Of a DNA stretch of 64,000 bases, positions 1-64,000 are shown piece after piece (position 1 is the stretch's first letter; each line of letters opens with the position of its first letter). This DNA is from Pseudosulfitobacter pseudonitzschiae (GTDB taxonomy: Bacteria > Pseudomonadota > Alphaproteobacteria > Rhodobacterales > Rhodobacteraceae). The stretch is taken from NCBI RefSeq assembly GCF_900129395.1, contig NZ_FQVP01000004.1:310001-374000 (forward strand). Reading direction: 5' to 3'. The translations under genes and the position numbers were made by a program. The notes beneath the pieces are model-generated. The model had not been told where the DNA came from. It did no database searches and saw only the letters and a list, made by a program, of their open reading frames with translations.

Positions 1-758
1 ATACGCCGACCCTGAAGGACGGTTTCAGCGCCCTGATTTCCGGTCTGGATTTCGAAAACTTCGTCTTTCTGACGCAGGATGACCTGTATTGGAAAGCTTA
101 CGTCAGTTCGCTGCAAATCGCCTTCGTTTCCACCATCGTGACGCTGCTGGTGGGCTATCCCATGGCCTACGGCATGGCGCGTGCGCCCGAAGAATGGCGT
201 CCAACGCTGATGATGCTGGTGATCCTGCCATTCTGGACCTCGTTCCTGATCCGCGTTTACGCATGGGTCGGTATCCTCAGCACCGAAGGATTCCTGAACC
301 AGTTCCTGCTGTGGACCGGCATAATCGACACGCCGCTGACCATCCTGAACACCAATTGGGCGGTCTATATCGGGATCGTCTACACCTATCTGCCCTTCAT
401 GATCCTGCCGATTTATGCGGCGCTTGAACGGCTGGACGAAAGCCTGATCGAGGCCGCCGAGGATCTGGGTTGTTCGCGGATGCAGGCGTTTTGGCTGGTG
501 ACGATCCCCCTGTCGCGCAACGGCATCGTTGCGGGGTGTTTCCTGGTGTTCATCCCCGCGCTGGGCGAATTTGTGATCCCGTCATTGCTGGGCGGTTCTG
601 GTACGCTGATGATCGGTAAGGTTCTGTTCGAGGAATTCTTTGCCAACCGGGATTGGCCCGTGGCCAGCGCCGTGGCGGTGATCTTGCTGCTGATCCTGAT
701 CATTCCGATCATCCTGTTCCAGCGCAACGAACAGCGTCAGCAGGAGGCAGAACAATGA
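1..758 (+). CDS. Polyamine-type ABC transporter permease (PotH/PotB-like), 5' end cut off
   Basis: Inner-membrane permease of a type I ABC importer, probably for putrescine or spermidine. The reading frame is open at the left edge (first full codon at base 3), so the N-terminus lies outside the window. About 251 residues are visible, with several hydrophobic helices and the EAA-type cytoplasmic loop (EAAEDLGCSRMQAFW, near the middle) that docks on the ATPase subunit. It ends QRNEQRQQEAEQ. Its stop overlaps the ATG of the next permease by four bases (ATGA at 755-758). The binding protein and ATPase genes are presumably upstream. The family is clear; substrate specificity is inferred from the neighbouring amine oxidoreductase. 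Confidence 0.9.
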   Translation, partial: TPTLKDGFSALISGLDFENFVFLTQDDLYWKAYVSSLQIAFVSTIVTLLVGYPMAYGMARAPEEWRPTLMMLVILPFWTSFLIRVYAWVGILSTEGFLNQFLLWTGIIDTPLTILNTNWAVYIGIVYTYLPFMILPIYAALERLDESLIEAAEDLGCSRMQAFWLVTIPLSRNGIVAGCFLVFIPALGEFVIPSLLGGSGTLMIGKVLFEEFFANRDWPVASAVAVILLLILIIPIILFQRNEQRQQEAEQ

Positions 759-1573
759 ACCGTCTCAGCCCGTTCAACGTGGTCAGCCTGACGTTTGGCT
801 TTGCCTTCCTCTACCTGCCGATGCTGATCCTTGTGATCTTCAGCTTCAACTCGTCCAAGCTGGTGACGGTCTGGGCCGGGTTCTCTACGAAATGGTACGG
901 CACGCTGTTCCAGAACGAAGCGTTCCTGGATGCCGCGTGGGTCACGCTGAAGGTGGCCGTGATGTCATCCACCTTTGCCACTGTGCTGGGCACGATGGCC
1001 GCCTATGTACTGGTGCGCGGCGGGCGGTTCATGGGGCGCACGCTGTTTTCCGGCATGATCTATGCGCCGCTGGTGATGCCCGAAGTGATCACCGGCCTGT
1101 CGCTGCTGCTTTTGTTCATCGGCATTGGTCTGGATCGTGGCGTGATGACGATTGTTCTGGCACACACCACCTTTTCCATGTGCTACGTGTCAGTGGTGGT
1201 GTCGTCGCGTCTGGCGACCTTTGACCGGTCGCTGGAAGAGGCGGCGCTGGATCTGGGTGCCTCGCAGTTTGACGCTTTCCGGTTGGTGACGCTGCCAATC
1301 ATCGCACCGGCGGTGATCTCGGGTTGGTTGCTGGCCTTTACGCTCAGCCTTGACGATCTGGTGATTGCCTCCTTTGCCACCGGTCCGTCGGCCACCACGC
1401 TGCCGATGAAGATTTGGTCGTCGGTGCGTCTGGGCGTCTCGCCCGAAATCAACGCGCTGTCGTCGATCCTGATCGGGATCGTGTCGGTGGGGGTGATTAC
1501 CGCATCGCTGATGTCGAAACGCCATGCGGTGCGGGTGCGCCGTGAAGAGCAGGCCGCGCAGCGCACTGCATGA
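755..1573 (+). CDS. Polyamine-type ABC transporter permease (PotI/PotC-like)
   Basis: Second permease subunit, 272 residues, forming a heterodimer with the product of the preceding gene in the inner membrane. It begins MNRLSPFNVVSLTFGFAF, has about six hydrophobic segments, and carries the EAA loop EEAALDLGASQFDAF followed by the RLVTLPIIAP stretch typical of PotC/PotI. The start is set by the ATGA overlap with the upstream permease, preceded by AGGAGG-like bases (caggaggcag). Its own stop overlaps the ATG of the oxidoreductase gene at 1570. The three genes therefore look like one translationally coupled operon. The polyamine substrate is inferred from homology and context, not shown. Confidence 0.92.
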   Translation: MNRLSPFNVVSLTFGFAFLYLPMLILVIFSFNSSKLVTVWAGFSTKWYGTLFQNEAFLDAAWVTLKVAVMSSTFATVLGTMAAYVLVRGGRFMGRTLFSGMIYAPLVMPEVITGLSLLLLFIGIGLDRGVMTIVLAHTTFSMCYVSVVVSSRLATFDRSLEEAALDLGASQFDAFRLVTLPIIAPAVISGWLLAFTLSLDDLVIASFATGPSATTLPMKIWSSVRLGVSPEINALSSILIGIVSVGVITASLMSKRHAVRVRREEQAAQRTA

Positions 1574-2883
1574 AACACATATATGCAGACTATGCCTATG
1601 GCAGCGGCCCGCGCGACGGGTGTTGGTGGGATGAAACCTGTGACTTGCCCGGTTTCCCCAAGTTAGAGACTGATATTGCCTGCGACGTCGCGATTGTCGG
1701 TGGCGGCTTCACCGGCCTGTCGGCGGCACTGCATCTGGCGCAGGCGGGTGTCGATGTTGTGGTGGTCGAGGCGGAATATGTCGGCTGGGGTGCATCGGGG
1801 CGCAACGGCGGTTTTTGTTGTCTGGGCGGTGCAAGGATTGACGATGCGGGGCTGGACCACCGCTTTGACCGGGTGGGACGGTTGCAATATCGCAAGGCGG
1901 AACGCGACGCGATTGCGCTGGTCGAACAGATCACCCAGGCGCACGGCATCGACGTGGATCGCCATTCGCAGGGCGAAACCGAACTGGCCCACCGGCCCAA
2001 GGATATGGACGCCCTGCGCCGCGCTGCCGATGCGGTGGCGGAAAACCACGGGGTTGATTGCCAGGTCATCGCGCGGGAGGGTCTGCCCGCGCATGGGCTG
2101 TCCGGGCCGTTCCACGGTGCGCTGACCATCCCCATCGGTTTTGCCCTGAACCCGCGCAAATACATCGCTGGCCTTGCCGCCGCTGCGCGGGATGCGGGCG
2201 CGCGTATCTTTGGCAAAACCCCGGTACAGAGCCTGAACAAGGGCCAGAAATGGACCCTGGATGCTGGCCGGAAGATCACGGCCGATCAGGTGGTGATTGC
2301 CACCAACGGCTATTCCTCGGACGATCTGCCCGACTGGCTGGCAGGGCGCTATATGCCCAGCCAGTCCAACGTGATCGTGACCCGCCCGCTGACCGAACAA
2401 GAGCAGGCAGAAGCCGGATGGACCAGCGATCAGGCCTGTTACGACACCCGCAACCTGCTGCACTATTTCCGCAAGATGCCGGACGGGCGGTTCCTGTTCG
2501 GGATGCGGGGCGGGCTGACGTCAAACCCCGCCGCCGAGGCGCGCGCGCGCCGTCGCGTGCGCCAGGATTTTGACGCGATGTTCCCCGCCTGGCGACATGT
2601 GGAACACGCGCATGGCTGGTCGGGGATGGTGTGTATTGCCCGCGATATGCTGCCTTTTGTCGGTGCGGTGCCAAACCAGCCGGGGCTGTTTGCCAGCCTG
2701 TGTTACCACGGCAATGGTGTGGCGATGGGCACCTATGCGGGCAAGCTGATCGCGGGACAGATCACCGGACAAGCCGAGGTTCCGGTCGCCATGGCGCAGC
2801 CCCTGTCGCGCTTTCCGCTGGGTCGGTACCGGCGGGCGGTGATGCCTGCCGCCTATGCGGGGTTCATGCTGGCCGACCTGTGA
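1570..2883 (+). CDS. FAD-dependent amine oxidoreductase (DadA/PuuB-like)
   Basis: 437-residue flavoprotein of the D-amino-acid oxidase superfamily. After a roughly 35-residue lead it has a dinucleotide-binding motif (VAIVGGGFTGLSAALHLA) and then GWGASGRNGGF, the FAD-contacting segment typical of gamma-glutamylputrescine and related amine oxidases. The C-terminal part contains GWSGMVCIARDMLPFVG and CYHGNGVAMGTYAGKL, which close the FAD site. It overlaps the permease stop by four bases, so uptake and oxidation of an amine such as putrescine are probably coupled. PuuB (gamma-glutamylputrescine oxidase) is the closest role, but a methylated amino acid oxidase remains possible because no glutamylputrescine synthetase is in view. 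Confidence 0.85.
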   Translation: MKHIYADYAYGSGPRDGCWWDETCDLPGFPKLETDIACDVAIVGGGFTGLSAALHLAQAGVDVVVVEAEYVGWGASGRNGGFCCLGGARIDDAGLDHRFDRVGRLQYRKAERDAIALVEQITQAHGIDVDRHSQGETELAHRPKDMDALRRAADAVAENHGVDCQVIAREGLPAHGLSGPFHGALTIPIGFALNPRKYIAGLAAAARDAGARIFGKTPVQSLNKGQKWTLDAGRKITADQVVIATNGYSSDDLPDWLAGRYMPSQSNVIVTRPLTEQEQAEAGWTSDQACYDTRNLLHYFRKMPDGRFLFGMRGGLTSNPAAEARARRRVRQDFDAMFPAWRHVEHAHGWSGMVCIARDMLPFVGAVPNQPGLFASLCYHGNGVAMGTYAGKLIAGQITGQAEVPVAMAQPLSRFPLGRYRRAVMPAAYAGFMLADL

Positions 2884-2932
2884 TGCAACTGCGTCTTTCG
2901 CGGTGAAATCCGACCGTTCCGTGATGCCAGCG

Positions 2933-2959
2933 TTGACAGGATGGCCCTGAACTTACATC
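2933..2959 (+). promoter_or_regulatory. Candidate sigma-70 promoter of ugd
   Basis: A perfect TTGACA lies at 2933-2938. A weak -10 candidate (tacatc, 2954-2959, spacing 15 bases) follows, 30 bases before the ugd start codon. The -35 box is convincing and the -10 box is not. The 106-base gap after the preceding operon suits an independent promoter. Confidence 0.4.
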
Positions 2960-2989
2960 TCAGTCACAAGAAAGCGCAGAGGGACCAGC

Positions 2990-4315
2990 ATGAAAATAGC
3001 AATGATCGGAACCGGCTATGTCGGGCTGGTGTCGGGTGTGTGCTTCTCGGACTTTGGGCACGATGTGGTTTGCGTCGACAAGGACCCCAAGAAAGTCGAG
3101 ATGCTGGAACGCGGCGAAGTTCCGATCTATGAGCCCGGTCTGGACGATCTGATGGCCAAGAACGTGGCGGCAGGGCGCCTGTCGTTCACCGGCGATCTGA
3201 AAGCCGCGGTGGACGGTGCCGAGGCTGTGTTCATCGCGGTCGGCACGCCCACGCGTCGCGGCGATGGCCACGCCGATCTGACCTATGTCATGGCCGCCGC
3301 CGCCGAGATTGCCGATGCGCTGACCGGGTACGCCGTGGTTGTGACCAAATCGACCGTGCCGGTGGGCACCAACCGCCAGGTCAAGCACGCGGTGCACAAG
3401 GCCAACCCGAACGCTGATTTCGACGTGGCCAGCAACCCCGAGTTCCTGCGCGAAGGCGCGGCGATTGACGATTTCATGCGCCCCGACCGCGTCGTTGTCG
3501 GTGTACAGAACGACCGCGCGGCGGAGGTGATGAACCAGATCTACCGCCCGCTGTACCTGCGGGATTTTCCGATCATGATCACCGATCTGGAAAGTGCCGA
3601 GATGATCAAATATGCCGCCAACGCATTTCTGGCGACCAAGATTACGTTCATCAACGAAATCGCGGCATTGTGCGAACGCACCGGTGCGGATGTGAAAACC
3701 GTGTCGCAGGGCATGGGGCTGGACGGGCGTATTGGCAACAAGTTCCTGCACGCTGGCCCCGGCTATGGCGGCAGCTGCTTTCCCAAGGACACGCAGGCGC
3801 TGGCCCGTATGGGGCAGGATCATTCGATGCCCATGCAGTTGACCGAGACCGTGATCAAGGTCAACGACGAGATCAAACGCCGCATGATCGACAAGGTTGT
3901 CGACCTGTGCGGTGGCAGGGTCAACGGCAAGATTATCGCGGTGCTGGGCGTGACGTTCAAACCCAACACAGATGACATGCGCGACAGCCCGTCGCTGACC
4001 ATTGTCCCCGCGTTGGTGGGGGGCGGCGCCAAGGTGCGGGTGGTCGACCCGCAGGGTCGCCGCGAAGGTGAGGCGTTGTTGCCTGGCGTCAACTGGTTCG
4101 AGGATGCCTATAAGGCGACCCAGAATGCGGATGCGGTGGTGATCCTGACCGAATGGAACGAATTCCGCGCGCTTGATCTGAAACGTATCGTCAAACGCAT
4201 GGCGACACCGGTCATGGCGGATCTGCGGAATATCTATTCGCAAAAGGACGCCAAGCGCGCCGGGTTCGTGGCCTATACGTCGGTCGGGCGCGAGGACTAC
4301 GGCATCGACCGCTAG
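2990..4315 (+). CDS. ugd: UDP-glucose 6-dehydrogenase
   Basis: Cytoplasmic NAD-dependent enzyme, 441 residues, oxidising UDP-glucose to UDP-glucuronate for exopolysaccharide, capsule or LPS sugars. The N-terminal Rossmann motif is MKIAMIGTGYVGLVSG. The catalytic cysteine sits in GPGYGGSCFPKDTQAL (around residue 262). The C-terminal UDP-binding domain begins near IIAVLGVTFKPNTDDMRDSP. Length and motifs are standard for the family. The start ATG has GAGGGA seven bases upstream. No other polysaccharide genes are adjacent, so it is a stand-alone gene here. Its stop overlaps the convergent flgD stop by four bases. Confidence 0.97.
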   Translation: MKIAMIGTGYVGLVSGVCFSDFGHDVVCVDKDPKKVEMLERGEVPIYEPGLDDLMAKNVAAGRLSFTGDLKAAVDGAEAVFIAVGTPTRRGDGHADLTYVMAAAAEIADALTGYAVVVTKSTVPVGTNRQVKHAVHKANPNADFDVASNPEFLREGAAIDDFMRPDRVVVGVQNDRAAEVMNQIYRPLYLRDFPIMITDLESAEMIKYAANAFLATKITFINEIAALCERTGADVKTVSQGMGLDGRIGNKFLHAGPGYGGSCFPKDTQALARMGQDHSMPMQLTETVIKVNDEIKRRMIDKVVDLCGGRVNGKIIAVLGVTFKPNTDDMRDSPSLTIVPALVGGGAKVRVVDPQGRREGEALLPGVNWFEDAYKATQNADAVVILTEWNEFRALDLKRIVKRMATPVMADLRNIYSQKDAKRAGFVAYTSVGREDYGIDR

Positions 4316-5004
4316 ACCGGGTCGCGCAGCCCGGTCACGTCGTCGGCCAGAACCGCAATCCCGCCTTCCAGGATCAGGATCGTGCGCCCCTGTTCTATCC
4401 GCGCTTCGGTGACGCGCCCGTAGGTTTGGGCGCGTTCGGCCAGCAGCAGTTCGCCCGCCTGATAGCTTTCGACTTCGAACGTGTAATTCCCGTCGGGGAA
4501 GGTTGATCCGTTCAGCCCGGCAATCCCCTGCCATTGCACTGCATCGGGCGAGACGGGAATGCTCTGGCGCTGAACTTCGTTTCCCGCGTCGTCATAAACC
4601 ACCAGATAAGCCGCGTCCGCGGCGGTCAGCGGGTTCGGCGCGATGGTCACGGGCGTGCCGTCGAAATGGGCCGGGGCATAAGACAACGCCTCCATCCCGA
4701 TCCAGCCAGACAGTGCGCCGACATTGGTTTGCGTCGCGTTTGCGGCTTGCAACGCGGCACTGAGCGTTTGCAACAGGTCGTTGGTCTGTACCTGCTGTTC
4801 GACCATCGAGAACTGCGCCAGCTGCGCGGCATATTCCGAGCTGTCCATGGGTTCCAGCGGGTCCTGATAGCGGGCCTGCGTGGTCATCATCCTGAGAAAG
4901 GTTTCAAAGTCGGAAGAAATGAGCGACGCCGCTTTTTCCGGGAGGGGCGTTGTGCTGGTCTGACTTTGTGCCTGGGCTTGCGCTGCGGTGGGGGCGATGT
5001 TCAT
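4312..5004 (-). CDS. flgD: Flagellar hook-capping scaffold protein FlgD
   Basis: 230-residue FlgD, the cap that templates polymerisation of hook subunits. The N-terminal half carries the family signature: SDFETFLRMMTTQARYQDPL, then EYAAQLAQFSMVEQQVQTND. The C-terminal half is the FlgD Ig/tudor-like part (IGMEALSYAP, then PVTIAPNP). It follows fliK by 11 bases on the same strand, so the two are probably one operon (hook assembly plus hook-length control). It is intact. Given the broken flgE at 7635-9047 it may have no working partner in this strain. Confidence 0.93.
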   Translation of the reverse strand: MNIAPTAAQAQAQSQTSTTPLPEKAASLISSDFETFLRMMTTQARYQDPLEPMDSSEYAAQLAQFSMVEQQVQTNDLLQTLSAALQAANATQTNVGALSGWIGMEALSYAPAHFDGTPVTIAPNPLTAADAAYLVVYDDAGNEVQRQSIPVSPDAVQWQGIAGLNGSTFPDGNYTFEVESYQAGELLLAERAQTYGRVTEARIEQGRTILILEGGIAVLADDVTGLRDPV

Positions 5005-5015
5005 GGCGGCGATCC

Positions 5016-6692
5016 TTATACTCTGATGTCCATGGCGGAATCGGGCGACAGCGGGGTGTCCCCTTCGAGGTCCGCTGCATCGGTGGCGATGTCTGCGATT
5101 GGCTGCGTTTTGTGCGGGGGCGTGTCGTCGCGTTGATCCTGTGCGCCATCCCCGCCGGAAAAGGCGAAATTGACGTCGCCATAGCCCATGTCCGCAAATT
5201 CACTTTCCAACTCGCCAATGTTCCGGCGCATCAGGTCCAGCGTCTCGGGGCGGTCGGCGTGAATTGTGACCGAGGCTCCCGCATCGTTGGTTGAAAGGGA
5301 CATGCGTACCCGGCCCAGCTCTGCCGGATTGAGGGTCAGTTCTATCTGCCGGTCTGCGCTGGATTGTACGGCGGCCTCTGCGACCTGTCTGGCCACCGTG
5401 GCGTGCGGATGCGTCGGCGCGGCCGGTGTCGTGACACTGTGCGTCTGTGCAGGCGGCGCGCCGGAGGCGCGCATGTCGGTGAAAATCGCGTCGGGGGCGG
5501 CGTCCACGGGGATCGGATCGGTGGAAACCTGTGACGCTGGGGCGCGGATTTCGGTTGTGACGGGTGCTGGCGTTGGTTGAGGGGGCGCGGGATGATTGGC
5601 TGTCTGTCGGATGACAGGCGGGTCGACGGGATCCCGTGGCAGCACATTTTCCGTGGCCGCTGTGGGTTGAGGATCCGGCGGAATAGCATTGGCAGGCTGC
5701 GCGGGCGCTGTGATCAGCCGAACGGTGACCGACGTTGTTGCCGGTTGCATGGGCTGCGCCGGTTTTTCCGCTTTCGGCAGAGCAGCGCCCGGTGTGGCCT
5801 GAACCAGCGGCGCAGTGGGCCGTATCGGCGTCAGAAGCGGCTGCTTTGCCGATGTCACTGGCACCGCTGACACATCAATGCGGATAGGCCTGTCCGGCGC
5901 TGTGGCTGGTCGGGTAGATGCTGGCATCGGGGGGGGCGCCTTGTGAAGCGCAGCGGGGGTGTGCGTTGGCCGCGCGGGCGGCAAATCGGGCGTCTCTGTC
6001 AGCAGGGGCGGTGCGTTTTTTGGTGCCGCGGCCGCTTTTGAAAACGCGTCTTCAAGCAGTATGGTTCTAGGCTCTATCAATGGACTTTGAGCCGAACGCG
6101 AGGTTTCAACCGTGTCGGATTCGGTGGACTGCGGCGTCTTGTTAGGTGACTGACCCACATGCTGTTCTTTCGAAGCCATCTCGTGCAACGGCTCAGGAGC
6201 CGCGTGCGCTTCGACAGAGGGGCCGTGCAAAGCCGCCTTTCCCGGCATGGCTGTTGCGGCGGGTGGCAACGATTCCACCTGCGCGACGGGAGGCATCACG
6301 GACCCGGACCCTGTGGCAAAGGTGATCACCGATTCCGCGCCGCTCCGTGGGTGTTTCGAACCCTTGGCCTTGACCTCGGGCGGTGCGTCGTGCCGCGAAA
6401 CCGGCGCTTCCTGCGCCAACGCAGGCAGACGGGATGGCATTTGCGAAAGCGCGGCAGCTTCGCCGCCTTCTTGCTTTTCCTCTTCAGGCGTTGCGCCCTC
6501 GATATCGGGCAGACCATCCACCTGTGTGTCCGCGTCTGGCAAGTCCTGCGCCGTGACCGTAGTCCCGTTTTCCTGCAAAGGTAGAAGCTGGTCGAAGGTC
6601 GCGGCGAAACTGACGGCGGGATCTGACGCCGCGACCGCGGTGCTGCGCGGCGCTGCGGGTGAACCGCTGTGAATCAAGGGAATAAGTTGCAC
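5016..6692 (-). CDS. fliK: Flagellar hook-length control protein FliK
   Basis: 558 residues. The long N-terminal and central part is low-complexity and rich in Pro, Ala and Thr, typical of the molecular ruler. The C-terminal Flg_hook domain is recognisable around residues 445-520 (QIELTLNPAELGRVRMSLST, then IGELESEFADMGY). FliK is secreted during hook growth and switches export specificity when the hook reaches its set length. It is transcribed divergently from the flgJ-like gene, with 114 bases between the starts, and is followed by flgD. The low-complexity body makes alignment uninformative outside the C-terminus. The assignment rests on that domain plus context. Confidence 0.9.
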   Translation of the reverse strand: MQLIPLIHSGSPAAPRSTAVAASDPAVSFAATFDQLLPLQENGTTVTAQDLPDADTQVDGLPDIEGATPEEEKQEGGEAAALSQMPSRLPALAQEAPVSRHDAPPEVKAKGSKHPRSGAESVITFATGSGSVMPPVAQVESLPPAATAMPGKAALHGPSVEAHAAPEPLHEMASKEQHVGQSPNKTPQSTESDTVETSRSAQSPLIEPRTILLEDAFSKAAAAPKNAPPLLTETPDLPPARPTHTPAALHKAPPPMPASTRPATAPDRPIRIDVSAVPVTSAKQPLLTPIRPTAPLVQATPGAALPKAEKPAQPMQPATTSVTVRLITAPAQPANAIPPDPQPTAATENVLPRDPVDPPVIRQTANHPAPPQPTPAPVTTEIRAPASQVSTDPIPVDAAPDAIFTDMRASGAPPAQTHSVTTPAAPTHPHATVARQVAEAAVQSSADRQIELTLNPAELGRVRMSLSTNDAGASVTIHADRPETLDLMRRNIGELESEFADMGYGDVNFAFSGGDGAQDQRDDTPPHKTQPIADIATDAADLEGDTPLSPDSAMDIRV

Positions 6693-6740
6693 ACATCCTC
6701 CGGGAGTTCTTCCTCGTCCCCGTCTTATGCCTGCGCTTGG

Positions 6741-6755
6741 TTACCGCTTCTTTAC
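6741..6755. promoter_or_regulatory. Degenerate CtrA-like half-site pair between fliK and flgJ-like gene
   Basis: TTAC-N7-TTAC (6741-6744 and 6752-6755) lies in the 114-base divergent gap. The CtrA consensus is TTAA-N7-TTAA, so this matches three of four bases in each half. It is weak alone and is listed because comparable spaced pairs precede fliC and flgE. Confidence 0.3.
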
Positions 6756-6806
6756 CGGTCCTGCGGCATGATCCTGAAAATACAACGCATTTGAAAGGAA
6801 CCCGGG

Positions 6807-7097
6807 ATGCAAGTGACACCAGACACGGCGGGCGTGGCTTTGGCCCGCAAGCCAACCGCGCAGGCCGATGCAGAACTGCGCGCCGTGGCAGACCAGCTTG
6901 AGGCGGGGTTTCTGGCGGAAATGCTGAAATCCGCCGGTTTCGGACAGGCGCGCGACAGCTTTGGCGGTGGCGCGGGAGAGGATCAGTTTTCCTCGTTCCT
7001 GATACAGGCGCAGGCCGAAAAGATGGTTGCCGCAGGCGGTATCGGTCTGAGCGAAGCAGTGTTCGAAGCTTTGAAAGGCCGGTCTGATGTCGAATGA
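6807..7097 (+). CDS. Rod-binding protein, FlgJ N-terminal domain only
   Basis: 96-residue protein matching the rod-binding (FlgJ_N) domain without the muramidase domain found in enteric FlgJ. This single-domain form is usual in alphaproteobacteria. Recognisable parts are VADQLEAGFLAEMLKSAGF near the N-terminus and FLIQAQAEKMVAAGGIGLSE near the C-terminus. It acts in the periplasm during rod assembly. The start is supported by AAAGGA nine bases upstream. It overlaps the flgN start by 11 bases, so the two are co-translated. It is divergent from fliK. Confidence 0.85.
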   Translation: MQVTPDTAGVALARKPTAQADAELRAVADQLEAGFLAEMLKSAGFGQARDSFGGGAGEDQFSSFLIQAQAEKMVAAGGIGLSEAVFEALKGRSDVE

Positions 7098-7446
7098 AAC
7101 GGTCGAGGATACGGTCAATGCGCTGGACGATTTGCTGGATCAGGAACGCGGCGCCCTGCTTGCCGGCGACCTGGACAGAATCGCCCGGACGCTGGATTTG
7201 AAACAATCGCTGATCGACCGTCTGAACGAGCTGGATGTGGCGGACCGGTCGTCGCTGGCCGCACTGAATGCAAAGGTCATGCGCAACCAGTCGTTGTTGA
7301 ATTCCGCGCTGGACGGGATACGGGCGGTCACCCGCCGGCTGGCAACCATGCGCCGTATCCGCAGTTCGCTGGATATATATGACGCACAAGGCAAGAAGAA
7401 CGAGATTGCCCTGACGCCGAACCGGTCGGTCGAAAAGCGGGCTTAG
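7087..7446 (+). CDS. FlgN-like flagellar export chaperone
   Basis: 119-residue, mostly helical cytoplasmic protein (LDDLLDQERGALLAGDLDRI, then RLATMRRIRSSLDIYDAQGK), matching the FlgN-like chaperones that escort hook-associated proteins FlgK/FlgL to the export apparatus. The family has low sequence conservation, so the name leans on its helical pattern and on its position between flgJ and fliC. It overlaps flgJ by 11 bases. Its expected clients flgK/flgL are not in this window. Confidence 0.75.
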   Translation: MSNETVEDTVNALDDLLDQERGALLAGDLDRIARTLDLKQSLIDRLNELDVADRSSLAALNAKVMRNQSLLNSALDGIRAVTRRLATMRRIRSSLDIYDAQGKKNEIALTPNRSVEKRA

Positions 7447-7486
7447 CGCCGTTTGATTCAAATCCGGGGGAAGACACGAGTCGTCA

Positions 7487-7501
7487 TTAGCTTTCCATTA
7501 G
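7487..7501 (+). promoter_or_regulatory. CtrA-like box upstream of fliC
   Basis: TTAG-N7-TTAG (7487-7490 and 7498-7501) lies about 155 bases before the flagellin start codon in the 210-base flgN-fliC gap. Each half differs from TTAA by one base. CtrA controls motility genes in many Rhodobacterales; binding here is inferred from the motif. Confidence 0.4.
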
Positions 7502-7656
7502 CACGTAGATGCGATGTTGACCCTGCACTCGAGAACAGAGTGGCGCAGATCAGCATCGCTGAAAAATGCATATGTCAGAATGACTTGTTTTTGTCCGTCC
7601 CACTGGGGGGCGGGACGTAACCTGACGCAAAGCGTCACGACTTAAGGAACATGTTC

Positions 7657-7821
7657 ATGTCGAGCATCAATACAAACAACAGCGCAATGGTTGCGCTGCA
7701 AACCCTGAAATCCATCAACAGCAACCTGACGAAAACGCAGGACGAAATCTCGACCGGTAAATCGGTTTCGATGGCCAAGGACAACTCCACCGTCTGGATG
7801 ACTTTTGCGTTCGACGAATAG
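7657..7821 (+). pseudogene. fliC: Flagellin gene fragment: first 47 codons of fliC, then run-off into antisense flgE
   Basis: A normal flagellin start, ATG at 7657 with AAGGA eight bases upstream. It encodes the N-terminal D0 segment (NNSAMVALQTLKSINSNL, then ISTGKSVSMAKDNSTVW). Homology stops after Trp47 (codon ending at 7797). The next seven codons are antisense flgE and end at a TAG (7819-7821). The 54-residue product lacks almost all of D0/D1 and cannot form filament. The flaF/flbT genes that normally follow fliC are missing. The break coincides with a 12-base stretch that also fits flgE. I regard this as a real gene remnant, not a functional short ORF. Confidence 0.9.
7786..7797. other. 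Rearrangement junction between fliC and flgE (12-base microhomology)
   Basis: The bases tccaccgtctgg read as Ser-Thr-Val-Trp (flagellin residues 44-47) on the plus strand. On the minus strand they fall in FlgE's conserved C-terminal AKVIQTVDE region, as far as Val and the start of Asp. To the left only fliC is recognisable, to the right only flgE. The exact overlap is inferred from the expected family sequences, because the parent loci are not in the window. Confidence 0.8.
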
Positions 7822-9105
7822 GCCCGCTGCGTGCGGATCATCTCGGTCAGTTCGGTGGCAACATCGACTGTGGATTCCTCGCGGGCATAGGATTTCAGGT
7901 CACCCGTTGGCCCATCACCCGCGTCCCAAAGAAAGAGGGGACCGCTTTCGACCGAGGGTTTGTAGGTCTGCGAATCCAACGAGATCAGGCCACCGGGGTT
8001 GGGCATGTCGACCAGCGGGATCTGATAGAGAACACTGGTCACGCCTGTGTCAAAGATCGCCTTGACGTAGCCGTTCGGATCAACCTCGACCGAGATCATG
8101 TTGCCCACGGGGCTGCCGTCCTTGACCACCGAGATTGGCGCGAACGTATCGGACAGCTGTACAACGCCCTGATTGTCGCCGACCTCGCCGATGTCGATGG
8201 AAATCGGGCCGCTGGCCACATCGACAATCAACTCGCCCGTTGCCGGATCATAGGGTCCGCCTGTCACCGTGGTGACCGATGCGATTGTGCCGCCGTCTGC
8301 TCGGGTGTCGTTAAAGTTGATGACGTATTCGCCGATCACCGCATCGTCCTGCGCTGAATCGCGCATGATCACGGTCCATTCATTGGAACTGCCTGTGGCG
8401 GGCACCGTCGGTATGAACTCCAGCGCGATGCTCTGCGAGGTGCCGAGGTTGTCGAAATATTCCACCGACAGGTTCTGTGTCTCGCCGTCCGATCCGGCAA
8501 TTGTCGAGGTGGCAGGCAGGTTCAGGCCCATCGTCACCTGTGTTGTCGGGTCGCCCTTGAGATTCAGCGAAAACTGGATGGGCTCCAGCCCGTCGCTGGT
8601 GTCGCGGGGGAAAGAGGGGAAGGACCCGTCGATATTGGCAGGCCAACCCATCAGCAACAGGCCGGATTCGCTGGCCAGATATCCGTCCTCGTCGATGCGG
8701 AATGATCCGGTGGTGGTCAGCATCATCTTGGCGTTGCCATCCCCCGCCAGCACACTGGAGCGTGAGGCGACGGGCAGCATACCGCGCCCGCGCACGGCAA
8801 GGTCGGTGGCATTCGATGTGCTGACCAGCGATCCGCTTTCGCTGATCAGCCGTTGCGACGACGCGCGCACGCCGCCCGCTGTATAGGATACGCCCGAATT
8901 CGACAGGACCAGGGAATTGAAATCCGTGACCACCCGCTTGTACCCAAAGGTGCTGGCGTTCGCGATGTTGTCCGAGATCGACCCAAGCCGCGTCGCGTTG
9001 GACTGCAACCCCGCAATACCTGCGTTGAGCGAAGAGGAAATTGTCATGGATACGCCTTTCTGCTGCATCAGAACCAAGTTGATGCAACAGATAGGCGCCG
9101 CGAAC

Positions 9106-9120
9106 TTAACATCGCGCTAA
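9106..9120 (-). promoter_or_regulatory. CtrA-like box upstream of flgE
   Basis: Read on the minus strand this is TTAG-N7-TTAA (9120 down to 9106), matching seven of eight conserved CtrA positions. It lies about 60 bases before the flgE start in the 105-base motB-flgE gap, suggesting that flgE had its own CtrA-dependent promoter. It is the best of three such sites in the locus. Confidence 0.5.
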
Positions 9121-9152
9121 CAGATAAAATCCACCCTATTTGCCGGGCATCC

Positions 9153-9959
9153 CTACCGCAGGAAAATGACCTTGATGCGGTTGTTGCGGATGTCCATCGG
9201 GTCAAGCGTGGCCGGGTCCCGATCCGCATGTCCGGTCACCCGTTGCACGCGCCCGGGGGCAAGCCCCGCATCATGCAGCAACTGGCGCATGATGACCGCC
9301 TGTTCTGTTGACTGGTCCCAGACCTTGATCCTGGCCGCGACCACAGGTTGCGCCTGCACATGCGCGGCCACGGCCATGTCGTTTTTCACCGACCGGCCGG
9401 TCTGCACCAGCAGATCCGCCAACTTGCGCAACAGCCGCGTGGGCTGACCCGTGTCCGCGTCGAACAGCGGGGCATCCGGCAGCGCAAACAACTCGACCAC
9501 CAGCCCCTCGTCGGTCAGCTTGGTGATCACGTGTTTCATCTCGTTTTCCAAGACGTCGGATTCGCCGCCAAATCCCAACAGTTCCGATTCAAGCATTTTC
9601 AGGGCTGAGGTTTCGGCATCATCGGTCCCTTCGGACCCGGTGTCACGTCGCGCCACAACCGCCGGACGCGCACCGCTGAAGGGCAATGCCTCGTCGGTAA
9701 AGGTGCTGTCGCCATTGAACGATCCGTTGCCGCCCCCCGAAACCCGGTTGATCGCGACCGTCGGCGTGAAATAATCCGCGATCCCCTTGCGTTGCTTTTC
9801 CGTCGTCGCGTTCAACAACCACATCAACATGAAAAAGGCCATCATCGCGGTCACGAAGTCCGCGTAAGCAACTTTCCAGGCACCACCATGGTGCCCACCG
9901 CCGCCAACGACCTTTTTACGTTTGATGATGATTGGCGCCGCATTGCTTTGCGCAGCCAT
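9153..9959 (-). CDS. motB: MotB-like flagellar stator protein
   Basis: 268 residues. After a basic lead (IIIKRKKVVGGGGHHGG) comes the single transmembrane plug region KVAYADFVTAMMAFFMLMWL, whose Asp is the proton-carrying residue of MotB. The C-terminus ends with an OmpA-like peptidoglycan-binding segment (VTGHADRDP, then MDIRNNRIKVIFLR). The start at 9959 is chosen because the MotB lead begins MAAQSNAAP; an upstream ATG at 9986 is also in frame. Stator function needs MotA, which is not in the window. The gene looks intact although the hook and flagellin genes next to it are broken. Confidence 0.9.
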   Translation of the reverse strand: MAAQSNAAPIIIKRKKVVGGGGHHGGAWKVAYADFVTAMMAFFMLMWLLNATTEKQRKGIADYFTPTVAINRVSGGGNGSFNGDSTFTDEALPFSGARPAVVARRDTGSEGTDDAETSALKMLESELLGFGGESDVLENEMKHVITKLTDEGLVVELFALPDAPLFDADTGQPTRLLRKLADLLVQTGRSVKNDMAVAAHVQAQPVVAARIKVWDQSTEQAVIMRQLLHDAGLAPGRVQRVTGHADRDPATLDPMDIRNNRIKVIFLR

Positions 9960-10113
9960 GTCACTCACCCGTTTGTATTCACCCAACGACAGATCTAGCG
10001 GACAACGCTTTCCAGCGGCTTAACAAACGCAATTGTAGGTAATGGTTTCACCCTCAAGGGCAGTTGCACAGCTCCGCATGATCTGCGCTGATGCGCAAAA
10101 CGGGGGGACGGGC

Positions 10114-11334
10114 ATGGCCGAGTTGACTGTGTTGGACAGCAAATATTCGTGGACACGGCTGTTGATCACGCTGGGCGTGGCGATGGTGGCCAATGTCGGC
10201 ATGTGGGCGGTGATCGTGATCATGCCCGCGGTCGAGGCTGAATTTGCCCTGACCCGCGCGCAGGCATCAATGCCCTACACCCTTACAATGGTCGGCTTTG
10301 CGCTGGGCAACTTTGCCATCGGGCGCGCGGTGGACCGGTTTGGCGTGACCGGATCGCTGATCGGGGCGGCAGTGGGGATCGCGGCGGGCTATGCGCTGGC
10401 GATGATGGCAACCTCGGTGTTCATGCTGGGGGCGGCACAATTGCTGATCGGGCTGGCGTCGGCCGTGGGCTTCGGCCCGTTGATTGCCGACATCTCGCAC
10501 TGGTTCATGCGCAGACGTGGCATCGCGGTGGCCATCGTAGCCAGCGGCAATTACCTGTCCGGGGCAATATGGCCGATGGTGCTGGCGGGGCTGCTGGCCG
10601 ACAGCGGTTGGCGCAGCGTCTACACCTTTCTGGCTGTCGTGACACTGGTCACTGTCATCCCGCTGGCCCTGCTGCTGCGACGGCGCATCCCCGAAGAGGC
10701 GCATAACACTGCCCAGGCGGCATCGGACAGCAATGCCAAGTCCGTGGGCCTGACCCCGCGCAATCTTGCCCTGCTGCTGGGGTTGGCGGGCATCGGTTGT
10801 TGCGTGGCGATGTCGATGCCGCAGGTGCATATCGTCAGCTATTGCGTCGATCTGGGCTATGGTCCCGCCGCGGGGGCCGAGATGCTGTCGCTGATGCTGC
10901 TGGGAGGCGTGGCCTCGCGGCTGGTGTCGGGCATGATCGCCGACCAGCTGGGCGGCGTGCGCACTTTGCTGATCGGGTCGGCGCTGCAATGTCTGGCGCT
11001 GTTCTTTTACCTGCCGTCCGACGGGTTGGCGTCGCTTTATATCGTGTCGCTGATTTTTGGCCTGTCGCAGGGCGGGATCGTACCCAGCTATGCGCTGATC
11101 GTGCGCGAATACATGCCCGCGCGGGCTGCAGGCTCGTGGGTCGGCTTCGTGCTGATGGCGACGATTGCGGGCATGGCGATTGGCGGCTGGATGTCAGGCT
11201 GGATCTACGACGTGACGGGCAGCTACCAGATGGCGTTCTGGAACGGCATCCTGTTCAACCTGCTGAACGTGGGCATCATGCTGTGGCTGCTGTCGCGGTC
11301 ACGGCCCCGCAAGCCCGGTCTGGTCGCGGCCTAG
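10114..11334 (+). CDS. MFS transporter, 12-TM
   Basis: 406-residue inner-membrane major facilitator. It has the hydrophobic pattern of 12 helices, a GRAVDRFGVTGSL loop between helices 2 and 3 matching the MFS D-R-x-G motif, and a central charged loop (LLRRRIPEEAHNT). The overall look is of the oxalate/formate or monocarboxylate antiporter type, but the substrate cannot be read from sequence. The start at 10114 is preferred because of the G-rich ribosome site just before it (ggggggacgggc); an ATG at 10042 would add 24 non-hydrophobic residues. It converges on trhO with a four-base overlap. Confidence 0.85.
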   Translation: MAELTVLDSKYSWTRLLITLGVAMVANVGMWAVIVIMPAVEAEFALTRAQASMPYTLTMVGFALGNFAIGRAVDRFGVTGSLIGAAVGIAAGYALAMMATSVFMLGAAQLLIGLASAVGFGPLIADISHWFMRRRGIAVAIVASGNYLSGAIWPMVLAGLLADSGWRSVYTFLAVVTLVTVIPLALLLRRRIPEEAHNTAQAASDSNAKSVGLTPRNLALLLGLAGIGCCVAMSMPQVHIVSYCVDLGYGPAAGAEMLSLMLLGGVASRLVSGMIADQLGGVRTLLIGSALQCLALFFYLPSDGLASLYIVSLIFGLSQGGIVPSYALIVREYMPARAAGSWVGFVLMATIAGMAIGGWMSGWIYDVTGSYQMAFWNGILFNLLNVGIMLWLLSRSRPRKPGLVAA

Positions 11335-12260
11335 GCCTCACCCTTGCCTGAAACCATCGGCGCCGACAGGTGATCCTCGCCGCGCGCGCGGGCCAGTTCG
11401 ATCTGGCGCTGACGCTCGCGGAACCGGGCCTTGTCGGCATCGGACGTCTCGTCGATGCACAGATGACAGCTGACACCGGCCTCGTATTCCGGTCGGTCCT
11501 GATCGGCGGGCAACACGGGACGACGGCAGGCGTGACACAACATATGCGGCCCCACCCGCAGCCCGTGCCCAACGCTGACCCGCCCGTCAAAGACAAAGCA
11601 GTTGCCAGACCATGTGCTGTCCTGCTCGGGCACCTCTTCGAGATATTTCAGAATGCCACCTTTCAGGTGATAGACATCCTCAACCCCCTGACCCAACAGG
11701 TAGTTGGTCGATTTCTCGCAGCGGATGCCGCCCGTGCAGAACATCGCGATCTTCTTGTTGTGAAAGCGGTCCTTGTTCGCCTCCCACCAGGCGGGGAACT
11801 CGCCAAAGCTGGCTGTTTGCGGGTCAGTCGCGCCGTCAAAGGTGCCAATCGCCACTTCGTAATCGTTGCGCGTGTCAATCACCGCCACATCGTCGCGGGT
11901 GATCAGCGCATTCCAGTCGGCAGGTTCCACATAATGCCCTGTCCGCGCTGCCGGATCGACATCGGGCTGGCCCATCGTCACGATCTCGCGCTTCAGGCGT
12001 ACCTTCATCTTGCCAAATGGCGGCGTGGCCGAGGTGCTTTCCTTCCACTCAAGCCCGTCACATCCGGGCAGCGCCCGAATATGTGCCAGCACCGCGTCGA
12101 TGCCTGCGCGCGGTCCCGCGATGGTGCCGTTGATGCCTTCGCCCGCCAGCAGCAAGGTGCCTTTGACACCCTGGGCGACGCAGAGGTCCAGCAAGGCAGG
12201 CTTGATCGCGTCGGGCGCGTCGAAGCGGGTAAAGTGATAGAGGGCTGCGATAATATACAT
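11331..12260 (-). CDS. trhO: tRNA uridine(34) hydroxylase, rhodanese family
   Basis: 309 residues. TrhO (YceA) hydroxylates the wobble uridine of some tRNAs to 5-hydroxyuridine. It has the N-terminal UPF0176 domain (LLLAGEGINGTIAG) and a central rhodanese domain with active-site Cys in MFCTGGIRCEKSTNYLL. The C-terminal part carries the Cys-rich motif LCHACRRPVLPADQ plus CHLCIDE. Length is typical. The start MYIIAALYHF at 12260 is preferred (caagg just upstream) over ATGs at 12293 and 12296. No cotranscribed neighbour. Confidence 0.93.
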   Translation of the reverse strand: MYIIAALYHFTRFDAPDAIKPALLDLCVAQGVKGTLLLAGEGINGTIAGPRAGIDAVLAHIRALPGCDGLEWKESTSATPPFGKMKVRLKREIVTMGQPDVDPAARTGHYVEPADWNALITRDDVAVIDTRNDYEVAIGTFDGATDPQTASFGEFPAWWEANKDRFHNKKIAMFCTGGIRCEKSTNYLLGQGVEDVYHLKGGILKYLEEVPEQDSTWSGNCFVFDGRVSVGHGLRVGPHMLCHACRRPVLPADQDRPEYEAGVSCHLCIDETSDADKARFRERQRQIELARARGEDHLSAPMVSGKGEA

Positions 12261-12436
12261 GCCTTGCCAGATACGCCCTTGCATCGCCCGCATCAAGATA
12301 ATCGCGGCTTTCCATGCGTGCAGAGCGGCAGCGGCAAAAGCGCGCGCATTCCCGCCGATGCGAAAGGGCGCGGCAGGAACCGAATCCTGATCCGCTAGTT
12401 GAATCGCATCGCAAAGGTGAATTGGAGAATTCAGCC

Positions 12437-12913
12437 ATGAAGACGCTAAAAGACGCTTTCCACCACACGCTCAAAGACATTTATTACGCCGAAAACGCTT
12501 TGGTCAAAGCATTGCCCAAAGCTGCGAAGGCGGCAGGCCACAAGGACCTGAAGAAGGCCTTTGAGGACCACCTTGCCGAGACAAAAGAACAGATCAAGAT
12601 CCTGGACAAAGTGTTCAAGTCCATCGGCGAAAAGCCCGAAGGCGAGAAATGCGATGCCATCGAAGGTCTGATCAAAGAAACCGAAGGCCTGATCGACGAA
12701 GCCGAAGGTGTCGCGCTCGAAGTGATGCTGGTTGGCGCAGCACAGGCCATCGAACATTACGAGATCGCCCGCTACGGTACCCTGCGGGAATGGGCCAAGA
12801 TTCTGGGCGAAGACCAAGCACACGATATGCTGAGTCAGATCCTGGACATGGAAAAAGCGGCCAACGCCAAACTGACAGCTCTTGCCGTGCACGAGCTGAA
12901 CGAACCGGCCTGA
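12437..12913 (+). CDS. DUF892 (YciE/YciF-like) ferritin-like protein
   Basis: 158-residue all-helical protein of the DUF892 family, a ferritin-like four-helix bundle associated with stress responses. It begins MKTLKDAFHHTLKDIYYAE and has the conserved acidic and His residues (HLAETKEQ, AAQAIEHYEIARYGTL, EDQAHDMLSQILDMEKAAN) that could bind a di-metal centre. The start at 12437 has GGAG nine bases upstream. It stands alone, divergent from trhO across about 175 bases. A hairpin follows at 12937-12967. The biological role is not established for the family. Confidence 0.88.
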   Translation: MKTLKDAFHHTLKDIYYAENALVKALPKAAKAAGHKDLKKAFEDHLAETKEQIKILDKVFKSIGEKPEGEKCDAIEGLIKETEGLIDEAEGVALEVMLVGAAQAIEHYEIARYGTLREWAKILGEDQAHDMLSQILDMEKAANAKLTALAVHELNEPA

Positions 12914-12936
12914 CCGATCACCCGCATGATTTTGGC

Positions 12937-12967
12937 CCAAGGGGGAGGCATCACGCCTTCCCCTTGG
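12937..12967 (+). terminator. Hairpin after the DUF892 gene
   Basis: CCAAGGGG (12937-12944) pairs with CCCCTTGG (12960-12967), with partial pairing continuing inward. No T-run follows, so it is a terminator-like or mRNA-stabilising hairpin rather than a textbook terminator. Confidence 0.4.
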
Positions 12968-13049
12968 TGCCGTTCGGGGGCCATTTGTTGACCGTTGGCC
13001 CATGGGTCGTTACGCCTTGGTCCGTATGGCATAGACAAGCGAGAGACCG

Positions 13050-13658
13050 ATGCAGCCCATCAAATCCGCCCTGATAGTGATCGACGTCCAGAACGACTTT
13101 TGCCCCGGCGGTGCGCTGGCGGTGGGCGCGGGCGATGTGATCGTGCCCGGCATCAACGCGCTGATGGAAAAGACCGACGCGGTCGTGCTGACACAGGATT
13201 GGCATCCGGCGGGGCATTCGTCCTTTGCCTCAAGCCATGAGGGCCACGATCCCTACGCCGTGATCCAGATGCCCTATGGCGCGCAAGTCCTTTGGCCGGA
13301 TCATTGCATTCAGGGCAGCACGGGGGCGGCCTTTCACGCGGATCTGAACACCGACCGTGCCGATATGATTATCCGCAAAGGGTACAACCCGGCCATCGAC
13401 AGCTATTCCGCCTTTTTCGAAAACGACCATCAGACCCCGACCGGGCTGGAAGGATACCTGCGCACGCGTGGGATCAAGGCGCTGACGATGGTTGGTCTTG
13501 CCACCGACTTTTGCGTGAACTTTTCTGCGTTGGATGCGGCCAAACTGGGCTTTGACGTGACGGTTCACATGGACCTGTGCCGCGCCATCGACCTGGACGG
13601 CTCGCTGGTTGCAGCCGTCGAGGGGATGAAAGCGGCAGGCGTGACCCTAACGTCCTGA
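13050..13658 (+). CDS. pncA: Nicotinamidase
   Basis: 202-residue cysteine hydrolase converting nicotinamide to nicotinate in NAD salvage. Catalytic Asp is in VIDVQNDFCPGG, metal ligands in DWHPAGHSSF, and the nucleophilic Cys in GLATDFCVNFSALDAA. Length fits. GAGAGA precedes the ATG. It lies 60 bases upstream of the nicotinate phosphoribosyltransferase gene on the same strand, so the two consecutive salvage steps are probably cotranscribed. Confidence 0.96.
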   Translation: MQPIKSALIVIDVQNDFCPGGALAVGAGDVIVPGINALMEKTDAVVLTQDWHPAGHSSFASSHEGHDPYAVIQMPYGAQVLWPDHCIQGSTGAAFHADLNTDRADMIIRKGYNPAIDSYSAFFENDHQTPTGLEGYLRTRGIKALTMVGLATDFCVNFSALDAAKLGFDVTVHMDLCRAIDLDGSLVAAVEGMKAAGVTLTS

Positions 13659-13718
13659 GGCACCAGCACTCTTGCCACCGCCCAAGGCGCGGGGCAAAAC
13701 AGGCGTAACAAACAGAAA

Positions 13719-15020
13719 GTGCCCGAGATGGTCGACATCGCCACCCGCGTCTGGAACCACAAGTGGAAGATCGACCCGATCATCCGCTCGCTGATCGACA
13801 CGGATTTCTACAAGTTGCTGATGTGTCAGAGCATCTTTCGCAACAAGCCTGACACCGAAGTCACTTTTTCGCTGATCAACCGCACCACATCTGTGCCGTT
13901 GGCCGACCTGATCGACGAGGGCGAGCTGCGCGAACAGCTGGATCACGTGCGGTCGCTGTCCCTGTCCCGCGGCGAAAGCACTTGGCTGCGCGGCAACACT
14001 TTCTACGGCAAGCGCCAGATGTTCCGCCCTGATTTCATGGAGTGGTTCGAGGGCATGCGCCTGCCGCCCTATCATCTGGAACGCAAGGGCGACCAATACG
14101 AGCTGACCTTCGAAGGCAAATGGCACGAGGTCATGCTGTGGGAAATTCCTGCGCTGGCCATCCTGATGGAACTGCGCGGGCGCGCGGTGCTGGACCGGAT
14201 GGACCGGTTCGAACTGCAAATCCTGTACGCGCGTGGCATGACCCGCGTGTGGGAAAAGATCGAAACCCTGCGCGAGGTCGACGGCTTGGGCATCGCCGAT
14301 TTCGGCACCCGCCGCCGTCATTCGTTCCTCTGGCAGGACTGGTGCGTGCAGGCGATGCAGGAAGGCATGGGGAGCAAGTTCACCGGTACCTCGAACTGCC
14401 TGATTGCGATGCGCCGCGAGATGGAAGCCATCGGCACCAATGCGCACGAACTGCCGATGGTCTATGCGGCCCTGGCGGAGACCGACGAAGAACTGTTTCG
14501 CGCGCCCTATGAAGTTCTGTCCGACTGGCACGACGAACACGAGGGCAACCTGCGCATTATCCTGCCCGACACCTATGGGACCAAAGGGTTCCTCGACAAT
14601 GCCCCCGACTGGCTGGCCGGCTGGACCGGCATCCGCATCGACAGCGGCGATCCGGCAGCCGCCGCCGAAGTGGCCATCGACTGGTGGAAAAGCCGTGGCG
14701 AGGACCCCAAGCAAAAGCGTGTGATCTTCTCGGACGGGCTGGACGTGGACAAGATTATCGCGCTGCACAAGCAGTTCAAAGGCCGCGTGTTGCCGTCATT
14801 CGGCTGGGGCACGCTGCTGACCAACGACTTTCGCGGACTGGTGCCGGACGACGCGCTGGCCCCGTTTTCGCTGGTGTGCAAGGCGGTGTCGGCCAACGGT
14901 CGCCCGACGGTCAAACTGTCGGACAATCCCAACAAGGCCATGGGCCCACAGTCAGAGATCGACCGCTACAAGCGGGTGTTCGGCGTGGGGGATCAGGACA
15001 GGATCGAGGTGGAGGTTTAA
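13719..15020 (+). CDS. pncB: Nicotinate phosphoribosyltransferase
   Basis: 433 residues. It joins nicotinate to PRPP to form nicotinate mononucleotide, the step after PncA. Recognisable segments are LIDTDFYKLLMCQSIF near the N-terminus, GIADFGTRRRHSF (the phosphorylated/substrate-binding His region), FTGTSNC, and the PRPP-site part IRIDSGDP followed by RVIFSDGLD. The start is either GTG at 13719 or ATG at 13728; neither has a strong ribosome site. It converges on a DMT exporter with a four-base overlap. Confidence 0.95.
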   Translation: MPEMVDIATRVWNHKWKIDPIIRSLIDTDFYKLLMCQSIFRNKPDTEVTFSLINRTTSVPLADLIDEGELREQLDHVRSLSLSRGESTWLRGNTFYGKRQMFRPDFMEWFEGMRLPPYHLERKGDQYELTFEGKWHEVMLWEIPALAILMELRGRAVLDRMDRFELQILYARGMTRVWEKIETLREVDGLGIADFGTRRRHSFLWQDWCVQAMQEGMGSKFTGTSNCLIAMRREMEAIGTNAHELPMVYAALAETDEELFRAPYEVLSDWHDEHEGNLRIILPDTYGTKGFLDNAPDWLAGWTGIRIDSGDPAAAAEVAIDWWKSRGEDPKQKRVIFSDGLDVDKIIALHKQFKGRVLPSFGWGTLLTNDFRGLVPDDALAPFSLVCKAVSANGRPTVKLSDNPNKAMGPQSEIDRYKRVFGVGDQDRIEVEV

Positions 15021-15907
15021 GCCGGCTCTTTCCGCCGCTCCCGCCAGACAATCAACAACCCGCCCGCCGCGATCAATATCGCGCCGGGGAACAGGGCGTC
15101 CCACGGGGTTTCGCCAAAGAACAGCCAGCCCAGCAGGAACGCGAACGGGATGCCAAAATAGGAAAATGGGGCAAGGTTCGCCTGTTCCGTCATCCGTTGG
15201 CTGACCACGATGATCAGCACCGCCGTGCCGCCGAACGCGCCCATCGCCATCAGCCACGGGATGTCCGCCATAGCCACGGGGCTGAACCCGCCCAAGGCCA
15301 GCGCCAGAACGACCGATCCCACCATCGCGGCCGCGTTGGAATAGAAGCTGACCAGCGGGCTGGGTACGTCCTCGTCAAACATCCGCGCGGTCACGGCGAC
15401 CAGCGCGTACATGAACGCGGCCCCCAGCGGATACAGCGCGTCGGTTGAAAACGTGTCGCTGCCCGGCTGCATCACCAGCACCACACCGGCAAATCCGACC
15501 ATCACCGCCCCCCAGCGGACCCAGCCGACGACCTCGCCCAGCAGGGGCACGGCCAGCGCGGTCATGAACAGCGCGTTGGCATAGGTGATGGTGGATGCGG
15601 TGGCGAAATCCATCCGTCCCAGCGACAGGTAGAAAAACAACTGGGCAAAGGTCACAATCGCCCCGCGCGACAGGGCCAGCTTCCATTGTCGTATCCTGAA
15701 GCGACGACCGGTTGCGCGCCACTTGCGCGAAGTCGACAAGGCGATCAGCGCGGGGATCAGGCCAAAGATATTGCGCCACGCGCTCAGCTCGGCGGCGGAA
15801 TAGTCGGCAGACAGCAGCTTGATGATCAGCCCCATGCCGTCGAACAGCGCCAGTGCAACAAGGCTGAGTACGATGGCAAGGCCGGTTCTGTCGGTGGCAC
15901 GTTTCAC
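15017..15907 (-). CDS. EamA/DMT-family exporter, 10-TM
   Basis: 296-residue membrane protein with two EamA repeats of about five helices each (first repeat from LVALALFDGMGLIIKLL, second from YPLGAAFMYALVAVTARMF). Members export amino acids or other metabolites; no substrate can be assigned. The likely start is a GTG at 15907 with CAGGA eight bases upstream. Its stop overlaps the convergent pncB stop. The arfB gene upstream on the same strand is 61 bases away, so the two may share a transcript. Confidence 0.85.
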   Translation of the reverse strand: MKRATDRTGLAIVLSLVALALFDGMGLIIKLLSADYSAAELSAWRNIFGLIPALIALSTSRKWRATGRRFRIRQWKLALSRGAIVTFAQLFFYLSLGRMDFATASTITYANALFMTALAVPLLGEVVGWVRWGAVMVGFAGVVLVMQPGSDTFSTDALYPLGAAFMYALVAVTARMFDEDVPSPLVSFYSNAAAMVGSVVLALALGGFSPVAMADIPWLMAMGAFGGTAVLIIVVSQRMTEQANLAPFSYFGIPFAFLLGWLFFGETPWDALFPGAILIAAGGLLIVWRERRKEPA

Positions 15908-15968
15908 AAAGCGGTCCTGTCTGGGTCGCGCTCACCTTCGCCCAGATCGCCAGCCATGGCCAGCGCGG

Positions 15969-16388
15969 TTAATCGGGGTCGACCTTGCCGCGCAGCGCCT
16001 TGACCTCGCCGCGCACCTTTTTCTCTTTCAGACGCCGTTTTTTTGACCCCAGCGTCGGGCGCGTGGCGATGCGCCGTTTGGGGCGCACCAGTGCCGCCTT
16101 GATCAGATCGACCAGCCGGTTGCGTGCAATCTCGCGGTTGCGGGCCTGGCTGCGGGTTTCTTCGCACTGGATCACCAGCGCGCCTTCGTTGGTCCAGCGC
16201 CGTCCAGCCAGCCGTTTCAGACGCGATTTCACCGGATCGGGCAAATTGGGGCTGCGCTGCGCCTCGAACCGCAGCTCGACCGCCGAGGATACCTTGTTCA
16301 CGTTCTGACCGCCCGGGCCGGAAGACCGCACGAAATTCTCGGTCAGTTCCCAGTCTTCGATGGAGATGGTGTCATTGATGCGCAGCAT
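15969..16388 (-). CDS. arfB: Alternative ribosome-rescue factor / peptidyl-tRNA hydrolase ArfB
   Basis: 139 residues. ArfB enters stalled ribosomes lacking a stop codon and hydrolyses the peptidyl-tRNA. The catalytic GGQ is in SSGPGGQNVNKVSSAVEL, and the C-terminal tail is strongly basic (RPKRRIATRPTLGSKKRRLK), as needed to sit in the empty mRNA channel. The start at 16388 (MLRINDTISIEDWELTENF) matches the family. The frame stays open far upstream to 16856, but that stretch is the antisense of the next gene and is rejected. Confidence 0.94.
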   Translation of the reverse strand: MLRINDTISIEDWELTENFVRSSGPGGQNVNKVSSAVELRFEAQRSPNLPDPVKSRLKRLAGRRWTNEGALVIQCEETRSQARNREIARNRLVDLIKAALVRPKRRIATRPTLGSKKRRLKEKKVRGEVKALRGKVDPD

Positions 16389-16460
16389 GTCCGCAGTATC
16401 GCATCGGAACGATCCGGCGGGAAGGGGCGTTTGTCTGCGAACCCGCACAGGAGACCCCCA

Positions 16461-16847
16461 ATGCTGAAACTGCCATCCCTGATCCAGGTCGCCGCCAGCC
16501 GCGACGATCTGTATGTTTTCCGCATCACCGGCGAAGTCAGCGCCGAGGATATGTCCGAGCTTGCCGCTTATATGAACGATGTGTTCGACAAGCCGGGCAA
16601 GGTGGACCTGATGCTGATATTCGACCGCTACGACGGGGCTGAATCCGGCGCATCGTTCAGCTGGGAAACGCTGAAATCCCGCCTGCGCGCGTTGTCGAAC
16701 CTGAACAAATATGTGGTTGTCGGTGCATCGGATCATGCCGCCGAGCTGATCGAGGCGATGGGCAGCGTGATCCCGGTCGATGCGGAAACCTTTGACGAGG
16801 AAATCAGCGCGTGGCGGTATCTTGAGGCCGAAGCGGTCGCTGCTTGA
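16461..16847 (+). CDS. STAS/SpoIIAA-like protein
   Basis: 128 residues resembling the SpoIIAA-like (DUF3478) family: SLIQVAASRDDLYVFRITGE, VDLMLIFDRYDGAE, LSNLNKYVVVGASDHAAELI. These small alpha/beta proteins have a STAS-like fold, and no activity is assigned. The start at 16461 has AGGAG eight bases upstream. It is divergent from arfB with 72 bases between starts. The next object downstream is a convergent minus-strand small transcript whose terminator lies just after this stop. Confidence 0.75.
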   Translation: MLKLPSLIQVAASRDDLYVFRITGEVSAEDMSELAAYMNDVFDKPGKVDLMLIFDRYDGAESGASFSWETLKSRLRALSNLNKYVVVGASDHAAELIEAMGSVIPVDAETFDEEISAWRYLEAEAVAA

Positions 16848-16856
16848 TCCACGCAC

Positions 16857-16890
16857 GAAAAAGGGCCGCGTGGCGTTTGCCTGCGGCCCT
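16857..16890 (-). terminator. Rho-independent terminator of the small minus-strand transcript
   Basis: A perfect 8-base stem (16883-16890 pairing with 16862-16869) with a 13-base loop is followed on the minus strand by TTTTT (16862-16858) and CGTG. The T-run exists only in the minus direction, so it ends a transcript coming from the right and also backs the end of the STAS-like gene. Confidence 0.75.
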
Positions 16891-17045
16891 CTCGAAAGTT
16901 TCAGGAGGCGGGGTCGGTTAGACCATATGGTCCACTTGGTGGATCACGTCGCCAAGGGCTGCCTTACCGGGCATTCCTCCAAGCTGTTCCGACACCTCTC
17001 TCCAATACCTTTCTGGACACTAGAGCACCTCCTTTCAATTGTTTC
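16858..17045 (-). ncRNA. Unidentified compact transcript with two overlapping 18-codon ORFs
   Basis: About 190 bases bounded by a TTGACA at 17083-17078 and the terminator at 16857-16890. It contains a full Shine-Dalgarno AGGAGG (17033-17028), seven bases from a GTG (17020) that opens an 18-residue ORF (VSRKVLERGVGTAWRNAR, stop at 16964). A second ATG (16974) opens an overlapping 18-residue ORF in another frame (MPGKAALGDVIHQVDHMV, stop at 16918). CCTCCT at 16908-16903 is complementary to the first AGGAGG. I do not recognise the family. It could be a small-protein mRNA, a riboregulator, or both. The limits are predictions. Confidence 0.5.
16964..17020 (-). CDS. Possible 18-residue small protein in the compact transcript
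   Basis: GTG start at 17020 with an ideal AGGAGG at seven bases spacing; product VSRKVLERGVGTAWRNAR, basic (five Arg/Lys). The ribosome site is the main support; codon count is too low for other tests. It could be a leader peptide for the overlapping ORF at 16918-16974. Confidence 0.4.
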   Translation of the reverse strand: MSRKVLERGVGTAWRNAR

Positions 17046-17077
17046 AGATACTTTAAGGTTGGCACGTAAGCGCGATT

Positions 17078-17083
17078 TGTCAA
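17078..17083 (-). promoter_or_regulatory. -35 element of the compact transcript
   Basis: A perfect TTGACA reads from 17083 to 17078 on the minus strand in an AT-rich patch just after the end of the queuosine-transporter gene. The -10 region at about 17060-17049 is poor (aacctt or ttaaag). Confidence 0.45.
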
Positions 17084-17093
17084 AACACTTTTT

Positions 17094-17705
17094 TCATACA
17101 AAGCGACGTGTAATGGCCCGAAATGGGATAAGTGCCACCAAAGCAAGCAATAATTTTACCGACCAATCCGCAATCGCCAGGGACACCCACAGCGGGGCGA
17201 CTGGACCCACACCCAGAAGCGGCAGCATTTCAGCCGCCCAGGTCACGTCGGTGGCCGGGTGGATGAACGCCAGCGACGACGCAAAGGCGATGGAAAAGAA
17301 CAGGATCGTGTCAACGCTGCTGCTGACCAGCGTCGAGGCCAGCGGCGCACGCCACCACGCGCCGCTGCGCAGTGCCGAAAAGATTGCAACGTCGATCAGC
17401 TGCGCCGTCAAAAACGCCACGCCCGAGGCGATGGCAATGCGCACGGTGACCAGCGGGCCGAACTCGCCCATGATTTGCGTGCCGATCAGGCTGCAGATCA
17501 CCCCCGCGACAAAACCGGCCAGCACGACCTTGCGTGCGGCAGCCGCGCCATAGACGCGGTTCATGATGTCGGTGACCAGAAAGGCCAGCGGATAGGTAAA
17601 GGCCCCCCATGTCAGCCATTGGCCGAACAGGAACTGGACAAGGATGTTCGAGGCCACGACGATGGCAGCCATGGCAATGATGCCGGGGATATGTGCGCGT
17701 TGCAT
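17094..17705 (-). CDS. Queuosine-precursor transporter, VUT/YhhQ family
   Basis: 203-residue inner-membrane protein with about six helices of the VUT (DUF165) family, whose characterised members import the queuosine precursors preQ0/preQ1. Characteristic segments are VVASNILVQFLFGQWLTWGA, TYPLAFLVTDIMNRVYGAAA and SSSVDTILFFSIAFASSLAF. The start MQRAHIPGIIAM at 17705 is chosen because it opens directly before the first helix; the frame extends to 17795. I checked the 90 bases upstream for a preQ1 riboswitch and saw none. Confidence 0.88.
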   Translation of the reverse strand: MQRAHIPGIIAMAAIVVASNILVQFLFGQWLTWGAFTYPLAFLVTDIMNRVYGAAAARKVVLAGFVAGVICSLIGTQIMGEFGPLVTVRIAIASGVAFLTAQLIDVAIFSALRSGAWWRAPLASTLVSSSVDTILFFSIAFASSLAFIHPATDVTWAAEMLPLLGVGPVAPLWVSLAIADWSVKLLLALVALIPFRAITRRFV

Positions 17706-17796
17706 TGATATGTTCCGTTTTGACAAGGGTGCGGCGACTTGGCCCGCCTTGATGACGGACGCGCGGTCCATAAGCCCAAGAAGGCCATCGTGCAAG

Positions 17797-18633
17797 CTAT
17801 TCCGTCAGGGTGAATTCGACGATCTGGTTGCTTTGAAAGACGTTAAAGTTGTCGTCCGCGACCAGTGACAGGTGGGTGATGCCCTTGGCATCCTGCCAGA
17901 CGCTCAACCCCTCAAGGTTGCCATAGGTGCCCGCGTCGGTTTTCAGCAATGTCATCTCCGACAGGTCGGGCGCGGTCAGGTCGAACCGCCGGATACGACT
18001 GGCAAAGCCCCGAAAGGACACGGCGCGTTCCAGCACATACAACAACCCGTCCGACCCGAAATCGGCCCCCGTGACCAGGAAAGACCCCTCACGCGGAAGC
18101 TCGGGGCCTTTGGTCCAGCTGCCATCCTTGTATAGGTAAACAGGAAAGGGCGTGGCGCTTGTCGCGGTCGCTTCTGGCATGGTCACCAGCGTGCCATTCG
18201 CCGAAACCGCCAATGCTTCCAGCGCACGGTTGGTGACCATCCCGGCAAAATCAGCATGATCTTTCAGCCGCTCAAAGGTGCCGTCGGCACGTTCTGCAAA
18301 AATCCCGGCTGGCCCCTCAAGTGAGATATACAGCGTGCCTTGCGCGTCCACCGCCATGCCTTCGGTGTCGCCCAGCTGGGCCGTGCGGTTGTCGGGTGTG
18401 GCGCTGGCCACTTCCATCGTGTCGCCCGTGCGGTCCATCACCAGATGAAACAACGCACCCCGATCCGACAGCACCAGCGCTTCGGCGCCGCCATCGGACA
18501 TCTCGATCGCCGACAGCCCGCCAAAGCTGTCCGACAGACGCGGTAGCGGGGTGATCCCGTCCAGCGTCAGTGCCGGTTCAGCATTCGCACAGGCCGCCGC
18601 GCAGATCAGCGCGAGGACAGAACGCCGGAGCAT
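17797..18633 (-). CDS. Secreted esterase-like-of-phytase family protein
   Basis: 278 residues with a cleavable signal peptide (MLRRSVLALICAAACANA, cleavage after ANA). The mature part has beta-propeller-like repeats (LGDTEGMAVDAQGTLYISLE, ALEALAVSANGTLVTMPE, TYGNLEGLSVWQDAKG) typical of the esterase-like activity of phytase family. It is periplasmic. The enzymatic activity is uncertain, since most bacterial members are uncharacterised. Its start (18633) lies inside the 3' end of mepA, a 28-base overlap, so the two are cotranscribed. Confidence 0.75.
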   Translation of the reverse strand: MLRRSVLALICAAACANAEPALTLDGITPLPRLSDSFGGLSAIEMSDGGAEALVLSDRGALFHLVMDRTGDTMEVASATPDNRTAQLGDTEGMAVDAQGTLYISLEGPAGIFAERADGTFERLKDHADFAGMVTNRALEALAVSANGTLVTMPEATATSATPFPVYLYKDGSWTKGPELPREGSFLVTGADFGSDGLLYVLERAVSFRGFASRIRRFDLTAPDLSEMTLLKTDAGTYGNLEGLSVWQDAKGITHLSLVADDNFNVFQSNQIVEFTLTE

Positions 18634-19523
18634 TGCTGGGGCAGATCGGCAACGGTCAGTTCGCGGCGCGGTTTCGGCTTCGGCGCGTTGGGGTTTGGCG
18701 GTGGCGGGTTCAGGATGTTGTTCACCCATTCCTGCGCATCCGCGCACCCATCCCCGGCGGGGGGCGGTGTCTGATCAACGCAGCCACGCGCGCCCTTGGG
18801 ACAGGCCAGCCGGACGTGGAAATGGTAATGGTGCCCGTACCACGGACGCACCTTGCGCAGCCACGACCGGTCGCCTTTTTCATCCTTGCACATCTGCACC
18901 TTGGCCCCAGGAAAGACAAAGATCCGCGCGGTGCGGCTGTCTTGGGCGGCGGCCTTGATGATTTCGTGATGGGCACGGGTCCATGACCCGTTGGTATAGG
19001 CCCCGTTGGCGCGGCGGGTCGAGATCGACGAGATGTTCTCGCGCTCGGCCACGCTGAGGTTCAGGTTGGCGGCGGGCAGCATCCAGATGTCGGCGTCCAG
19101 CCCGATCTGGTGGCTGGCGTGCCCTGTCAGCATCGGGCCACCGCGCGGCTGGCTCATGTCGCCCACGTAAATCCCGTTCCATCCCGGTTGCTGCGCGGCC
19201 TTGCGGCTGAGTTTCTGAATGAAATCGACCAGTTCGGGGTTGCCCCAGTTCCGGTTGCGCGACAGGCGCATCGCCTGCCATGTGGGACCGGTTTCCGCCA
19301 GTTGCACCGATCCGGCGGCACAGCCCTTGGCATAGCTGCCATAGGCGGCGGGCGATTGCTGCGATCCGACACGTTCGGCGCCAAAGGCAGCCTTGGCCGA
19401 TCCGCGCAACAGCGCCGGGTCGATGTCCGGCAGCGGTGTGCCGTCAATGTTGGTGTCGGACTGGCCGCTGCACGCAGCGGTTACGACCATCAGGACAGCG
19501 ATACACACACGACGCAAATACAT
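18606..19523 (-). CDS. mepA: Penicillin-insensitive murein endopeptidase
   Basis: 305-residue M74 family endopeptidase that cuts the D-Ala-meso-DAP cross-links of peptidoglycan. The N-terminus is a lipoprotein signal (VCIAVLMVVTAACSGQ), suggesting membrane anchoring, unlike soluble E. coli MepA. Zn ligands are visible in GHASHQIGLDADIW and GHHYHFHVRLACP, the latter the family C-terminal signature. The tail is Pro-rich (NPPPPNPNAPKPKPRRELTV). The stop of the upstream MFS gene overlaps this ATG by one base (TAATG), so MFS, mepA and the esterase-like gene are probably one operon. Confidence 0.93.
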   Translation of the reverse strand: MYLRRVCIAVLMVVTAACSGQSDTNIDGTPLPDIDPALLRGSAKAAFGAERVGSQQSPAAYGSYAKGCAAGSVQLAETGPTWQAMRLSRNRNWGNPELVDFIQKLSRKAAQQPGWNGIYVGDMSQPRGGPMLTGHASHQIGLDADIWMLPAANLNLSVAERENISSISTRRANGAYTNGSWTRAHHEIIKAAAQDSRTARIFVFPGAKVQMCKDEKGDRSWLRKVRPWYGHHYHFHVRLACPKGARGCVDQTPPPAGDGCADAQEWVNNILNPPPPNPNAPKPKPRRELTVADLPQQCSGVLSSR

Positions 19524-20893
19524 TACTCAATCTCTCCATCCGGTTTCACCCAGATTAACATGATCAGCCCGATTGCAAAGAGCCCGATCAACGGCGTGAC
19601 GCCAAAGCGCTGGCTTCCGCTTATCTGAGACGCGACAGCGATCAGCGCAGGCGCCAGAAACGTCGTGGCCTTGCCCGACAGCGCATACAGGCCAAAGGCT
19701 TCGGTCATGCGTTCGGAATTGCCCTGACGAGTCAGCATGTTGCGGCTGGCACTTTGCAACACCCCGCCCGCGGCCCCGATCAGCATACCGGCGACATAGA
19801 ACAGGATGTCAGGCAGGCTGGACCCTTCGGCAAGCTGCACACCAAAGGCTGAGGTGGGCGACAGCGACACGATCAGGATGGCGGTACCCATCAGGATCAG
19901 ACAGCACAGGATAATCAACGGCTTTGGCCCAAGCGCGCGGTCGGCATAGCCACCCAGCCAGCAGAACAGCGCGCCACTGGCCGCAGCGATGATGCCGAAA
20001 ATGCCCACTTCGGTGATGCTCCAGTTCAGCACGCCCAGCGCATAGATACCGCCGAATGTGTACATCCCGTTCAGCGCATCGCGGTAGAACATGGACGATC
20101 CCAGATAAGCCAGCAGGCTGGGATTGCCCGGCAGGTTCACCAGCGTCTGCTTCAACTCGCGCAGGCCATTGCCGAATTTATAGCGCAGGCGCGGCGCGTC
20201 TGAAGGTGTCTCTTTGACCCACAGAAAGAACGGAATCATGAACACGGCGAACCAGATCGCGCTAAACGGACCGACAAAGCGGGTGTCGGCCTTGGTCGCC
20301 GGGTCCAGCCCGAACAGCGGGTCCAGCCCGGCCATGGTGCGGCCTGACGCTCCGGCCTGAAACAACGCCAGCATCAGCAGCAGCGCCAACACGCCGCCCG
20401 CATAGCCAAACCCCCAGCCCGAGCCGGAAATCTTGCCCAATTCGTCCTTGGGGCCAAGCGAGGGCAGATAGCTGTTGGTAAAGATCGTGGCGAATTCCAT
20501 CCCGATCAGGCCGATGCCAAAGAAGAACAGCGCCCAGATCACGGAAAAGTCCTGTGGCGCGGTCCACCACAGCGCATAGGAACCAATGAAATACATCGCT
20601 GAAAACAGCCATATCCACGGCATACGGCGGCCAGTGCTGTCGGCAATGCCGCCCAGAATCGGCGCCAGAATGGCGATTGTGACGCCCGCCACGGCCAACC
20701 CGTACCCCCACAACGCCTGCGCCTGCGCCTCGGCGGCGGTCTCGGACATGCCACCCGCCATCAGCTGTGCGGCTGCAGTTTGGGCAAAGTAGGGCCCAAA
20801 GATAAACGTCAGCAGCAGCGTGTTGTACGGCTGACTGGCCCAGTCAAAGAAATACCAGCCCCAGATCCGCTTTTTCAGTGATACCTCAGCCAT
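19523..20893 (-). CDS. MFS transporter of the UMF1/Atg22-like family
   Basis: 456 residues, about 12 helices. It starts MAEVSLKKRIWGWYFFDWAS, the WAxYDWANQP-like opening of the UMF1 (Atg22-related) group, followed by PYNTLLLTFIFGPYFA. The central loop contains LRYKFGNGLRELKQTLVNLP. Substrates of bacterial members are unknown. It is the first gene of a likely three-gene operon with mepA, which suggests, as inference only, a link with peptidoglycan fragment handling. Confidence 0.85.
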   Translation of the reverse strand: MAEVSLKKRIWGWYFFDWASQPYNTLLLTFIFGPYFAQTAAAQLMAGGMSETAAEAQAQALWGYGLAVAGVTIAILAPILGGIADSTGRRMPWIWLFSAMYFIGSYALWWTAPQDFSVIWALFFFGIGLIGMEFATIFTNSYLPSLGPKDELGKISGSGWGFGYAGGVLALLLMLALFQAGASGRTMAGLDPLFGLDPATKADTRFVGPFSAIWFAVFMIPFFLWVKETPSDAPRLRYKFGNGLRELKQTLVNLPGNPSLLAYLGSSMFYRDALNGMYTFGGIYALGVLNWSITEVGIFGIIAAASGALFCWLGGYADRALGPKPLIILCCLILMGTAILIVSLSPTSAFGVQLAEGSSLPDILFYVAGMLIGAAGGVLQSASRNMLTRQGNSERMTEAFGLYALSGKATTFLAPALIAVASQISGSQRFGVTPLIGLFAIGLIMLIWVKPDGEIE

Positions 20894-20959
20894 TTCCGTC
20901 CCCAGCCCAGTTGTTGCCGCGATTAGAAACAGGGCCAGAGGACATAGGCAAGGAAAGGT

Positions 20960-21517
20960 TTACGCAGGGTGCGTAATCTCGTCCTGCATGGGGGGCCATG
21001 GACGTGTTGCCTCGGCATCGATCCACGCCGCGATCCAGTCGGGAACCGGCGGGCTGACGGGACTATGCCCCAGCGCTTCGGCGGCGCGGGCGGGATTGAT
21101 GGCGCGGCCATTCTCCAACAAGGCAGAGCGGTACAGCACATGGCTCGCGCATTCGCCGTTGGTTTTCCACATGGACTGTTCCAGATACATGAACCGGTCG
21201 TCCCAGCACACCAGCCGTGATTTCATCGTGAACCGTTCGAACATGGTGATCCGGCGGCGATAGCGCACCGAAGCGCCGGCCATGGTCAACGCCCACTTTT
21301 CCTTGAACAGCACCGCGACCAACCCGCCGCGCTGCGCCATCGCCAAACGTCCCAGATCATACAGCGTCAGCGTGCGCCCGTTGTTCAGCTCGCCGAACAT
21401 GTCGATGTCCCATGGCCAACAGATGTGACGGCTGATGTGCACGTCGTCAAAATGTTTCAGCGGCGGCAGCCGTCGGGCAACCAGAATGTCTTTGAACAGG
21501 CGGACGAAGGGGAACAT
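20960..21517 (-). CDS. Acyl-CoA thioesterase-like hotdog protein
   Basis: 185 residues of hotdog-fold thioesterase type. WPWDIDMFGELNNGRTLTLY corresponds to the segment holding the catalytic Asp/Asn and the NNxxY pattern of 4-hydroxybenzoyl-CoA-type thioesterases; YRRRITMFERFTMKSRLVCW forms the following strands. The start at 21517 is preferred because AGGAG sits eight bases upstream; ATG at 21523 is only two bases from it. No obvious operon partner. The acyl substrate is unknown. Confidence 0.8.
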   Translation of the reverse strand: MFPFVRLFKDILVARRLPPLKHFDDVHISRHICWPWDIDMFGELNNGRTLTLYDLGRLAMAQRGGLVAVLFKEKWALTMAGASVRYRRRITMFERFTMKSRLVCWDDRFMYLEQSMWKTNGECASHVLYRSALLENGRAINPARAAEALGHSPVSPPVPDWIAAWIDAEATRPWPPMQDEITHPA

Positions 21518-21641
21518 CGGCATGGCTCCTTTTTGGCCCTGTTCGCCCCGGTGCGCCCGCAGTGTCAACCATCACCTCGCGGCAGACTTGCCCTTTTGAC
21601 AGGGCATGACTAGTTGGAGTGCAATCAAAGAGGTGTGCCCG

Positions 21642-21932
21642 ATGCAATCGCTGTTCCAAATCCTGATGCTGCTGCTGAATATCGTGTGGTTCTTCATCAT
21701 TGCCCATGTGGTAATGAGCTGGCTGATCAACTTCCAGGTGCTGAACCTGCGCCAACCTGTTGTCGCCCAAATCTGGTACGGGCTGAACCGCCTGCTGGAA
21801 CCGGTCTACAGCCGCATCCGTCAAATCCTGCCCCCGATGGGCGGTCTGGACCTCGCACCGCTGGTGCTGCTGGTGGGCGTGGCCGTGTTGCGGATCGTGC
21901 TAATGAACAATGCGGCTGCGTTTTATTACTAG
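21642..21932 (+). CDS. YggT family membrane protein
   Basis: 96 residues, two hydrophobic helices separated by a conserved amphipathic stretch (ILMLLLNIVWFFIIAHVVMS, INFQVLNLRQPVV, LEPVYSRIRQILPPMGGLDL, then a second helix). YggT proteins are inner-membrane proteins linked to osmotic tolerance and, near cell-division genes, to septal organisation; the function is not settled. AGAGGTG lies seven bases before the ATG at 21642. A strong terminator follows immediately. Confidence 0.88.
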   Translation: MQSLFQILMLLLNIVWFFIIAHVVMSWLINFQVLNLRQPVVAQIWYGLNRLLEPVYSRIRQILPPMGGLDLAPLVLLVGVAVLRIVLMNNAAAFYY

Positions 21933-21938
21933 GCGGGT

Positions 21939-21966
21939 TCGGGGGCGCCGCCCCCCGAGTTTTTTT
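21939..21966 (+). terminator. Rho-independent terminator after the YggT gene
   Basis: TCGGGGG (21939-21945) pairs with CCCCCGA (21952-21958) around a 6-base loop, followed by a G and seven T's (21960-21966). It sits seven bases after the stop codon. Confidence 0.85.
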
Positions 21967-22054
21967 GAACCGAAGAAGCGGCAGACCTTGTTCATGGAAT
22001 CTTAGTGTGTGATTCTGCATCAAAAGAGCAGATAAATCACATCAAGGTTTTCCA

Positions 22055-24097
22055 ATGACAGGCGCTGCCACGCTATTGTCCGATGTATTCGGCTTTGACG
22101 CCTTCCGCCCCGGGCAGGAAGAGATCGTGCATGCCGTGGCCGACGGTGAAAACGTGTTGGCCATCATGCCGACAGGTGGCGGTAAATCCCTGTGTTTCCA
22201 ACTGCCTGCGCTGATGCGCGACGGGGTCACGGTGGTGATCTCGCCGTTGATCGCGCTGATGCGCGACCAGGTGCGCGCGCTGCAAGAGGCAGGGGTGTCG
22301 GCGGGTGCGCTGACCTCGGGCAACACACCCGAGGAAACCGATGCCGTCTGGGAGGCGCTGGAACGCGGCGAGCTGAAGCTGCTGTATATGGCGCCCGAAC
22401 GGCTGGCCGCAGGGTCGGCCATTGGCATGTTGCGCCGCATCGGCGTGTCGATGATTGCCGTGGACGAGGCACATTGCGTCAGTCAGTGGGGCCATGATTT
22501 CCGCCCCGACTATCTGCGCATCGGTGAATTGCGCCGCACCCTGAACGTGCCGCTGGCGGCGTTTACGGCGACCGCCGACATCGAAACCCAGGCCGAGATC
22601 GTGCAAAAGCTGTTCGACGGGGAACCGCCGCGCGCCTTTTTGCGTGGGTTCGACCGGCCCAACATCCATCTGGCCTTTGCCGCCAAGGACGGGCCGCGGG
22701 CGCAGATCCTGAACTTTGCCGCCGCGCGCAAGGGACAGTCGGGCATCGTCTATTGCGGCACGCGGGCCAAGACCGAAACGCTGGCGCAGGCGCTGCGTGA
22801 CGCGGGTCATGGCGCGATCCATTATCATGGCGGCATGGATGCCGACGACCGCCGCATTGCCGAACGCCGGTTCCAGCAAGAGGACGGGCTGATCGTTGTC
22901 GCCACTGTCGCCTTTGGCATGGGCATCGACAAGCCCGACATTCGCTGGGTCGCCCACGCCGACCTGCCCAAAAGCATCGAGGCCTATTATCAGGAAATCG
23001 GCCGTGCGGGCCGTGACGGTGCCCCTGCCGAAACCCTGACCCTGTTCGGTCCCGATGACATCAAACTGCGCCGGTCGCAAATTGACGAGGGGCTGGCCCC
23101 GCCCGAACGCCGTGCCGCCGACCACGGTCGGCTGAACGCGCTGCTGGGTCTGGCCGAGGCGCTGGAGTGCCGCCGCAAAACGCTGCTGGGGTATTTTGGC
23201 GAAACCGACGTGACCTGTGGCAGTTGTGATCTGTGCGACAAGCCGGCCGAGGTGTTTGACGGCACGACGGCGGTGCGCAAGGCGCTGTCCGCGATGCTGC
23301 GCACCGACGAATGGTTTGGCGCAGGCCATCTGATCGACATCCTGCTGGGCAACCGCACCGACAAGATCGCGCAGCGCGGGCACGACAGCCTGCCGACCTA
23401 TGGCGTGGGCAAGGAATACGACAAACGCCAATGGCAGGCGGTGTTCCGGCAGATGATGGGCCATGACCTGATCCGTCCCGATCCCACCCGCCATGGCGCG
23501 TTGCGGATGACCGACGCGGCGCTGCCGATCCTGCGGGACGAGGCCACGATCAACCTGCGCCGTGACAGCATCCGCAGCGCGGGAACCAACCGCCGGCCAG
23601 CGGTCAAGGAGATGGTGTCGGAAGAGGACGCGCCACTGCTGAGCGCGCTCAAGGCGCAGCGCCGCGCGCTGGCCGAGGCGGCGCGGGTGCCGGCCTATGT
23701 CATCTCTACCGACCGCACGCTGATCGAAATGGCTGAAAACCGGCCTGCCAACCTGGACGCAATGGCCGGGATCAGCGGCGTGGGTGCCAAGAAACTGGAA
23801 CGCTATGGCGATACGTTCTTGCAGGTGATCAACGGGGCCGCGGACGACGTGCACCCGACGCGGCGCAAGCTGGCGGGGCGGGCTGCGGGAACGGTCTATG
23901 ATCAGCTGATGGACGCGCAGGCCCAGTTGGCGCGCGGCTCTGGCGGCACCGACAAACCGCTGAGCTGTTCGGCCGCCCAATTGGCCAAAGTGGCGCAGAT
24001 GCGCAGCGCCGATCCGGCAGCGCTGGAGCGGCTTTTGGGCGAACGCCGCGCCGAAAGATTTGGCGCGGCATTCCTGGCTGTGTTGTCCGAGACCTAG
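22055..24097 (+). CDS. recQ: ATP-dependent DNA helicase RecQ
   Basis: 680-residue superfamily 2 3'-5' helicase for recombination and fork repair. The helicase core has Walker A (MPTGGGKSLCFQLPAL), the DEAH box (VDEAHCVSQWGHDFRPDY) with the RecQ aromatic loop, and motif VI (YYQEIGRAGRDG). The RQC domain carries the zinc cysteines (CRRKTLLG through VTCGSCDLC). A C-terminal HRDC domain is present (ISTDRTLIEMAENRPANLDA). About 70 further residues follow the HRDC. Its stop overlaps the convergent GST stop by four bases. Confidence 0.96.
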   Translation: MTGAATLLSDVFGFDAFRPGQEEIVHAVADGENVLAIMPTGGGKSLCFQLPALMRDGVTVVISPLIALMRDQVRALQEAGVSAGALTSGNTPEETDAVWEALERGELKLLYMAPERLAAGSAIGMLRRIGVSMIAVDEAHCVSQWGHDFRPDYLRIGELRRTLNVPLAAFTATADIETQAEIVQKLFDGEPPRAFLRGFDRPNIHLAFAAKDGPRAQILNFAAARKGQSGIVYCGTRAKTETLAQALRDAGHGAIHYHGGMDADDRRIAERRFQQEDGLIVVATVAFGMGIDKPDIRWVAHADLPKSIEAYYQEIGRAGRDGAPAETLTLFGPDDIKLRRSQIDEGLAPPERRAADHGRLNALLGLAEALECRRKTLLGYFGETDVTCGSCDLCDKPAEVFDGTTAVRKALSAMLRTDEWFGAGHLIDILLGNRTDKIAQRGHDSLPTYGVGKEYDKRQWQAVFRQMMGHDLIRPDPTRHGALRMTDAALPILRDEATINLRRDSIRSAGTNRRPAVKEMVSEEDAPLLSALKAQRRALAEAARVPAYVISTDRTLIEMAENRPANLDAMAGISGVGAKKLERYGDTFLQVINGAADDVHPTRRKLAGRAAGTVYDQLMDAQAQLARGSGGTDKPLSCSAAQLAKVAQMRSADPAALERLLGERRAERFGAAFLAVLSET

Positions 24098-24702
24098 GCG
24101 GCGTCCAGCATCGCGGCATCCCGCTCTTGCATCTCTTTTATCGACGGGCGGCTGCCGCAGCGTTCGATCCACGCCTTGATGTTGGGCATGTCGGGGATGA
24201 AATCCGGCATGAACTGGAACGGCGAGGCCATCAGCAGATCGGCAGCGGTATAGCTGTCGCCCAGCAAATAGGGTTGTTGCGACAGCGTCTGGTCCAGATG
24301 GGCGTAGAACTCTTTCGGTCCGCGAAACGTGGTGTAGAACGCGGGATGGTCCACGCCCGCTGCCAGCCCGATCATCACCGGTTCGACCACATTGCCGTAA
24401 TAGGCCAGCCAACTGAGATATGCCCCCCGACGGCTGTCACCGATCGGCACACCCATATCACTGGCGAAATGGTCGGTCAGATACAGGATGATCGCGTTGC
24501 TCTCGCGGATCAGCGTGCCGTCATGGTCCAGCAGTGGCACCTTGCCCTCGGGGTGCGGGTTCGCCGGATCGGGCGCGCCGATGTTGCCCCGACGGACCAG
24601 ACCGACGACGCGAATGTCGACCTTGTCGAGGGCATCCATTTCGATCAGCAATTGCACGATACGGGACGAGCGGGTGTTGGGGCCGTGATACAGCGTAAGC
24701 AT
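24094..24702 (-). CDS. Glutathione S-transferase family protein
   Basis: 202 residues. The N-terminal thioredoxin-like domain begins LTLYHGPNTRSSRIVQLLIE, with the Ser/Arg region that activates glutathione, and has the GSH-binding EGKVPLLDHDGTLIRESNAI segment (cis-Pro plus ES motif). The C-terminal helical domain follows (GDSYTAADLLMASPFQFMPD). The class and substrate cannot be assigned from sequence. It is divergent from yaaA across 148 bases that probably hold both promoters. Confidence 0.88.
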   Translation of the reverse strand: MLTLYHGPNTRSSRIVQLLIEMDALDKVDIRVVGLVRRGNIGAPDPANPHPEGKVPLLDHDGTLIRESNAIILYLTDHFASDMGVPIGDSRRGAYLSWLAYYGNVVEPVMIGLAAGVDHPAFYTTFRGPKEFYAHLDQTLSQQPYLLGDSYTAADLLMASPFQFMPDFIPDMPNIKAWIERCGSRPSIKEMQERDAAMLDAA

Positions 24703-24850
24703 GGGTTGGATCCTTTGGCTTGGGTTTCTCTGCCTATGGGATAGCCCACAGTGCTGTCAGTTTTTGGCAGTACGCCCGCCGCGGTGATCGCTGGCTGGAC
24801 CTTCGCCGCCCCGCACATTAGGTCAGGTGCAAACCAAAGGAGACGAACAG

Positions 24851-25608
24851 ATGCTGGTTGTGATTTCGCCCGCCAAGCGGCTGGACTGGGCCACGCGTGA
24901 CATGGATGTTACCGCCCCCGCGATGCAGGACGACGCGGTGCGGCTGGCGAAAACCGCGCGCAATCTGACGTTGGGCGATCTCAAGGCGTTGATGCATCTG
25001 TCGGATGATCTGGCGCGTCTGAACCGCGACCGGTTCCGGGATTTCGCCGCCGAGCCCGAAGCCGAAGCCGTGCGCCCCGCTGCACTGGCCTTTGCGGGCG
25101 ACACCTATCAGGGGCTGGATGCCGCATCGCTGGACGCGGATGAAATGGACTGGGCGCAGGATCATCTGCGCATTCTGTCGGGGCTGTATGGTCTGCTGCG
25201 CCCACGCGATGCGATCCAGCCTTACCGACTGGAAATGGGCAGCCGGTTGAAAACGCGGCGCGGCAAGACCCTGTATGATTACTGGGGCGATGACCTGTCC
25301 AAGGCGCTGAATGCGCAGGCCGCGACGGTGGACAGCGATGTGCTGGTGAATTGCGCCAGCCAGGAATATTTTGGCGCCGTGAACCCAAAGGCGCTGAAGC
25401 TGCGGGTGATCACACCGCAGTTCATGGAGGACAAGGGGCAGGGGCCAAAGATCGTCAGTTTCTTCGCCAAGAAAGCGCGCGGCGCGATGGCGCGGTTCGT
25501 GGTGCAGAACCGGTTGACGGACCCTGCGGCGTTGACCGATTTCGACAGCGGCGGCTATGCCTATCAGCCCGATTTGTCCAAGCCCGATGCGCCGGTGTTC
25601 GTCCGCCC

Positions 25609-25624
<16 letters not shown>
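24851..25624 (+). CDS. yaaA: Peroxide stress protein YaaA
   Basis: 257 residues of the UPF0246/YaaA family, which in E. coli limits free iron and protects DNA from peroxide. It starts MLVVISPAKRLDW, the family opening, and contains LGDLKALMHLSDDLARLNRD, YQGLDAASLDADEMDWAQDH and GLYGLLRPRDAIQPYRLEMG. AGGAG eight bases before ATG 24851 fixes the start (an upstream ATG at 24827 lacks a site). It overlaps the convergent histidine kinase stop by 16 bases. Confidence 0.93.
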
Positions 25625-27810
<2,186 letters not shown>

Positions 27811-27909
27811 GGCGCCCCCGTGTAGACCCGCAAAGATTTCGTTCGCCAACAGGTTTCGCGCATCAGGGTAAAGGACCCCTTAAAATCAGGGCAATCCGCA
27901 GCGATCAAG

Positions 27910-27932
27910 GCCCGAATCGGCGTAATTCGGGC
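27910..27932. repeat. Inverted repeat in the divergent kinase/A2M promoter region
   Basis: GCCCGAA (27910-27916) and TTCGGGC (27926-27932) form a perfect 7-base inverted repeat with a 9-base centre, followed by ggtttt. It lies between two divergent starts, so an operator or an attenuator-like hairpin are both possible. No upstream plus-strand gene needs a terminator here. Confidence 0.35.
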
Positions 27933-28066
27933 GGTTTTCCGGGCGCTCGGGACATCATCAAAATGTGAACGGAATGGGCGACTTCTAGCCGGGGGGCATT
28001 CTATGAATCGTTGCCAAGAGGGCCGACGGCGTGGCACGGTTTGGGCCTATTGACCTGGAGACTATT

Positions 28067-31000
28067 ATGACGCCGCGCATTTTGATCGCATCCGTAATTT
28101 CAATCCTGTCATGGGTTTCAGTTGCCCTTGCCCAGGACATTATTCCCGATCACCGGTACGTATATTCGCGCGACGTTGACTTTTACGGCGCGGACCTGAC
28201 GCCGCTTTTCGACACCACGCAATCTGCCTGCACCCGGGCCTGTGACGCCGACGACGCCTGTGTCGGTTTTACCTTCAACAGCCGCTCGAACGCGTGCTTT
28301 CCCAAATCCGCCCTGACCGACCGCAAGCCCTACGAGGGGGCCTTCTCCGCCGAGCGGGTCGCCACCGATCCGCGCGTGCTGGCCCAACAGGCCGAGCGTG
28401 TGGGCGATCTGGCGTTTCTTGATTCCGGCGATCTACAGGCTGCACGCAAGCTGGCCGATGAATTTTCCATCCGCTTTGCCGTCAATGGCCGCTCGGCTGA
28501 ACAGCTTCTGGATGCCGCGACGAAGGCCTTTGGCCAGAACAACCGTGTCACCGGGATGCGCTGGATGGGCGCCGCGCTGGCTTTGACCGACCGGGGTGAT
28601 CTGTGGGAAAACTGGGCCTATCACGGCTTGCGCCTGAACAGTTCGGACCCGTCGGATTTTCGCCGCCAGTCCCGCCGCGAGGCGCTGCCTGCGACGATCA
28701 ACGCCTACTTGCGTGCCGACGGCGCAGGTGCCAAAGCCGCCGCGCTGCAAGGCATGGCCGAAGCATTGGAAGCCTTAGACCGTGGCCGCGACATGATCCC
28801 GGCGTTGCGTCTGGCCTATGACATCCAGCCGCGTGACGACATTGACAGGGACCTTGAGGATGCGATCCGCAAATACGGGTTCCGCGTGGTCGAACACCGC
28901 GTCGACAACGATGCCGCCAACCCGCGCATCTGCGCCGAATTCTCCGAGGATCTGGCCGCTTCGGGTGTTGATTACGAACCTTTCGTGCGCGTGGCCGTGG
29001 ACGGGTTGGTGGTGCAGGCCGAAGATCGCCAGCTGTGTCTGGACGGTGTCGAGCACGGCGCACGCTACGAGGTGACGTTCCGCACCGGTCTGCCCGCCGC
29101 CAGCGGTGAAACGCTGGCCCGTGATGTCACGCTGAACCTTTATGTACGAGATCGTGCGCCTCTTGTACGTTTTCCGGGCCGCGCCTATGTGCTGCCGCGC
29201 AGCGCCGACGCGGCCCTGCCGATTGAAACCGTCAACATGCCAAAGGTCGACCTGGCCCTGCGCCGCGTGTCCGACCGCAACCTGCTGCGCGCCATTCAGG
29301 AAAGCTATTTCGGCGCGCCGATGTCCTATTACGAAGACCGCCAGTTCGCCGATGAAATCGCCCAAGAGGTCTGGACCGGCACCGCCGAGGTCAAGAATGA
29401 TCTGAACATCGACACCACCACCCGCCTGCCGCTGGGCGAGGCGCTGGCAGGACAGCCGACGGGTATTTACGTCCTGACCGCCAGCCAGCCGGATGTCGAG
29501 GATTACGATGCGGCGACGGCAAGCCAGTGGTTCGTGCTGACCGATCTGGGGCTGTCCACATGGCAGGGCATCGACGGGCTGACCGTATCGACCCGTTCGC
29601 TGGGCACGGCACAGGCGCAGGCGGGTGTGACCCTGACACTGGTGTCACGGGCCAACGTGGTGCTGGGTCAGGTGACCTCGGGCGCTGACGGCTTTGCCAC
29701 CTTTGATGCCGGTCTGGTGCGTGGCACCGGCGCATCCGCGCCCGCGCTTCTGGTGGCGCAGATCGGCAATGATGAGAACCCCGAGGATATGGCGTTCCTG
29801 CCGCTGACCGATCCGGCGTTCGACCTGTCCGACCGTGGCGTCGAGGGCCGTCCGCCCGCGCCGCCCATCGACACGTTCATGGCGACGGACCGTGGTGCTT
29901 ACCGCGTGGGCGATGTGATCAACGTCACCGCGCTGACCCGCGACGGCACGGCGGATGCCATTCAGGGCCTGCCGCTGACCGCAATCTTGACGCGCCCCGA
30001 TGGCGTGGAATACAGCCGCACGCTGTCCACAAACGCACAGGCAGGTGGCCATGTGTTCAACCTGCCGCTGGGCACGGACGTGCCGCGCGGTGCGTGGCGG
30101 CTGGACTTGAAATCTGATCTGGAGGCCGCCCCATTGGCCACCCAGACCGTTCTGGTCGAGGACTTCCTGCCTGAACGTATCGACTTTGACCTGTCCCTGC
30201 CCGACGCGCCGCTGCGTCTGACGGACACGCCGCCCCTGAAAATCGACGCGCGCTATCTGTTTGGCGCAGCAGGGGCCAATCTGGCCATCGAGGGCGACGT
30301 GCGTGTGCTGCGCCGTGACGGTCTGGACGACTGGCCCGGCTACAGCTTTGGCCGTTACGACACCCGCTTTTCCGCACGCACCCGCTTTCTGGACGCCGCC
30401 CGTACCGACGCGCAGGGCCATGCGACCCTGCCGCTGGAGATGCCGGAGGTGGACCCCGAGGGGCAGCTGTTGCAGGCCCGCGTGACTGTGCGTGTCGCGG
30501 AAGGATCGGGTCGTCCGGTCGAACGCCAGATCACCGCACCCATCGCCCCCGAAGGCGTGATGATCGGGATCAACCCCTCTTTTGACGATGTGCTGCCCGA
30601 GATGTCATCGGCCAGCTTTGACCTGATCGCGACCGAAGGATCGCTGCCAGTCAAATGGACCGTGAACCGTGTCGAGACGCGGTACCAGTGGTATCAGATG
30701 TACGGCAACTGGAACTGGGAACCGACCACCCGCCGCATCCGCGTGGCATCCGGCACCGCGACGCTGGGCCAGGACCCGGTGCAAGTGCAGGCCGCGACCG
30801 AATGGGGTGAATACGAGCTGGTGGTGGAATCCGCAGGCGCGCCCTATGTCGCCTCGTCGGTCAATTTCTACGCAGGCTGGTACGGCGCAGGCGAAGGCAC
30901 CGACACGCCCGACCGTCTGGACCTGTCGCTGAACGCCGACAGCTTCGACGTGGGCGACACTGCGCAATTGCGTCTGGTGCCGCGTTACGACGGCACGGCA

Positions 31001-33481
31001 CTGATCACCGTGGCGTCGAACCGCGTGATCGAACGCCGCGTGGTCGAGGTGACGGCGGGCGAAAACATCGTGCCGCTGACCGTGGGCGCGGAATGGGGCA
31101 CAGGGGCTTATGTCACCGCCTCGGTGATCCGCCCGATGGACGTGCAGGCCGGACAGAACCCGGCGCGCGCGCTGGGCGTGGCCCATGCCGCCGTGAACCC
31201 CGCGGCGCGGCAGTTGGCGGTCAACCTGACCGCACCCGAGGCGGTGGACGGGCAAAAAGGCAGCTTTGACGCGACGGTGCAGGTTGATGGCATCACCGCA
31301 GGCGAAACCGCCTTTGTCACGCTGGCGGCGGTTGATGTGGGCATCTTGAACCTGACGAACTATCAGGCCCCCGACCCGTCGGACCACTACTTTGGCCAGC
31401 GTCGTCTGGGTGTTGAAATGCGCGACGTCTACGGCCGTTTGATCGACGGCATGAACGGTGCGCTGGGCGTTGTCCGTTCGGGTGGTGATGCTGCCGGATT
31501 GGACGGGCTGCAATCGCCGCCGCCGACAGAGGAACTGATGTCGTGGTTTAGCGGCCCCGTGACGGTGAGTGCCGATGGCACCGCAACCGTCACCATCCCG
31601 CGCCCTGCGTTCAACGGCACGATCAAGTTGATGGCGGTGGCGTGGTCCGCGTCGTCGGTTGGGCAGGCGCAAACCGACGTGCTGGCCCGCGATCCTGTGG
31701 TTGTCACAGCCGCCTTGCCCAAGTTCCTGGCGCCCGGTGACACCAGCCGGTTGTTGTTGGACGTGGTCCACGCAGACGGCCCGGCCGGCACCGTGCAACT
31801 GGCGCTGGCGTCGGACGGATTGCAACTGGGCAACGCACCTGCATCTTTCGATCTGGCAGAGGGGGCAACGCAACGCATCAATGTGCCATTGACCGCGTCG
31901 CAAGCGGGTGACTACGACGTGACCGTCACCCTGACAACGCCGGAAGGCAAAGTGCTGACCAAAACGCTGGCGCTGGGTGTGCGGGTGACCGACCCCGAAA
32001 CCGCCACCACGCGACGGTTCAGCCTTGGCGCGGGCGAGGTCTTTACCTTTGACGACAACGTGCTGGCAGGTCTGCAACCGGCCTCGGCACGGGCGACGCT
32101 GGCGGCGGGTCCGCTGGCGCGGTTTGATGTGCCGGGGCTGCTGACGCAGCTTGACCGCTATCCCTATGGCTGCACCGAACAGGTCACTTCGGCGGCGCTG
32201 CCGTTGCTGTACCTCAGTGACTTTGCCCCTGCTGCGGGCATCACCGACCTGCCCAAGCGCATCAACGACGCGGTAAGTCGCGTTCTGGCGCGGCAGGACA
32301 GCAACGGGGCCTTTGGCCTGTGGCGTGCGCAGTCGGGTGAATTCTGGCTGGATGTCTACGTGACCGATTTCCTGACCCAGGCGCGGGCCAAGGGGTTTGC
32401 CGTGCCGGACCTGGCCTATGACCTGGGCATCGACAACCTGAAAAACCGCGTGAACTACGCCCCTGACTTTGACGAGGGCGGCGAAGACATCGCCTATGCG
32501 CTGTTGGTTCTGGCGCGCAACGGGGCGGCGGCGATGGGCGATCTGCGATATTACGCAGACACCAAGGGCGACGATTTCGGCACGCCGCTGGCCACCGCCC
32601 AACTGGGCGCGGCGCTGGCGATGTACGGCGACCAGTTGCGCGCGGACCAGTTGTTCGCCAAGGCCAGCGCGCAGATGGACCAAAGCGCGCGGGAAACGAC
32701 CGGCTGGCGTTCGGATTTTGGCACGCCGCTGCGTGATGCCGCCGGTGTGCTGAAACTGGCGGCCCTGTCCGGCAGCAACGCTATTGACCGCGCTGCGGTG
32801 GCCGCACGCATCGGCAACACCAGCCGCAGCCTGTCCACCCAAGAGGCGGCACAGGTGCTGATGGCGGCGCAGGCGTTGAACGAGGATACGTCTAATCCCG
32901 GCCTGACCGTCGACGACCAGCCCGCCAGCGGCCCGGTGATCCAGACGCTGGAAACCGGCGGCACCGCGCACAGCATCCGCAACGTGTCGGGTGCGCCGAC
33001 GGATGTCACGCTGACCACCTACGGTGTGCCGCTGGTGGCGCCGGAGGCGGGTGGCTATGGCTATGCGATCAAGCGTGACTACTACACGTTGCAGGGGGAA
33101 CCGGCGGACGGACCCTTTGCCGCGGGCGAACGGCGGGTGGTGGTGCTGACCATCCAGCCCTTTGAGGAAGTGGGCGCGCGCCTGATCGTGGATGATGCGC
33201 TGCCTGCGGGGCTGGAGATCGACAACCCCAACCTGTTGCGGTCGGGTGACATTGGCGCGCTGGACTGGCTGAAGCTGGCCGATACGGAAACCGCCCAGTT
33301 CCGCGCCGAACGCTTTGTCGCGGCGGTGGATCACCGTGGCGACGAGGCGTTCCAGCTGGCCTATGTGGTGCGGGCGATCAGCCCGGGCGACTATCACCAT
33401 CCGGCGGCGCTGGTGCAGGATATGTATCGCCCCGAGTACCGCGCCGTGACCGCAACGGGCCGCGTGACCGTTACGCCATGA
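28067..33481 (+). CDS. Alpha-2-macroglobulin family protein with N-terminal PAN-like domain
   Basis: 1804-residue periplasmic protease trap. The signal peptide (MTPRILIASVISILSWVSVA, cleavage near ALAQ) lacks a lipobox, so unlike E. coli YfhM it is probably soluble. A Cys-rich PAN/apple-like segment follows (CTRACDADDACVGFTF, residues about 55-90), then macroglobulin domains, a bait region and the thioester domain. The reactive thioester motif is intact: PYGCTEQVTS, Cys about residue 1369, encoded at 32171. Bacterial A2Ms trap attacking proteases entering the periplasm. The stop overlaps the pbpC start by four bases, so defence and cell-wall repair are translationally coupled. The start at 28067 has TGGAGA upstream. 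Confidence 0.93.
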   Translation: MTPRILIASVISILSWVSVALAQDIIPDHRYVYSRDVDFYGADLTPLFDTTQSACTRACDADDACVGFTFNSRSNACFPKSALTDRKPYEGAFSAERVATDPRVLAQQAERVGDLAFLDSGDLQAARKLADEFSIRFAVNGRSAEQLLDAATKAFGQNNRVTGMRWMGAALALTDRGDLWENWAYHGLRLNSSDPSDFRRQSRREALPATINAYLRADGAGAKAAALQGMAEALEALDRGRDMIPALRLAYDIQPRDDIDRDLEDAIRKYGFRVVEHRVDNDAANPRICAEFSEDLAASGVDYEPFVRVAVDGLVVQAEDRQLCLDGVEHGARYEVTFRTGLPAASGETLARDVTLNLYVRDRAPLVRFPGRAYVLPRSADAALPIETVNMPKVDLALRRVSDRNLLRAIQESYFGAPMSYYEDRQFADEIAQEVWTGTAEVKNDLNIDTTTRLPLGEALAGQPTGIYVLTASQPDVEDYDAATASQWFVLTDLGLSTWQGIDGLTVSTRSLGTAQAQAGVTLTLVSRANVVLGQVTSGADGFATFDAGLVRGTGASAPALLVAQIGNDENPEDMAFLPLTDPAFDLSDRGVEGRPPAPPIDTFMATDRGAYRVGDVINVTALTRDGTADAIQGLPLTAILTRPDGVEYSRTLSTNAQAGGHVFNLPLGTDVPRGAWRLDLKSDLEAAPLATQTVLVEDFLPERIDFDLSLPDAPLRLTDTPPLKIDARYLFGAAGANLAIEGDVRVLRRDGLDDWPGYSFGRYDTRFSARTRFLDAARTDAQGHATLPLEMPEVDPEGQLLQARVTVRVAEGSGRPVERQITAPIAPEGVMIGINPSFDDVLPEMSSASFDLIATEGSLPVKWTVNRVETRYQWYQMYGNWNWEPTTRRIRVASGTATLGQDPVQVQAATEWGEYELVVESAGAPYVASSVNFYAGWYGAGEGTDTPDRLDLSLNADSFDVGDTAQLRLVPRYDGTALITVASNRVIERRVVEVTAGENIVPLTVGAEWGTGAYVTASVIRPMDVQAGQNPARALGVAHAAVNPAARQLAVNLTAPEAVDGQKGSFDATVQVDGITAGETAFVTLAAVDVGILNLTNYQAPDPSDHYFGQRRLGVEMRDVYGRLIDGMNGALGVVRSGGDAAGLDGLQSPPPTEELMSWFSGPVTVSADGTATVTIPRPAFNGTIKLMAVAWSASSVGQAQTDVLARDPVVVTAALPKFLAPGDTSRLLLDVVHADGPAGTVQLALASDGLQLGNAPASFDLAEGATQRINVPLTASQAGDYDVTVTLTTPEGKVLTKTLALGVRVTDPETATTRRFSLGAGEVFTFDDNVLAGLQPASARATLAAGPLARFDVPGLLTQLDRYPYGCTEQVTSAALPLLYLSDFAPAAGITDLPKRINDAVSRVLARQDSNGAFGLWRAQSGEFWLDVYVTDFLTQARAKGFAVPDLAYDLGIDNLKNRVNYAPDFDEGGEDIAYALLVLARNGAAAMGDLRYYADTKGDDFGTPLATAQLGAALAMYGDQLRADQLFAKASAQMDQSARETTGWRSDFGTPLRDAAGVLKLAALSGSNAIDRAAVAARIGNTSRSLSTQEAAQVLMAAQALNEDTSNPGLTVDDQPASGPVIQTLETGGTAHSIRNVSGAPTDVTLTTYGVPLVAPEAGGYGYAIKRDYYTLQGEPADGPFAAGERRVVVLTIQPFEEVGARLIVDDALPAGLEIDNPNLLRSGDIGALDWLKLADTETAQFRAERFVAAVDHRGDEAFQLAYVVRAISPGDYHHPAALVQDMYRPEYRAVTATGRVTVTP

Positions 33482-35487
33482 CCGGCGGGCGCTGCCTGAT
33501 TGCGCTGGCGGTTGCGCTGGCCCTGACGGCGGGCCTGCGCGATGCGTGGGACGATTGGGTTGCGGCCACCGTGCTGCCGCCGGTGTTGGCGGAAACCTCT
33601 GTCGAGGTGCGGGCGCGCGACGGCACGCTGTTGCGCGCCTATCCGGTCGAGGACGGGCGGCAGCGGCTTGCGGTGGCGCTGGCGGATGTCGATCCGACCT
33701 TTGTGCAGATGCTGATCGCCTACGAGGACAAACGCTTTGCCAGCCACAACGGCGTTGACCTGATGGCGCTGGTGCGGGCCGTGGGGCAGGCGGCATGGAA
33801 CGGCGATGTGGTGTCCGGCGGGTCGACCCTGACGATGCAGGTGGCGCGGTTGCTGGAGAATTCCGGCACCGGACGCTGGGCCGGCAAGCTGCGCCAAATG
33901 CGCGTGGCCTGGGCGCTGGAGCGGCGGCTGGACAAGGACCAGATCCTGACGCTGTACCTGCAACACGCGCCCTATGGCGGCGCGGTCGAGGGGATTCAGT
34001 CGGGCACCCGTGCATGGTTCGCCAAGCCACCCAAACGTCTGACCCCGGCGGAATCGGCGCTGCTGATCGCCTTGCCCCAAGCGCCCGAAGGCCGTCGCCC
34101 CGACCGCAATCCGGCAGCGGCCCTTGCTGCCCGCGACCGCGTTCTGGCGCGTCTGGACCTGTCCGCAACCCACGCGCCGGTGCCCTTGCGCATGTCCGAC
34201 ATGCCGCGCCTTGCGCCGCATGTGGGGGATCACCTGGTTGCGCGCGATCCGCTGACGGTGCGCCATGACACGACCCTGAACGCGCGCCTGCAAAGCGCGC
34301 TTGAGACGCTGGCTGCGCGTGTGGTGCGCGACCAGCCGCGCGGGGTTTCGACGGCGATACTGGTGGCGGATCATCAGACCGGAGAGATACTCGCCTCAAT
34401 CGGGTCGGCGGATTATGCGGATGGCGACGGGGCACAGGGGTTTGTCGACATGACCCGCGCCCTGCGCTCGCCGGGATCAACGCTCAAGCCATTGATCTAT
34501 GCGCTGGCCTTTGATCGCGGGCTGGCGCATCCCGAAACCATCATGCCCGACCGCCCGACCGCCTTCGGCACCTACGCGCCGCAGAACTTTGACGGCATGT
34601 TTCGCGGTGACGTCACCGCACGGCACGCCTTGCAACTGTCGCTGAACATTCCGCCCGTGGCGCTGACCGAAGCGCTGGGCTCCGCGCGCCTGATGGCGGC
34701 CCTGCGCCGCAGCGGGGCGACGCCGGTGGTGCAGGGCCAGCCGGGGCTGGCTGTGGCGCTGGGCGGTGTCGGGCTGACGCTGGGCGATCTGGTGCAGCTT
34801 TACGCAGCACTGGCCGAAGGCGGCGCTGGGCCGCGCCTGCATCTTGAGGCCGAAGCGCCGCGAGCCCCCTTGGCCCGCCTCGTGGGGCGTGCAGCGGCGT
34901 GGCAGGTGGGCGACATCCTGTCCGACATCCCGCCGCCTGCGGGCGCGGGTGTGACCGGGCTGGCCTATAAAACCGGCACGTCCTACGGGCACCGTGACGC
35001 ATGGGCCATAGGCTATGACGGGCGGCACGTGATCGGGGTGTGGATGGGGCGACCGGACGGCACGCCGGTGCCCGGTGCCTTTGGCGGCGGGCTGGCGGCA
35101 CCTGTGCTGTTCGAGGCGTTCGGCCGCCTGAAATCGGCCCGCGACCCGCTGCCGCCACCCCCGCCCGAAACGCTGATCGTGCCCACCGCGCGGCTGCCGC
35201 AGCCGCTGCAACGCTTTGACGCACGCTTTGGTGCCGTGCGCTCTGCCGATACGCTGACCGTGGCCTTTCCCCCCAGCGGCGCGGTGCTGGCGGGCGGTGA
35301 CGGGCTGACGGTAAAGATGCGGGGCGGGCAATTGCCGCTGACCGTTCTGCTGAACGGCGCACCCGTGGCGGCGGGGTTGCGACAGCGCGAAGTGGCGCTG
35401 GCGCTGGACGGGGCCGGGTTCAGCCGGATTTCGGTGGTGGATGCGGCAGGGCAATCAGCCTCGGTCGAGGTTGAGGTGGCAAATTAG
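33478..35487 (+). CDS. pbpC: Penicillin-binding protein 1C
   Basis: 669-residue bifunctional peptidoglycan synthase. An N-terminal membrane anchor is followed by a glycosyltransferase 51 domain (YEDKRFASHNGVD with catalytic Glu; GGSTLTMQVARLLE). The transpeptidase domain carries SxxK in SPGSTLKPLIYAL, an SLN motif in LQLSLNIPP, and KTG in AYKTGTSYGHRDAWAIGY. The C-terminal BiPBP_C-type beta domain runs over about the last 90 residues. ATGA overlap with the alpha-2-macroglobulin gene repeats the yfhM-pbpC pairing known from enterobacteria. Confidence 0.95.
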   Translation: MTGGRCLIALAVALALTAGLRDAWDDWVAATVLPPVLAETSVEVRARDGTLLRAYPVEDGRQRLAVALADVDPTFVQMLIAYEDKRFASHNGVDLMALVRAVGQAAWNGDVVSGGSTLTMQVARLLENSGTGRWAGKLRQMRVAWALERRLDKDQILTLYLQHAPYGGAVEGIQSGTRAWFAKPPKRLTPAESALLIALPQAPEGRRPDRNPAAALAARDRVLARLDLSATHAPVPLRMSDMPRLAPHVGDHLVARDPLTVRHDTTLNARLQSALETLAARVVRDQPRGVSTAILVADHQTGEILASIGSADYADGDGAQGFVDMTRALRSPGSTLKPLIYALAFDRGLAHPETIMPDRPTAFGTYAPQNFDGMFRGDVTARHALQLSLNIPPVALTEALGSARLMAALRRSGATPVVQGQPGLAVALGGVGLTLGDLVQLYAALAEGGAGPRLHLEAEAPRAPLARLVGRAAAWQVGDILSDIPPPAGAGVTGLAYKTGTSYGHRDAWAIGYDGRHVIGVWMGRPDGTPVPGAFGGGLAAPVLFEAFGRLKSARDPLPPPPPETLIVPTARLPQPLQRFDARFGAVRSADTLTVAFPPSGAVLAGGDGLTVKMRGGQLPLTVLLNGAPVAAGLRQREVALALDGAGFSRISVVDAAGQSASVEVEVAN

Positions 35488-35532
35488 GGGCGCTACCCCT
35501 CGGCCTGCGGCCTCACCCCGGAGTTTATCCGG
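35486..35532. repeat. Palindromic intergenic element between pbpC and the VWA operon
   Basis: Three nested inverted repeats in 47 bases: AGGGG/CCCCT (35486-35500), GGCC/GGCC around 35502-35512, and CCGGA-gttta-TCCGG (35518-35532). The composite layout resembles a dispersed intergenic palindrome I remember from Rhodobacteraceae, which often follows stop codons. Here it lies between convergent genes and may act as a bidirectional terminator. The family identity is from memory only. Confidence 0.45.
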
Positions 35533-35544
35533 CAAGATGAAGTG

Positions 35545-37590
35545 TCAGCGGCGACGCCCCTCGCGCAGCCATGCGGCGACGATGAACAGCGCGCTGAGCA
35601 TCAGGACCAGCCAGCCCGGCAACAGTGCAGTGGCGCGCACGTCGCGGGTTTCAAAAGCGTTGCGGGGCGTCAGCCCGATCCAGCCGCGTCCCGCGGCAGG
35701 GCGGCCTTCGCGGACGTTTCGGATGTCGGGCAGGCCATCCTCCAGCAGCAGCGCGCCGCCGCGTGTGCTGTCTATGGCCGGTTGCAGCAATTCGGCGGTG
35801 CCGACGGTGTTGATAAACTCGCGCGGGGCGGCAGGCCCAAGGCCGATGACGGCGCTTTGGTCACCGTTTTCCAGACGGTAGAGGCCGATCTCGGGGCCCT
35901 GGTAATCCGCGATGAACTGGCCGGGGGCCACGTTGCGCAGGGTCAGTTCGGTGGTGGTGCCATCGGGGGCCGTGACGGTCACTGGCGGCACGGTATCGCT
36001 GAGCGTGCGGCGTTCGATCTGCATCGACTGGCCGCTGGCCGTGGCGGTCAGCGCCTCTTCTTCCAGTTCGGGTTCTTTCATCATCCAGTGTGCCAGACGG
36101 CGCAGCAGTTCCAGTTGCGGTCCGCCGCCTTCGTAGCCGCGCGACCACAGCCATGCGTGATCCGAGGCCAGCAGCGCCACACGTCCCTCGCCGACGCGGT
36201 CCAGCACCAGAAGCGGGCTGTCGTCGATGCCGGACATCACCACGTTGCCCGAATTCGGCCTGACGTCGATCTGGCGCAGCCAGCGGCCCCAGTCGCCGCG
36301 CGACGGCAGGTTGGTGGTGACGGGGTGGCGTTCGCCCAGCTCGGTGACCTTGGGGCGGTAGGCCTCTTCGCGCACGCGCGCGGTGGGCACCGCCGGCATC
36401 ACGGCGCCCAGAGGCGAGCGGAACAGGCTGTCAGCCGTGGCAAAGTCCGGTCCCGCGGCAACCAGCACAGCCCCACCGTTGCGCACATAGTTGGCGACAT
36501 TCTCCAGATAGAGCGCAGGCAGGATGCCGCGCCGCTTGTAGCGGTCAAAGATGATCAGGTCGAAGTCTTCGATCTTTTCCATGAACAATTCCCGTGTCGG
36601 GAAGGCGATCAGGCTCAGTTCGCCCACCGGCACGCCGTCTTGTTTGTCGGGCGGGCGCAGGATCGTGAAGTGGACCAGATCGACAGAGCTGTCCGATTTC
36701 AACAGGTTGCGCCATGTGCGCCCGCCTGCGTGCGGCTCGCCCGACACCAGCAGAACGCGCAGCCGGTCGCGCACGCCGTTCATCTGGATCAGCGCGGTGT
36801 TGTTGCGCGCGGTCAATTCGTCCTCTTGCGTGGGCGTGGTGAACTGGATCACGTTGCGCCCGCCATGGGGCAGGGTGACGGGCAGGTCAATGTCCTGGCC
36901 CACCGGCACGCGGAACCGCTGGGGGGCTTCGCCGTCCACAGAAATATCCAGCTCGGCAAAGGGCTCAGAGGTCGGCGCGGCGCCCATGTCCTCGACACGC
37001 AGGGTCAGGGTGACCGGCTCGCCGATGATGGCAAAGGCAGGTGCGCCCACCACGGTCAGGCGGCGGTCCCAGTCATCAGCAAAGCCTGATTGCAGCAGGT
37101 GCAGCGGCGCGGGCAGGGCCAGCGCCATATCGGCATCATGGACCTGTCCGTCGCTGAGCGCGATGAGGCCCGCGACCCGCGCCTGCGGCTCCTCGGCCAG
37201 CGCGTCGGACAGGGCAGCCATCAGATTGGTGCCGCCATCGCCCTCGGCGTCCGGCACGGTGATGCGGCGCACTTCGGTGTTGGGGCGCGCGGCCAGTTGC
37301 GCCTCAAGCGCGTCAGCCGCCTGTGCGGTCTGTTCGCTGCGCCCCGGCAAGCTTTGCGAGGCGCTGGTGTCTTCGGCCAGGATCACGATGTCGCTCAGCG
37401 GCGCGCGGTCCTCGACCTGATAGGAAGGTTGCGCCAATGCGGCCAACACCACCAGCGCCGCCGCCCCGCGCAAGGCCCAGCCGCGCAGGCCCCGCACCAG
37501 TGCCAGCACCACGCCAGCCAGTGCGATCACTGCCAGTATGGCCAGCCATGTCCACGGCAACAGCGGGTCAAAGATCACGGTTCCGGTCAT
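35545..37590 (-). CDS. VWA-domain membrane protein, last gene of the MoxR operon
   Basis: 681 residues. Two N-terminal helices (WLAILAVIALAGVVLALVRG; AALVVLAALAQPSYQ) are followed by a von Willebrand A-like region with an intact MIDAS (ILAEDTSASQS, D-x-S-x-S). Next come Ig-like and glutamine-amidotransferase-like parts (DLIIFDRYKRRGILPALYLE, GGAVLVAAGPDFATADSLF) and a C-terminal helix (LLPGWLVLMLSALFIVAAWL). The product is thus anchored at both ends with a large periplasmic or cytoplasmic body. The stop of the preceding gene overlaps by four bases. The molecular task is unknown; MoxR/VWA pairs usually act in metal insertion or complex assembly. Confidence 0.75.
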   Translation of the reverse strand: MTGTVIFDPLLPWTWLAILAVIALAGVVLALVRGLRGWALRGAAALVVLAALAQPSYQVEDRAPLSDIVILAEDTSASQSLPGRSEQTAQAADALEAQLAARPNTEVRRITVPDAEGDGGTNLMAALSDALAEEPQARVAGLIALSDGQVHDADMALALPAPLHLLQSGFADDWDRRLTVVGAPAFAIIGEPVTLTLRVEDMGAAPTSEPFAELDISVDGEAPQRFRVPVGQDIDLPVTLPHGGRNVIQFTTPTQEDELTARNNTALIQMNGVRDRLRVLLVSGEPHAGGRTWRNLLKSDSSVDLVHFTILRPPDKQDGVPVGELSLIAFPTRELFMEKIEDFDLIIFDRYKRRGILPALYLENVANYVRNGGAVLVAAGPDFATADSLFRSPLGAVMPAVPTARVREEAYRPKVTELGERHPVTTNLPSRGDWGRWLRQIDVRPNSGNVVMSGIDDSPLLVLDRVGEGRVALLASDHAWLWSRGYEGGGPQLELLRRLAHWMMKEPELEEEALTATASGQSMQIERRTLSDTVPPVTVTAPDGTTTELTLRNVAPGQFIADYQGPEIGLYRLENGDQSAVIGLGPAAPREFINTVGTAELLQPAIDSTRGGALLLEDGLPDIRNVREGRPAAGRGWIGLTPRNAFETRDVRATALLPGWLVLMLSALFIVAAWLREGRRR

Positions 37591-40349
37591 TGGCCCAGCC
37601 GATCCAGCAAGGCAGGCACATGGACCTGATCGCTTTTGTAATTGCCGGTCAGCACATGCATGACCAGATTGACGCCAAAGCGGTAGGCCAGCTCTCGCTG
37701 GCGTTCGCCGCCAAAGCCACGCCCCACCGGCAGCATCGGATTGCCCGAGGCGTCAACCGCCCAGGCCCCCGCCCAGTCGTTGCCACCGATCACCACCGGA
37801 GTCACGCCATCGTTGAGGTTGCGGAATGGCATGCCCTCGACCTGTTCGGCACCGGGCGGCGAGGCTTCGGCCCAGACCTCGCGGCTGGTGTAGCGACCGG
37901 GAAAGTCCTGGAGCAGGTAAAAGGTGCGGGTCAGCACGTGGTCGGCGGGCACAGGTTCCAGCGCCGGAATGTCCAGCGGTGCGGCCAGATCCTGCAATTT
38001 GCGGCCATTGGGGCTGGCGGTGCCGAAACCTGCGACATTGGCGTCGCGGGTGTCGAACAGGATCAGCCCGCCCGAGCGCAGGTAGTCGTTCAGCCGCGCA
38101 TAGGCTTCGGCAGAGGGGCGCGGCTGGTCGGGGGTGATCGGCCAGTAGAGCAGGGGGAAGAACGCCAGATCGTCGGTTTCAAGGTTCACGCCCATCGGCA
38201 GTGCAGGTTCGACCGAGGTGCGGAAGTACAAAGTATCGGACAGGCCGCGCAGGCCGGCTTGGGCGATCTCGTCCACATCGGCGTTGCCGGTCAGCACGTG
38301 GGCCAGCACGACCTCGGAGGTGGCCTCGATGGCGCGCTGGATGTCGTCGTCCTGTGCATCTGCGCCCTGCGGCACCATCAAGAGCAGCGCCAGTGCCGCC
38401 ACCGCGCCACGGGTCGGACCCAGCCGTCCGGACAACGCAAGCGACGCCACCACATCCAGCGCCAACAGCAACAGCGCCAGACCCATCAGCAGGCCTCCCA
38501 GCGCCTCGGGCGGGGCGCTGCGAAAGCCGGTGACGGGAATGCGCGCGGGCCATGTGGCGGGGGTCAGAACCGCATCCGCCGTCAGCACGTTACGCGCCAG
38601 GAACCGGTCCTCCGAGGCATAAATCCCCGGCAGCATCTGCGGTCCCAGCGGGGCATCGACCAGAGTCGGCCCCTCGATGCCGGGGAGGGTGCCCGCATCG
38701 CGCAGCACGCCATAGCCGTCCATCACCTGTTCGGGTTGCCACACGGTGCCTTGCAGGTCGGCGGCCTCGGGGACCGTGGTGGCGGAGGACACGGCCAGAC
38801 GCTCCAGCATCTCCACGAACAAACCTGACAGCGGCAGGGTGGACCATTCGGCGTTGGCGGTCACGTGGAACAGCACCACCTGCCCCTGCCCCAGGCGTTT
38901 GCGGGTGACCAGCGGCGTGCCGTCGGACAGGTCGGCGATGACCGCCTCGGCCAGATCGGGGCCGGGTTGCGCCATAACCTGCGCGCTGACGCGGACGTCA
39001 TCGGGGATGTTCAGGCCGAAAAACGGCGAGCTGTCGCGGAAGGGGGCCAGCGATTTCGGTTCGCCCCAGCTCATCGCGCCGCCGACCGACCGGCCACCGC
39101 TGCGCAGGCGCACGGGCATCAGCGGATCGATCGCATCACGGCTGATGTCGCTGGCGGCCACATGCGGTCCGGCAAAACGCAAGAGCAGCCCGCCCTCTTC
39201 GACCCAATCGGCCAGCTTGGCGGTTTCGTCGTCGGTGAGCGTTGCCACATCGGCCAGCACGATCACATCGGGGTTGGCAGGCAGCACATCATCCAGCGCA
39301 CCGTCCAGCAGGTCGGCGGTGGGGGCCAGCGCCTGTTGCAGGTAATGCAGCGGCGACAGCAGCTCCAGCCCTTCGCGGTCGGTGCGCCCTGCGACCAGCG
39401 CAACCTCGCGGCGGCGCAGGCTGTCATCGGTCAGGGTCAGCGCACCGGCGCTGCGCCCGCCCTGGATTTCGAAACGGGTGATGCGGGCGCGCAGTTCGGC
39501 AGGCAGGGCCAGTTCCGTCAGTGCCTTGGTCGCGCCATCGGCAAATTCGGCCTGTGCGGTGGCCAGTGTGGTCGGGTTGCCAGCGGGATCGCGCCCCTGC
39601 GCCAGCACGGTCACCGCTCGGGCCGGACCCGCCGCGGCACGCAGGGCAGACAGTTGCACAGCGCCATCCGCATAGGTTGCGGGCGTCATGCCCAATGTGG
39701 TCTGGCCGGACTGGACCACGGACACGGGGCCAAGCGTTTCAAGCGCCGCAAGCACGCGGTCCTGACCGTCATAGGCCAGGCTGTCACCCATCCAAAGAGC
39801 GCTGGACGCGCCGCTTTGCGCGATCAACTCAACGGCTGTATCGATTTGCGCGCTGTCCGGCTGCCAAGGCTCAGGCTGTAACCCGGCCAGCCGCGTGGAC
39901 CATGTGTTCGCGGCCTGAAACGCCGGTGCTTCGGGACGGGTCAGTTGCAATATGCCGACAGTGCGGTCGTCTGCGGCGGCGCGGTTCAGTTCGCCCTGCA
40001 ATGTTTCGATCATTTGTGGCCAATGCGCGGCACCGGCCCAGGTGCCATCCAGCACCACCAGCAGCGGGCCGCTTTCGCGGGCACGCTCGGTCTGCGGGTT
40101 CATCACGGGACCGGACAGGCCAAGGATCACTAGCGCCACCGCCAGCATCCGCAGCAGCATCAGCCACCACGGCGTGCGGTCCGACACGGCATCGGCGTCG
40201 GTCAGCCCGAGCAAGAGCGCCACGCCGGGAAAGCGGCGGCGGATCGGCGCGGGCGGGACCGCGCGAAGGATCAGCCACAGGATCGGCAGCGCCGCCAGCG
40301 CCACCAGCAACCACGGCGCGGTAAATCCGATGCCCCCCAGAACCGTCAT
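37587..40349 (-). CDS. BatA-N/DUF4159 membrane protein with degenerate VWA domain
   Basis: 920 residues. The N-terminus is BatA-like (two helices: FTAPWLLVALAALPILWLIL and MLLRMLAVALVILGLSGPVM). The VWA-like segment has lost MIDAS residues (VVLDGTWAGAAHW where DxSxS is expected). A further helix pair lies near residue 650-700, and the C-terminal part is the DUF4159 domain (LAFFPLLYWPITPDQPRPSA, LRSGGLILFDTRDANVAGFG). The start at 40349 comes from an ATGA overlap with the DUF58 gene; an open frame further upstream is antisense-like and rejected. Together with its neighbours it forms the MoxR-DUF58-BatA/DUF4159-VWA operon, whose function is not established. Confidence 0.82.
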   Translation of the reverse strand: MTVLGGIGFTAPWLLVALAALPILWLILRAVPPAPIRRRFPGVALLLGLTDADAVSDRTPWWLMLLRMLAVALVILGLSGPVMNPQTERARESGPLLVVLDGTWAGAAHWPQMIETLQGELNRAAADDRTVGILQLTRPEAPAFQAANTWSTRLAGLQPEPWQPDSAQIDTAVELIAQSGASSALWMGDSLAYDGQDRVLAALETLGPVSVVQSGQTTLGMTPATYADGAVQLSALRAAAGPARAVTVLAQGRDPAGNPTTLATAQAEFADGATKALTELALPAELRARITRFEIQGGRSAGALTLTDDSLRRREVALVAGRTDREGLELLSPLHYLQQALAPTADLLDGALDDVLPANPDVIVLADVATLTDDETAKLADWVEEGGLLLRFAGPHVAASDISRDAIDPLMPVRLRSGGRSVGGAMSWGEPKSLAPFRDSSPFFGLNIPDDVRVSAQVMAQPGPDLAEAVIADLSDGTPLVTRKRLGQGQVVLFHVTANAEWSTLPLSGLFVEMLERLAVSSATTVPEAADLQGTVWQPEQVMDGYGVLRDAGTLPGIEGPTLVDAPLGPQMLPGIYASEDRFLARNVLTADAVLTPATWPARIPVTGFRSAPPEALGGLLMGLALLLLALDVVASLALSGRLGPTRGAVAALALLLMVPQGADAQDDDIQRAIEATSEVVLAHVLTGNADVDEIAQAGLRGLSDTLYFRTSVEPALPMGVNLETDDLAFFPLLYWPITPDQPRPSAEAYARLNDYLRSGGLILFDTRDANVAGFGTASPNGRKLQDLAAPLDIPALEPVPADHVLTRTFYLLQDFPGRYTSREVWAEASPPGAEQVEGMPFRNLNDGVTPVVIGGNDWAGAWAVDASGNPMLPVGRGFGGERQRELAYRFGVNLVMHVLTGNYKSDQVHVPALLDRLGQ

Positions 40350-41233
40350 CCGCGCACCACCACCGAGCGGTCCATCGCCCGGTACAGCCACAACAGCGCG
40401 GATTGCGCGCTGCTGTCGGTGTGATGCACGCCATAGTGCCAGCCGGTCAGCGCGCACAGGCGCTGAAGCTCGGCCTTGCGGGCGGCCAGACGCTCCAGAT
40501 AGCGGTCGCGCAGGTCGTTCGCTTTCAGCGTTTCGTGGCGCAGGGTGCCGCCGACGCTTTCAAAGATCGTGCGCCCGCGAAACGGAAATGCCTCTTCTGA
40601 CGGGTCCAGAACGTGCATCAACACGCCTCGCACGCCACGGTCGGCGGCCTTGGTCAGGGCCAGTTGCACGTCGGCGATGTCGCCCATGAAATCCGACGCG
40701 AACAGCGCCTGCGCATGGGGGATCATCGCGCGGTGTTCGGGCGGGCTGTAATCGTCGTCAGAATCCTCGGACAGCATTTGGGCCAATCGCACCACCTGCA
40801 TCCGTCCACGCCGTGGCGGCAGACGGGTGCCGGTCAGGCCCACACGTTCACCGCCACGCACCAGCAGGATCGCCAGCGCCAGTGTCAGGACGCGTGCGCG
40901 CTCGGCCTTGGTCGGCAAAGCGTCAGAGCTGTTGAATCGCATCGATGCCCCTTGGTCGCACCACAGCATGACCGATTGCGCGATCTGCCATTCCCGTTCG
41001 CGCACGAATTGCGTGTCGCCCCGCGCGCTGCGGCGGTGGTCGATCATGCGGCGGCTGTCGCCCGCCTGTGCCGGGCGGTATTGCCAGAAATCATCACCCG
41101 TCCCCGCACGCCTGCGGCCATGGTCGCCCAACAGGACGGCACCGGCCAATTGCTCGGCACGGGCCAGCAGCGCGGGCAGGCGGGCGGCCTGATCCTCGGC
41201 TGACTGGCGCAGGGTGATCGGGTCTGGTGTCAC
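40346..41233 (-). CDS. DUF58 domain protein
   Basis: 295 residues. DUF58 proteins accompany MoxR ATPases almost universally. Signature segments are GRRRAGTGDDFWQYRPAQAG followed by DSRRMIDHRRSARGDTQFVR (the RxYxxGD-type core), and VMLWCDQGASMRF, where a VWA-like Asp lies. The start is a GTG at 41233 overlapping the MoxR stop as GTGA, which fits the operon's uniform coupling; the frame stays open upstream to 41455 but that is inside moxR. Soluble or peripheral; no enzymatic motif seen. Confidence 0.88.
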   Translation of the reverse strand: MTPDPITLRQSAEDQAARLPALLARAEQLAGAVLLGDHGRRRAGTGDDFWQYRPAQAGDSRRMIDHRRSARGDTQFVREREWQIAQSVMLWCDQGASMRFNSSDALPTKAERARVLTLALAILLVRGGERVGLTGTRLPPRRGRMQVVRLAQMLSEDSDDDYSPPEHRAMIPHAQALFASDFMGDIADVQLALTKAADRGVRGVLMHVLDPSEEAFPFRGRTIFESVGGTLRHETLKANDLRDRYLERLAARKAELQRLCALTGWHYGVHHTDSSAQSALLWLYRAMDRSVVVRG

Positions 41234-42234
41234 GCGGCAGCCCGGCGGGACAGGCCCGCTGCGGTGGTTTCGATCAGGTTCACAAGGCTGTCGCCCCGCG
41301 CCCGCGCGGCAAAGTTCAACGCCATACGGTGCGTCAGCACAGGCCGCGCCATATCCACCACATCCTCGGCCGAAGGGGCCAGACGGCCATCCAGCAACGC
41401 CTTGGCCCGCACGGCCAGCATCAGCGCCTGCGAGGCACGCGGGCCGGGGCCCCATGCCACCGTGTCACGCACCTGTTGCGACGCGTCAGGCGCATCGGGA
41501 CGGAAGGCACGCACAAGGTCCAGGATCATCTCGACCACGCTGTCGCCCACGGGCATCCGCCGCAGCAACCGCTGGGCCGCCAGCAATTCACCGCCCGAGA
41601 ACACCGGCACGGCCTGTGCCTCGGCCTCGCCCGTGGTGGCGATCAGGATATCACGTTCGGTCTCGCGGTCGGGGTAGGCCACGTCGATCTGGACCAGAAA
41701 GCGGTCAAGCTGTGCCTCGGGCAGGGGGTAGGTGCCCTCTTGTTCGATGGGGTTCTGCGTGGCCAGTACGTGGAAGGGCGTGCCCAAGGGGCGATCCTCG
41801 CCTGCGACGGTTACGGTTTTTTCCTGCATCGCCTGCAACAGCGCCGATTGCGTGCGTGGCGAGGCGCGGTTGATCTCGTCGGCCATCAGCAACTGGCAAA
41901 AGATCGGGCCGGGCAAAAAGCGGAACACGCGGCTGCCGTCGGCGGCGGTGTCCAGAACCTCGGAGCCCAGAATATCGGCGGGCATCAGGTCGGGGGTGAA
42001 CTGCACGCGGTTGCCGTCCAGCCCCATGACCGTGCTGAGCGTTTCCACCAGCCGCGTCTTGCCCAGACCGGGCAGGCCGATCAGCAACCCGTGACCACCG
42101 CACAAGAGCGCCGTCAGCGTCAGTTCGACCACGCGCGGTTGGCCGATGAACCGCCGTGTGATCGACGCCTTGGCCTGACCCAGTTTCTCGCCCAGGGCTT
42201 CGATCTCGGCCACCATGTTTTCGGCGTCACTCAT
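41230..42234 (-). CDS. MoxR-family AAA+ ATPase
   Basis: 334-residue AAA+ chaperone-like ATPase. Walker A is GLPGLGKTRLVETL, Walker B is LLMADEINRASPRTQSALLQ, and ATQNPIEQEGTYPLPEAQLD is the family-defining sensor stretch. It is the first gene of a four-gene operon and is divergent from the DUF1285 gene across about 90 bases. MoxR proteins remodel partner complexes through VWA adaptors, and two candidate adaptors are encoded downstream. Confidence 0.95.
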   Translation of the reverse strand: MSDAENMVAEIEALGEKLGQAKASITRRFIGQPRVVELTLTALLCGGHGLLIGLPGLGKTRLVETLSTVMGLDGNRVQFTPDLMPADILGSEVLDTAADGSRVFRFLPGPIFCQLLMADEINRASPRTQSALLQAMQEKTVTVAGEDRPLGTPFHVLATQNPIEQEGTYPLPEAQLDRFLVQIDVAYPDRETERDILIATTGEAEAQAVPVFSGGELLAAQRLLRRMPVGDSVVEMILDLVRAFRPDAPDASQQVRDTVAWGPGPRASQALMLAVRAKALLDGRLAPSAEDVVDMARPVLTHRMALNFAARARGDSLVNLIETTAAGLSRRAAA

Positions 42235-42325
42235 GACTTTTCACTCTCGCAGGTTATATTACTCTTTCAGACAACGTATCGTGCAAACGCGAAATAGCAA
42301 AAGCCGGAAGGGGCAATTTTCAGTC

Positions 42326-42901
42326 ATGAGCGGACAAAAAACCGTGACGCCCAACGCAGACAGCCTTGTTGCGTCGATTAAAGCAGCAAAAACGCGCGGA
42401 CTGCCGCCGGTGGACAAGTGGAACCCCGCTTTTTGCGGCGATCTGGACATGCAGATCAAACGCGACGGCACGTGGTTCTATCAGGGCACGCCCATCGGTC
42501 GGCCCGGATTGGTCAAATTGTTCGCATCGATTCTCAAGCGCGAAGGCGATGACTATTTTCTGGTCACTCCGGTGGAAAAGGTTGGCATCACCGTCGAAGA
42601 CGCGCCGTTCCTGGCCATCGACTTTGAGGCTGAAGGCGAAGGCACCGATCAGGTGCTGACGTTCGTGACCAAGACCGACGATGTCACCGTCGCAGGCCCC
42701 GACGCCCCGATCCGTGTGGAGCGCGATCCCGAGACCGGCGAGCCGTCACCCTATGTCCTGGTGCGCCGCAATCTCGAGGCGCTGATCGACCGCAAAAGCT
42801 TTTACCGGCTTGTGGACGTCGGCACCCATCACGAGGGTTGGTTCGGGGTGTGGTCCAGGGGGGAATTCTTTGGCATCATTCCATCGGATGAATTGCCCTG
42901 A
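42326..42901 (+). CDS. DUF1285 family protein
   Basis: 191 residues. Recognisable by PPVDKWNPAFCGDLDMQIKR and DGTWFYQGTPIGRPGLVKLF, the N-terminal signature of DUF1285, with REGDDYFLVTPVEKVGI following. A structure from the family shows a two-domain beta fold without known activity. The start at 42326 gives MSGQKTVTPNA; GGAAGGGG is about 12 bases upstream, which is long. Earlier ATGs at 42215 and 42233 fall in the moxR promoter region. It is followed 52 bases later by hyi. Confidence 0.82.
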   Translation: MSGQKTVTPNADSLVASIKAAKTRGLPPVDKWNPAFCGDLDMQIKRDGTWFYQGTPIGRPGLVKLFASILKREGDDYFLVTPVEKVGITVEDAPFLAIDFEAEGEGTDQVLTFVTKTDDVTVAGPDAPIRVERDPETGEPSPYVLVRRNLEALIDRKSFYRLVDVGTHHEGWFGVWSRGEFFGIIPSDELP

Positions 42902-42953
42902 ACGGTTACGATTAGACCTTGGCGCGCCGCGCGCGGTGCGGCAGGTTGCGACC

Positions 42954-43712
42954 ATGCCCAGATTTGCCGCCAATCTTACACACCTATGGCCCGACCTGCC
43001 CTTTCTCGACCGCTTTGATGCGGCAGCCGATGCGGGGTTCAAGGCGGTCGAAGTGCTGTTTCCCTATGATTTTCCCGCCGGAGATATCCAGAAAGCCCTG
43101 CGCCGCAACGGGCTTGAGATGATCCTGATCAATGCGCCGCCGCCGAATTACACAGGCGGGGAACGCGGCTTTGCTGCGATTGCAGGTCGCGAGGACCGCT
43201 TTGCCCACGACATGCGCCGCGCCACGCGGTTTGCACAGGCGCTGGGCGTGTCGTTCATTCACGTGATGGCCGGTGTGGCGCAGGGCGACGGGGCGCGGGC
43301 GGTGATGGTGGAGAACCTGAAACGCGCCTGCGATCTGGCACCCGAGGGGCTGACGCTGACGTTGGAGCCGTTGTGCCCGGCCTCGGCCCCCGGTTATTTC
43401 CTGAACGATTTCGATCTGGCGGCGGGGATCATCGCCGACGTGGGTGCGGACAACCTGGCGCTGCAATGGGACAGCTATCATGCGCAGGAAATCACCGGCG
43501 ATGCTCTGTCCTCCTTTGCCGCGCTGCGCCCATTGATCCGCCACATTCAGATCGGGGACGCGCCGGACCGTGGTCCGCCGGGGAAAGGGACAGTGGATTT
43601 TGCCGCCCTGTTCCGCGCGATTGACGACAGCGGTTACGACGGCTGGGTGTCGGCGGAATACACGCCGGGTGGGTCGACGGAAAAGACCCTGGGCTGGATG
43701 AAGCGGGCCTAG
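42954..43712 (+). CDS. hyi: Hydroxypyruvate isomerase (TIM-barrel)
   Basis: 252 residues of the xylose-isomerase-like barrel family. It interconverts hydroxypyruvate and tartronate semialdehyde in glyoxylate/allantoin metabolism. Metal and catalytic residues lie in LTLTLEPLCPASAPGYFLND (Glu), LQWDSYHAQEITGD (Asp, His) and GWVSAEYTPGG (Glu). It begins MPRFAANLTHLWPDLPFLDR, the typical Hyi opening. The usual partner genes (glyoxylate carboligase, tartronate semialdehyde reductase) are not in the window. A related sugar isomerase is the main alternative. Confidence 0.88.
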   Translation: MPRFAANLTHLWPDLPFLDRFDAAADAGFKAVEVLFPYDFPAGDIQKALRRNGLEMILINAPPPNYTGGERGFAAIAGREDRFAHDMRRATRFAQALGVSFIHVMAGVAQGDGARAVMVENLKRACDLAPEGLTLTLEPLCPASAPGYFLNDFDLAAGIIADVGADNLALQWDSYHAQEITGDALSSFAALRPLIRHIQIGDAPDRGPPGKGTVDFAALFRAIDDSGYDGWVSAEYTPGGSTEKTLGWMKRA

Positions 43713-43818
43713 GGGACGCTGAACGCTGGCCTCACGACGGGTTTTTGAACTCTGGGAGGCTGGACCGTGTCGGCCTGTTATGGGAAATCTTCGGCACCCA
43801 GTCCGGAAAGGTTCGCCG

Positions 43819-44046
43819 ATGATTCCCGCGCGTTACGCTCACATTGCCTTTGGCTTTTTCCTCAGCGGGATGATGTCGCTGATTGTGTCGGGTATCAGCA
43901 TGCTGCGTGCCACCGACGTGTGGGACGGTTTCCTTGGCGTCTGGATGGGCGCGTGGCTGACCAGTTGGGCCGTGGCCTTTCCGGTTGTGTTGTTCGTGGC
44001 GCCGCTGGCGCGGCGGATGGTGATGCGGCTGACCGTTCAGGGTTAG
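43819..44046 (+). CDS. DUF2798 small membrane protein
   Basis: 75 residues with two transmembrane helices (AHIAFGFFLSGMMSLIVSGI and LTSWAVAFPVVLFVAPLARR), matching DUF2798. The ribosome site GGAAAGG lies before ATG 43819. It overlaps the convergent polA stop by four bases. Function unknown. Confidence 0.8.
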   Translation: MIPARYAHIAFGFFLSGMMSLIVSGISMLRATDVWDGFLGVWMGAWLTSWAVAFPVVLFVAPLARRMVMRLTVQG

Positions 44047-46841
44047 TGCGCTTCGGCCCAGTTCGCACCTTTGCCGGCGTCCACGGTCAGTTTCACGTCC
44101 AGTTTCACCACCGGATCGGCGGCGTTTTCCATCACATTGCGCGCGGCGTCGATCAGCGCGTCTTCTGACCCGTTGTCGACCTCGAACAACAGTTCATCGT
44201 GGACCTGCAACAGCATCGTTGCGGGCAACTCAGCGATGGCGGTGGGCATACGGATCATCGCGCGGCGGATCACATCGGCGGCGGTGCCCTGAATCGGCGC
44301 GTTGATCGCGGCACGGGCGGCGAAACCGGCGCGGGGGCCTTTGCTGGCGATCTCGGGCGTGTGGATCTTGCGGCCGAACAGGGTCTGGACAAAGCCGTGC
44401 TCTTTGGCGAACGCCTTGGTGTCGTCCATATAGGTGCGGATGCCGGGGAAACGTTCAAAATAGCGGTCGATGAACCCCTGCGCCTCGGCCCGCGGAATGC
44501 GCAGGTTGCGGGCCAGGCCAAAGCCAGAGATGCCGTAGATGACGCCAAAGTTGATCGCTTTGGCCTGACGGCGGATGTCGGGTGTCATCTCGTCCAGCGG
44601 TACGTTGAACATCTCGGACGCGGTCAGGGCGTGAATGTCGATGCCGTCAGCAAAGGCCTGTTTCAGTTCGGGAATATCCGCGATATGCGCCAGAATGCGC
44701 AGTTCGATCTGGGAATAGTCCAGCGCCACCAGCGTCTTGCCCTGCTCGGCCACGAAAGCCTCGCGGATGCGGCGGCCTTCTTCGCTGCGGATCGGGATGT
44801 TTTGCAGGTTCGGATCGGTCGAGGCCAGACGCCCGGTGGATGCCCCCGCGATGGAATAGGACGTGTGCACGCGGCCCGTGTCAGGGTTGATGTGATCCTG
44901 AAGCGCGTCGGTGTAGGTCGATTTCAGCTTGCTGAGCTGCCGCCAGTCCAGAATGCGGCGGGGGAAATCGTGTTCGGTTGCCAGGTCTTCGAGAATGTCG
45001 GCACCGGTGGAATATTTGCCATTCGCACCCTTCTTGCCACCCTCAAGGCCCATGTCCTCGAACAGCACCTCGCCCACTTGCGCGGGGGAGCCGACGTTGA
45101 ATTTGCGGCCTGCCAGCTCGTAAATCTCGTCCTCAAGCCCGGCCATCTTTTGCGCAAAGGCATTGGACATGCGGCTGAGCGTGTCGCGGTCAACCTTGAT
45201 GCCGGACCGTTCCATCGCGGCCAGCACCGGCACCAGCGGGCGTTCCAGCGTCTCGTAAACCTTGGTCACGCCAACGCGGTGCAATTGCGGTTTCAGGGTC
45301 TGCCACAGCCGCAGGGTGATGTCGGCATCCTCGGCGGCATAGGCCACGGCCTTGTCCAGCGGCACGCGGTCAAAGGTGATCGCGGATTTACCGGAGCCCA
45401 GCAGCGGTTTGATCGGGATCGGCGTGTGGCCGAGATAGCGTTCCGACAGCGTGTCCATGCCATGATTGTGCAGGCCCGCATGCTGCGCATAGGACAGCAG
45501 CATCGTGTCGTCGATGGGCGCGACGGTGATGCCAAGCTGGGCGAAAATCTTGGCGTCGTATTTCATGTTCTGCCCGATTTTCAGGACCGAAGGGTCCTCA
45601 AGCACCGGCGTCAGCATCTCAAGACACTGTTCCAGCGGCATCTGCCCCTCGGCCAGTTCGTCCGAGCCGAACAGATCGTCGGTGCCGCTGTCCTTGTGGA
45701 TCAGCGGGATATAGCAGGCCTGACCCGGATCGACGCACAGCGAAATGCCCACCAGATCGGCGGTCATTTCGTTCAGGCCGGTGGTTTCGGTGTCGATGGC
45801 AACCCAGCCGCGTTCGCGGATGCGGTCGATCCAGACCTGCAGACCGGCTGCGTCGCGGACGTGTTCGTAGGCGTCCGGGTTGAACGGTACGGTTTCGGTC
45901 TCGGGCATGTCGGCGGGCGCGGGGGCCTTGTCCTCGATCACCGGCGCTTCGACGTGCAGTGCCTCGGCAATGCGTTTGGACAGGGTGCGGAATTCCATTT
46001 CGGCCAGGAAATTCATCAGCCGTTCGGGATCGGGGTCGCGCACTTCCAGATCGTCGAGCGTGAAGTCCAGCGGCGTGTTCTCGTCCAGCCGTACCAGATC
46101 ACGGCTCAGACGGATCTGGTCGGCATGGTCGATCAATGTTTGGCGGCGTTTCGGTTGCTTGATCTCTTCGGCGCGGGCCAGAAGCGTGTCCAGATCGCCG
46201 AATTCGTTGATCAGCAGGGCGGCGGTCTTGATGCCGATGCCGGGCGCGCCGGGCACGTTGTCCACGCTGTCGCCGGCCAGCGCCTGCACATCGACCACGC
46301 GGTCGGGATAGACGCCGAATTTCTCAAACACGCCGTCGCGGTCGATGCTGCGGTTCTTCATCGCGTCCAGCATTTCAACGCCGTCACCCACCAGTTGCAT
46401 CAGGTCCTTGTCGCTGCTGATGATGGTGCAGCGGCCCCCGGCGGCGCGGGCCTGAACGGCCAGCGTGGCGATGATGTCGTCAGCCTCGAAGCCTTCCTTT
46501 TCCTTGCAGGCGATGTTGAACGCCTCGGTCGCGGTGCGGGTCAGGGGGATCTGCGGGCGCAGGTCCTCGGGCATAGCTTCGCGGTTGGCCTTGTACTGGT
46601 CGTACATCTCGTTGCGGAAGGTGTGGCTGCCCTTGTCAAAGATCACCGCCACGTGGGTCACGTCGCTGCCGGTGTTGCCCTCGACATAGCGCTGCAGCAT
46701 GTTGCAAAAGCCCGCGACCGCGCCAATCGGTAACCCGTCCGACTTGCGCGTCAGCGGCGGCAGGGCGTGGTAGGCGCGAAAGATAAAGGCCGAGCCGTCG
46801 ATCAGGTGCAGGTGGCACCCTTTTCCGAATTTTGATGACAT
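44043..46841 (-). CDS. polA: DNA polymerase I
   Basis: 932 residues with all three activities preserved. The 5' nuclease domain (residues about 1-290) contains CTIISSDKDLMQLVGDG and GDSVDNVPGAPGIG. The 3'-5' proofreading domain has intact DEDD residues starting VAIDTETTGLNEM. The polymerase domain has motif A (ALDYSQIELRILAHI), the O-helix (RRQAKAINFGVIYGISGF) and motif C (LQVHDELLFEV). The start at 46841 (MSSKFGKGCHLHLIDGSAF) has GAGGG five bases upstream. It is used for Okazaki fragment maturation and excision repair. Confidence 0.97.
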   Translation of the reverse strand: MSSKFGKGCHLHLIDGSAFIFRAYHALPPLTRKSDGLPIGAVAGFCNMLQRYVEGNTGSDVTHVAVIFDKGSHTFRNEMYDQYKANREAMPEDLRPQIPLTRTATEAFNIACKEKEGFEADDIIATLAVQARAAGGRCTIISSDKDLMQLVGDGVEMLDAMKNRSIDRDGVFEKFGVYPDRVVDVQALAGDSVDNVPGAPGIGIKTAALLINEFGDLDTLLARAEEIKQPKRRQTLIDHADQIRLSRDLVRLDENTPLDFTLDDLEVRDPDPERLMNFLAEMEFRTLSKRIAEALHVEAPVIEDKAPAPADMPETETVPFNPDAYEHVRDAAGLQVWIDRIRERGWVAIDTETTGLNEMTADLVGISLCVDPGQACYIPLIHKDSGTDDLFGSDELAEGQMPLEQCLEMLTPVLEDPSVLKIGQNMKYDAKIFAQLGITVAPIDDTMLLSYAQHAGLHNHGMDTLSERYLGHTPIPIKPLLGSGKSAITFDRVPLDKAVAYAAEDADITLRLWQTLKPQLHRVGVTKVYETLERPLVPVLAAMERSGIKVDRDTLSRMSNAFAQKMAGLEDEIYELAGRKFNVGSPAQVGEVLFEDMGLEGGKKGANGKYSTGADILEDLATEHDFPRRILDWRQLSKLKSTYTDALQDHINPDTGRVHTSYSIAGASTGRLASTDPNLQNIPIRSEEGRRIREAFVAEQGKTLVALDYSQIELRILAHIADIPELKQAFADGIDIHALTASEMFNVPLDEMTPDIRRQAKAINFGVIYGISGFGLARNLRIPRAEAQGFIDRYFERFPGIRTYMDDTKAFAKEHGFVQTLFGRKIHTPEIASKGPRAGFAARAAINAPIQGTAADVIRRAMIRMPTAIAELPATMLLQVHDELLFEVDNGSEDALIDAARNVMENAADPVVKLDVKLTVDAGKGANWAEAH

Positions 46842-46922
46842 CACACCCTCGCTGCAAATTTTGACCTTCTTGTGCCACAGGCGGGCCAAGGCTTCCAGAT
46901 GGCGTGCCGGTGGCAGGCGGAA

Positions 46923-47588
46923 TTAGTTCGCGGTTCTGCCTGTGGATTGATACAGCCAGTGCGACAGGCTGACCGACAGCGGCAACGGCGTCCAAAGGCC
47001 AAAGCGCAGGCCCGCGGCGCGGATCATTTCGCCGACCCAGACGTTGCAGGTGCGAAAGCCGTTAAAGCGGCCCTTGGCCGGATAGAAAAGGTCCGTGTCG
47101 GTAAAGCCCGGAGTGGCCAGCGGCCTCTCGTCGCCAAAGGTGGCGCGCAGGGCGGTCAGGAAACGCGCATATTGCGCATCGGTCATGGCAAGGCTGCGCA
47201 ATTCCAGTTCGGGCGGTACGGCACCCACCACATCCAGACGGATGACGGAACTGTCGCCGGTCAACCCGCGCCACGCCGCCTGCGCTGTCACGTCGCCATA
47301 GGCGCCGACGGTGGTATAGAAATCATGCGCGCCCCAGCCGACCAGCAGGTTTTGCGCGCCGTCCAGATCCATCAGCAGTGCCGCATCGGGCAGGTCGGCA
47401 AAAGCCGTGCGCGTCGCGTCGTCCAGCGGTAGGATGAAATCATAGTGGATCGGCCCTGCGATCAGCAGCACCTGATGTTCAGGCCTGCCATCATCCGCAA
47501 TGTGCGCTGAAGGCACCAGCGCACCGACAATTGCAGCGCAAGGATAGCAAAGGATCAGGACAAGCAGGCAAACGGCAAGCCGTTTCAG
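46923..47588 (-). CDS. DUF2459 (TIGR02117-like) exported protein
   Basis: 221 residues. An N-terminal hydrophobic signal/anchor ([20 protein letters not shown]) is followed by [38 protein letters not shown] and [20 protein letters not shown], the conserved parts of DUF2459, which resemble a papain-like fold. No ATG precedes the signal peptide at a sensible distance. A CTG at 47588 overlapping the upstream TGA and seven bases from AAGG is the best start, so initiation probably depends on the preceding gene. Function unknown. Confidence 0.72.
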
Positions 47589-47764
47589 CTTTCGGCCTTG
47601 TGGTCGGCGTGGACGAATTTGCAATCGCAATAGGGGCATTCGACCCAACCCGTGTCCTGCGGGATCTGCAACCAGACGCGCGGGTGGCCCAAGGCACCTT
47701 CCGAGCCGTCACAGGCCACGCGGTATTGTTCGACGATTTTGGTCTCGGGGGCTTGCAGGGTCAT
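47585..47764 (-). CDS. Small zinc-finger protein (NDUFS6-like CHCC type)
   Basis: 59 residues. The zinc ligands follow the CHCC pattern: [18 protein letters not shown] and [11 protein letters not shown]. Alphaproteobacterial homologues correspond to mitochondrial complex I accessory subunit NDUFS6. GAGG lies seven bases before ATG 47764. Its TGA overlaps the start of the DUF2459 gene. It sits away from any nuo operon in this window, so a complex I role is inferred from the family. Confidence 0.8.
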
Positions 47765-47830
47765 GGGCGTCCTCATCGGTCCGATAGTCGGGCCTTTATG
47801 GGCCACAAGGACGCCCCCATGCAAGGGGGA

Positions 47831-48295
47831 TCAGTCCCTGTCGATCCGCAACTGATAGCAGTTGTTGCGCGCGCTGCGGGCGTGGATATAGGCGACCGTG
47901 GGGTCGGCAAAGATCGCGGCGATGCGCTGGTGCAGCTCGGCCACGGGGGCCACGACGCCGGTGCCATAGACGATGCGGTCGTCGGTGCCATAGCCCTTGA
48001 TCAGATAGTCGGGAGACGAGGTCAAGATCGCGGGCAGGTCCGTGCCGCCACCCCGTTCGCAGGGATCGGCGCACAGGAATATCGGGCCGGTTTCCGCATA
48101 GGGATGCGTTCCTTCGAAAGGCTTGTGCGCGAGGATCAACATATCCGCGCCCTTGTGCACGTGGTTCAGGCAATGGCGGCAAGGGTTGCCCGCGCCGTTC
48201 GAGATGTGACGCTCGGGCGGGTTGCCATAGGCATCAGGCGCGCCCGCGCGCCAGGCTTCGACGGTTTCTGTGGGCAGGGCTGTGAACGTTGGCAT
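47831..48295 (-). CDS. DUF1203 family protein
   Basis: 154 residues, beginning MPTFTALPTETVEAWRAGAP. The conserved part CRHCLNHVHKGADMLILAHK with ETGPIFLCADPCERGG matches DUF1203; a metal site through these Cys/His residues is plausible but unproven. It ends ARNNCYQLRIDRD. AAGGAG precedes ATG 48295 by seven bases. It is divergent from gpmI across 175 bases. Confidence 0.8.
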   Translation of the reverse strand: MPTFTALPTETVEAWRAGAPDAYGNPPERHISNGAGNPCRHCLNHVHKGADMLILAHKPFEGTHPYAETGPIFLCADPCERGGGTDLPAILTSSPDYLIKGYGTDDRIVYGTGVVAPVAELHQRIAAIFADPTVAYIHARSARNNCYQLRIDRD

Positions 48296-48470
48296 CGGGC
48301 GTCTCCTTGTGCTGTGTCCAGCTAGGCCTACAGGGTGCGGCCCATCGACCCGTTTCCTGCGCAAACCGTCGATGTACAGTTCAATTCCGCCAATCCTGTT
48401 CAAAACGGTTCACCCCGGCGGTGCGCTGCGTTAGAACGCCACACAATAGTCACAAAGGTCGCGCCGCATC

Positions 48471-49979
48471 ATGTCCCCAAAACCCGTTGTTCTGTGCATT
48501 CTTGATGGCTGGGGTCTGCGCGAGGAGACCACGGGAAACGCGCCCGCTCTGGCGAAAACGCCGACCTTTGACCGCATCATGGCGACGTGCCCCAATGCGA
48601 CGCTGATCACCCACGGGCCGGATGTGGGCCTGCCGACGGGGCAGATGGGCAATTCCGAGGTCGGGCACACCAATATCGGTGCGGGCCGGGTGGTGGCGAT
48701 GGACCTGGGCCAGATTGATCTGGCGATCGAGGATGGCTCGTTCTTTGAAAACAGCGCCTTGCAGGCGTTTATCGCAGGTTTGAAAGACACGGGCGGCACC
48801 GCGCATCTGATGGGGGTCGTGTCGGATGGCGGGGTGCATGGACACCTGAACCATATGATCGCGGCGGCCAGGGCTTGTGTCGACGCAGGCGTGCCGGTGA
48901 AAATCCACGCGCTGACCGATGGCCGCGATGTGGCGCCCAAGTCGGCGCAGGGGTATTTTCACACGCTGACCGATGCGCTGCCCGATGGCGTCACAATCGC
49001 AACTGTCACGGGGCGTTATTTCGCCATGGACCGCGACAACCGCTGGGACCGCGTGCAAAAAGCGTTTGACGCCATTGTGCATGGCAAAGGTGCGCGGGCC
49101 GACGATGCGCAGGATGCGGTGACACAGGCCTATTCCGCTGATACCACGGATGAATTCATCCCCGCCACGGTGATCGGCAGCTATGCAGGCGCGCAGGATG
49201 GCGACGGCGTGTTCTGTCTGAACTTTCGCGCCGACCGCGCCCGCGAGATCATGGCAGCCGTCGGCGCGCCTGACTTTGCGGCTTTTGATGTGGGCACACG
49301 CCCCCGATGGGCGGGGTTGCTGGGGATGGCCGAATATTCGGACCAGCATAACGCCTATATGCAGACCGCCTATCCCAAGCCTGCCATCGTCAACACGCTG
49401 GGTGCATGGGTCGCACAGCACGGGCTGCGCCAGTACCGCATCGCGGAGACCGAAAAATACCCCCATGTCACCTTCTTCCTGAACGGCGGCGTAGAGGTGC
49501 CGGCCGAAGGCGAAGACCGCTACATGCCCAAAAGTCCCGACGTGCCCACCTATGACGTGCAGCCCGAGATGTCGTCCGAAGAGGTCACGGCGCATCTGGT
49601 GCAGGCCATCGGCGACGGCTACGACCTGATCGTGGTCAACTATGCCAACCCCGACATGGTGGGTCACACCGGTGATCTGGACGCCGCGATTGCGGCCTGC
49701 GAGGCCGTGGACCGTGGTCTGACACAGGTCGTGGCGGCGCTGGAGGCGGCGGGAGGTGCGATGATCGTGACGGCGGATCATGGCAATTGCGAAGTGATGA
49801 TCGACCCCGAAACCGGCGGGCCGCATACGGCGCACACGCTGAACCTTGTGCCGGTGGCCGTGGTCGGGGCCCAAGGCACGTTGCGGGCTGGGCGTCTGGC
49901 CGACCTTGCACCGACGCTGTTGCATCTGATGGGGTTGGAAAAACCCGACGAGATGACCGGGAGCAACCTGCTGACATGA
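48471..49979 (+). CDS. gpmI: 2,3-bisphosphoglycerate-independent phosphoglycerate mutase
   Basis: 502-residue Mn-dependent enzyme interconverting 3- and 2-phosphoglycerate in glycolysis/gluconeogenesis. It starts KPVVLCILDGWGLRE (metal Asp). The phosphorylated Ser is in MGNSEVGHTNIGAGRVV. Further motifs are NFRADRAREI, NYANPDMVGHTGD and TADHGNCEVMID (metal ligands). Length is standard. The stop overlaps the envC start by four bases (ATGA), the first coupling in a gpmI-envC-ctpA operon common in alphaproteobacteria. Confidence 0.97.
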   Translation: MSPKPVVLCILDGWGLREETTGNAPALAKTPTFDRIMATCPNATLITHGPDVGLPTGQMGNSEVGHTNIGAGRVVAMDLGQIDLAIEDGSFFENSALQAFIAGLKDTGGTAHLMGVVSDGGVHGHLNHMIAAARACVDAGVPVKIHALTDGRDVAPKSAQGYFHTLTDALPDGVTIATVTGRYFAMDRDNRWDRVQKAFDAIVHGKGARADDAQDAVTQAYSADTTDEFIPATVIGSYAGAQDGDGVFCLNFRADRAREIMAAVGAPDFAAFDVGTRPRWAGLLGMAEYSDQHNAYMQTAYPKPAIVNTLGAWVAQHGLRQYRIAETEKYPHVTFFLNGGVEVPAEGEDRYMPKSPDVPTYDVQPEMSSEEVTAHLVQAIGDGYDLIVVNYANPDMVGHTGDLDAAIAACEAVDRGLTQVVAALEAAGGAMIVTADHGNCEVMIDPETGGPHTAHTLNLVPVAVVGAQGTLRAGRLADLAPTLLHLMGLEKPDEMTGSNLLT

Positions 49980-51106
49980 TCCGCGCGCTTGCCCTTCTGG
50001 TTTGCCTGTGGCCTGCGACCCTGTTCGCACAGGATGCGACCGCGCTGGCCCGTGATGCGGGTGCGCAGTTGCAAGAGGCCGCCGCGCAACTGGAAGAAGC
50101 CGACAGCGCCCGCGACCGCGTCAAGGCGTTGACCGCGACGATCAAGGCATATGAGGCGGGGCTGGCCGCCATGCGTGACGGGCTGCGACGCGCGTCCCTG
50201 CGAGAGACCCAGCTGACGCGGCAACTGGCGGCGCGGGACAGCGAAATCGCGGGCTTTCTGGGCACATTGCAAACCATCGGCAGCACGCCGTCGCCCACGT
50301 CCTTTCTGCATCCCGACGGACCGACCGGCACCGCACGGGCGGGGATGCTTCTGGCCGAACTGACACCGGCGCTGAACGCCCGCGCGTCCACCCTGCGCCG
50401 TGATCTGGAAGATGTGAAGAACCTGCGCGCGATCCAGACCCAAGCGACGGCGCAGATGCAAAAGGGCCTGACCGAAGTGCAGACCGCCCGCACCGCCCTG
50501 TCCAAGGCGCTGGCCGAACGCACCGACCTGCCGCGCCGTTTTACCGAAGATCCGGTGAACACGGCCATTCTGATCGAATCGTCGGAAACGCTGGATGCAT
50601 TTGCCTCGGGCGTGTCGAATATTGCGCAGAATGAACAGTCGATCAGCCTGCCGGATCTGGCGGCACGCATCGGTGACCTGCCCTTGCCCGCGCAGGGGAT
50701 CGTTCTGCGTGGCGCGAACGAGGCCGACGCTGCAGGCATCCGGCGCCCCGGTATCCTGTTGGGCACCCGCCCCGGCGCGCTGGTCACCTCGCCCACAGCT
50801 GCGACCGTGCGCTACCAGGGGCCGCTGCTGGATCTGGGGCAGGTGGTGATTCTCGAACCGCAGCCCGATACGTTGTTCATCCTCGCCGGTCTGGGGGCTG
50901 TTTATGTCGAAACCGGCGAAGTGGTGGCGACAGATGCACCGATTGGGCTGATGGGTGGGCTTTCTGCAGGCTCGGCGACAACTGAAATGTCACAGGAAGG
51001 TGAAGGCGCTGGCACTGCCCGTTCCGAAACGCTCTATATAGAAGTAAGACAAGACAACGTTCCGCAGGACCCGGCATCGTGGTTCCGCCAAGGTAAGGAT
51101 GGATAA
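49976..51106 (+). CDS. EnvC-like murein hydrolase activator
   Basis: 376 residues. Signal peptide (MIRALALLVCLWPATLFA), then a long coiled coil (residues about 20-220, rich in Ala, Arg, Gln and Leu), then a LytM/M23-like domain (GTRPGALVTSPTAATVRYQG, DLGQVVILEPQPDTLFILAG). The zinc-binding His residues of active M23 peptidases are absent from this domain, as in EnvC, which activates amidases instead of cutting peptidoglycan. Coupled to gpmI upstream, with ctpA starting six bases downstream, so it belongs to one operon acting at division. Confidence 0.88.
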   Translation: MIRALALLVCLWPATLFAQDATALARDAGAQLQEAAAQLEEADSARDRVKALTATIKAYEAGLAAMRDGLRRASLRETQLTRQLAARDSEIAGFLGTLQTIGSTPSPTSFLHPDGPTGTARAGMLLAELTPALNARASTLRRDLEDVKNLRAIQTQATAQMQKGLTEVQTARTALSKALAERTDLPRRFTEDPVNTAILIESSETLDAFASGVSNIAQNEQSISLPDLAARIGDLPLPAQGIVLRGANEADAAGIRRPGILLGTRPGALVTSPTAATVRYQGPLLDLGQVVILEPQPDTLFILAGLGAVYVETGEVVATDAPIGLMGGLSAGSATTEMSQEGEGAGTARSETLYIEVRQDNVPQDPASWFRQGKDG

Positions 51107-51112
51107 AGTCTG

Positions 51113-52447
51113 ATGAGAAAATTCGTTATGGCCGCATTGGGTGGCACATTGGCGGGTGCGATCGCCACGACGCAGATCGCAGGCCCCCTGCTGGCACAAG
51201 AGGCAACACGCAATTCCAGCGTCTACGAGCAGCTCGACCTGTTTGGGGACATCTTCGAGCGCATCCGCTCGCAATATGTCGAGGAAGTCGAGCCGTCAGA
51301 GCTGATCGAGGCGGCCATCGACGGAATGCTGACATCGCTGGACCCGCATTCGTCCTATCTGTCCCCGGCGGACGCGGACGCCATGCGCGTGCAGACCAGC
51401 GGCGAATTTGGCGGTCTGGGCATCGAGGTCACGCAGGAAGAAGGCTTTGTCAAAGTCGTCTCGCCCATCGACGGCACGCCTGCTGCCGAAGCGGGCATCG
51501 AAGCAGGTGATTTCATCACGCACGTCGATGGCGAAAGCGTGCTGGGCCTGACCCTTGACGCGGCTGTCGAAAAGATGCGCGGGCCGGTCGGTTCGGAAAT
51601 CGTCATCACCGTGGTGCGCGAGGGTGAAACGGAACCTTTCGACGTGTCGATCATCCGCGACACCATCGAATTGCAAGCCGTGCGTGCCCGCGTTCAGGGC
51701 GAAACCGTTGTGCTGCGGGTGACCACGTTCAACGAAAAAACCTTCCCCAACCTCGAGGCGAAGCTGGCCGAAGAAGTTGAAAAACTGGGTGGTATGGACA
51801 ACGTGAACGGCTTTGTTGTTGATCTGCGCAACAACCCTGGCGGACTGCTGACCCAGGCGATCAAAGTGTCCGATGCTTTCCTCGAAGAGGGTGAAATCGT
51901 TTCGACCCGTGGCCGCGAAGCCGCCGATGGCGACCGTTTCAACGCCACGCCGGGTGATCTGGCACAGGGCAAGCCGATTGTCGTGCTGATCAACGGTGGT
52001 TCGGCCTCGGCTTCGGAAATCGTGGCCGGTGCGCTGAAAGATCACCGTCGTGCGATCATCGTGGGCACCAAGTCGTTTGGTAAAGGGTCGGTTCAGACGG
52101 TGATGCCGTTGCAGAACGGCGGCGGGATGCGCCTGACCACGGCGCGCTATTACACCCCATCGGGCCGGTCGATCCAATCGCTCGGCGTCAGCCCCGACAT
52201 CGTCGTGCAACAGCCGCGCCGCGAGCCGGATACCACCGAGGAAGACGACGGCCCCGCATTGCTGCGTTCCGAAGCGGACCTGCGTGGGGCGATCTCGAAC
52301 GACAGTCTGAGCGAGGACGAGATCGAGCAGATCAAGGAAGACCGCGCCAAGGCAGAAGCCGCCGCAGAACTGCGCGAAGAGGATTACCAGCTGGCCTATG
52401 CCATCGACATCCTCAAGGGGCTGTCGGCACTGGGCCCCAAGAACTGA
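51113..52447 (+). CDS. ctpA: Carboxy-terminal processing protease (S41)
   Basis: 444-residue periplasmic serine protease. Signal peptide over residues 1-29, N-terminal helical part, PDZ domain (GLGIEVTQEEGFVKVVSPID; IEAGDFITHVDGESV), then the S41 catalytic core. The Ser nucleophile is in INGGSASASEIVAGALKDH and the general-base Lys in GTKSFGKGSVQTVMPL. The acidic C-terminal extension (SEDEIEQIKEDRAKAEAAAE) is typical of the family. It trims C-termini of envelope proteins; next to envC it probably tunes cell-wall hydrolases. A good terminator follows 11 bases after the stop. Confidence 0.95.
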   Translation: MRKFVMAALGGTLAGAIATTQIAGPLLAQEATRNSSVYEQLDLFGDIFERIRSQYVEEVEPSELIEAAIDGMLTSLDPHSSYLSPADADAMRVQTSGEFGGLGIEVTQEEGFVKVVSPIDGTPAAEAGIEAGDFITHVDGESVLGLTLDAAVEKMRGPVGSEIVITVVREGETEPFDVSIIRDTIELQAVRARVQGETVVLRVTTFNEKTFPNLEAKLAEEVEKLGGMDNVNGFVVDLRNNPGGLLTQAIKVSDAFLEEGEIVSTRGREAADGDRFNATPGDLAQGKPIVVLINGGSASASEIVAGALKDHRRAIIVGTKSFGKGSVQTVMPLQNGGGMRLTTARYYTPSGRSIQSLGVSPDIVVQQPRREPDTTEEDDGPALLRSEADLRGAISNDSLSEDEIEQIKEDRAKAEAAAELREEDYQLAYAIDILKGLSALGPKN

Positions 52448-52458
52448 TCAAGGAAAAC

Positions 52459-52485
52459 GGGCGGCGCAAATGCGTCGCCCTTTTT
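52459..52485 (+). terminator. Rho-independent terminator of the gpmI-envC-ctpA operon
   Basis: GGGCGGCGC (52459-52467) pairs with GCGTCGCCC (52472-52480), one G-U pair, loop aaat, followed by five T's (52481-52485). It is the end of the operon, in front of the convergent DUF6478 pair. Confidence 0.88.
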
Positions 52486-52595
52486 CTATCCGGCGATCAC
52501 ATCAGCGAAATCTGAATTTTTGCACAGGTGGCCCGTCATCCGATGCGGATGACAGCAGGAATTCAAAACGAATTCCCCTTTCTACAGCGACAGGA

Positions 52596-52967
52596 TCAGG
52601 CGGTTTCGACGCAATGACGGCGGAACGCGCGTTTCAGCATGTCCAGCTCGGCCCGCAAAAGGTCCATCTCGGCGCGGATATCATCGCCCAGCACTTCGCC
52701 CGCGATCAGGTGAAAATGCGCCAGCCTGGTGCCGTCGTCCGCGTCGCTGATCACAAAGGTCTGAACCCCTTCGGTAATCGCGTCAGAGGGGATCGGCACC
52801 TGCAACAGCCAGTGACCTTGCGCGGGATCTTCAGTCAGCTGCACATTGGCCACAGGTTTGTCCAGCAGGCGCACGTCCAGTTTCGGAACCTCCTTGCTGT
52901 CCGAACTGACGATGCCCTGCCAGATGCCGTTGGTGATCTTGGTGCCTGTGACAGTCAGATTGCTCAT
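52596..52967 (-). CDS. Conserved hypothetical protein, partner of DUF6478 gene
   Basis: 123 residues, not recognised. The first 85 look like beta strands (LTVTGTKITNGIWQGIVSS, GHWLLQVPIPSDAITEGVQT, RLAHFHLIAGEVLGDD). The last 35 form a helix rich in Leu and Arg (IRAEMDLLRAELDMLKRAFR), probably a coiled-coil oligomerisation element. It follows the DUF6478 gene by 15 bases on the same strand, so the two are likely cotranscribed. Codon use matches its neighbours. Confidence 0.7.
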   Translation of the reverse strand: MSNLTVTGTKITNGIWQGIVSSDSKEVPKLDVRLLDKPVANVQLTEDPAQGHWLLQVPIPSDAITEGVQTFVISDADDGTRLAHFHLIAGEVLGDDIRAEMDLLRAELDMLKRAFRRHCVETA

Positions 52968-52982
52968 GATATGGGCCTTTCG

Positions 52983-53756
52983 TTACAGGGCGGCGCGGGG
53001 GCGGCGCGAGAATGTCAGATCACGCAGGATCACCTGGTTCATCTCTGGCCCCTCAAAGATCAGATCGACCCAGACCTTTTCGACCCGCTTTTCATTCAGG
53101 TTGGAATAGGCCAGGTCAAACTCGACCACGATATCCTCTTCGTGCAGGGGCAGTTCGCGCACGATTTGTTCGGTGTTGGGGCCATGCTTGATGTTCAGGC
53201 GGGCAAAGATTTCCAGCGGTTTTTCCATCTCGACAATGCAGGACATGCGCACCAGATGGGTGCGGCGCAAGCCCTCTGCCGCCCCGCCAGGCAGGTCGAC
53301 GACCAGTGACAGGAACGAACCGTCAAACCGGAAAACATCCATGCGCAGACCGTAAGGGGCGATGTCCTCCTCGCGGGTGTTGCGGATCTGGCGCAGGGTC
53401 AGTTCGCTGAGCTTGCAGTCGTGAAACAAGGTGACTTCGCTGCCCAGCATCGACTTGGTCTGGACCGACGACATGCCGGGGCGGTGCAGCGGGCCACGCC
53501 ACAGTTCCGGGCGCCAGGCCCAGTCCGAATTGTGGGGTTTGGCAAAGCTGGTGGACCCGATCACCGGCAGGGCCAGACGTTCGTCGGCTGTATGGATCAG
53601 GCGGTCGATATGGGCGCGCATCAGGCGGGCACTGTTGCGCAGCTGGCGCAGGGTGTGCAGGTTCACATTGCGCGCATTGCGCGCGGCACGCGCCCAGCGG
53701 CGCATTGTCCGTTTGTGCGACAAACGCTCTAGCAGACTGATCTTGTTTTCTGGCAC
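52983..53756 (-). CDS. DUF6478 family protein
   Basis: 257 residues. A basic helical N-terminus (RTMRRWARAARNARNVNLHT) is followed by GSTSFAKPHNSDWAWRPELW and a beta-rich body (VTLFHDCKLSELTLRQIRNT; DVFRFDGSFLSLVVDLPGGA). I recognise it as a family common in Rhodobacterales without an assigned function. The start is a GTG at 53756 (GAGG about 11 bases upstream, weak); internal starts near residue 17 cannot be excluded. It precedes the 123-residue gene with a 15-base gap. Confidence 0.7.
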   Translation of the reverse strand: MPENKISLLERLSHKRTMRRWARAARNARNVNLHTLRQLRNSARLMRAHIDRLIHTADERLALPVIGSTSFAKPHNSDWAWRPELWRGPLHRPGMSSVQTKSMLGSEVTLFHDCKLSELTLRQIRNTREEDIAPYGLRMDVFRFDGSFLSLVVDLPGGAAEGLRRTHLVRMSCIVEMEKPLEIFARLNIKHGPNTEQIVRELPLHEEDIVVEFDLAYSNLNEKRVEKVWVDLIFEGPEMNQVILRDLTFSRRPRAAL

Positions 53757-53859
53757 GGGCCGCTTCGCCTCTGGTCTTGCGCGTGGGGGTATCTAACGAA
53801 ATGCTTTCGGTCAAATAAACCGGCAATCGCCCATGCGAGGCGATTTTCTGTCTCTGAAT

Positions 53860-54456
53860 CTATTCTGTCGCAGTCGATGTCTGGCCTGCCGCGACCACTT
53901 GTGCCGCCGCCTGCGCGCGGGTGCGTTGCATCAACCGGTCCAGCAGCTGGCCGCCCTCTGCTCCGGTGGCACCGCTGTCATCGGCACCGTACATCGCAAG
54001 CCCCACCAGATGCGACCCGACCTGACCCGTGCCACGCCAGTGGGTCGCCGAAAGTCCCTCGCGGGCAGGGGCCGTGCCCCGCACACGCAGCAACACGGCG
54101 TCCTTGGTTTCGCGTCGGTCCAGAACCGTGCCGTCCGACAGGGCCGCTTCCATCGACTGGGCGGTGATCGACGGCGCACCCGCCGGTGCGGTGGACAGGC
54201 TGACGGTGATCAGCCCCAGCGGCGCACCAAAGGCGCCATCGGGGTCCCCCAAGGTGTCGCACCGCGCCAGCAGGGCAAAGCTGGACTTTAGGCTGCGTTT
54301 GTCGATGCAGAATCCTTCGGGCGCAACCAGGGTCAGCGCGCCATTGGCCATCACGGCGTGGCGCGGCGGCGCAGAGGTTGCGCCGCCGCCCACATCACAT
54401 CCCGCAAGGGCCATCAGCCCCGCAAGGATGGCACCTTTACAGGTCCCAATATTCAT
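53860..54456 (-). CDS. Putative lipoprotein
   Basis: 198 residues with a lipoprotein signal ([20 protein letters not shown], lipidated Cys20). The mature part is of unknown family: [79 protein letters not shown]. The start (54456) lies 20 bases inside the 3' end of ilvD, so it is the second gene of that transcript. No enzymatic motifs seen. Confidence 0.7.
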
Positions 54457-56200
54457 GCCGCTCAAGCTTGGCGCCGGGGTGGGTGACCGCCCCTTTGTAC
54501 GTCGCGCCAACCAGTTGCGCATACTTCCAAAGCGCGCCTGCGCCATAGATTGTCTCGCGCGGGCCTTTCCATTCGGCCTTGCGCGCGGCCAGTTCGTCAT
54601 CGCTCAGCGCCACGTTGATGGTGCCCTCGATGGCGTTGATGGTGATCACGTCACCGTCTTTCAACAGTGCGATCGGTCCACCATGTGCGGCTTCTGGCCC
54701 GACGTGACCCACGCAGAACCCGCGTGTTGCGCCCGAGAAACGGCCGTCTGTGATCAGCGCCACCTTCTTGCCCATGCCCTGACCGGACAGCGCAGCCGTG
54801 GTTGCCAGCATTTCGCGCATACCCGGACCGCCCGAGGGGCCCTCGTTGCGGATCACGAACACGTCGCCTTCTTCGTAGGTGCGTTGTTGTACAGATTCGA
54901 ACGCATCTTGTTCACATTCGAAGACGCGCGCGGGGCCGGTAAAGATCTGGTGCTGGGCTTCCATGCCCGCAACCTTCACGATGGCACCTTCGGGCGCGAT
55001 GTTGCCTTTCAGGCCCACAACGCCGCCGGTTTTGGTCAGCGGTGTTTCGATCGGGTAGATCACCTTGCCGTCGGCTTCCAGCGCGACCTTGTCCAGTTCT
55101 TCGCCGATGGAATAGCCCGTGGCGGTCATGCAATCTTCGTGGATCAGGCCCGCCTTGCGCAGCTCCTTCATCACGACAAAGATGCCGCCCGCCTCGTAAA
55201 GATCCTTGGCCACGTATTGGCCGCCGGGTTTCAGGTCGACGAAATAGGGTGTCTCGCGGAAGATGTCGCAGACGTCCTCCAGGAAAAAGTCGATGCCGGC
55301 CTCGTGTGCCATGGCGGGCAGGTGCAGGCCGGCGTTGGTCGAACCACCGGTGCAGGCCACGACGCGTGCCGCGTTTTCCAGCGACTGGCGGGTGACGATG
55401 TCACGCGCGCGGATGTTTTTCTCGATCAGGTTCATCACCGCAGCGCCCGACGCCTTGGCGTATTCATCGCGCGACTCGTATGGGGCGGGCATGCCCGACG
55501 AGTTGGGAAGTGCCAGACCAATTGCCTCGGACACGCAGGCCATCGTATTGGCGGTGAACTGGCCACCGCAGGCACCGGCAGAGGGGCAGGCGACGCGTTC
55601 GAGAATGTCCAGCTCGGCCTCGGTCATGGTTCCGTTTTGCTGGTGGCCAACCGCTTCGAACATGTCTTGCACGGTCAGGTCGCGGTCCAGGTATTCCGCA
55701 GGCACCGAAGCGCCCTTGGCCACGCGACCCGGCAGGATCGACCCGCCGTACAGGAACACCGAGGGCACGTTCAGACGGATCATCGCCATCATCATGCCCG
55801 GAAGCGATTTGTCACAACCGGCCAGACCCACAAGCGCGTCATAGCAATGGCCGCGCATGGTCAGCTCGACCGTGTCGGCAATCGCCTCGCGCGAAGCCAG
55901 CGACGACCGCATGCCTTCGTGGCCCATGGCGATCCCGTCGGTGACGGTGATCGTGGTGAATTCGCGCGGCGTGCCGTAAGCGGATTTTACGCCCATCTTG
56001 ACCGCTTGAGCCTGACGGTTCAGCGAAATGTTGCACGGGGCCGCTTCGTTCCAGCAGGTGGCAACGCCGACCAGAGGCTGGTGAATTTCCTCTTCGGTCA
56101 TGCCCATCGCATAGTAATATGACCGGTGCGGCGCGCGTGCGGGCCCTTCGGTCACATGACGGCTTGGCAATTTGGATTTGTCGAACTTGCCCTTGAGCAT
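54437..56200 (-). CDS. ilvD: Dihydroxy-acid dehydratase
   Basis: 587-residue Fe-S enzyme of valine/isoleucine synthesis, dehydrating 2,3-dihydroxy-isovalerate and -methylvalerate to the 2-oxo acids. Cluster and active-site segments are [20 protein letters not shown] and [20 protein letters not shown], with [14 protein letters not shown] and the C-terminal [20 protein letters not shown]. The start at 56200 ([17 protein letters not shown]) has GGAGG five bases upstream; the frame extends to 56278 without support. It overlaps the downstream lipoprotein gene by 20 bases. Confidence 0.96.
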
Positions 56201-56387
56201 TTTGGCCTCCCGATGATGCGTTGTCCTTGCAATAACGGCCAGAACTATGGGGCACAAGATGCAAGGCATCTCGCGCACAGGGCACAGGCCGCAGATGCAC
56301 AGGTCGGCAGCTTGATTTCACCCAGAGCGGGACATAACTTGGCTTACCGAACGTCCCACAGGCCCGCGTGGCAAATCAGGCGGGTTC

Positions 56388-59300
56388 ATGGAACGCACAC
56401 TGTTCAGTTTTATCTGGAAATATTCGAAACGCGATCAGGTGCTGTTGCTGCTGGTCACGTTGATCACCTTCCCCTTTCTTTACGCCACGCTGGAACTGCC
56501 CAAGCGGATCATCAACGATGCCATCGGTGCGGATTCCGACACGGTCACCCTGTGGGGAGTGAACATGGGGCAGGTGCAGTTCCTGATGCTGCTCTGTGGC
56601 ATCTATCTGGCGGCGGTTCTGGCGCATGGTTTGCTGAAAATGCGCCTGAACACGATGAAGGGCATCGTGTCCGAGCGGATGCTGCGCCGCCTGCGCTATA
56701 CGCTGATCGCGCGGATGATGCGGTTTCCGCGCAGCTATTTCCGCACCACTTCGCAGGGCGAATTGGTCAGCATGGTCACCTCCGAGGCCGAGCCGATGGG
56801 CGGGTTGATGGGCGACGCGCTGGCGCAACCCATCTTTCAGGCAGGGCAGATGGCGATCATCGTGGTGTTCCTGTTTGCCCAGAGCATCTGGTTCGGGCTG
56901 GCTGGCGTCGCGCTGATCCCGTTGCAGGCCTGGTTGATCCCCATGTTGCAACGGCAGATCAACGTGCTGAACAAGGCGCGGATCGTGCAGGTGCGCGCCT
57001 TGTCCGCCGAGATTGGCGAAAGTGCGGCCGGCGTGACCGACCTGCGGACCAACGGCGGCTGGCGTTACCGGCTGGCGCAGTTCACGGACCGTCTGGGGGT
57101 GCTGTTCGAGCTGCGCTACAAGATCTACCAGAAGAAATTCTTCATGAAGTTCCTCAACAACTTCATCACGCAGCTTACGCCGTTCTTTTTCTATTCGGTG
57201 GGCGGATATCTTGCGATCAACGGGCAGATCTCTGTCGGTGCGCTGGTTGCGGCGCTGGCGGCCTACAAAGACCTGTCCAGCCCGTGGAAGGAACTGCTGA
57301 CCTATTACAACCAGGTGCAGGACATGTCGGTGCGCTGGGATGTTGTGACCGAGAGGTTCAACCCCAAGGGCATGATCGAGGCCGACAAGTTCGAAGGCAG
57401 CCCCAAGACCATCCCGCATTTGGACGGCAACATCGTACTGGACAACGTGTCGGTGCGCGATGCGGACGGCAATTCGGTTCTGGAAAATATCAAGCTGACA
57501 ATTCCGGCAAAGGCGCGTGTCGCCATACAGGTCGCCAACCAGACCGAACGGACGGCGCTGGCCGAATTGTTGACCCGCGAAGTGACGCCATCGCGGGGGC
57601 ATGTGATCATGTCCGATCATGATCTGGCCGACCTGCATCAGGCGGTGATCGCCGCGCGGATCGGCTATGCCCATTCCCGGCCCTATCTGTTCGACGGCAG
57701 CCTGGGCAGCAACCTGTTGATGCCGTTGATGACCAGCCCGCGCACTGTCCTTTGGGACCCCGGTCACAAGGACAAGAAAGCCATTGAATCCCAGCGTGCA
57801 GGCAACAGCACCGACAGCCTGATAGCCGACTGGGTTGATCCCGGTCTGGCAGGTCTGAACGACGCGGAAGACATTCGCGCCTGGTGGTTCAAATTGATCA
57901 ATGCGATCGGGATCGAAGACCAGATGGTGCGGCGTATGTTGGGCACCAGCATAGATGCCGCCTTGCACCCCGACCTGGCCACGGCCATCGTTGCGCTGCG
58001 CCCCGAAGTCGAGCGCCGGTTGAATGCGTCCGGCCTGAGCGATGCGGTCCACCGGTTTTCCCCGGACAAATTCAACCCGACGGTGCCCTTGGGCGGCAAC
58101 CTGTTGTTTGGCGCGCCGCGGTACAGCATCAGCCAGCAGGCGCTGGTGGACGAAGGCCGGTTTTTGCGGCTTGTCTCGGAGCAGGGTTTGGCCGAGCAGG
58201 GTATCGCCATCTCGCAGACCCTGATGGAAACGCTGTTGCAGACCTTTGGTCGCGACGGCACCAACCACCCGTTGTTCATGGCGCTGGGCATCGAGGAAGA
58301 GATGTACGACCGGCTCGCCGATATTGCCGAGCGGCGCCGTGAAAAAGGGGACGCAGCGCTGAGCGACGAGGAATTCGCGCTGTTCCTGACAGTGCCTTTC
58401 GCGCTGACCGCGGAACAGTTCGGCCCGGCCTTTCCCGAGAGTTTCAAAGGCGAGATCCTGAAGATCCGCCACGAGCATGGGGCGACCTTGCTGGCCCTGA
58501 TGGACGATATGTTCATCCCCATCGCGCCGGAAAACTACCTGCCGCGCATGACGATACTGGAAAATGCCCTGTACGGGCGGATCTCGGGGATGGCAGGCGC
58601 GCGCGCCAAGGAGATTGAGAGCCTGGTCATGGATCTGCTGCTTGAACAGGATCTGCAACAACTGGTGGCCGAAACGATCTTTGATATTCCCACAGGGTTG
58701 GCCGGGGTGAAGATTCCAACCATGTTCCAGGAGCGGGCAGCCTTCAGCCGTGCCGCGATCAAGCGGCCGGACATCCTGGTGCTGGACCGGGCGCTGGCCA
58801 GCCACAACAGCGCGCAACGCAGCGCTGCGCGCGCCGGTCTGCGCGATCTCTTGCCTGATTCAACACTGATCTTCATGGAAGAATCCTTTGAAAATCCGGA
58901 TGCTTATGACCTGTTCGTCGAGATCAAGAACGGACGCATTGACGGTATTCTAAGCCACGATGCCGAAGACGAAGACGGCGAAGGCGCCGATGATCTGCGG
59001 CGCAAGCTTCGCATGATCGGGCGCACCGAATTGTTCGGCAAAATGGACGGTCGGAACCAGCGTCTGCTGGCTTTTGCCGCGCAGTGGTATCCTGTGGCTG
59101 CGGGTCAACGGGTGTTTTCCGCAGGCGACCCTGCCGATGCGGCCTATTTGTGCGTCACGGGGCAGGCTGTCATGAGTTACCAGGACAACGAAGGCGGAAG
59201 CCATCCCATCACAATCGTGAACCCGGGTCGGGTGATTGGCGATTTGTCGATCATCATGAATGAACCGCGCCAGATGGACCTGACCGCCACAACCGATTGC

Positions 59301-59486
59301 AAGTTCCTGCGACTGGGGGCCGAGGAATTCCGCGCGGTGTACGAAAACGATCCGAAAGTTCTGTTGCACCTGCTGCAGACCGTGGGCACCCATTTGACCG
59401 GCGCGGCAGAGCTTTTGCGGGATGCGCGGGTGAACATGCCGACGCCCACCGGTCCGGTCGCCCCGTCGCTTGAGGATGAAGAATGA
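56388..59486 (+). CDS. ABC-exporter-like protein with degenerate ATPase and C-terminal cNMP-binding domain
   Basis: 1032 residues. Residues 1-320 form an ABC-exporter-type transmembrane domain (LLLLVTLITFPFLYATLELP; FFFYSVGGYLAINGQISVGA). The nucleotide-binding region has the usual layout (NIVLDNVSVRDADGNSVLEN) but no working motifs. The Walker A position reads QVANQTERTA (381-390) with no GKS/T. The Q-loop Gln is missing (YAHSRPYLFDGSLGSNL). About 270 extra residues interrupt the domain (about 449-718). The signature is KIPTMFQERAAFSRA, and Walker B reads DILVLDRALASH with Arg for the catalytic Glu. Residues about 895-1010 are a cyclic-nucleotide-binding domain (IVNPGRVIGDLSIIMNEPRQ). Coupled to a CPBP protease gene by an ATGA. 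Probably a regulatory pseudo-transporter; function unknown. Confidence 0.85.
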   Translation: MERTLFSFIWKYSKRDQVLLLLVTLITFPFLYATLELPKRIINDAIGADSDTVTLWGVNMGQVQFLMLLCGIYLAAVLAHGLLKMRLNTMKGIVSERMLRRLRYTLIARMMRFPRSYFRTTSQGELVSMVTSEAEPMGGLMGDALAQPIFQAGQMAIIVVFLFAQSIWFGLAGVALIPLQAWLIPMLQRQINVLNKARIVQVRALSAEIGESAAGVTDLRTNGGWRYRLAQFTDRLGVLFELRYKIYQKKFFMKFLNNFITQLTPFFFYSVGGYLAINGQISVGALVAALAAYKDLSSPWKELLTYYNQVQDMSVRWDVVTERFNPKGMIEADKFEGSPKTIPHLDGNIVLDNVSVRDADGNSVLENIKLTIPAKARVAIQVANQTERTALAELLTREVTPSRGHVIMSDHDLADLHQAVIAARIGYAHSRPYLFDGSLGSNLLMPLMTSPRTVLWDPGHKDKKAIESQRAGNSTDSLIADWVDPGLAGLNDAEDIRAWWFKLINAIGIEDQMVRRMLGTSIDAALHPDLATAIVALRPEVERRLNASGLSDAVHRFSPDKFNPTVPLGGNLLFGAPRYSISQQALVDEGRFLRLVSEQGLAEQGIAISQTLMETLLQTFGRDGTNHPLFMALGIEEEMYDRLADIAERRREKGDAALSDEEFALFLTVPFALTAEQFGPAFPESFKGEILKIRHEHGATLLALMDDMFIPIAPENYLPRMTILENALYGRISGMAGARAKEIESLVMDLLLEQDLQQLVAETIFDIPTGLAGVKIPTMFQERAAFSRAAIKRPDILVLDRALASHNSAQRSAARAGLRDLLPDSTLIFMEESFENPDAYDLFVEIKNGRIDGILSHDAEDEDGEGADDLRRKLRMIGRTELFGKMDGRNQRLLAFAAQWYPVAAGQRVFSAGDPADAAYLCVTGQAVMSYQDNEGGSHPITIVNPGRVIGDLSIIMNEPRQMDLTATTDCKFLRLGAEEFRAVYENDPKVLLHLLQTVGTHLTGAAELLRDARVNMPTPTGPVAPSLEDEE

Positions 59487-60388
59487 TCCGTCCGCCCGCC
59501 GCTTATGCCGCGCATCAGGCCTTTGTTGCGCCTGCGCGCGCTCATCCTGCGCTGTGGCGGCTGGTTGTCGGCTTGCTGCTGGGCGGCGTCGGCTATGTGG
59601 TGCTGAGCCAGATCTATGTCACCCTGCTGCTGTCGATCTTGCCGCCCGAAACGGCGCTGAGCTTTGCCGAAGATCTGCAAGCCGGCAGCACGCCCGCCGG
59701 GATGTTCGCGCTGTTGTTCAGCTTTGGCCTGATGTTGGGGGTCGTGGGCTGCGTGGTGGTCGTCTTGCATCATCGGTCGCCGCTGACCCTGCTGGGGCCG
59801 ATGCGCGATTTTGCGGCGCAGGTGCGGCTGGCTGTTGTGGCGGTGGTGCTGCTGAACGTGGCGCTGTGGGTGCTGCCGCCCTGGGGCATGGACCCGCCGA
59901 TGCAGCCGCAATTGCCCCTTGGACAATGGCTCACGCTGCTGCCGCTGTCTCTGCTGGCGATCCTTGTGCAGGTCAGCGCCGAAGAACTGCTGTTTCGCGG
60001 CTACCTTCAACAGCAACTGGCGGCGCGGTTCGCGTCGCCGCTGGTGTGGATGGTGGTGCCGTCTGCGCTGTTTGCACTGGGGCATTATTCCCCCGAAACA
60101 TCGGGCGACAACGCAATCTGGTTTGTCCTCTGGGCGGGCATATTCGGCCTGTTGATGGCTGACCTCACCGCGCGCGCGGGAACGCTTGGCCCTGCCATCG
60201 CCGTGCATTTCGTCAACAACGCGATTGCCATGCTGTTCACCGCCATGCCTGACAACCTGTCCGGCCTTGCCCTGTATGTGCTGCCCTTTGGAATGTCTGA
60301 CCCTACGGCGGTGGCGCAATGGCTGCCGGTCGACTTTGCCATCATGCTGACCAGTTGGCTGGCCGTGCGCCTTGCCTTGCGCCGTTGA
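59483..60388 (+). CDS. CPBP intramembrane glutamic endopeptidase
   Basis: 301-residue polytopic membrane protein of the CPBP/Abi (Rce1-like) family. Catalytic motifs are intact: EELLFRGYLQQQL (Glu-Glu at about 167-168, with Arg), ALGHYSPE (His) and HFVNNAIAML (His and Asn). About eight hydrophobic helices. It overlaps the pseudo-ABC/cNMP gene by four bases (ATGA), so the two products are made together and probably act together. The substrate protein is unknown. The downstream accD gene begins 60 bases later and may be separately expressed. Confidence 0.9.
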   Translation: MIRPPAAYAAHQAFVAPARAHPALWRLVVGLLLGGVGYVVLSQIYVTLLLSILPPETALSFAEDLQAGSTPAGMFALLFSFGLMLGVVGCVVVVLHHRSPLTLLGPMRDFAAQVRLAVVAVVLLNVALWVLPPWGMDPPMQPQLPLGQWLTLLPLSLLAILVQVSAEELLFRGYLQQQLAARFASPLVWMVVPSALFALGHYSPETSGDNAIWFVLWAGIFGLLMADLTARAGTLGPAIAVHFVNNAIAMLFTAMPDNLSGLALYVLPFGMSDPTAVAQWLPVDFAIMLTSWLAVRLALRR

Positions 60389-60448
60389 TTGCAATTGTCG
60401 GGCATGGGCATTATCTGAGGGACCAACAGGCCAGCAGAAAGTGTACTC

Positions 60449-61408
60449 ATGAACTGGATTAACAATTACGTCCGGCCCCGGATCAATTCGATTTTTTCGC
60501 GCCGCGAGACCCCGGACAATTTGTGGACCAAATGCGACGAGTGCGGCACCATGCTGTTCCACCGCGAGGTCAGCGACAATCTGAACGTCTGCACCAATTG
60601 CGGCCATCACATGAACATCACCCCGCGCGACCGCTTCAAGGCGTTGTTCGACGGGGGCATCTTTACGCAGGTCACAGTGCCGGTGCCCAATGCGGACCCG
60701 CTGCATTTTCGCGATCAGAAGAAATACCCCGACCGGATGAAAGCCGCCCAAAAGGCAACAGGCGAGGCCGAGGCGATGCTGGTCGCCACCGGCGAGATCG
60801 GGCGCACGCCCATCGTCGCCTGCGCGCAGGACTTTACCTTCATGGCCGGGTCCATGGGCATGTATGTGGGCAATGCGATCATCGCTGCCGCTGAAGAAGC
60901 GGTAAAGCTTAAACGCCCGCTGATTCTGTTCTCTGCCGCGGGCGGCGCCCGTATGCAGGAAGGCATCCTGTCGCTGATGCAGATGCCGCGCACCACGGTC
61001 GCCGTGCAGATGCTGAAAGAGGCGAACCTGCCCTATATCGTCGTGCTGACCCACCCCACCACGGGCGGCGTGACCGCGTCCTATGCGATGCTGGGCGATG
61101 TGCATATTGCGGAACCCAACGCGTTGATCTGTTTTGCCGGGCCGCGCGTGATTGAACAGACCATCCGTGAAAAACTGCCCGAAGGGTTCCAGCGCGCCGA
61201 ATACCTGCTGGACCACGGCATGCTGGACCGCGTGACCCCACGCACCGAAATGCGCGAGGAATTGATCAACATCACCCGCATGTTGTTGGGGCTGTCCCCC
61301 GCCGTCAAAGGCGACCTGCCCGCGCCTGACCCGGTCTCAGAAGAGCCCAAACCGGCCCCCGCCCCCGAGAAAGCGGCAAAGCCCGCGCCGGCACCGTCCA
61401 AGAAATGA
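60449..61408 (+). CDS. accD: Acetyl-CoA carboxylase carboxyltransferase subunit beta
   Basis: 319 residues. It forms the carboxyltransferase with AccA, making malonyl-CoA for fatty acids. The N-terminal four-Cys zinc finger is visible (KCDECGTMLFHREV and NVCTNCGHHM). Crotonase-fold core segments are FTFMAGSMGMYVGNAII, FSAAGGARMQEGILSLMQM and THPTTGGVTASYAMLGDV. The last 35 or so residues are a Pro/Ala/Lys/Glu-rich tail (EEPKPAPAPEKAAKPAPAPS) beyond the catalytic domain. It overlaps the folC start by four bases, the classical accD-folC pairing. Confidence 0.97.
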   Translation: MNWINNYVRPRINSIFSRRETPDNLWTKCDECGTMLFHREVSDNLNVCTNCGHHMNITPRDRFKALFDGGIFTQVTVPVPNADPLHFRDQKKYPDRMKAAQKATGEAEAMLVATGEIGRTPIVACAQDFTFMAGSMGMYVGNAIIAAAEEAVKLKRPLILFSAAGGARMQEGILSLMQMPRTTVAVQMLKEANLPYIVVLTHPTTGGVTASYAMLGDVHIAEPNALICFAGPRVIEQTIREKLPEGFQRAEYLLDHGMLDRVTPRTEMREELINITRMLLGLSPAVKGDLPAPDPVSEEPKPAPAPEKAAKPAPAPSKK

Positions 61409-62679
61409 CCGCCAACGGTTCGGATGTCATCCTGCAACGGATGATGGCGCTGCATCCCAAGATCATCGACCTGACGCTGGACCGTGTCTGGCGGTTGCTG
61501 GATGCCCTGGGCAATCCGCAGAACGACTTGCCGCCGGTGATCCACATCGCGGGCACCAATGGCAAGGGGTCGACCCAGGCGATGATCCGCGCGGGGCTTG
61601 AGGCCGCGGGCAAACGTGTGCATGCCTATACCTCGCCGCATCTGGCGCGGTTTCACGAACGTATCCGGCTGGCGGGCGAATTGATCACCGAGGACGCGCT
61701 GAGTGCGGTTCTGGATGAATGCTATGCCGCCAACAACGGCGAAACGATCACCTATTTCGAGATCACCACCGTTGCCGCGATCCTGGCCTTTGCGCGGACC
61801 CCTGCGGATTATACCCTGTTGGAGGTCGGTCTGGGCGGGCGTCTGGACGCCACCAATGTGATTGCGAAACCGGCGGTCACGGTGATCACCCCGGTCAGCA
61901 TCGACCACCAGCAGTTCCTGGGCGACACGTTGACCCAGATCGCGGGGGAAAAGGCCGGGATCATCAAGCGTGGCGTGCCCTGCGTGGTCGGCCCGCAGGA
62001 AGACGACGCACTGGAGGTGATCGAAGGCGTTGCCACCCGTCTGGGCGCGCCGCTGATGGTCTATGGCCAGCACTGGCAGATCGGACCGGATCACGGTCGG
62101 ATGGCGTTTCAGGACGACAGCGGCCTGCTGGATTTGCCGTTGCCAAACCTGATCGGGGCGCATCAGGTGCAGAATGCCGGTGCCGCGCTGATGGTGCTGC
62201 GCACCCTTGGACTGGACGAGGCCGCCTGCACGGCCGCTGTCACCAACGCGCAATGGCCCGCCCGGATGCAGCGTTTGCGCACCGGCCCGCTGGCCGACCG
62301 CGCAGGCAAGGCCGAGCTGTGGCTGGACGGCGGCCACAACCCCGCAGCGGGCGAGGCGCTGGCACAGGTTCTGGCAAACCTGCCGGACCGGCCCACACAT
62401 CTGATTTGCGGGATGCTGAACACCAAGGACATCGGCGGCTATCTGCGTCCGCTGGCGGCCCACACGGCCAGCCTCACGGCTGTGTCGATCCCTGGCGAGG
62501 CGAACACCTTGCCCGCGGAAACCACGGCCCAGGCCGCAGCCAAGGCCGGGATGCAGGCCAGCACGGCACAGGATGTGGCGCAGGCGCTGGACGCGATTCT
62601 CACAACCGATCCCGACGCGCGCGTGCTGATCTGCGGGTCGCTGTATCTGGCCGGAAATATACTGCGCGAAAACGGCTGA
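61405..62679 (+). CDS. folC: Bifunctional folylpolyglutamate / dihydrofolate synthase
   Basis: 424-residue Mur-ligase-like enzyme adding glutamates to folates and making dihydrofolate from dihydropteroate. The ATP P-loop is HIAGTNGKGSTQAMIRAGLE, followed by YTSPHLARFHERIRLAGELI. Other conserved parts are TLLEVGLGGRLDATNVI, TPVSIDHQQFLGDTL and LWLDGGHNPAAGEAL. The start is an ATG overlapping the accD stop (ATGA at 61405), implying translational coupling. Length normal. Confidence 0.96.
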   Translation: MTANGSDVILQRMMALHPKIIDLTLDRVWRLLDALGNPQNDLPPVIHIAGTNGKGSTQAMIRAGLEAAGKRVHAYTSPHLARFHERIRLAGELITEDALSAVLDECYAANNGETITYFEITTVAAILAFARTPADYTLLEVGLGGRLDATNVIAKPAVTVITPVSIDHQQFLGDTLTQIAGEKAGIIKRGVPCVVGPQEDDALEVIEGVATRLGAPLMVYGQHWQIGPDHGRMAFQDDSGLLDLPLPNLIGAHQVQNAGAALMVLRTLGLDEAACTAAVTNAQWPARMQRLRTGPLADRAGKAELWLDGGHNPAAGEALAQVLANLPDRPTHLICGMLNTKDIGGYLRPLAAHTASLTAVSIPGEANTLPAETTAQAAAKAGMQASTAQDVAQALDAILTTDPDARVLICGSLYLAGNILRENG

Positions 62680-62817
62680 AACCGCTGCTTCCTTGCCACA
62701 GGCCGAGGGCATTCGCATGCGCCTATATTGACGTTATCTCGGCATCGGCCCTAGATGTGGTGCAGAAAAGGTCGGAGGGCGCTGCGCCCGAAACCGCCAG
62801 ATTCTGAGAGCAGATTT

Positions 62818-63354
62818 ATGGACCGCCGCATGTCACAGGCGTCCGCCACGGATACGCGGTTTGCGCCGCGCCACGAAGAACGGACCCCCACTGTCACCGT
62901 TTTTGCCCTTGGCAGCGCCATCTTTGCGCTGATCGCAGGGATGAGCTTTTTATTGATGTCGCAAGGTTCGGTGGACGACGTGTCCCCGGTCGCGGCGCAG
63001 GACTGGGCCCACGACGTCAGCCGTGCGGACACGTCCATGCTGGACCCGGCCCCCGTCTCGACCGCGCAGGTTCTGGGCGGGATGTCCGACGCCGAAGGCC
63101 GCCCCGTGGATCTCAAGCGGGTGACCGACCGCGTGCTGGACTGGTACGGGTATTCGCCCAGGTCCGGCCAAAAGCTGCAATCGCTGCTGGTGTCCGCGCT
63201 GTCGCAAGAGCAATCGGACGCCTATATCGACACGCTGCTGAACATTGCCGCGCGACGCGGGGACTTCGTGGTCTCGGCGCATATGCGCAAGGCCAACGGG
63301 CGCGTCGACACCGAGGGGCTGCTGGCCGCCATCGTGCGTTACGCCTCGGGCTGA
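62818..63354 (+). CDS. Single-pass membrane protein of unknown family
   Basis: 178 residues, not recognised. A charged cytoplasmic N-terminus (SATDTRFAPRHEERTPTVTV) leads to one transmembrane helix (VFALGSAIFALIAGMSFLLM). The outer part begins acidic (SQGSVDDVSPVAAQDWAHDV) and contains RVTDRVLDWYGYSPRSGQKL and DAYIDTLLNIAARRGDFVVS, which look helical. Start ATG 62818 (GAGAG upstream) or the in-frame ATG 12 bases later. It converges on zapE with a 16-base overlap. It lies 138 bases after folC, so it is probably its own transcription unit. Confidence 0.65.
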   Translation: MDRRMSQASATDTRFAPRHEERTPTVTVFALGSAIFALIAGMSFLLMSQGSVDDVSPVAAQDWAHDVSRADTSMLDPAPVSTAQVLGGMSDAEGRPVDLKRVTDRVLDWYGYSPRSGQKLQSLLVSALSQEQSDAYIDTLLNIAARRGDFVVSAHMRKANGRVDTEGLLAAIVRYASG

Positions 63355-64000
63355 CCCCAGTCCGCGGCCATCATCTCGCGCAGGCGCGACGCGGTGCGTT
63401 CGAATTCAAACGTGCCTTCGCCTTCGACATAGAGCATTTCGGGCACGGCAGCGGCCGAGGCGATCAGCTTGACCTTGGCCTCGTACAGCGCGTCGATCAG
63501 GGTCACGAACCGCTTGGCCTCGTTGAAGTTGCTGCGCGACAGGCGCGGGATGTTGTCGATCATCAGCACCCGCACGGTATCCGCGATCACCAGATAATCG
63601 CCCGGCCCCAAGGGTTTGCCACACAGGTCGTAAAACGGCGCGCGGGCGATGCCGCTGCGATAGGCGGGCAGTTCGACTTCGCGGCCCTTGATCTTCAGAA
63701 CCAGCGGTTCGGCCTCGCCCCCTGTCAGGTCGCGCCATACTGCGTCCATGGTGGCGCGGGTTTCCTCGGATATCGGGGTAAAGAACCGCTCTTCACCGGC
63801 CAGACGGTCCTGCCGATAGTCACGCGGGCTGACCATTTCGTGGACCACCATCTTGTCCTTGATCAGGTCGATGGCGGGCAGGAACAGCTGGCGGTTCAAC
63901 CCGTTCTTGTACAGCTCGTCCGGGTGGCGGTTCGATGTGGTGATCACGCATGTGCCCGCCTCGAACAGGGCGCGGAACAGCCGCCCGACGATCATCGCGT
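63339..64000 (-). CDS. zapE: ZapE/AFG1-family cell division ATPase, N-terminus cut off
   Basis: The C-terminal 220 residues of an AFG1-like AAA-type ATPase; the frame is open at the right edge, so the Walker A and B motifs lie outside. Visible are GTCVITTSNRHPDELYKNGL (the sensor 1 region), LNRQLFLPAIDLIKDKMVVH, YLVIADTVRVLMIDNIPRLS and SNFNEAKRFVTLIDALYEAK, characteristic of ZapE/Lace1. ZapE binds FtsZ and supports division under low oxygen in E. coli. Ends ADWGQPEA. The 3' end overlaps the convergent membrane-protein gene. Confidence 0.9.
   Translation of the reverse strand, partial: AMIVGRLFRALFEAGTCVITTSNRHPDELYKNGLNRQLFLPAIDLIKDKMVVHEMVSPRDYRQDRLAGEERFFTPISEETRATMDAVWRDLTGGEAEPLVLKIKGREVELPAYRSGIARAPFYDLCGKPLGPGDYLVIADTVRVLMIDNIPRLSRSNFNEAKRFVTLIDALYEAKVKLIASAAAVPEMLYVEGEGTFEFERTASRLREMMAADWGQPEA

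Follow-up and report, generated by a model that had tools for sequence, protein, structure and literature searches.

The window, the whole 64,000-nucleotide stretch of Pseudosulfitobacter pseudonitzschiae DNA analyzed here (G000:C15:310001-374000), carries a joint between the flagellin gene fliC and the antisense strand of flgE, which we read, with a probability of about 0.5, as the scar left when the fla1 flagellar gene cluster was excised site-specifically by a putative activity. The genome of the window has lost most of its flagellum genes through deletion. The joint and its flanks comprise the following features:

7657..7788, plus strand: fliC remnant, codons 1–43 and up to the whole of codon 44 (PF00669, translation)
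7786..7788, no strand: crossover interval TCC, fliC only to its left and flgE only to its right (intact genes of relatives; codon tallies of the 29 carriers)
7786..9047, minus strand: flgE remnant, FlgE codons 1–420 (Pfam, ORF 7635–9077, intact relatives)
9153..9986, minus strand: motB, intact, right flank of the deletion (PF13677)
7087..7446, plus strand: flgN, intact, left flank of the deletion (PF05130)
6807..7097, plus strand: flgJ-like rod-binding protein, intact, left flank (PF10135)
5016..6692, minus strand: fliK, intact, left flank (PF02120)
4312..5004, minus strand: flgD, intact, left flank (PF03963, PF13860)

The fliC/flgE junction is genuine. It is present once in the assembly, in the interior of contig C15 (580 kb) and away from the contig ends. 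The ATG at 7657 on the plus strand starts a flagellin N-terminus, as the first-pass annotation of this DNA had proposed, with a PF00669 profile match over positions 1–44 (E = 1.3e-8), and the sequence on the 3' side of the joint is, again as annotated, antisense to flgE and matches three FlgE/rod families in Pfam. The open frame of the fliC remnant extends to a stop at 7819–7821, giving 54 amino acids, and the remnant is 66–98% identical to those of the other carriers of the joint. On the minus strand, flgE begins at 9047, and the remnant lacks only the last 12 residues of FlgE, DEMLQETTNIKR; in intact relatives the protein ends with IQTVDEMLQETTNIKR immediately before the stop codon. The FlgE query ended at residue 416, and with the Ile-Gln-Thr-Val codons beyond the query the remnant reaches codon 420, after which its frame crosses antisense fliC and stops at 7635.

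The changeover had been placed after codon 47, at an exact 12-base identity, tccaccgtctgg (7786–7797 of the window), where recombination or end-joining of the two genes was proposed. It lies instead in codon 44: the Asn43 codon of the fliC remnant occupies 7783–7785, and the switch to antisense flgE falls inside the next codon (7786–7788), whose TCC holds the only bases possibly common to both parents in the window. Among 30 flagellin loci scanned in other genomes, 21 were readable at the site and nine gave no reading; 20 of the 21 read DN[S/A]-Ala-[V/I]-W and one DNASLF, five flagellins from complete clusters read DN[S/A]AVW, and the intact flagellin of G456 reads DNSAVW. Because none of the 27 intact flagellins has a Thr codon at the site, Thr45-Val46-Trp47 of the joint correspond to antisense flgE Ile417-Gln418-Thr419-Val420. 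In addition, the 'Trp47' codon is TGA (seven) or TGT (three) in 10 of the 29 carriers, as from flgE ATT or ATA codons. The parents have 6–8 contiguous bases in common near the site and 1–3 at the crossover itself, TC(N) or only C(N). Read against the intact relatives, the 12-base microhomology is evidently not real, and the Thr codon and the bases rightward of it evidently derive from flgE.

The first-pass annotation had foreseen a deletion if the parental genes were convergent, and the gene order of a close relative bears this out. In the congeneric genome G001, which is intact, a span of 26.6 kb separates flgE from fliC, the two being convergent, and the same flanks enclose a complete cluster in the order motB-flgE-flgK-flgL-flgI ... 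flhA ... fliC-flgN-flgJ-fliK-flgD. In other complete clusters the convergent flgE and fliC lie 20.7 (G007), 26.0 (G015), 20.3 (G030) and 20.5 kb (G023) apart. Of the genes that a deletion would remove, flhA (PF00771) has no match in the window's genome, and a PF00669 search there found neither another flagellin start nor the rest of fliC, the sole start being that of the remnant. The alternative put forward by the annotation, an inversion with a reciprocal junction elsewhere, is at odds with this lack of a flagellin remainder and is rejected, since no fliC-3'/flgE-3' joint was recognized in 19 carriers: of their 40 pattern matches with at most two mismatches, the 16 checked, among which were the two exact matches and the three with one mismatch, are not FliC-coding. 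Together, these comparisons support the joint as a deletion of a fla1-type flagellar cluster. Two side observations concern the window and G001. The gene at 2990–4315 of the window, which we take to be UDP-glucose dehydrogenase-like, adjoins flgD in the window and in G003, G004 and G005, and has no match around the intact G001 cluster. At G001:C1:1998829-2002043, CheA-type CheW domain matches are split and short, as if a gene were interrupted.

The fliC-flgE rearrangement singled out by the annotation exceeds chance, for the joint recurs to the base in other genomes, a recurrence that the annotation had missed. An identical joint is present in 29 distinct genomes from at least 18 genus groups, genera being counted by group codes, which may or may not cover the Shimia carrier and the two Alloyangia. 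In all 29 carriers the crossover lies in the same 1–3 bases, and in the window as in the 28 other genomes codon 44 of fliC directly abuts codon 420 of flgE without any added base. Codon 43 is Asn in 28 carriers and Asp in one, whereas codons 44 and 45 are [TG]CN and ACN in all 29. Homology to FlgE identified the joint in G000, G003, G004 and G005, all from the window's genus, in two Alloyangia, in one Shimia and in Roseovarius litoreus; altogether nine of the 29 carriers were discovered through FlgE homology and not through the junction pattern, and their joint is of the same type. In a family sample of one genome per genus, 12 of 394 genomes carry the joint (24 pattern-matching genomes yielded 11 true carriers, 13 having no fliC/flgE hit at the match, and G398 was added by homology). 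In an order sample of 390 genomes, 18 of the 30 pattern-matching genomes are true carriers; the 12 excluded are L114, L117, L119, L131, L136, L260, L264, L267, L269, L270 and L273, eleven loci without a fliC or flgE match, and G456 (L268), whose fliC is intact. G541 and G446 are one genome with the same coordinates and were counted once. The order sample contained no Ala-type joint, even though its pattern admitted both Thr- and Ala-type joints; the pattern searches sample species, and joints far from the pattern would escape them. The FlgE loci inspected showed no further breakpoint at the end of flgE, G002 aside, where flgE runs off the contig. Recurrence at one base-level position points to a site-specific cause over chance breakage.

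The events that formed the joint look independent, judging from the phylogeny of FlgE. On a tree of 149 FlgE rows, 29 with the joint and 120 intact, the joint label needs 21 changes, at least 16 of which are forced by well-supported branches; a first tree of 115 rows needed 12, with 8 forced. Both trees are quick searches on this single protein, built without the second copies of G003, G004, G005, G010 and G032, twelve further duplicates, and G002/L078 with its truncated flgE. Intact relatives are found within the carriers' own genus groups or next to them in the tree, namely G001 for the window, L084 for Alloyangia, L069 for Roseovarius, G693 for G398 and G617, G552 for G146 and G516, G094 for G585 and G198 for G626, and several are found for G473, G616, G574 and the three carriers of genus g319. 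The flgE of the carriers likewise resembles that of their own relatives (19 pairs). As described in the available text of Tomasch et al. 2025 (PMC12363192), fla1 is vertically inherited in Rhodobacterales and sporadically lost in independent events.

Both breakpoints lie in a motif common to fliC codons 44–47 and antisense flgE codons 417–421, [TG]C(N)-(R)C(N)-GTYTG, which arises because Ser/Ala-Ala-Val-Trp and Ile-Gln-Thr-Val-Asp are similarly coded on opposite strands. The crossover is always left of the motif's R and never within the longer matched run rightward. Across 96 intact genes, the flgE site has no third-position conservation beyond that elsewhere in the gene, the conserved positions being those set by the protein; since its wobble positions vary as elsewhere, the flgE site is probably not maintained as a DNA signal. 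As expected of site-specific recombination, the same base-exact joint recurs in independent events (29 of 29 carriers, at least 16 forced changes). In the mechanism that we propose, the two breakpoints would occupy equivalent positions of the common motif, and one putative sequence-specific activity, either a recombinase or a nuclease cutting both copies, would act at a fixed position in both genes. The left fliC end would then be joined to the right flgE end, and the circle or fragment would be lost, leaving the cell without the fla1 flagellum. The loss of motility would be kept or selected, and the leftover genes would decay afterwards.

Against such an activity, no excised circle or att-like element was found, either as a reciprocal joint in the 19 carriers or in viral contigs, which did not match the exact joint pattern, or in phages, which had no fliC start at E 0.01. 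The FlgE relatives on plasmids (206 records) are all below 60% identical, and among the 30 listed of 185 plasmid records with fliC-start matches, those annotated are flagellins. The joint in the window is also a quasi-palindrome (7774–7808; GCCAAGG...CCTTGGC in many carriers) because FliC AKD and FlgE AK are similarly coded on opposite strands. In many carriers the product can form a hairpin with GCCAAGG arms, which is exceptional in only some of the genomes. A hairpin or palindrome of the product is not convincing as the cause, as the fraction of random products that score at least as well for dyad symmetry runs from 0.0005 to 0.88 over the five products modelled.

The chief rival of a site-specific activity is a repeat-driven deletion hot spot with a one-sided start, a real possibility that we nevertheless do not favor. 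Here, a 3' end coming from the flgE side would, after resection or the collapse of a fork, pair with fliC through the imperfect repeat formed by fliC TCGGCNGTCTGG and flgE TCGACNGTCTGG; strong selection against flagella would then favor such deletions, and the one-sided crossover would reflect a fixed direction of replication. The breakpoints do lie at equivalent positions of an imperfect direct 12-mer, with 1–4 mismatches between the fliC and flgE copies, in the five complete clusters examined, all of which contain it because the protein motifs are conserved, and if the event were single-ended and began on the flgE side, the mismatched position would keep the flgE base, as observed. However, the same five clusters contain 96–445 perfect 12-mer repeat pairs and 2,093–8,321 one-mismatch pairs more than 5 kb apart; therefore neither repeat length nor chance selects the site, which such a process should rarely pick. 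Choice of the repeat by length is rejected on the same counts, and microhomology-mediated deletion, including the end-joining proposed in the first-pass annotation, is not supported, as better 12-mer pairs abound in every intact cluster examined. Moreover, were the crossover free to take any of the matched bases, of which at best 3 of 11 lie at the left, the chance that 16 independent events would all fall there is by our arithmetic about 1e-9.

Selection of the junction product itself is improbable. It would suppose a mini-locus of motB, FlgE 1–420 with a new tail, flagellin 1–44, flgN, flgJ, fliK and flgD, with a function for which the exact joint is needed. In its favor, the remnants are mostly not drifting, and the flgE remnant is fully open in 28 of the 29 carriers with low dN/dS: 0.018–0.107 for four pairs within the window's genus and 0.013–0.096 for other same-genus carrier pairs (four of eight measurable, the other four being dS-saturated), beside 0.012–0.166 for flgE of intact pairs. 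The fliC remnant, though of no use, is conserved too: its dN/dS is 0.063–0.090 in the window's genus and 0.18 for the loosest pair, G146–G516, and G678 and G613 differ in it by one nonsynonymous change in 110 sites at a dS of 0.6. Against such selection, the product on the fliC strand has variable ends (through the TGA and TGT forms of codon 47 given above), the FlgE tail of G398 has an early stop, flgE is broken in G298, motB has a stop in G003, and G005 has no fliK match. Recent independent losses are a simpler account of the low dN/dS. By these sequence measures, the events look mostly recent, and some losses look older, because dN/dS reaches 0.49 for fliK (G000 versus G004) and about 0.27 for flgD and motB in single pairs, G298, G003 and G005 carry the defects just listed, and G133 and G136 have long FlgE branches. 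Of the carriers tested, 12 of 19 keep CheW genes, as do 9 of 16 controls with flagella and 10 of 30 further genomes without an flhA match; on these small numbers the carriers resemble genomes that were flagellated until lately.

A single old deletion allele, spread by homologous recombination or gene transfer agents, or ancestral with intact clusters regained, would explain the identical crossover at once, but is very improbable and was rejected as an origin of the joint. A tree holding the carriers as one clade is rejected (p-AU 8e-62, lnL difference 2525), and the flgE and fliC remnants carry sequence of their own lineage, such as the SSINTN start in the window's genus and in Sulfitobacter L244/L245. 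Over the last 50 bases before the joint, carriers of eight lineages are 68–90% (median 80) alike and eight intact genes 76–88% (median 84); distant carriers are alike there because the protein is conserved, and since they are no more alike than the intact genes, there is no common donor tract. The wobble bases flanking the crossover vary among carriers as well, and fla1 is reported as strictly vertical in the available text of PMC12363192. An assembly or population artefact, which the annotation had considered in the form of an assembly error, is hardly credible, as the identical junction is common to 29 separate, independent assemblies, 10 of the 12 one-per-genus carriers lie outside the 309 flhA-positive genomes, and the other two have flhA elsewhere.

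The joint is one of several outcomes of flagellar loss in the one-per-genus sample. In total, 85 of the 394 genomes have no flhA match, 65 of them deduced by elimination from the listed flhA positives. Of these 85, 24 keep a long FlgE, with the joint in 10 and an intact flgE end in 14; G184, which has a weak flhA match, is left out of this count of carriers. Among ten partial clusters of flhA-less genomes, six have, in the stretch examined, nothing of the cluster after flgI and four are rearranged otherwise; in G287, flgI is followed by fliK and flgD about 10 kb on. In G061, G103, G269, G271, G296 and G129 (L204–L219), which are flhA-less, motB-flgE-flgK-flgL-flgI is kept and the rest is absent in the stretch examined. 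In G246 (L208), flgI is cut after about 58 matched residues, near 8600–8720, with flgD directly next. Two genera share another arrangement: in G099 and G378 (L200–L203), the leader of fliC runs into the final 56–57 residues of fliP, and a gene block, presumably MoxR/DUF58-like, lies between this fliC-fliP joint and flgI.

A site-specific excision of fla1 may be compared with two kinds of known system. At lacI-type deletion hot spots, deletions occur between short direct repeats and one pair is reused. The fla1 deletions are similar in that the breakpoints lie in short similar sequences of which one pair is used repeatedly. They are distinct in their length of 20–27 kb, an imperfect repeat amid hundreds of better ones, a crossover fixed to 1–3 bases, and an occurrence in at least 18 genera. 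The Anabaena nif elements and the Bacillus skin element are excised during development by a recombinase that the element itself carries, and a gene is restored by its removal. These systems and the joint described here have in common an excision that is exact to the base and bounded by two fixed sites, whereas in the latter coding genes are destroyed and there is no inserted element.

The fla1 losses in Rhodobacterales treated in PMC12363192 concern, in its available text, the same cluster in the same family, lost independently in many lineages. The words 'breakpoint' and 'remnant' are absent from the main text of that paper as available, and in the literature searched, including the available parts of PMC12363192 and PMC8267831, no description of the fliC/flgE joint was found. 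What our sequence comparison would add to the known sporadic loss of fla1 is a single exact, recurrent breakpoint.

A broader proposal, which we consider doubtful, is that roseobacters carry or meet an activity dedicated to the site-specific excision of the entire flagellar cluster at one motif common to fliC and flgE, a one-way switch from the motile to the non-motile state that would recur across the family. The joint represents a rare natural case in which the same 20–27 kb deletion is seen at base resolution across many independent lineages, and a single PCR can detect it, so that its formation can be timed in cultures and followed through metagenomes. Flagella are often lost in these bacteria, which affects how they swim or stick in their life with algae. 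Should one exact joint account for much of the recent loss, flagellum loss would be a predictable and possibly enzyme-driven event rather than random decay.
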